Virus record (IMG/VR): IMGVR_UViG_3300027752_000133
Location: 1 to 21,299 of that record
Reading direction: 5' to 3' (one strand)
Source: a virus
DNA length: 21,299 nucleotides
Shown here piece after piece: positions 1 through 21,299 of this stretch; the first letter of the stretch is position 1, and every line of letters starts with the position of its first letter. A program made the position numbers and the translations under genes. The notes beneath the pieces were generated by a model. That model searched no databases. It had not been told where the DNA came from and was given only the letters and a program-made list of their open reading frames with translations.

Positions 1-104
1 ACACTGTCGGCTTTAGATTTTGCAATCTGTTCTGGAGTGGCATCAGCCAGCATTACTTCAAGCTCTTCGATACGCGCTTTGATTTGTGATTTATTCGGTG
101 TCAT
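1..104 (-). CDS. Leftward hypothetical protein, N-terminal part only
   Basis: This short reading frame runs off the left edge, so only its first 34 codons are visible. It starts at an ATG on the minus strand (104-102), preceded by an AAAGGA-type ribosome binding site at good spacing. The visible residues, beginning MTPNKSQIKARIEELEVML, are mostly helix-forming and charged and look like the start of a short coiled coil or helical hairpin. I do not recognise the family. It is divergent from the + strand cluster that begins at 235, and the gap between them holds an inverted repeat and a leftward promoter candidate. It may therefore belong to a leftward early operon under the same control. Function unknown. 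Confidence 0.6.
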   Translation of the reverse strand, partial: MTPNKSQIKARIEELEVMLADATPEQIAKSKADS

Positions 105-135
105 GTTTGTATTCCTTTGTTTCCTAGTTACTCAT

Positions 136-166
136 ATTGTATGACATACCAAAAAGGTATGCGCAA
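136..166 (-). promoter_or_regulatory. Candidate leftward promoter
   Basis: Read on the minus strand, there is a -35-like TTGCGC (166-161) and a -10-like TACAAT (141-136), the latter five of six bases from the TATAAT consensus. The 19-base spacer is longer than the usual 17. The start codon of the leftward gene lies about 32 bases downstream. The inverted repeat at 145-161 fills the spacer, where a bound repressor would block polymerase. This is inference from sequence only. Confidence 0.3.
145..161. promoter_or_regulatory. Inverted repeat, candidate operator
   Basis: CATACCAAAAAGGTATG is a perfect inverted repeat with 6-bp arms around an A5 spacer, in the gap between divergent genes. Its size and symmetry suit a small dimeric repressor. 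The adjacent gene at 235 encodes a ribbon-helix-helix-like protein, a class that often binds its own divergent promoter. The pairing of this site with that protein is inferred. Confidence 0.4.
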
Positions 167-234
167 GCACTTATTTGGGGTTGTGCCAGTATTAATTACA
201 CGCTAAGAAAGTTGAGTATCAAATGGAGGGTGAC

Positions 235-396
235 ATGGATCACAAACAAACAATCGGATTTACCACGGCACAGCAGCAGGCGCTGGCGCTGGCATGTCGC
301 AAGACGGGCCTTTCTTTCGCAGCCTTTGTGCGCTCTTCTGCGGTGGCTAAGGCCGCTGAGTTGGGCGTCGAAGTTAAACAGCCACCGGCTGACTAA
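235..396 (+). CDS. Small ribbon-helix-helix-like (CopG/Arc type) putative regulator
   Basis: This 53-residue protein was found by reading the sequence from a strong GGAGGG ribosome binding site (224-229) ending 5 bases before the ATG. Residues 6-10 can form the DNA-contacting beta strand, residues 11-23 the first helix, TGLS (24-27) the turn and residues 28-43 the second helix. The FVRSSAVAKAAEL stretch closely resembles the second helix of CopG/DUF1778-type proteins. Such proteins act as dimers or higher oligomers that repress their own promoters. Its stop overlaps the next start (TAATG), so it is the first gene of the rightward operon, and it faces an inverted repeat in the divergent gap. 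It could instead be an antitoxin-like remnant, but no toxin neighbour is visible. Confidence 0.65.
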   Translation: MDHKQTIGFTTAQQQALALACRKTGLSFAAFVRSSAVAKAAELGVEVKQPPAD

Positions 397-779
397 TGGT
401 CAATGGTCGCAATAAGGGCGCAAGCTTTGAGCGTGAAATTGCCAAGATGCTCTTTGATGAGCTTGGCATAAAGTTCAAGCGCGACCTAGAGCAATATCGG
501 GCAGTGTCTCACGCTGACTTGATATGCGATAACCCTGACTTTCCGTTCAGTTTGGAGCTGAAGCGGTACAGAGACGGGCCAATCGGCGGATCACCGGCAT
601 GGTGGGTGCAAGTTGAAGTTGCAGCGGAGCTTGAATGCAAAATACCTTGCCTGATCTATAAATATGATCGCAAGCAAATCCGCTGCGTAATGCCTTTGTC
701 AGCCGTAATGGAAGACGGCGAAGGCCAAATCGAAACAGACTTTGAGACGTTTTGTTTTATTGCTAGGGAGAAAATGTGA
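396..779 (+). CDS. PD-(D/E)XK endonuclease, Holliday-junction-resolvase-like
   Basis: The 127-residue product has the compact layout of phage resolvase-like PD-(D/E)XK nucleases. GASFEREIAKML (residues 8-19) is the first helix with conserved E12. D41 in HADLI is the metal ligand of the core strand, and E54-L-K56 in SLELKRY is the (E/D)xK motif. IPCLIYKYDRKQIR then forms the late core strand, with basic residues likely to contact DNA. The family cleaves branched DNA to resolve recombination or replication junctions before packaging. It starts in a TAATG overlap with the RHH-like gene. It lies two genes upstream of an exonuclease and three upstream of an SSB, consistent with a recombination/replication cassette. 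The nuclease fold is well supported; true Holliday-junction specificity is inferred from similarity. Confidence 0.75.
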   Translation: MVNGRNKGASFEREIAKMLFDELGIKFKRDLEQYRAVSHADLICDNPDFPFSLELKRYRDGPIGGSPAWWVQVEVAAELECKIPCLIYKYDRKQIRCVMPLSAVMEDGEGQIETDFETFCFIAREKM

Positions 780-1168
780 TGAATAGCAACATAAGGCATG
801 AGGATTTATCACCTCGAACACGCAAAGATGAACTAGAGAAATCCGCCCGTAAATTTCATTTGTCAAATCCAAATGTTTGGGCTTTGTATGTAAAGTTTAC
901 CCGAGAAATGTCTGGAAGAGGCTTTTCTAATTATTCAGCAAAAGCAATTTTTGAACGCATTCGCTGGGAAACCGACACTGTTGGCGAGGACGGTAAATCT
1001 ACGTTCAAAGTAAACAATAATCATCAACCATATTACGCCAGATGGTACATGGATAGATTCCCGGAGCATAAAGGTTTTTTTCGCATCCGAAGACTTATTA
1101 GCAGAAACGAAACCGCCAAAGGTCTTCCAGAGCTAACGCCAAAGGATTTCCCTTATGATAACCGCTGA
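779..1168 (+). CDS. Conserved phage protein of unknown function
   Basis: The product has 129 residues. I start it at ATG 779, overlapping the previous stop in TGATG, with AGGGAG (765-770) 8 bases upstream; a GTG one codon earlier (776) is also possible. The segment from FHLSNPNVW to about YYARWYMDRFPEHKGFF resembles a conserved protein seen repeatedly beside phage replication nucleases, with signatures in NPNVWALYVKFTRE and AIFERIRWETD. I know of no established function. No catalytic motif, signal peptide or membrane segment is visible, and the protein is rich in aromatic and basic residues, which would suit nucleic-acid or protein binding. Its DNA is AT-richer than the neighbouring exonuclease gene: I counted about 35% GC in the 60 bases from 841. 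Its 3' end overlaps the next gene by 14 bases. Confidence 0.7.
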   Translation: MNSNIRHEDLSPRTRKDELEKSARKFHLSNPNVWALYVKFTREMSGRGFSNYSAKAIFERIRWETDTVGEDGKSTFKVNNNHQPYYARWYMDRFPEHKGFFRIRRLISRNETAKGLPELTPKDFPYDNR

Positions 1169-1946
1169 TAAAATGACCAACGCTAAATATCACGATGAGG
1201 ATGCAATCAGCTCAAGTGACGCAAAGATGGTTCACAGCAAGTCGCTGGCGCACTGGAAGGCCAAGGTCTACAAGTCCAGCCCAGTGTTTGACATTGGAAC
1301 CTGTGTGCATGCAATGGTGCTGGAAGACGGCAAGGGCATGGTGCGTGGGCCAGATACCCGGCGCGGCAAGGCTTGGACCGATCTATATGAAGAGGCGCAG
1401 GCAAACGGCGAGACGCTGCTGACTGCCAGCGATTATGACCTTGCGCGGAATGTAGCCGACAGCGTGCTGTTCCACCCAGCAGGCCAGCGCATGGCGGGCG
1501 ACACAACGGTCAACGAGGCCAGCTTCTTTGCCACTGACCCGTCAACCCAGCTAAATATCAAGTGCCGCCCAGACAGCTTTTGGGATGCCAAGGGCGTAAT
1601 ATATGACTTGAAGACGTGTCAGGACGCTTCACCCAGAGGCGTAGGCAAGGACATGGTTTCGTATAATTACGCAATACAAGCCGCCTTCTATCTTCATGCT
1701 ATGACTTGCGCTGGCTGGCCAGTTGACCAATTTGTTTTCGTAAATGTTGAAAAGTCGGCACCATATGCCGTATCAACGAACATTCTATCACCCGAATATC
1801 TTGCGTGGGGCAAGCATAAGATGCACGAAACCCTCCACAAGATTGCCAAAGCCAACGAGGCCCAGAGATGGGACACTGGTTGGTCCGACACGACCAATGT
1901 GGTCGTACTACCAAGATGGCTGCAATTGGATGCAGCCGAATTTTAA
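1155..1946 (+). CDS. PD-(D/E)XK exonuclease, RecE/DUF3799-like
   Basis: The 263-residue product fits phage exonucleases of the RecB/RecE nuclease class. The N-terminal YHDEDAISSSD segment is typical. H52 in GTCVHAMVLE, E121 in NEASFF, D140 in KCRPD and D151-L-K153 give the expected H...E...D...DxK set. The QxxxY motif is present as Q175 to Y179 in AIQAAFYL. VFVNVEKSAPYAV (residues 194-206) matches the conserved late strand. The role would be 5'-3' degradation of double-stranded DNA ends to prepare single strands for recombination or genome processing. ATG 1155 is chosen because AAAGGA lies 8 bases upstream; ATG 1173 is the alternative. The gene sits just upstream of an SSB. No single-strand annealing protein of the RecT or Beta type is visible in the window. 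Confidence 0.8.
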   Translation: MITADKMTNAKYHDEDAISSSDAKMVHSKSLAHWKAKVYKSSPVFDIGTCVHAMVLEDGKGMVRGPDTRRGKAWTDLYEEAQANGETLLTASDYDLARNVADSVLFHPAGQRMAGDTTVNEASFFATDPSTQLNIKCRPDSFWDAKGVIYDLKTCQDASPRGVGKDMVSYNYAIQAAFYLHAMTCAGWPVDQFVFVNVEKSAPYAVSTNILSPEYLAWGKHKMHETLHKIAKANEAQRWDTGWSDTTNVVVLPRWLQLDAAEF

Positions 1947-1963
1947 AACTAGGAGACTAAAAC

Positions 1964-2602
1964 ATGGCTAATACTGACTTTAAACCGACGATGATCCGAA
2001 ACGTGGAATTTAAGTATCCGAAGTTAAACGGCACTTATCGTTTTAACACAGCTCAAAAACAGAGCGAGGAATGCGCCCCAAGTGCTTCCGGCGCGTCTTA
2101 CTCAATCTCATGGGAAATGCCAAAGGACGAAGCTGGCAAGCTGCACGCTGAATTAAAAGCGCACTATGAAAGTTGCAATCGCACTGAACCGTTCTCAAAA
2201 GTCTTCGGTATGAAGAAGCTTGAAAGCGGAAACTTTGAGTTTCGCGCAAAACGCAACGGCACAAACAGCCAAGGTGTGCTGAACGAAAAGCCTCGCGTGA
2301 TTGATGGCATGAAGCAGCCATTGGCTGACTTGGCATTTTGGGGCGGCTCAAAGGGCAGCATTAAAGCCACAGCGTATCCAGTAACTGACCCAGACGGCAA
2401 TGGCGGCATCAGTTTGCTCATTGACACCGTGCAAGTTACCCACGCGGTCTACGGCGGCGGTGGCTTAGATGACTTTGATGAAGTCGGCACAACTATGCAG
2501 GGTGGACTTGACGCAGCGCTGGACGACTTCGGGCCTGCTGCGGTTGAAACCGTAGCCGCCCCAGCGCCAGCAGCTTTACAGGATGACGAAATACCGTTTT
2601 GA
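1964..2602 (+). CDS. Single-stranded DNA-binding protein (DUF2815/T7 gp2.5-like)
   Basis: The 212-residue protein has a body of roughly 160 residues resembling phage SSBs of the gp2.5/DUF2815 type, including a DLAFWGGSKGSIKATAYPV stretch. A flexible acidic, Gly/Ala/Pro-rich tail of about 50 residues follows. It ends exactly in DDEIPF, close to the bacterial SSB C-terminal tip that docks replication and repair partners. It would coat single-stranded DNA in phage replication and recruit the neighbouring nucleases and helicase. The start has a strong AGGAG (1950-1954), 9 bases from ATG. A 9-bp GC-rich hairpin begins 10 bases after the stop. OB-fold assignment is by resemblance; the tail is directly visible. 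Confidence 0.75.
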   Translation: MANTDFKPTMIRNVEFKYPKLNGTYRFNTAQKQSEECAPSASGASYSISWEMPKDEAGKLHAELKAHYESCNRTEPFSKVFGMKKLESGNFEFRAKRNGTNSQGVLNEKPRVIDGMKQPLADLAFWGGSKGSIKATAYPVTDPDGNGGISLLIDTVQVTHAVYGGGGLDDFDEVGTTMQGGLDAALDDFGPAAVETVAAPAPAALQDDEIPF

Positions 2603-2611
2603 TAAAGAAAG

Positions 2612-2637
2612 CCCCGGCAGTTGGGACACTGCCGGGG
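2612..2637 (+). terminator. GC-rich hairpin after the SSB gene
   Basis: CCCCGGCAG (2612-2620) and CTGCCGGGG (2629-2637) form a perfect 9-bp stem with an 8-base loop, 10 bases after the SSB stop. No T-run follows, so it is not a classic intrinsic terminator. It could be a weak terminator, a transcript-end stabiliser or an expression step-down between the abundant SSB and the primase-helicase. Confidence 0.45.
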
Positions 2638-2680
2638 TTCCACTAGGAAAACAGACCGATTGATTGGAGAAAGTCCGAAT

Positions 2681-4993
2681 ATGAAAACTTTAACAAAAAC
2701 AAGCGACGTTGGCAAGGTTGAGATGCTACTTGCAGCCGGTGCGCTGGACACTCGCATAAACGAAGCCGGTTCACAGTATTCACCAATCAAGCTGAAGGAA
2801 ATCGCGGCACTGGTTGACGAACCGCAGGCCATTGAGAAGTCAAAAGCCGCATTCATTATCCCATCAACTTATCGTGAGCATGACGGAAGAAGCCACGCAG
2901 CCCAACGTGAGCGCGGCGAATACTGGATGCTGGCCATTGACGTGGACGAGGGCGACCCGTCTCTCACAGAGCTGCGCACAGCCGTTGACCGAATCACCGG
3001 CAATGCTTCCTCACTGTTTTATTCGTCAGCCGGGGCCAGCGAAGACAACCGCAAGTGGCGCGCACTTATCCCGCTGTCAGAGCCTATATCGGGTGAGGAT
3101 TACGTTGACGCCCAGTTATCGCTGTTTGAACTGTTAGCCGCCGAAGGTATAACTTGTGACCCAGCATTATCGCGCACCGGTCAGCCAATCTACCTTCCAA
3201 ACGTACCGCCAGCCAAACGCGATGACGCAGGCAACCCTCTATTTTACCACGGCGCACGCAATCGCGGTGACGGCCTGATGGTGCCAAAGGAAAGCACAAT
3301 CTGGGCAAACTTGATTTTTAGGCGGAAGAATGCCGAGATAGCTGAGCAACGTGCCGCCGCCGAGCGTGCAATCAGAGCGCAGCAACGTGAAGAAAAGCAA
3401 AATAAGTTTGGTGAGAGTGATCCAGTTGCCGAGTTTAATCGTAGCAACACGATTGCCGACCTGATGGTCAAGCATGGCTACGAGAAGCAAGGTCGCTCCG
3501 ACAGCTACCGCTCACCAATGCAGACGTCTGGCTCTCACGCCACCAAAGATTTCGGCACGCATTGGGTCAGCCTGTCAGGTTCAGACATGGCGGCGGGCAT
3601 CGGCCAAACCAGCGCAGAGTTCTGCTGGGGCGACGCATTCGACCTTTATTGCTTCTACGAGCATGGGAACGACATGCGGGTGGCTGTCAGGACTTACGCA
3701 GCCGAATTGCGGCCCAGCCCGTTTGAAGAGGTCAAGCAGGCGGCACCAGAGGCCGAATACGAGCCTGATGACGGCTTAGACGACTTTGACACCGTACCAG
3801 AGGCCCAGATTGCGCCAGAGGTCCAACCTAAGCCTACACAGAGGCAGGAATGGCCGACTAGGGTTTTCCGGTTCGATGAGGCAAGTTTACCGCGCAGGCA
3901 GTGGGTTTATGGTCATCACCACATTCGAGGTTTTGTTAGCGTCACGGCATCCGCCGGTGGCATAGGCAAGACTTCGCTTACTATGGTTGAGGCGTTGGCA
4001 GTTGCAACGAATCGGCCATTGCTGAACGAGAAGGTAATTCAGCAGACAAACACTTGGATAATTAATTTAGAGGACGATCTGTCAGAAATGCAATTGCGCT
4101 TGGCAGCGGCCATGAAGCATTACAAGGTCAGCCACGATGACATTGACGGCAAGTTGTTTATGGATGCGGAAGACACAATTGGCATCACGCTGGCCGCTGA
4201 GACGAGGGACGGCATCATCCAAAATGACGCCCTGCTCAACTTAATGCGCGACAAGATCAAAGCCAACAATATTGGTTTAGTCATAATTGACCCATTTGTC
4301 TCAGTTCACCAAGTTAATGAAAACTCAAATATGAGTGTGCAAGTGGTGGTCGCAATGCTGCGCAAGCTGGCCAGAGAGGCCAATGTCGCCATTCACGTCG
4401 TGCATCACGTTAGAAAGGGCAACGGCGTTGACGCTGACATCGATAGCGTCAGAGGCGCAGGCTCACTTATTGGTGCGGCCAGAGCAGCCAGAGTTATCAA
4501 CCGGGTTAGCCTAGAAGACGCAACCGCGCTGGGCGTGCCGGAAGACAGCGCCAGAGGTCTGTTTAGGGTTGATGACGGCAAGGCTAATCTCAGCGCGCCA
4601 GCAGACAAGGCAGTCTACCGGCGCATGATTGGCGTCAAACTCGACAACGAAGAATACATTGGCGTGGCCGTTGAGTTCAACCTGCCAGATCAGTGGTCAG
4701 GCATGTCAACCAGTGTAGTCAACAATATGCTGGCACTCATCGACAAGGGGCCAGAGGATGGCGAGCGCTACTCAATCAGGCCGCAAGACCGGCAGCGTTG
4801 GGTTGGCCTAGTCATCACGGGTTATGTGTTCCCAAACATAGACGACGCGAAGACCAGCGGGCAAGCCAAGTCAATTCTGCGCAAGTGGATGGATGAGGGC
4901 TTGATTGAAGAGCAACAGTATCACAGCCCAAGCCAGCGCAAGGAGCGTGGCGGCGTGATGTCAACAGGTAGAGTTGGGGAGATGGGAATATGA
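2681..4993 (+). CDS. Primase-helicase fusion (AEP-like primase plus RepA/AAA_25 helicase)
   Basis: I place the start at ATG 2681 with GGAGA 10 bases upstream, giving 770 residues. A longer frame would start inside the loop of the preceding hairpin. Residues about 55-210 look like an archaeo-eukaryotic-type primase: D87-x-D89 in AIDVDEGD, KWR at 125-127 and a later CDPALSRTGQPIYLPNVPP segment. Residues about 250-340 resemble a primase-associated zinc-ribbon-like domain that has lost its cysteines (SYRSPMQTSG ... DAFDLYCFYEHGND). Residues about 400-670 form a RecA-fold helicase of the RepA/AAA_25 class, with Walker A ASAGGIGKTS (423-432), Walker B LVIID (D537) and HHVRKG as the sensor region. 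The C-terminus looks like a winged-helix or linker. It would prime and unwind at the fork. The ATGA overlap couples it to the next gene. Confidence 0.8.
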   Translation: MKTLTKTSDVGKVEMLLAAGALDTRINEAGSQYSPIKLKEIAALVDEPQAIEKSKAAFIIPSTYREHDGRSHAAQRERGEYWMLAIDVDEGDPSLTELRTAVDRITGNASSLFYSSAGASEDNRKWRALIPLSEPISGEDYVDAQLSLFELLAAEGITCDPALSRTGQPIYLPNVPPAKRDDAGNPLFYHGARNRGDGLMVPKESTIWANLIFRRKNAEIAEQRAAAERAIRAQQREEKQNKFGESDPVAEFNRSNTIADLMVKHGYEKQGRSDSYRSPMQTSGSHATKDFGTHWVSLSGSDMAAGIGQTSAEFCWGDAFDLYCFYEHGNDMRVAVRTYAAELRPSPFEEVKQAAPEAEYEPDDGLDDFDTVPEAQIAPEVQPKPTQRQEWPTRVFRFDEASLPRRQWVYGHHHIRGFVSVTASAGGIGKTSLTMVEALAVATNRPLLNEKVIQQTNTWIINLEDDLSEMQLRLAAAMKHYKVSHDDIDGKLFMDAEDTIGITLAAETRDGIIQNDALLNLMRDKIKANNIGLVIIDPFVSVHQVNENSNMSVQVVVAMLRKLAREANVAIHVVHHVRKGNGVDADIDSVRGAGSLIGAARAARVINRVSLEDATALGVPEDSARGLFRVDDGKANLSAPADKAVYRRMIGVKLDNEEYIGVAVEFNLPDQWSGMSTSVVNNMLALIDKGPEDGERYSIRPQDRQRWVGLVITGYVFPNIDDAKTSGQAKSILRKWMDEGLIEEQQYHSPSQRKERGGVMSTGRVGEMGI

Positions 4994-5322
4994 GTATAGT
5001 TGGATGGACAGGGGACTCTAAAGATTGCTTTCACAGGTATCACGACAGAAAGGAAAAAGAAAACGCGCTTGAGTTTACTTGGTTCGCAAACAGCAACCCA
5101 AGTCTTGAGTTTTATTGGCCAAATCGTGACAAGGCTCCGTGGCACATCCAGTGCGTCACCAAGATAGGCGATGACGACGTTGAGATGAACTTCTGGCCAC
5201 ACAAGTCAAAAGGACAGTTTAAGTACGAGAAGGCCATTGAGCCGTTGAGCGCGTTTATCTATGAGCTAAGAAAACGGATCAATGAAGCCGAAAGAGAAGA
5301 AGATTTTGATGTCGTTGAGTAG
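4990..5322 (+). CDS. Hypothetical protein coupled to the primase-helicase
   Basis: This 110-residue protein starts in an ATGA overlap with the primase-helicase stop and so is probably translationally coupled to it. It is rich in tryptophan and other aromatics (WTGDS, FTWFAN, FYWPN, APWHIQ, NFWPH) in a pattern suggesting a small beta-sheet domain. A basic helix, AFIYELRKRINEAEREED, follows, and the end is acidic. I do not recognise the family, and no catalytic motif or membrane segment is visible. Its position between a replicative helicase and a repeat cluster makes a replication accessory role reasonable, but this is context only. The first repeat of the downstream cluster begins within its stop codon. 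Confidence 0.65.
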   Translation: MSIVGWTGDSKDCFHRYHDRKEKENALEFTWFANSNPSLEFYWPNRDKAPWHIQCVTKIGDDDVEMNFWPHKSKGQFKYEKAIEPLSAFIYELRKRINEAEREEDFDVVE

Positions 5323-5486
5323 TGCGCCAGTGGATTTTCTCAGTGGCGCACCAGTGGCGCGACTGGCGCATTTGGCTGAAAGCCGTGAAATTAAGGGTGA
5401 TTCGGAAATATCGCAAACACCTTATTTATATAGTGCGCCACTGGATTTACTGAATTTCCTCCGGAAATTTACACCCAGTGGCGCAC
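5322..5486. repeat. Cluster of six CCAGTGGCGCAC elements, candidate origin or control site
   Basis: Six copies of a roughly 12-base element with consensus CCAGTGGCGCAC lie in 165 bases: minus orientation at 5322-5333 and 5433-5444; plus orientation at 5341-5351, 5351-5360 (truncated), 5362-5370 (one change) and 5475-5486. The 19 bases at 5322-5340 recur at 5433-5451 with two differences. The last two copies form a perfect 13-bp inverted repeat (5432-5444 with 5475-5487) that encloses AATTTCC-TCC-GGAAATT (5453-5469). An AT-rich TTATTTATATA patch sits at 5422-5432. Iteron-like repeats beside an AT-rich patch, directly after SSB and primase-helicase genes, are what a replication origin would look like. 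A cluster of regulator-binding sites is the alternative. Confidence 0.6.
5453..5469. repeat. Inner palindrome of the nested hairpin
   Basis: AATTTCC, a 3-base spacer and GGAAATT form a perfect 7-bp inverted repeat. It is enclosed by the 13-bp inverted repeat 5432-5444/5475-5487, so the strand could fold as a long interrupted hairpin or cruciform of 56 bases. Confidence 0.5.
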
Positions 5487-5505
5487 TTTGTCAAGACGCA
5501 GGTCT

Positions 5506-5541
5506 AAAAAGAGTTGGCCAATGCCAACACTCTCTTTTTTT
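5506..5541. terminator. Probable bidirectional intrinsic terminator
   Basis: AAAAAGAG and TTGGC on the left (5506-5518) pair with GCCAA and CTCTTTTT on the right, across a CAAT loop and a short CACT bulge. A T-run at 5535-5541 lies on the + strand and an A-run at 5506-5510 gives a T-run on the other strand. It would end rightward transcription coming out of the repeat cluster, and could also stop leftward transcription. Confidence 0.6.
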
Positions 5542-5565
5542 GAGACGACCAGCAGCGCCATTGCC

Positions 5566-5593
5566 GGGGCTTTCTTGGCTGACGCCAAGCCCC
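5566..5593. repeat. Hairpin upstream of the gene at 5664
   Basis: GGGGCTT (5566-5572) pairs with AAGCCCC (5587-5593), and an inner GGC-TGAC-GCC extends the stem after a 4-base bulge. No T-run follows. It lies between the terminator at 5541 and the start at 5664. The remaining 5594-5663 is GGTTGG-rich with no convincing promoter, so the hairpin may be a leader structure or part of the presumed origin. Confidence 0.4.
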
Positions 5594-5663
5594 GTCAAAG
5601 TCGCAGTTTTGCGTCCTTGCTTCGGTTGGCAGGGTTGGAATAGGTTAAAAGGGTTGGTCCACA

Positions 5664-6260
5664 ATGGTTAATAAAGTTAAAGCAGGAAAGCCAAAGTCGG
5701 CATCAGCTAAAGCGGCGATGGCCAATCGTGGTAAGTTTGAAAGTAAGCACACTAACTACGGTGAGCCGGTCCACTACAAGGTAGCAGCGGCAGTGGTCCC
5801 GTTTAGTGCCGCGTCGGCTAAGGCGGCAATGGTCTGGGGTGATACGCTGGTTGAGAGTGTGCCGCCAGCTTACGCGCTGCGCTACAGAGAGCTGAAGGGT
5901 GATCTGGACGCCGCCATGATGACAGACAATTACACGCTCTGTGCGGAGTTGGCTGCGTCTCTCATAAAGGCGCTCAAGATGATGAATGAGAAAGCAAGGG
6001 TCGACGGCTTCAAGCCGCCGCAAGTTGATGGCCATATCGTTGAATGGGGCGGCAAGATATATTGCTTCCTCGCCAGCGGTGATCTGGCCGCAGTGCGCAA
6101 GGCTAGGCCGACGTGGGCCGTGTATCATCTGAGCGACGTGTGCGCCGTCCTAAGCGTGCGCACAGACGAGATGATGGCCGCAGTGGTAGACAAGTTTCCC
6201 AACGCCAAGATTGTTGACGTTAGGTTGTATGATGATGAAATCCCATTTGGGCATGATTGA
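5664..6260 (+). CDS. Hypothetical protein with a near-terminal DDEIPF motif
   Basis: I do not recognise this 198-residue protein. The N-terminus is basic and repeats a short element, SASAKAAM near residue 12 and SAASAKAAM near residue 48, suggesting a flexible or duplicated start. The middle (residues about 60-115) is helical with MMTDNYTLCAELAASLIKALKMMNEKA. The rest looks like a small alpha/beta domain (HIVEWGGKIYCFLASGDLAAVRKARPTWAVYHLSDVCAV). It ends DDEIPFGHD, repeating the SSB tip found at 2602 but three residues from the end. The start ATG has only a weak AAGGG about 10 bases upstream, so expression may be low or controlled by the structured leader. It precedes a DUF6378-like gene by 11 bases, probably in one transcript. 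Function unknown. Confidence 0.65.
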   Translation: MVNKVKAGKPKSASAKAAMANRGKFESKHTNYGEPVHYKVAAAVVPFSAASAKAAMVWGDTLVESVPPAYALRYRELKGDLDAAMMTDNYTLCAELAASLIKALKMMNEKARVDGFKPPQVDGHIVEWGGKIYCFLASGDLAAVRKARPTWAVYHLSDVCAVLSVRTDEMMAAVVDKFPNAKIVDVRLYDDEIPFGHD

Positions 6261-6271
6261 AGGAAGATAAG

Positions 6272-6559
6272 ATGAAACGTGACGAAATACTCAAGAGCGC
6301 CGGTCACTTGATAAGCAAGGATCGACACGACACATACGGAGACAGCGCGACGTCTCACAGCCGCATAGCTGCGTTCTGGTCAACTTATCTAGGCGTGGAG
6401 CTTAGCGCAGTTGACGTGGCATCCATGATGGTGCTGATGAAGGTCAGCAGAAGTATCGGCGGGTCAGCCTCGCCGCATCTCGACAACTTCGTGGATATTT
6501 GTGGGTATGCGGCGTTGGCCGGTGAGATGGCCGCTGACAGCTCAAAGGATGCCGGGTGA
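6272..6559 (+). CDS. DUF6378-like phage protein
   Basis: The 95-residue protein matches the phage DUF6378 pattern almost end to end: MKRDEILKSAGHLI, then DRHDTYGDSATSHSRIAAFW, a long helix DVASMMVLMKVSRS, then PHLDNFVDICGYAALAGE. Conserved His, Asp and Glu residues suggest metal binding, and the helical layout resembles small nucleotide-pyrophosphohydrolase-type folds, but no activity is established to my knowledge. ATG 6272 is chosen because AAGGA lies 7 bases upstream; a TTG at 6257 would overlap the previous stop and has poorer support. It is the last gene before a strong terminator (6648-6686), closing the early or middle transcript. Confidence 0.75.
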   Translation: MKRDEILKSAGHLISKDRHDTYGDSATSHSRIAAFWSTYLGVELSAVDVASMMVLMKVSRSIGGSASPHLDNFVDICGYAALAGEMAADSSKDAG

Positions 6560-6567
6560 GCCTAAAT

Positions 6568-6598
6568 GCAACTGAGGTTGATTTCTGGGCGCAGTTGC
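6568..6598. repeat. 7-bp inverted repeat after the DUF6378-like gene
   Basis: GCAACTG (6568-6574) and CAGTTGC (6592-6598) are a perfect inverted repeat with a 17-base loop, starting 9 bases after the stop codon. It is the first of three successive hairpins ending in the terminator at 6686. Its role is unknown; it may protect the 3' end of the transcript. Confidence 0.35.
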
Positions 6599-6614
6599 GC
6601 TTAGACTGAGGCTG

Positions 6615-6639
6615 CGGGCTATGTTCTCCCGGTAGCCCG
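6615..6639. repeat. 7-bp hairpin before the terminator
   Basis: CGGGCTA (6615-6621) and TAGCCCG (6633-6639) pair across an 11-base loop, 8 bases before the main terminator stem. No T-run follows. It could act together with the terminator or protect the transcript end. Confidence 0.35.
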
Positions 6640-6647
6640 ACAACTCT

Positions 6648-6686
6648 GCCCCTGATTGCGTCAAGTGCAGTCAGGGGCGTTTTTTT
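6648..6686 (+). terminator. Strong intrinsic terminator
   Basis: GCCCCTGATTGC (6648-6659) pairs with GCAGTCAGGGGC (6667-6678), 12 pairs with one T-G wobble and a 7-base loop, followed after one G by seven T's (6680-6686). It ends the transcript that carries the DUF6378-like gene. The small gene at 6699 starts only 13 bases further on, so that gene relies on read-through or on a promoter hidden in the terminator region. Confidence 0.85.
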
Positions 6687-6698
6687 AAGGGGAAGCCG

Positions 6699-6893
6699 AT
6701 GGCGTACCGAATAGAACTGAAGATGAGCCTGAACTGCGACGACAGCGACGAAGCTGAACTAGAGCTGGATGAGTTAGCTGAATATATTGGCGGCAGGCTG
6801 GTTGATGGGTCAGACTATGATCGTGTCATACAAGCAATGGTCGAGGCAATCGTTGAGCTGCATAGCGTTGATGATGGCGACACTGTCCACTGA
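6699..6893 (+). CDS. Small acidic hypothetical protein
   Basis: The 64-residue, strongly acidic protein has an N-terminal MAYRIELKMSLN stretch that looks like a beta strand, then DDSDEAELELDELAEYIGGRL and DYDRVIQAMVEAIVELH as two helices. The ribosome binding site is good (AAGGGGAAG just upstream), which supports it as real despite its size. I do not recognise a family, and no motif for catalysis or membrane insertion is present. Small acidic phage proteins of this kind often act as host-protein inhibitors or DNA mimics, but nothing here shows that. It lies between a strong terminator and a 382-base gene-free stretch, so its transcription is unclear. Confidence 0.6.
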   Translation: MAYRIELKMSLNCDDSDEAELELDELAEYIGGRLVDGSDYDRVIQAMVEAIVELHSVDDGDTVH

Positions 6894-7052
6894 TTAGTTG
6901 GGTAGGTTTTTAAGCTCTGCGCGAGACACAGTCACATTGCAGCGCGCATCTGCTCGCGTAGCAAACAAGGCGAGAAGGTGTCAACATTGTGGCAACAATA
7001 AGGCAAACACTGTGACGGCGAGGTGTTATCATACCCCATAAATGTTATGTCA

Positions 7053-7081
7053 TTGTAATTATTGCATATTAAATTTAACAT
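7053..7081 (+). promoter_or_regulatory. Candidate sigma70-type promoter for the late genes
   Basis: TTGTAA (7053-7058) and TAACAT (7076-7081) are separated by exactly 17 bases in the most AT-rich part of the gap. Each matches four of six consensus bases. A start near 7088 would leave a leader of roughly 190 bases before the small terminase gene, carrying the C-run and the 9-bp hairpin. Prediction from sequence only. Confidence 0.35.
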
Positions 7082-7150
7082 AATACGCGTTATGCGTCTT
7101 AGCTGGCGGATGAGGCAAAATGCCCCCCCCCGGGTCAGGATTTCTGCCGG

Positions 7151-7178
7151 GTGTGCGTGTGTAGAAAAGCACGCACAC
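7151..7178. repeat. Perfect 9-bp hairpin in the presumed late leader
   Basis: GTGTGCGTG (7151-7159) pairs with CACGCACAC (7170-7178) over a 10-base loop. No T-run follows, so it is unlikely to be a terminator. It lies about 100 bases before the small terminase start and may be a leader structure or a protein-binding site. Confidence 0.45.
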
Positions 7179-7275
7179 GCGGCCCACATTTCACCCAGAG
7201 CGTTGGCCCCTACCCCCACCCCTTGCCAACCAACACATAACCAGCGTAAAATTTGAAAACTTTGGAGAAAGCAAA

Positions 7276-7776
7276 ATGGCGGGCAAACCTTTACGAAAAA
7301 AAATTCTAACTGACATTGCCCAGCGCGGTGGTGCTGAGTATTTGTTTGAAGAGCTGGCATCGGGCAAGACGATGACGAAGCTGGCGGAGGGTTACGGGTG
7401 CAGCCGTGAATACTTCAGCAAGACGATACACAGCATGCCTGAGTATGCGGCGGTCATTGGCAAGGCTAAGAACGCTGCTGCTGACGCGCTGGTTGAGGAG
7501 GGCTTGGGCATGGTTGACGCGCTGGATGGTGGTAGCTCTATGTCGGAAATATCTGCCACACGCGAGAAAGTCCAGTGGCGCAAGTTTATGGCTGGCTCGT
7601 ATAATCAGGAGCGCTACGGCAACCGGCCACAGACGAATGTCACGATCAGCGTGAGCGACATGCACCTAGACGCGCTCAGAAAAGTCAACTCTGATCTTGC
7701 TGGCATTGATAAGTTTGACCGTGAGCGCGAGGCATTGGCCATTGACGCTGAGTGTGAGGACGTCACAGATGAATGA
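7276..7776 (+). CDS. terS: Terminase small subunit (probable)
   Basis: The 166-residue protein directly precedes and overlaps the large terminase by 8 bases. Residues 31-53 (KTMTKLAEGYGCSREYFSKTIHS) read as a helix-turn-helix, the DNA-recognition part of small terminase subunits. Residues 57-80 continue as a helix, and WRKFMAGSYNQERYGNRPQ resembles the conserved segment found before the C-terminus in many phage small subunits. The C-terminal tail is acidic. As a ring oligomer it would recognise the packaging site and load the large subunit. The start has GGAGAAA at good spacing. The call rests mainly on position plus the HTH, since this family diverges strongly in sequence. Confidence 0.75.
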   Translation: MAGKPLRKKILTDIAQRGGAEYLFEELASGKTMTKLAEGYGCSREYFSKTIHSMPEYAAVIGKAKNAAADALVEEGLGMVDALDGGSSMSEISATREKVQWRKFMAGSYNQERYGNRPQTNVTISVSDMHLDALRKVNSDLAGIDKFDREREALAIDAECEDVTDE

Positions 7777-9169
7777 AGCCAACCCCCTAGAAGAGTTTGT
7801 GCTGCGTTACCGTGACGACCCAGTTTTATTTGTGTCTGAGGTGCTGGGCGCGACGCCGCATGACTATCAGGCTGAGTTTCTGAACGCTGTCGCCGCTGGC
7901 GAGCGCAAGATCAGCATCCGCAGTGGCCACGGCACGGGTAAGTCAACGTCGGCCAGTTGGGTTATGCTGTGGTTTGTCTTGCTGCGCTTTCCGAATAAGG
8001 TTGTGGTGACTGCGCCGACCAGTGGTCAGCTTTTCGATGCTTTGTTTGCTGAACTTAAAAGATGGATCAACGAGCTGCCGGATCAATTGAAGGTCTTGCT
8101 GACGGTTAAGTCGGATCGAGTTGAGCTGTGTGCCGCGCCATCTGAGGCGTTTATATCGGCCCGCACAAGCCGCGCTGAGACGCCTGAAGCATTGGCCGGT
8201 GTTCACTCGGAGAATGTGCTACTTGTCGTTGACGAGGCGTCTGGTGTGCCTGAGAAGGTCTTCGAGGCTGCGGCTGGCTCGATGTCTGGCCACGCGGCGA
8301 CGACTATCTTGCTGAGCAACCCAACGCGGTCCAGTGGCACGTTTTACGAGAGCCAAACCCGGCTGTCGGATAGCTGGTGGACCCGGCGTTGGTCGTGCAT
8401 AGAAAGCCCACTTGTCAGCGATGAGTTTGTTGACGAGATGCGGGCTAGATATGGGGAAGATAGCAACGCCTTCAGGATCAGGGTGCTTGGTGAGTTCCCT
8501 CTGGCTGATGACAACACGATAGTTCCGTTTCACTTGGTTGAGAGTGCCATTCACCGAGATGTTGAGGTCACGCCGGATGTAAAGCCTATTTGGGGTTTGG
8601 ATGTGGCTCGATTTGGATCGGACAAGACGGCTTTGTGCAAGCGTTATGGCAACGTGGTGACGGAGATAACAAGTTGGCAGGGGTTAGATTTGATGCAGAC
8701 TGTGGGCCGGGTGATGGCTGAGTTTGAAAATTTGCCGTCAAGTATGCGGCCTAGTGAGATACTAGTTGATAGTATTGGCGTCGGCGGTGGCGTGGTTGAC
8801 CGCTTGCGTGAGTTAGGTGCGCCGGTCAGGGGTATTAATGTCGGCGAATCACCGGCGATGGGCAAGACGTACATGAATTTGCGTGCTGAGCTGTGGTTTA
8901 AGACGAAGGCTTGGCTTGAGGATAGGTCGTGCAAGCTGCCGGACAACGACCAGCTCTTGTCAGAGCTGACGGCGATTAGATACTCGTTTACGTCGTCGGG
9001 CAAGATGAAGGCTGAGAGCAAGGACGAGATGCGTAGGCGTGGGTTGAAGTCGCCGGATTTAGCCGACGCATTGTGCCTGACAATGGCCAGTGACGCGGCG
9101 ACGGCTTTATCCGGCGCTATGTCAAGCTGGAAAACTGCAATCAAACGTAATTTAAAGGGTATTGCATGA
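7769..9169 (+). CDS. terL: Terminase large subunit (packaging ATPase/nuclease)
   Basis: I start at ATG 7769, overlapping terS by 8 bases, giving 466 residues; the frame extends upstream but that part lies inside terS. The N-terminal ATPase has an adenine-binding DYQ (Q34), Walker A SGHGTGKS (52-59, K58), a TAPTSGQ segment and Walker B LLVVDEAS (D155, E156). An SNPT coupling motif follows. The RNase H-like nuclease shows D278 in WGLDVARFG, D334 in ILVDSIGVGGG and D433 in PDLADAL, the expected acidic triad. It would power DNA translocation into the prohead and cut the genome. Length and motif order are complete, so it should be functional. The ATGA overlap couples it to the small gene at 9166. 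Confidence 0.93.
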   Translation: MNEANPLEEFVLRYRDDPVLFVSEVLGATPHDYQAEFLNAVAAGERKISIRSGHGTGKSTSASWVMLWFVLLRFPNKVVVTAPTSGQLFDALFAELKRWINELPDQLKVLLTVKSDRVELCAAPSEAFISARTSRAETPEALAGVHSENVLLVVDEASGVPEKVFEAAAGSMSGHAATTILLSNPTRSSGTFYESQTRLSDSWWTRRWSCIESPLVSDEFVDEMRARYGEDSNAFRIRVLGEFPLADDNTIVPFHLVESAIHRDVEVTPDVKPIWGLDVARFGSDKTALCKRYGNVVTEITSWQGLDLMQTVGRVMAEFENLPSSMRPSEILVDSIGVGGGVVDRLRELGAPVRGINVGESPAMGKTYMNLRAELWFKTKAWLEDRSCKLPDNDQLLSELTAIRYSFTSSGKMKAESKDEMRRRGLKSPDLADALCLTMASDAATALSGAMSSWKTAIKRNLKGIA

Positions 9170-9354
9170 AACAGATTCCGTTTCACAAGTTATCGCCAAA
9201 AATGAAAAATATTCGCATGAATAATTGGATCAAGACCTACATCGGGCGTGGGTTGGATTTAGAGGATGCTCAGTATGCTGCTCGCTGGCGCGCTGGTCAT
9301 TGGAAGCTGTCTGACCGCATGAAAAAGGTTATGGATGGCTTAGAGGATGTGTGA
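9166..9354 (+). CDS. Small basic protein coupled to the large terminase
   Basis: The 62-residue protein begins in an ATGA overlap with the terL stop, a junction type used throughout this genome, which supports it as real. It is rich in Lys, Arg and Trp (KMKNIRMNNWIKTYIGRGLDLEDAQYAARWRAGHWKLSDRMKKVMDG) and looks like two or three short helices with positive charge, suitable for binding nucleic acid. I do not recognise it. Position suggests a role in packaging or early head assembly, but no motif proves this. A 77-base gap with no clear terminator or convincing promoter separates it from the next gene. Confidence 0.6.
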   Translation: MKQIPFHKLSPKMKNIRMNNWIKTYIGRGLDLEDAQYAARWRAGHWKLSDRMKKVMDGLEDV

Positions 9355-9431
9355 TATTGCGGGTAATACTTGCTCCGTGGTCATTGTAAAATAAATGTGC
9401 TACTGTGCTGGAAAAATAGAGGACTGTTTGT

Positions 9432-11612
9432 ATGGCTGGACCAACGTATCAGCAAGACCCTGATGAGATGCGTTACTGGCGGGAGCAGGCAAGCCCGTTT
9501 CGGTTTATTTACGATGCGGCGAGGGCGCGTGACGCTGAGCTGTCTGCGTCTGGCCGTAGACCTATTTTTGGCGGCTTGTTGTCAAAGGAAGAAGGGTCCC
9601 GTGGCGTCTCGACTAGTGAATTTGAAGTCGACAACAATCTTGGCGGATTTTTAGCTGGATTACTTGCCCCGGTATTAAAAGCATTTGACGCACCATATTC
9701 AGCATCTCAGGGGCTTATCCCAGAGAAAGACCTTATCCCAGAGGTTATGGGTGCTGCTGGTTTAGCTATGGGTGGCGGCGCTGCTAGTAATTTAAGGAAA
9801 GGTGGCGGATTAGACCCCGCAACCCCAACCTCTAATTTCGGGGAAGATTGGTCTGATGTTAATCATTGGTCGCAATCAAATAATTATTTTGATGATTTCG
9901 ATTTTAATAAAATGAAAACTGGCACAAGCAATCTTGGGCCGCACGTTGGAACCGCTGCTGCTGCTGAAGCTAGAAAGCTAGGTGTTGAAGGCCAAACCGG
10001 CGGATTAACTTATCCGCTCAAGGGCGATTTGAGAAAGCCTTTCAACAATCCAAAAACTGGACGCATTTGGGAGGAAGCTGATCTTGAGGAATTTCTCTCT
10101 AATGTAGCTGATGAAAATAATCTAGATAGATCATTAGAGGCTCCTCAGTTTATGAGGCAACGTCTTGCTGCGGAGGGTTACACAAATATCCCTTATAAAA
10201 ACGGCGTAGAGGATATTGACAGCACAAGCAACATTATGCTGATTGACAGGCCCAATAAAAGTGACGCCGTGTTAAGAAATGACGATGCAAGATTTGACAA
10301 CTCAAATAGAAGCTTGCGAAATTTGTCGTTTGCAAACAAATCCGCTTCTGGGGGATTATTATCTGCCGCCGCTGCGGATGAGCTTAGGTCAAGCAACGTG
10401 CCGCGCCAGATGCCGTCAAATAACGTGCTTGCCCCGGTTGACAGGTTAACTCCTGAACAGCTTGCCGCTGCCGTGCCATTTGAGAGGACATCTGGGTTTG
10501 CTGAGCCGCGTGCCGGCGGTGGTCGAGCTAAAGACCCAGCTTTATTCACTCCATTTTCATCTAAAAAGCAATCTGGCGTTGCGCCTAGTGATTGGTCGGT
10601 TTCTGGCCGCAGGCTAAGTTCTGAGACAGAAGCGCCTCAACTTAAAAGCGCTGAAGGATTACAGGACGCTGGTTTTACCGATATGTTTGGCTTTGTTGCT
10701 GACAGCACAATGGGCGACACAATTTTTGACAGAATTAACGATGTAGAGCTTCCAAGATCAGTTATGCAGCAAGGTGGCCACGAATTTGGCGACAACATTG
10801 ACGGGCGCGGCTTTGCTTCGGATGACGTTGCGTTAGGTACAAAGGAAAAGGTTTGGCGCAAAACTGTTGAGGAAGGCGGACGGCCCGTAGTGACGCCTAT
10901 GACAATGGGTACGGCTGGCGGCGACTTTAGTATGCACGAAACGATGAACCTTGCCCAGCTTATTGCCGCAATGGCCGATAACATTGACCCAAATTTTGTG
11001 CCACTTCGCGGTGCTGCTAAAAATAACGAAAGGTTTTTGCCAGAAGGCATGGGCTTGCTTAGTTCAGAATTACCGGCTTATCTTTCAAATTTGAAAGGTG
11101 GCGACCGCGCGGCCTTTGTAAAATCTTTGGACACGGCCCCAGCACTTAACGCTGGCGTTCCAAGTGTCGGCGCGGTGCGCTGGGCATCAACGGCCCCTGA
11201 ACTTGCTGGCCAGCCACTTCTGAGCAGCGGCTTTAGGGCATTTGAACCTGAAACCGGCGGGTTTTTTAACTACGGCGATACTCACGCATCTTATAATGCG
11301 ACTATTCCCAGAGTTGGCGGAAATATGACAATGGGTGAAACTCGTCCTTGGTATTTGCAGTTTCCTGATGAGGCTTACCCAAAAATGGTTGCCTCTACCC
11401 CTAAAGGGTCAAATATGTTAAAGACAGAGGCTCTACCTAAAGACATAAGGGGTTTCCAGATGAACCCCAATATGTCTCAGAAAATTGATAACCAATGGGT
11501 TGACGCGCAAATGACTTATGACGAAATTTTGAGAAATCAGGGCAAAGAGGCCGCAGATATGTATGCACTAGACGCGCTGGTCAACCGCGCACAAATGTCG
11601 GGGAATTACTAA
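9432..11612 (+). CDS. Polyvalent-type virion protein with ADP-ribosyltransferase-like domain
   Basis: The 726-residue product appears multi-domain. Residues 1-60 are charged. Two small hydrophobic stretches follow, at 70-87 and 105-119. Residues about 140-295 match a phage ART-like pattern: NHWSQSN (H145) where YHGT is usual, FDDFDFNKMKTG, LGPHVGTAAAAEARKL, YPLKGDLRKPF, then EGYTNIPYKNGVED (E260) and IMLIDRPN before ARFDN. Residues about 455-680 match a domain recurrent in injected polyvalent proteins: RPVVTPMTMGTAGGDF, then SVGAVRWA, then GDTHASYNATIPRVGG. Such proteins are thought to enter the host with the genome and modify host targets. AGAGGA lies 8 bases before the ATG. The altered HGT motif leaves transferase activity uncertain. 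The ART-like part is AT-rich compared with the gene start. Confidence 0.65.
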   Translation: MAGPTYQQDPDEMRYWREQASPFRFIYDAARARDAELSASGRRPIFGGLLSKEEGSRGVSTSEFEVDNNLGGFLAGLLAPVLKAFDAPYSASQGLIPEKDLIPEVMGAAGLAMGGGAASNLRKGGGLDPATPTSNFGEDWSDVNHWSQSNNYFDDFDFNKMKTGTSNLGPHVGTAAAAEARKLGVEGQTGGLTYPLKGDLRKPFNNPKTGRIWEEADLEEFLSNVADENNLDRSLEAPQFMRQRLAAEGYTNIPYKNGVEDIDSTSNIMLIDRPNKSDAVLRNDDARFDNSNRSLRNLSFANKSASGGLLSAAAADELRSSNVPRQMPSNNVLAPVDRLTPEQLAAAVPFERTSGFAEPRAGGGRAKDPALFTPFSSKKQSGVAPSDWSVSGRRLSSETEAPQLKSAEGLQDAGFTDMFGFVADSTMGDTIFDRINDVELPRSVMQQGGHEFGDNIDGRGFASDDVALGTKEKVWRKTVEEGGRPVVTPMTMGTAGGDFSMHETMNLAQLIAAMADNIDPNFVPLRGAAKNNERFLPEGMGLLSSELPAYLSNLKGGDRAAFVKSLDTAPALNAGVPSVGAVRWASTAPELAGQPLLSSGFRAFEPETGGFFNYGDTHASYNATIPRVGGNMTMGETRPWYLQFPDEAYPKMVASTPKGSNMLKTEALPKDIRGFQMNPNMSQKIDNQWVDAQMTYDEILRNQGKEAADMYALDALVNRAQMSGNY

Positions 11613-12232
11613 TGGCAATCACAACATACGCAGAGCTGCAAACCAGCATAGCTAATTGGCTTAACCGCGATGACTTAACAACGGTTATTCCTGATTTTAT
11701 TTCATTAACTGAGGCCAGCATTAATCGTGACTTGCGGCATTACAAGATGATTAACCGCGTGGATGCTACGCTGGATAGTCGGTATGTGCAAATGCCTGCC
11801 GATTGGATTGAAACTGTGCGGTTTGGCATAACATCCGGCACGACTTACAGGATTGAGTTGATTTCGCGCGATGATATGCTTGAGTATCGTCAAAATAATA
11901 ACGACACGTCCGGCATTCCGCGTTTTTACGCAAACATCGGCGACACGATTGAAGTTTTCCCAACGCCTGATGCTGATTACCAAATGCAGCTTCAGTATTA
12001 CGCCAAGACGCCTGCGTTAAGTGCGAGCAATGCGTCCAACTGGCTTTTGACTACTGCGCCTGACATTTATTTGTATGGCTCGCTTATTCAGGCTGCTCCT
12101 TACTTGAACGATGACGCTAGAACACAAACATGGGCTGCGCTTTACTCGTCGGCCATGCAATCACTGCAAAAAGCTTCAGATGACACTAGATTTGCGGGTT
12201 CGGGTATCCGCATGCGGGTCACTAGCTATTAA
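11612..12232 (+). CDS. Phage adaptor (head-tail connector), SU10-adaptor-like
   Basis: The 206-residue protein fits the SU10-type adaptor family that forms the ring beneath the portal in short-tailed phages. The start, ITTYAELQTSIANWLNRDDLTTVIPDFISLTEASINRDLRH, is the family's N-terminal helical signature. A beta-rich middle follows (YVQMPADWIETVRFGI, GTTYRIELISRDDMLEYR, DTIEVFPTPDADYQMQLQYYAKTPAL), then the C-terminal helices WLLTTAPDIYLYGSLIQAAPYL and WAALYSSAMQSLQKASDD. It would join the portal to the tail nozzle and fibres. It begins in a TAATG overlap with the polyvalent protein gene and is followed by 48 bases with no strong structure. The portal gene itself is not in the window. Confidence 0.8.
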   Translation: MAITTYAELQTSIANWLNRDDLTTVIPDFISLTEASINRDLRHYKMINRVDATLDSRYVQMPADWIETVRFGITSGTTYRIELISRDDMLEYRQNNNDTSGIPRFYANIGDTIEVFPTPDADYQMQLQYYAKTPALSASNASNWLLTTAPDIYLYGSLIQAAPYLNDDARTQTWAALYSSAMQSLQKASDDTRFAGSGIRMRVTSY

Positions 12233-12280
12233 ACAAAAAGTGGTGTAAGTTGCCACCAGATATATCTAACGGAGAAATCC

Positions 12281-12667
12281 ATGTCACTAACAAACGCTTT
12301 TGAGACAAGCACTCTCAAATATTTATTAACTACAGATACTGTTACCCGGCCTACGGCTTGGTACATTGGCTTGTTTACGTCTGATCCAACTGACACTGGT
12401 GTTGCTGGGACTGAAGTTTCTGGCAGCGGTTATGCTCGCACGGTTGCTGCGTTTACGGTTACAACTGACACTGCTTCAAACTCTGCTTCGATTGAGTTTC
12501 CAGCGGCTTCTGGCGGTAACTGGGGTACAGTGGGCTGGATCGGCATTATGGACGCGGCTTCTGGCGGCAACATGATTATTCATTCTGCTTTGACAGTTGC
12601 CAAAGCTATCAATGATGGCGATGTGTTCCGTATTCCAACGGGTGACTTAGACATCACGGCAAGCTAA
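12281..12667 (+). CDS. Gp80-like tail fibre/virion protein
   Basis: The 128-residue protein resembles the small phage Gp80-like tail-fibre family. It has an N-terminal helix (MSLTNAFETSTLKYLL), then TRPTAWYIGLFTSDPTDTGVAGTEVSGSGYARTVAAF, the signature of these proteins, and later ASNSASIEFPAASGGNWGTVGWIGIMDAASGG with a C-terminal beta stretch. It is all-beta in appearance and probably a structural part of the tail fibre or baseplate-like complex. ACGGAG lies a few bases before the ATG. Its stop overlaps the next start (TAATG), so it is co-translated with the repeat protein downstream. Confidence 0.7.
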   Translation: MSLTNAFETSTLKYLLTTDTVTRPTAWYIGLFTSDPTDTGVAGTEVSGSGYARTVAAFTVTTDTASNSASIEFPAASGGNWGTVGWIGIMDAASGGNMIIHSALTVAKAINDGDVFRIPTGDLDITAS

Positions 12668-13329
12668 TGTCTTTACGCTCAACATACGGCTCTGGGGATT
12701 TTACCTCTGGGCTGTACGGAGAGCCGGAGACGACGCAGGCGGCGGCTTCTGCGTCTATTGGCGTTTCTGTTACAGCCTCTGCCGTCACTGTCGTGTCGGC
12801 GGCGGCTTCTACGTCCATAGGCATTGTTGCGTCTGAGCCGACTGGTGTTCGCATTGTTGACGCGGCGGCAAGCATTAGCCTTGGCGGAATTGCCAGCGTA
12901 TCTGCTATCACTTACGAGGTTATACCGGGATTTAGACCGGGTTACGGCCTTAACACTTACGGCTCGTATATCTACGGCGAGAACCAAAGCACTGAAGATG
13001 CAAGCGCGAATACAAGTATTGCGTTTGCTGCAACTGCTGCTGGTCAAGTTACTCGAAATGTTTCGGCATCGGCGGCGGTTATATTTACGGCAACGTCAAA
13101 CGGCGTTTACGATGTAGTTGCCTCTTCTACCGCTGCTATTTCAATTTCTTCTAATATAGAGTATATCAGGATTAGAAACGTTGCGGTTTCCGATAATCTT
13201 GGGTTTACGCCTGTTGTAAATGCACGATATAAGTGGGAAGACGCACCCGACCCGACAACTACATGGACAGACGCATCTGATCCATCAACTACTTGGACAG
13301 AAGCAGACTATTTAGAGAGGGCCGCGTAA
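12667..13329 (+). CDS. Ala/Ser-rich repeat virion protein
   Basis: The 220-residue protein is built from about seven degenerate copies of an Ala/Ser-rich strand element: AAASASIGVS, AAASTSIGIV, AAASISLGGI, ASANTSIAFA, VSASAAVIFT, ASSTAAISIS and VAVSDNLGFT, spaced about 20-35 residues apart. This looks like an extended beta structure, as in fibrous virion proteins. The N-terminal TYGSGDFTSGLYGEPE and the internal GFRPGYGLNTYGSYIYGE share a Gly/Tyr-rich pattern and may be paired modules. The C-terminus has two copies of a (D/E)A-x-DP-x-TTWT unit, which I associate with marine phage virion proteins. TAATG overlaps join it to both neighbouring fibre genes. A structural fibre or decoration role is likely, but the exact part is unknown. 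Confidence 0.65.
   Translation: MSLRSTYGSGDFTSGLYGEPETTQAAASASIGVSVTASAVTVVSAAASTSIGIVASEPTGVRIVDAAASISLGGIASVSAITYEVIPGFRPGYGLNTYGSYIYGENQSTEDASANTSIAFAATAAGQVTRNVSASAAVIFTATSNGVYDVVASSTAAISISSNIEYIRIRNVAVSDNLGFTPVVNARYKWEDAPDPTTTWTDASDPSTTWTEADYLERAA
13240..13299 (+). repeat. Two tandem copies of a 30-base coding repeat
   Basis: The 30 bases at 13240-13269 are repeated at 13270-13299 with a few changes, keeping frame. They encode DAPDPTTTWT and DASDPSTTWT, and a partial third unit (EA) follows. It lies at the C-terminal end of the repeat virion protein and could change copy number by slippage or recombination. Confidence 0.75.
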
Positions 13330-14033
13330 TGGCTACGAACACAACCAATTATAGCTGGAGCAAGCCAACAGTCGGTGGCGACGAGGATGCTTGGGGCGGC
13401 TTTCTTAATGGAAACTGGGATAGCTTAGACACGCTGCTTGGCGGCGTTACTAATACTGAGTTTGAAATTCTTGACGGGGCTACCCTTACCACGATTGAAT
13501 TAAACTACATGGATGGCGTTACATCTAATGTCCAAACGCAGTTAAACGCAAAAGGTACGGTGTCATCACTGTCAGACCTTAGCGTAACGGCTACATCTAC
13601 CGAATTAAATTATGTTAGTGGCGTAACTTCCGCCATCCAAACGCAGATCAACACAAAGATTACGGCTGACGTAACAGGCGAGTTTATAGCTGATAGCTAC
13701 AACGAAACATACGCCGCTGTCACATCCACAAGCAACGCCACCACAGTTAACTGCGAGACAGGCAACACGTTCAGCCACACACTGACAGAGAACACCACAT
13801 TCACATTTAGCAATCCACCAGCGTCTGGCACGGGCTACACCATGTCCATTGAGATTATCCAAGATGGGTCTGCGTCTGGCTTCACAGTTACATGGCCTGC
13901 ATCTGTTGATTGGCCCGCTGCTACTGCTCCTACCCTGACAGCCACAGCTTCAGCTAAGGATGTGTTTGTGTTCACCACCCGTGACGGTGGGACTACATGG
14001 TATGGATTTACTGCTGGTCAGGCTCTAGCATAA
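13329..14033 (+). CDS. Tail fibre protein with LNYxxGVTS shaft repeats
   Basis: I start at ATG 13329 in a TAATG overlap, giving 234 residues. The N-terminal NTTNYSWSKPTVGGDEDAWGGFLNGNWDSLDTLLGG is a well-known fibre attachment start. Two shaft repeats follow, ELNYMDGVTSNVQTQLNAK and ELNYVSGVTSAIQTQINTK, the trimeric triple-stranded fibre pattern. The C-terminal domain (from about residue 135: TVNCETGNTFSHTLTENTTFTFSNPP, then GFTVTWPASVDWPAATAP and DVFVFTTRDGGTTWYGF) is a conserved phage fibre head domain, probably involved in host contact. It is short for a fibre, so it may form a branch or cap with the larger protein encoded 12 bases downstream. Confidence 0.8.
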   Translation: MATNTTNYSWSKPTVGGDEDAWGGFLNGNWDSLDTLLGGVTNTEFEILDGATLTTIELNYMDGVTSNVQTQLNAKGTVSSLSDLSVTATSTELNYVSGVTSAIQTQINTKITADVTGEFIADSYNETYAAVTSTSNATTVNCETGNTFSHTLTENTTFTFSNPPASGTGYTMSIEIIQDGSASGFTVTWPASVDWPAATAPTLTATASAKDVFVFTTRDGGTTWYGFTAGQALA

Positions 14034-14045
14034 GGAGTTTGAATA

Positions 14046-16052
14046 ATGGCTACTAAAAAGAAAATGCTCGAAGCCGCTGCTGGTGGTGCTGGTGGTGCTG
14101 GCCTTGATATTACTGAGGTGTTCAGCACTTATTTGTATGATGGTACGGGTCAAGCACTAGCGATTAACAACGGCATTGACCTTGATGGCGAAGGTGGTTT
14201 GGTTTGGGGTAAAAGCAGAACAGACAATGGTGTTCATAGCTTGTATGACACGGAAAGAGGGGTTCAAAAACCACTTTTTTCAAATGCTACCAACGCTCAA
14301 GGTGATGATAGCGGTGGAGGGTCTACAAATGGTTTATATCAATTCAATAGTAATGGCTTTAATCTTGGGGCTGATTGGGCTGGGAATATAAATGTATCTG
14401 GTCAGGATATGGTCTCTTGGACATTTCGGAAGGCTGAGAAATTTTTTGATATTGTTACATATACTGGGAATAGCACAGAAAATAGAAAAATATCTCATAA
14501 TTTAGGGTGTGAAGTTGGGATGATTTTTGTGAAACGTACCAGTAGCGCCCAAAAATGGGTAGTCTATCATAGGGGTAATACTGCTGCACCAGAAACAGAA
14601 GTGCTTTATCTTAACTTAACAGACGCAACATCTGATTTAGGGTCTGCTTGGCATGACACTGCGCCAACATCTACTGAGTTTACGTTAGGAGATCAGGTAG
14701 GTGTTAATAAAAATGGCGAAACCTACGTTGCCTACCTATTCGCACACAACGATGATGACGGTGGGTTCGGCCCTGATGGCGACCAAGATATTATTAAGTG
14801 TGGTAGTTATACGGGTAATGGTTCTACTGATGGCCCTGTGATTGACTTGGGGTTTGAGCCTCAGTGGGTGTTGATAAAAGCTGCAACAAGGCCCGGGGGT
14901 GAAAACTGGGTCATATATGACAACATGAGGGGCATATCTACAGGCGGTGGCGACCCTGCACTTTTCCCTAATGACCCTGCGGCAGAGGATTATGGTGGGA
15001 GCGCAGACAACAGTTTAGATTTGCTACCTAATGGCTTCAAGATAACCAGTGCAAGTGGTAGGGTAAATGATTCTTACACCTACATCTACATGGCAATCCG
15101 CCGTGGCCCACTTGCTCCACCTGAGGCTGGGACTGAGGTTTTTGCTATAGACAGCGAAAGCACAACTGCACCAACTCCACCAAGTTACAATACTGGGTTT
15201 GCTGTTGATATGTTTTTGTCTAGACGTAACGTAACTACGAGTGGTAGTTGGTATTTATATGATAGACTACGCAAATCTGACGTTGGGTTGATACCTGACG
15301 CAACAAACGCAGAGTTAGCTTCAGGTGGGGCATACAGCACAAACGATAGAAATGATGGTATCGGCTCCTATACAGGCACAGTCTATTCAAATAAAGCATA
15401 TGGTTGGATGTGGAAACGTGCGCCTTCCTTCTTCGATGTTGTGGCTTACAGCGGAAATTCAAGTACCAACACACTAAACCACAGTCTTGGTGTTGCACCT
15501 GAAATGATTATTTATAAAGCACGAAACGGCGCTGTGTCATGGCGTGTTCATGCTAATATTACTGGTAGTGGGTATGATCGTTTAGTTTTAGACTCATCCT
15601 CATCAAAAATAGATACAGAGGTATACGGTTCAGGTAAGGAACTTGCTAGTCAACCAAGTGCAACGGAATTAGTGCTAGGAAGCGGAAGCGGAACAAATAA
15701 TAGCTCATCTTTTAACTACATAGCCTACCTCTTCGCAAGCCTAGATGGTGTGAGTAAGGTGGGGAGCTACACGGGTACTGGCGGTACACCACAGAATATA
15801 GACTGTGGCTTTACGTCAGGTGCTAGGTTTGTGTTGATTAAAAAGTCCAGTGGGACAGGTGATTGGTGGGTCTTCGATACCGCCAGAGGGATTGTTCCCG
15901 GGAATGATCCAGCCTTAAACTTGAACACTACTGACGCTGAAGACAACAGCTACGACATGATTGACCCCTACAGCGCCGGGTTTACTGTTACCGATGCTGG
16001 ATATGATATGAATGAAAGTGGCTCAACCTACATCTTCTACGCAATCGCATAA
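14046..16052 (+). CDS. Large DUF7483-type repeat virion protein, likely receptor-binding
   Basis: The 668-residue protein has a short flexible start (AAAGGAGGAG), then FSTYLYDGTGQALAINNGIDLDGEGGLVWGK, typical of DUF7483 phage virion proteins. Related modules recur from about residue 132 (FFDIVTYTGNS), 248 (IIKCGSYTGNG), 460 (FFDVVAYSGNS) and 571 (VSKVGSYTGTG). Each is followed by a hydrophobic M/V-I-x-V/I-K strand and a W-x-V/I-x-D/H segment. These look like lectin-like beta-sandwich units that could bind host glycans. AAGGAG lies just upstream of the ATG. The DNA is AT-richer than neighbouring genes in places (about 33% GC in the 60 bases from 14461), as often seen for exchanged receptor-binding genes. 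A chaperone gene follows, which fits a fibre or tip protein. Confidence 0.75.
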   Translation: MATKKKMLEAAAGGAGGAGLDITEVFSTYLYDGTGQALAINNGIDLDGEGGLVWGKSRTDNGVHSLYDTERGVQKPLFSNATNAQGDDSGGGSTNGLYQFNSNGFNLGADWAGNINVSGQDMVSWTFRKAEKFFDIVTYTGNSTENRKISHNLGCEVGMIFVKRTSSAQKWVVYHRGNTAAPETEVLYLNLTDATSDLGSAWHDTAPTSTEFTLGDQVGVNKNGETYVAYLFAHNDDDGGFGPDGDQDIIKCGSYTGNGSTDGPVIDLGFEPQWVLIKAATRPGGENWVIYDNMRGISTGGGDPALFPNDPAAEDYGGSADNSLDLLPNGFKITSASGRVNDSYTYIYMAIRRGPLAPPEAGTEVFAIDSESTTAPTPPSYNTGFAVDMFLSRRNVTTSGSWYLYDRLRKSDVGLIPDATNAELASGGAYSTNDRNDGIGSYTGTVYSNKAYGWMWKRAPSFFDVVAYSGNSSTNTLNHSLGVAPEMIIYKARNGAVSWRVHANITGSGYDRLVLDSSSSKIDTEVYGSGKELASQPSATELVLGSGSGTNNSSSFNYIAYLFASLDGVSKVGSYTGTGGTPQNIDCGFTSGARFVLIKKSSGTGDWWVFDTARGIVPGNDPALNLNTTDAEDNSYDMIDPYSAGFTVTDAGYDMNESGSTYIFYAIA

Positions 16053-16085
16053 CTACATCAACGGCATCACGAAAGGATCACTCTG

Positions 16086-16583
16086 ATGGCTGAATACAGA
16101 CACACAGAAACAGGCGAAGTCAAAACCCAAGGGCAATGGCGGAGCCACTACAGCAACGTCTCGCTGCCTCGCACATGGAAGACTGCGACACTTGCTGGCC
16201 TTAGCCTAGAGGCTGTCCTAGCTTCACCAGCGGCTACCACAGGCGCATATCAAACGTCTGTGCGTGACGGCGTTGAGCAAGACGCCAATGGCAACTGGGT
16301 TGAAAAGTATGTTGCCAGAGATATGTTCTCTGACACTACAGAGGATGGCGTAACAACCACCAAGGCGGAGCATGAGACTGCTTATCAGGCTGGCCTTGAT
16401 GCCAAGGTAGCCGAAAGCAATCGCACTAAGCGTGATGGCTTGCTGGCTGCAACAGATTACTTTGCTTTAACGGATGTAACTATGGACGCGGCTATGACAA
16501 CATATCGTCAGGCTTTGCGTGATGTTACCAGCCACGCAAACTTTCCAAATCTAGACGATGCCGACTGGCCCACGAAACCTTAA
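16086..16583 (+). CDS. Tail assembly chaperone-like protein
   Basis: The 165-residue protein has the C-terminal signature of phage tail-assembly chaperones (phage_tail_APC type): a helix ESNRTKRDGLLAATDYFAL, then MDAAMTTYRQALRDVTSH and a final FPNLDDADWPTKP. The N-terminal half (MAEYRHTETGEVKTQGQWRSHYSNVSLPRTW) is the variable part that usually recognises the cognate fibre. It likely acts in the host cytoplasm to fold or trimerise the large fibre protein encoded just upstream, rather than as a virion component. AAAGGA precedes the ATG. The pairing with the 14046-16052 product is inferred from gene order. Confidence 0.75.
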   Translation: MAEYRHTETGEVKTQGQWRSHYSNVSLPRTWKTATLAGLSLEAVLASPAATTGAYQTSVRDGVEQDANGNWVEKYVARDMFSDTTEDGVTTTKAEHETAYQAGLDAKVAESNRTKRDGLLAATDYFALTDVTMDAAMTTYRQALRDVTSHANFPNLDDADWPTKP

Positions 16584-16598
16584 AAGGGGAGAAGGCAC

Positions 16599-18077
16599 AT
16601 GCCGTTAATCCCTCTTAACATACCCGCGGGGCAGTATCGCAACGGCACTGAGTACCAATCTCAAGGTCGTTGGCGCGACGCTAATTTAATCCGTTGGCAC
16701 GAAGGCGCTCTGCGTCCCGTCGGCGGCTGGCGTCAGCGCGGAAGCGTTGATCTAGACGGCGTTACTCGCACGATGGCTGCTTGGGAAACCAACAGCGGCA
16801 GTCGGTTCGTGGCATTTGGAACGTACAATAAGTTGTACGCCATGACGTCCGGCAATGTTGTAAGTGACATTACGCCTGCTGGCTTTACGGCTGGCCGCGT
16901 GGACGCGACTTCGTTTACCAGCTACGGCGGCGGAAATTACGGAACCAGCCTTTATGGTTTGCCGTCAGAAGATACTGGCAACCTTTCCCCAGCTACCACA
17001 TGGAGTTTGGAAAACTGGGGCGAATACTTGCTGGCCACAACAGCAGACGATGGCAAGATTTACGAATGGCAGCTTAACGGTGCAACACCAGCGGCAGTAT
17101 TATCTAATGCTCCGGTAGACTGCTCCGGCATGATGGTGTCAGAAGAGCGGTTTGTGTTTGCCTTTGGCGCAGGCGGAAACCCTCGCAAGGTTGCATGGTC
17201 TGACCGTGAAAATAACAACTTGTGGACGCCAGCGGCAACAAACGAAGCTGGTGACATTGAAATTCAAACCAACGGCATTATCCTCAAGGGCCTTCGCACA
17301 CGCGGTCAGTCTCTTATCCTAACGGATCAGGACGCCCACACCGCAACTTACAGTGGCCCACCATTTGTCTATGGCTTTGAGCGTGTAGGTACATCTTGCG
17401 GGTTAATCGCGGCCAACGCTGCTGCGTCAATTGACGAGGGCGTAGTCTGGATGGGCCAGCGTTCATTCTTTATCTACGCTGGCGGCTCCGTCAAAGACTT
17501 GCCATGTGAAGTTTCCGACTATGTGTTTAGCGACATGAACAATGACCAAAGGTCAAAAGTTCATGCCGTTGTGAACAGCCGCTTTAATGAGATATGGTGG
17601 TTTTATCCCAGCGCAAGCAGCATAGAATGCGACAGCTACGTTGCCTTTGACTACGCTGAAAACATTTGGACTACTGGCACGATTGACCGCACTGCGGGTG
17701 TAGACCGTGGCGTGTTCCGCCAGCCGTTCTGGATCGCTGCCGACGGTATTCTGTATGAGCAGGAAATTGGCTTTAACTACGGAACCCAAACGCCATACGC
17801 CGAAACTGGGCCAATCGCAATCGGCGTTGGTGAGAACGTAATGGCTGTGCGGGGAATGATACCCGACGAAAACACATTGGGTGATGTGACTGCCACGTTT
17901 AAGACGCGCTTTTATCCAACTGACACTGAGCGTGATTATGGCCCGTATAATATGGCCAACCCGACCAGCCTTCGCTTTACCGGGCGGCAGATTAGAATGC
18001 GCGTAACTGGTAATGCAGAGTCAGATTGGCGCGTTGGCATCATGCGACTTGACGCAGTGGCGGGTGGCCGTAGGTGA
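16599..18077 (+). CDS. Tail nozzle/stabilisation-like protein
   Basis: The 492-residue protein opens with MPLIPLNIPAGQYRNGTEY, then GRWRDANLIRWHEGALRPVGGWRQRG, a start I associate with marine podovirus tail-hub or nozzle proteins. It continues as a run of blade-like beta segments (RFVAFGTYNKLYAM, WGEYLLATTADDGKIYEW, RFVFAFGAGGNPRKVAWSDREN, EVSDYVFSDMN and DSYVAFDYAENIWTTG), suggesting a beta-propeller as in P22 gp10 or T7 gp12. The end, RFTGRQIRMRV then SDWRVGIMRLDAVAGGRR, matches the conserved C-terminus of this class. It would sit below the adaptor and close the DNA channel. Direct homology to gp10 is not obvious by eye, so the specific role is inferred. GGGGAG lies upstream of the ATG. Confidence 0.65.
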   Translation: MPLIPLNIPAGQYRNGTEYQSQGRWRDANLIRWHEGALRPVGGWRQRGSVDLDGVTRTMAAWETNSGSRFVAFGTYNKLYAMTSGNVVSDITPAGFTAGRVDATSFTSYGGGNYGTSLYGLPSEDTGNLSPATTWSLENWGEYLLATTADDGKIYEWQLNGATPAAVLSNAPVDCSGMMVSEERFVFAFGAGGNPRKVAWSDRENNNLWTPAATNEAGDIEIQTNGIILKGLRTRGQSLILTDQDAHTATYSGPPFVYGFERVGTSCGLIAANAAASIDEGVVWMGQRSFFIYAGGSVKDLPCEVSDYVFSDMNNDQRSKVHAVVNSRFNEIWWFYPSASSIECDSYVAFDYAENIWTTGTIDRTAGVDRGVFRQPFWIAADGILYEQEIGFNYGTQTPYAETGPIAIGVGENVMAVRGMIPDENTLGDVTATFKTRFYPTDTERDYGPYNMANPTSLRFTGRQIRMRVTGNAESDWRVGIMRLDAVAGGRR

Positions 18078-18082
18078 GTAGA

Positions 18083-18727
18083 ATGCTTCCCCCTATTACG
18101 CTGGATATAAACCAGTGGGCCGAAAATATGCGGCGCTACCTTGGCCGGGCTTTAGATCAGCTTGGCTTTAAGGAAACTTACTCTTCGGCCTCTCAGCCCG
18201 GCGTAATTCTGTGGGATAATGTGAACGGTTATCCGGTGGTTTCAAAAGGTGGCGAGTGGCGGCAGATTGTTTTGGAAGATGGCCACGCTAACTTCATCAA
18301 GACTGCCGACGTTACCGCAGCCTTAGCTAACACTGCATACAAAATAACCTATGACGCCCCGGTGGGGAACTCTGGCATTACGCAGGGGACGCCTGCATCT
18401 CGCATTGTATTCGAGGAAGCTGGGGAATACGTCTTGGCGTTTTCAGCGCAAGTGTCATCAACTTCTGCCAGCACCGTACACTTTTACTTTTGGCCCAGCA
18501 TAAACGGAGTTGACGCAGCCAACAGCGGCATGGCGACTGCGCTGCATCAGAACAACGCAACCTTAGTTACGTCTCGCACCCAAATCTTTACAGTGGCTGC
18601 TGGCGATTATCTTGAGGTCAACTATATGTTTGACAGCACCAACGGTTTTTTAAATTACACAGCCGCAGCGTCGCCAGTCCCAGCAATTCCAGCGTCAACT
18701 TTGTCAATTACGAGGTTACATGGATAA
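18083..18727 (+). CDS. Virion protein with C1q-like jelly-roll domain
   Basis: I prefer ATG 18083, with AGGTGA 5 bases upstream, giving 214 residues; a GTG at 18074 overlapping the previous stop is possible. The first 40 residues are helical (NQWAENMRRYLGRALDQLGF) and suit attachment to the tail. PGVILWDNVNGYPVVSKGGEWRQI links to a jelly-roll domain from about residue 65: NTAYKITYDAPV, RIVFEEAGEYVLAFSAQV, TVHFYFWPSINGVD, RTQIFTVAAGDYLEVNYMF and ASTLSITRL. This C1q/TNF-like pattern is common in marine phage virion proteins and forms trimers, often for receptor binding or decoration. The end overlaps the next gene by 8 bases. Confidence 0.7.
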   Translation: MLPPITLDINQWAENMRRYLGRALDQLGFKETYSSASQPGVILWDNVNGYPVVSKGGEWRQIVLEDGHANFIKTADVTAALANTAYKITYDAPVGNSGITQGTPASRIVFEEAGEYVLAFSAQVSSTSASTVHFYFWPSINGVDAANSGMATALHQNNATLVTSRTQIFTVAAGDYLEVNYMFDSTNGFLNYTAAASPVPAIPASTLSITRLHG

Positions 18728-19082
18728 CGAACTAGAAAGATGCAAGCCTTGGATTGAAGCTGCCTTAGACTACTCAGGCGGCACTCACGACTTTATTGAC
18801 GTGGCTGAGGGCATTTACAAAGGCACGATGCAGTTGTGGCCGACGCCAAAGGGGTGCATAGTAACTGAAATCGTGGTATATCCACGAAAGAAGTTGTTAA
18901 ACGTATTTCTTGGCGGTGGCGAACTGGGTCAAATTTTGGATATGCACGACGATGTGATAGAATGGGCCAAAGCGCAAGGATGTGTAGCATTGACTATGAC
19001 AGGACGTTTTGGCTGGAAAAAACCATTGGCGAAGCACGGCTGGAAGCCACAGCATTCGTCTTACGTTAAGGAGTTTAAATAA
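18720..19082 (+). CDS. T7 gp13-like protein with GNAT acetyltransferase fold
   Basis: The 120-residue protein looks like a reduced GNAT-fold domain: WPTPKGCIVTEIVVYPRKKLLNVFLGGGELG gives the central strands and the pyrophosphate-loop position, ILDMHDDVIEWAKAQGC the next helix, and ALTMTGRFGWKKPLAKHGW the G-R-x-G-W-x-K ending found in phage members. T7 gp13, needed for internal-protein assembly, has a similar layout and also sits just before internal virion genes, as this one does. Catalysis is doubtful because the acetyl-CoA loop is short (VFLGGGELG). The gene overlaps both neighbours, with AGG upstream of the ATG and TAATG at its end. GNAT resemblance is by eye; a structural role in the virion is inferred. 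Confidence 0.6.
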   Translation: MDNELERCKPWIEAALDYSGGTHDFIDVAEGIYKGTMQLWPTPKGCIVTEIVVYPRKKLLNVFLGGGELGQILDMHDDVIEWAKAQGCVALTMTGRFGWKKPLAKHGWKPQHSSYVKEFK

Positions 19083-20614
19083 TGTCTGGCGGAAAAGGTG
19101 GATCAACGTCCTCATCGGTTACAATACCAGAATACATTGAGGCCGCAGCGCAGCGCAACCTGAACAAAGCTGAGAAAATATCACAGCTTGGTTATGTGCC
19201 TTACTACGGTGCAGATGTTGCTGCGTTTACGCCTATGCAAGAAGCTGCGTTTCAGAACACGGCTGACGTTGCTGGCGCGTTTGGAATGACGGCTCCCTCA
19301 TCTCAGCAAGACATTATGGGTGGAATGCCTGCCGCGACTACATACGCCAACGGTGTGCGTGGTTATTCCGCAGCCCCACTTTATGAGCAATCCTTGCAAA
19401 CATTAGCTGAGAAGCGACCCGGCCAAAAAGATTACATTGATAGCTTCTTCATTGACCCGTTTACTGGCGCTGCTGGTTCAAACGCGCAGGCTCCAATTGA
19501 CTATACATCTTATCCAACAGGCCCAGCGGCTCCCGTAGCTCCGACAGATAATGGCGGAGGCGGAGGCGGTGGTGGTGGTGGTGGTGGCGGTGGTGGTGGT
19601 GGAAACATTACTTATGAAGTTTCAGACCAAGCGGCTGACCCTAGCTTGGCTGCTCAACCTAACGCTGATATTTTTGCAAATACGCCTGCAAACATTCAGA
19701 CGGCTCAGCAAATACTTGGAACTGACCCAACAAACCCAAATTACAACGACGCCTTTCAGGACGTTTACGCTTGGCAATCAGAGCAAGCGGCAAACGATCC
19801 ATACGGGCAATCGACTGGTTACGGGATTACTCCTGCGGTTGTTAATGCTACTGGTGGGATCGGAAATTGGCTGCCAGATCAACAAGCAAGTGGCGCAATA
19901 ACAAATCCGGCTGCTGGCATTACCAATACGTCTCCGGCTGGCGCTGGCACTCAAATGATGAACGACATTAGCGAACTTGGGACGGGCCTTGCTAGTAACA
20001 CTCTTGCAGGAAGAGTTTTGCTTGGCCCATCATACAATGTTGGCGGAGCTAATAACCCAATCGAAGCGCCAACTGTTTCAGAGATGATAGCGGCGGCTCC
20101 GGCTGGCATGAATTACGATATGTCGACTGGTTCTTATATCGCAAAAGATAATGAGAATGTTAATTTGTGGGATGCTACGTCATCAGCTCCAACAACTTCT
20201 CCTAGACCAATTTCCAGAAGCGACGCAGAAAACGGTGCAGACACGGGCGACAGCGGCGGAACAGTCCTCTGCACAGCATACGCAAGCATGGGCTACCTTC
20301 CGGCAGACATTTGGTCGCTGGATACACGTTACGGCATCAAGCGTTTCCGCCAACACCCAGTTATGGTTAGCGGTTATCGCCTGTGGGCTTCACCAATTGC
20401 GCAATTTATTAAAACTGACACGCTGGCTGCGAAAACGGTTCGCGCAGTATTGTGGCCAGTGGTTCGAGCTTGGGCAGAAGAAATGGCTCACACAATGAAG
20501 CCTGAAAAGTACAGCGGTAATAAGCTGGGCAAACTAATCATGGCGATGGGCGAGCCGTTCTCATACGCAGTCGGCGCGACTTTCTTAAAGCGCAACGCAC
20601 AGAAGGAATTATAA
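19082..20614 (+). CDS. Internal-virion-type protein with polyglycine linker
   Basis: The 510-residue protein has three parts. Residues 1-155 (IPEYIEAAAQRNLNKAEKIS, then PYYGADVAAFTPMQEAAFQNTADVAGAFGM) resemble the N-terminal region of internal or ejected proteins of marine podoviruses. A tract of 17 glycines (about residues 158-174) and a low-complexity Asn/Ala/Pro-rich region follow. The C-terminal domain (about residues 393-510: TVLCTAYASMGYLPADIWSLD, then VMVSGYRLWASPIAQFIK and AWAEEMAH) is a conserved module recurrent in phages of alphaproteobacteria. It would be packed in the capsid or ejected with DNA. TAATG overlap and AAGGAG give a clear start. No lytic transglycosylase motif is visible. 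Confidence 0.6.
   Translation: MSGGKGGSTSSSVTIPEYIEAAAQRNLNKAEKISQLGYVPYYGADVAAFTPMQEAAFQNTADVAGAFGMTAPSSQQDIMGGMPAATTYANGVRGYSAAPLYEQSLQTLAEKRPGQKDYIDSFFIDPFTGAAGSNAQAPIDYTSYPTGPAAPVAPTDNGGGGGGGGGGGGGGGGGNITYEVSDQAADPSLAAQPNADIFANTPANIQTAQQILGTDPTNPNYNDAFQDVYAWQSEQAANDPYGQSTGYGITPAVVNATGGIGNWLPDQQASGAITNPAAGITNTSPAGAGTQMMNDISELGTGLASNTLAGRVLLGPSYNVGGANNPIEAPTVSEMIAAAPAGMNYDMSTGSYIAKDNENVNLWDATSSAPTTSPRPISRSDAENGADTGDSGGTVLCTAYASMGYLPADIWSLDTRYGIKRFRQHPVMVSGYRLWASPIAQFIKTDTLAAKTVRAVLWPVVRAWAEEMAHTMKPEKYSGNKLGKLIMAMGEPFSYAVGATFLKRNAQKEL
19553..19603 (+). repeat. GGN microsatellite encoding 17 glycines
   Basis: Seventeen consecutive GGN codons (mostly GGT) encode a polyglycine linker in the internal-virion-type protein. 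Three-base slippage would change the linker length without shifting the frame. Confidence 0.9.
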
Positions 20615-20615
20615 A

Positions 20616-21299
20616 ATGGGCGGAGCAGCACCAGCACCAACAATGGCAGCGCAACCAAATGCGATGCCAAACGCAACCTACCAGCCAGCGCCAATGGCTC
20701 CACAACAGGGCTTCAACGTAAACCAAGCTTCTGCTGGTGCTTTGCAAGGCGCGCTAGGCGGAACTCAGCGCGCAATGCAAGCGCCGTTAAATGTCGGAGC
20801 TTATGCCAATCCTTACACTGGCGCAGTTATAGATAGAACGCAGCAAGACATTGCCCGTCAACAGCAAATGGCATCTAACCAGCTTGGCGCTCAAGCCACA
20901 GCGGCCAATGCGTTTGGCGGATCACGCCAAGGTGTTGCTGAAGGCGTCATGGCTGGCGAGTATGGTCGCATGGCCGGAGATTTTGCAGCGCAGCAGCGTC
21001 AGCAAAATTATAGCCAAGCGTTGCAGGCTGCAATGGCAGACCGTCAAGCCAGACTTGGCGCAGCTAGTCAACTTGGTGGCTTAGGCCAGCAAGCATTCAA
21101 CACTGGTCAAACCATCCAGCAAAACCAGCAGCAGCAAGGCTTGTTGCAGCAGGGCATTCAGCAAGCGCTTATCGACGCCGCAAGAAACCAATACGCTGGC
21201 TATGTCGGCTCGCCAATGCAATCGCTTTCTGCGCCGTTGGCCGCTCTGGGTGCTACGCCAATTCCTGAGACAGCAACTAAAACGGAAGACAAAGGTCTG
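20616..21299 (+). CDS. Gln/Ala-rich internal-virion-type protein, 3' end missing
   Basis: The frame stays open from ATG 20616 to the last base (228 codons), so the protein is cut by the window. AAGGA lies upstream of the ATG and the previous stop is just before it. After a Pro/Ala/Gln-rich start, residues about 60-130 match a pattern recurrent in marine phage internal proteins: NPYTGAVIDRTQQDIARQQQMASNQLGAQATAANAFGGSR, then GEYGRMAGDFAAQQRQQNYSQALQAAM. The rest is Gln-rich and helical, likely a long coiled coil. It is co-oriented with the upstream internal-type gene. A role in the ejected protein set or a scaffold-like assembly is inferred. Confidence 0.65.
   Translation, partial: MGGAAPAPTMAAQPNAMPNATYQPAPMAPQQGFNVNQASAGALQGALGGTQRAMQAPLNVGAYANPYTGAVIDRTQQDIARQQQMASNQLGAQATAANAFGGSRQGVAEGVMAGEYGRMAGDFAAQQRQQNYSQALQAAMADRQARLGAASQLGGLGQQAFNTGQTIQQNQQQQGLLQQGIQQALIDAARNQYAGYVGSPMQSLSAPLAALGATPIPETATKTEDKGL

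Follow-up and report, generated by a model that had tools for sequence, protein, structure and literature searches.

The stretch analysed here, hereafter the window, comprises all 21,299 nucleotides of the IMG/VR virus record IMGVR_UViG_3300027752_000133 and carries a dense array of short repeats at 5322-5486, downstream of a primase-helicase gene. This locus raises the question of what the array does and which protein reads it. Our answer, of high confidence, is that the phage starts its replication at this array and that its own primase-helicase, encoded upstream, docks on the sites through a C-terminal winged helix.

The array consists of CCASTGGCGCAC sites in inverted and direct arrangement, and the window has no second cluster of this kind. 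The site set was defined as five copies with at most two mismatches from CCAGTGGCGCAC, plus one degenerate site. The proposed initiator sites are S1 (5322-5333, minus strand, CCACTGGCGCAC), which is conserved in clade A and has TGACGC in clade B, S2 (5340-5351, plus strand, TCAGTGGCGCAC), S3 (5351-5362, plus strand, CCAGTGGCGCGA), which lies one helical turn past S2, S5 (5433-5444, minus strand) and S6 (5475-5486, plus strand). S5 and S6 both read CCAGTGGCGCAC and form the left and right arm, respectively, of a perfect 13-bp inverted repeat (5432-5444 and 5475-5487). The degenerate site S4 (5360-5371, plus strand, CGACTGGCGCAT) has at least three mismatches from CCAGTGGCGCAC and is a member only when scored against the C variant; relatives have it at offset 62, and its clade B counterpart is GTGACGCA. 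A preliminary description had listed six elements in both orientations, a near-duplicate (5322-5340 and 5433-5451) with two differences, the 13-bp inverted repeat enclosing a second palindrome and an AT-rich patch. All of these were recovered, the sixth element, S4, being weaker than the others. Matches to CCAGTGGCGCAC with up to two mismatches occur ten times in the whole window, compared to a mean of 2.39 in shuffled sequences; none of 100 shuffles reached ten, and five of the ten matches sit inside 165 bp. When the window was cut into 350-bp tiles, five copies of a 10-mer turned up nowhere else, and the runner-up, with four copies, is a GGT-repeat coding run.

Further elements lie within and beside the array. 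The AT-rich patch TTATTTATATA (5422-5432) is conserved in clade B and is a candidate unwinding element. Between S5 and S6 lies the inner palindrome AATTTCC-TCC-GGAAATT (AATTTCCTCCGGAAATT, 5453-5469), which reads AATTTTCC-TAC-GGAAAATT in clade B, so that both arms are longer in parallel. An intrinsic terminator follows 3' of the array (5513-5541, plus strand, GTTGGCCAATGCCAAC plus a T run); its stem is GTTCGC/GCGAAC in clade B, a compensated change with respect to clade A. Paired changes between the two clades are seen in the inner palindrome and in the terminator alike. A promoter-like sequence, TTGACA-17-TAAATT (5466-5494, minus strand), points left into the array with S6 inside its spacer. 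Two such matches were found where 0.5 were expected from shuffles, and the TTGACA box over S6 is common to clades A, B and C. This leftward element could give a primer or an activating transcript, or it could be an autoregulated promoter. In many arrays of other lineages (L041, L113, L199 and others) a short perfect hairpin of CCCCTATAGGGG type is found where the window has AATTTCCTCCGGAAATT. An overlapping ORF of 129 amino acids (5282-5671) is read as probably non-coding because it spans the repeats, which vary between clades repeat-wise and not codon-wise.

The preliminary description had placed the array directly after the genes for a single-stranded DNA-binding protein (SSB) and the primase-helicase. 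The primase-helicase gene does end upstream, at 4993, about 330 bp before the array, but the nearest preceding gene is an ORF of 110 residues (4990-5322, plus strand), for which no family match was found. This ORF is an indel hot spot: it is deleted in L007 and L008, and about 600 extra bases precede it in L013, L024, L026 and L028. The SSB is Gp2.5-like (1964-2602, plus strand; PHROG 112, 1.5e-11). A RusA/PDDEXK-like nuclease and an exonuclease VIII-like gene come before it (396-1946), which suggests that recombination functions share the early operon with the SSB. Downstream of the array, a protein of 198 residues (5664-6260, plus strand) is followed by a DUF6378 protein of 100 amino acids (6257-6559); the latter is called 'phosphofructokinase' in PHROGs and in deposited phage records, a name which looks wrong for its size.

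The proposed initiator, the primase-helicase (2681-4993, plus strand), has 770 amino acids and comprises an N-terminal domain, a RepA/DnaB-like helicase and a C-terminal winged helix. Its helicase domain corresponds to Pfam AAA_25 (2.7e-35), and the Pfam matches of the helicase are to RecA-fold families only (AAA_25, DnaB_C and AAA_24). RSF1010 RepA (1g8y) is the closest solved helicase by profile (4.2e-15) and the best fold match, too. The N-terminal domain, in which a basis for the primase label was sought, had no match in Pfam or PDB; D87, D89, S116 and K125-R127 are conserved in it. The C-terminal 110 residues were modelled as a winged helix (mean pLDDT 89.6, pTM 0.80). The predicted domain (residues 677-761; 4709-4963, plus strand) has the order HHH-beta-wing-beta, with helices at 677-689, 709-713 and 726-738 and strands at 742-749 and 754-761. 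Fold matches of this model to solved structures were mostly winged-helix proteins, with the BLM RQC domain first, followed by PadR, RTP and MarR types; the best match had an E-value of 0.018 and none was below 0.01. In relatives, the corresponding wing covaries with the repeats, which points to the wing tip QRKER (residues 752-756; 4934-4948, plus strand) as the putative base-reading segment.

Relatives keeping the genes and lacking a repeat array had been named beforehand as the observation that would speak against an origin. The primase-helicase has 63 relatives in IMG/VR, and profile searches added more. Non-redundant relatives whose C-terminus is complete number 119, and most of them have an array within about 1.6 kb downstream, with a count above that of shuffles. 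At least five copies of one 9-mer per 260-bp tile were found within 1.6 kb downstream in 58 of 70 relatives, compared to 10 of 1159 background tiles. The relatives do, therefore, have arrays, although no clear array was seen in L083, L085-L087 and L185. L083, which has a QRR wing, was accordingly dropped as an independent case of TGACGC, and the arrays of L085-L087 were left out as too weak. The motif is lineage-specific (TGGCGC, TGACGC, TGGCGG, GGTG-N-GG, GTATAAAA, TACGATTT, CTACATAT, TTGTATGA and others). In clade B, which is 78% identical, the layout is kept and every copy has changed from TGGCGC to TGACGC. A Microcystis phage protein with no more than 28% identity over its helicase has the same QRKER wing, and ACTGGCGC repeats come after it. 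Loci L199-L204 come from contigs of bacterial genomes (Acetobacteraceae, Sphingomonas, Bradyrhizobium, Pelagerythrobacter) and are presumably prophages; their downstream arrays have further motifs, e.g., GTGGAGCA.

Three candidates had been considered as the initiator: the primase-helicase, the 110-residue protein and the 198-residue protein. The 110-residue protein was excluded as the binder since the close relatives L007 and L008 are without it and have an unchanged array; it appears to be a dispensable part of the locus. The 198-residue protein was excluded on the basis of L042 and L043, which retain it (84-88% identity) beside an unrelated array. These two also keep, with high identity, the SSB and the first approximately 345 codons of the primase-helicase, whereas the helicase half is different. 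Their DNA identity with the window stops at 3714 and returns at 5704-5706. Comparison of L018 with L045 and L046 (clade B) gave the same breakpoints, one at codon 345 and one where the 198-residue gene starts. Since the breakpoints match in two backgrounds, array and helicase half travel as one exchangeable cassette (3715-5705), which contains the helicase, the winged helix, the 110-residue ORF, the array and the terminator and leaves the 198-residue gene outside. Loss of the 110-residue protein with retention of the array, the cassette exchanges and the concerted change in clade B together lead to the conclusion that the binder is very probably the helicase half of the primase-helicase, acting through its C-terminal winged helix.

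In the largest related subfamily, which has GGTG-X-GG repeats, the wing residue before 'GR' tracks the base X. A rule was fixed on loci up to L204 (T or A to T, Q to A, K or R to G, D to C) and fitted 37 of 37 cases among these loci of origin. A held-out set of 82 later loci offered 46 proteins that could be scored, and the rule was right for 32 of these. Thirteen of the 14 misses belong to one clade with K-G-G for K-G-R, in which the next arginine is replaced by glycine and the base is T; the other miss has R, a residue which is ambiguous as it goes with either base outcome. A naive K-to-G rule was rejected, being broken by the 13 K-G-G proteins. The clade, with TGTGG repeats, comprises L248, L252, L262, L264, L265, L270-L273, L276, L281, L284 and L285. 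Residues outside the rule were N with C (two cases), S with T (two) and H with T (three). Arrays more than 900 bp downstream took a wider search, and the blind calls on arrays beyond the first search range were correct in four of four cases (L135, L187, L194, L132). For L116, the base was read off the GGTGGGAA array of this locus.

On a tree of the helicase domain only, i.e., without the winged helix, the base X needs 24 changes. Independent differing pairs on supported branches all agreed with the prediction: Q/A 6-0 (p = 0.03), K/G 4-0, D,N/C 3-0, and 8-0 (p = 0.008) for a T class pooling T, A, S, H and K-G-G, of which S, H and K-G-G were assigned post hoc. Among 329 columns, the wing column has the top normalised mutual information with X. 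The pairs Q-A, K-G and D-C are textbook amino acid-base contacts. The code was derived from this GGTG subfamily and not from the window's own subfamily with the QRK wing, in which only single-event switches were seen (QRK with TGGCGC, QRR with TGACGC, QYK with TGGCGG), and the differences of clade B affect the recognition helix (K to Q and M to N) as well as the wing, so that either may contain the reading residue there. X probably corresponds to the base which differs between AGTG-G-CGCA in clade A and AGTG-A-CGCA in clade B. Across relatives, the repeat and the predicted DNA-binding domain change in step, mostly by a rule of one amino acid to one base. In the literature searched, with most subscription journals beyond reach, no paper on the arrays of this primase-helicase family or on the residue-base rule was found.

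Other explanations for the array were weighed against these data. Repeats of 10-12 bases can arise randomly, but chance or low-complexity repeats are refuted by the comparative data, i.e., by a layout conserved in relatives with concerted sequence change, in addition to the shuffles, and their probability is negligible. A site for partition, packaging or recombination, carried along as a passenger of the replication cassette, is hardly more credible: such sites can have inverted repeat arrays as well and the region is a recombination boundary, yet the covariation of residue and base with the helicase wing would be left unexplained. A different reader, either another phage protein (of 110 or 198 residues) or a host protein, is quite improbable. 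The genes of both small proteins do adjoin the array; however, the array persists in L007 and L008 without the former, the latter stands beside a different array in L042 and L043, and arrays track the helicase C-terminus over very different phages and hosts. Nor would a host reader account for a motif that changed 24 times in connection with a wing residue of the phage.

An operator deserves somewhat more weight but is still unlikely. The primase-helicase, or its winged helix, would then regulate transcription, e.g., from the leftward promoter-like sequence (5494-5466), instead of starting replication. The overlap of TTGACA-17-TAAATT with S6, the persistence of TTGACA across clades A, B and C, the intrinsic terminator 3' of the array and the position of the array at the end of an operon are in favour of this. 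On the other hand, the promoter touches only one of the six sites, other lineages have the array without the TTGACA box, multiple copies around an AT-rich tract and a palindrome, with a self-loading helicase encoded alongside, are how origins are built, and the proposed binder is the replicative helicase itself. Given the overlap of S6 with the conserved promoter-like sequence, some of the array sites may serve transcription control.

For the array as a whole, we infer origin function from anatomy and precedent, and comparison with relatives strongly supports the earlier proposal of an origin with initiator sites. The check by GC skew suggested in the preliminary description turned out weakly supportive. 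In six of six long IMG/VR genomes, which are partly related to each other, the detrended minimum and the array are 0.2-1.9 kb apart. The distance is 4.6-5.9 kb in CRP-811/821, two cultured relatives with the array at 4.4 kb and 3.3 kb of their records. One-sided gene orientation dominates the skew, so that the minimum is near the array only after detrending. In the proposed mechanism, subunits of the primase-helicase would occupy sites facing outwards and inwards, the tandem ones being one helical turn apart. Docking would build RepA-type helicase rings around TTATTTATATA and around the inner palindrome, which S5 and S6 flank. These rings would melt the DNA and load themselves, and the N-terminal domain would make primers. 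The wing would read the one base that varies within the motif (AGTG-X-CGCA in the window), and an initiator could therefore not change without its origin; matched point changes and transfer of the complete cassette would be the two routes.

Several known systems share parts of this plan. Like RSF1010 (IncQ) RepA, the window protein has a RecA-fold RepA helicase domain, by sequence and by fold, and the oriV of RSF1010 contains iterons plus an AT-rich tract plus palindromes. In RSF1010, RepA, RepB' and RepC are separate and RepC is the iteron binder, whereas in the window the predicted DNA-binding domain is fused to the helicase. The helicase of the P4 alpha protein is of the SF3 type; that of the window matches AAA_25 and RSF1010 RepA instead. 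With P4 alpha (ori, crr) the window protein nevertheless shares, as predicted, the union of a primase, a helicase and origin binding in a single chain, and iterons occur in both (PMC4234260); the P4 alpha primase is of the bacterial TOPRIM type (PMC4234260). ORF904 of pRN1 is a fused primase-helicase with a C-terminal winged helix, and replication of pRN1 requires DNA just 3' of the gene (PMC4234260). Unlike the window, pRN1 has a 100-bp stem-loop, no iterons and an SF3 helicase.

The layout is also like that of SaPI Rep/ori and of SCCmec Cch2 with its AAGTG iterons, in which a self-loading initiator helicase has a C-terminal DNA-binding domain and an iteron origin downstream of its gene, as predicted here; for SaPI Rep and Cch2, the C-terminal domain binds iterons directly downstream of its own gene (PMC7581432). 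The window has the downstream repeat cluster, the (modelled) C-terminal DNA-binding domain and a repeat matched to that domain. Its helicase, in a marine phage, is of the RecA-fold type of RSF1010 RepA and DnaB with a fused N-terminal domain; neither DUF927 nor a Primase_Cterm/D5 helicase, as in the SaPI Rep family proper, was found in it. In the PLE satellites of Vibrio cholerae, the DNA-binding domain of RepA varies in step with the iterons of ori, and both move between satellites as one module; that cognate partners belong together was determined experimentally (PMC8263062). PLE RepA is a RepA_N-domain initiator and not a helicase, and the passages of PMC8263062 considered here report no residue-to-base rule. 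We read the locus of the window as an iteron-type origin whose proposed partner is a fused primase and RepA-type helicase, with the winged helix as the repeat reader.

Few phage origins in uncultured genomes are recognisable by sequence. Here, DNA alone gives a predicted origin and its initiator for roughly a hundred phages, and for one subfamily it also gives the residue that probably does the reading. The pairing of residue and base makes the origin choice of a phage readable and testable, may help to build orthogonal replicons and is a direct test of the long-standing puzzle of how initiator and origin can change together without loss of function. On balance, we favour a picture of fast-evolving origin specificities, in which one wing-tip residue sets one repeat base in nearly a four-letter code (Q-A, K-G, T/A/S/H-T, D/N-C), and stepwise point changes plus cassette exchange make many mutually incompatible origin types; the driver would probably be competition with phages or satellites which exploit or attack origins. 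The fast turnover of origin types hints at a conflict between phage and parasite over replication, as shown for ICP1 and PLE (PMC8263062).
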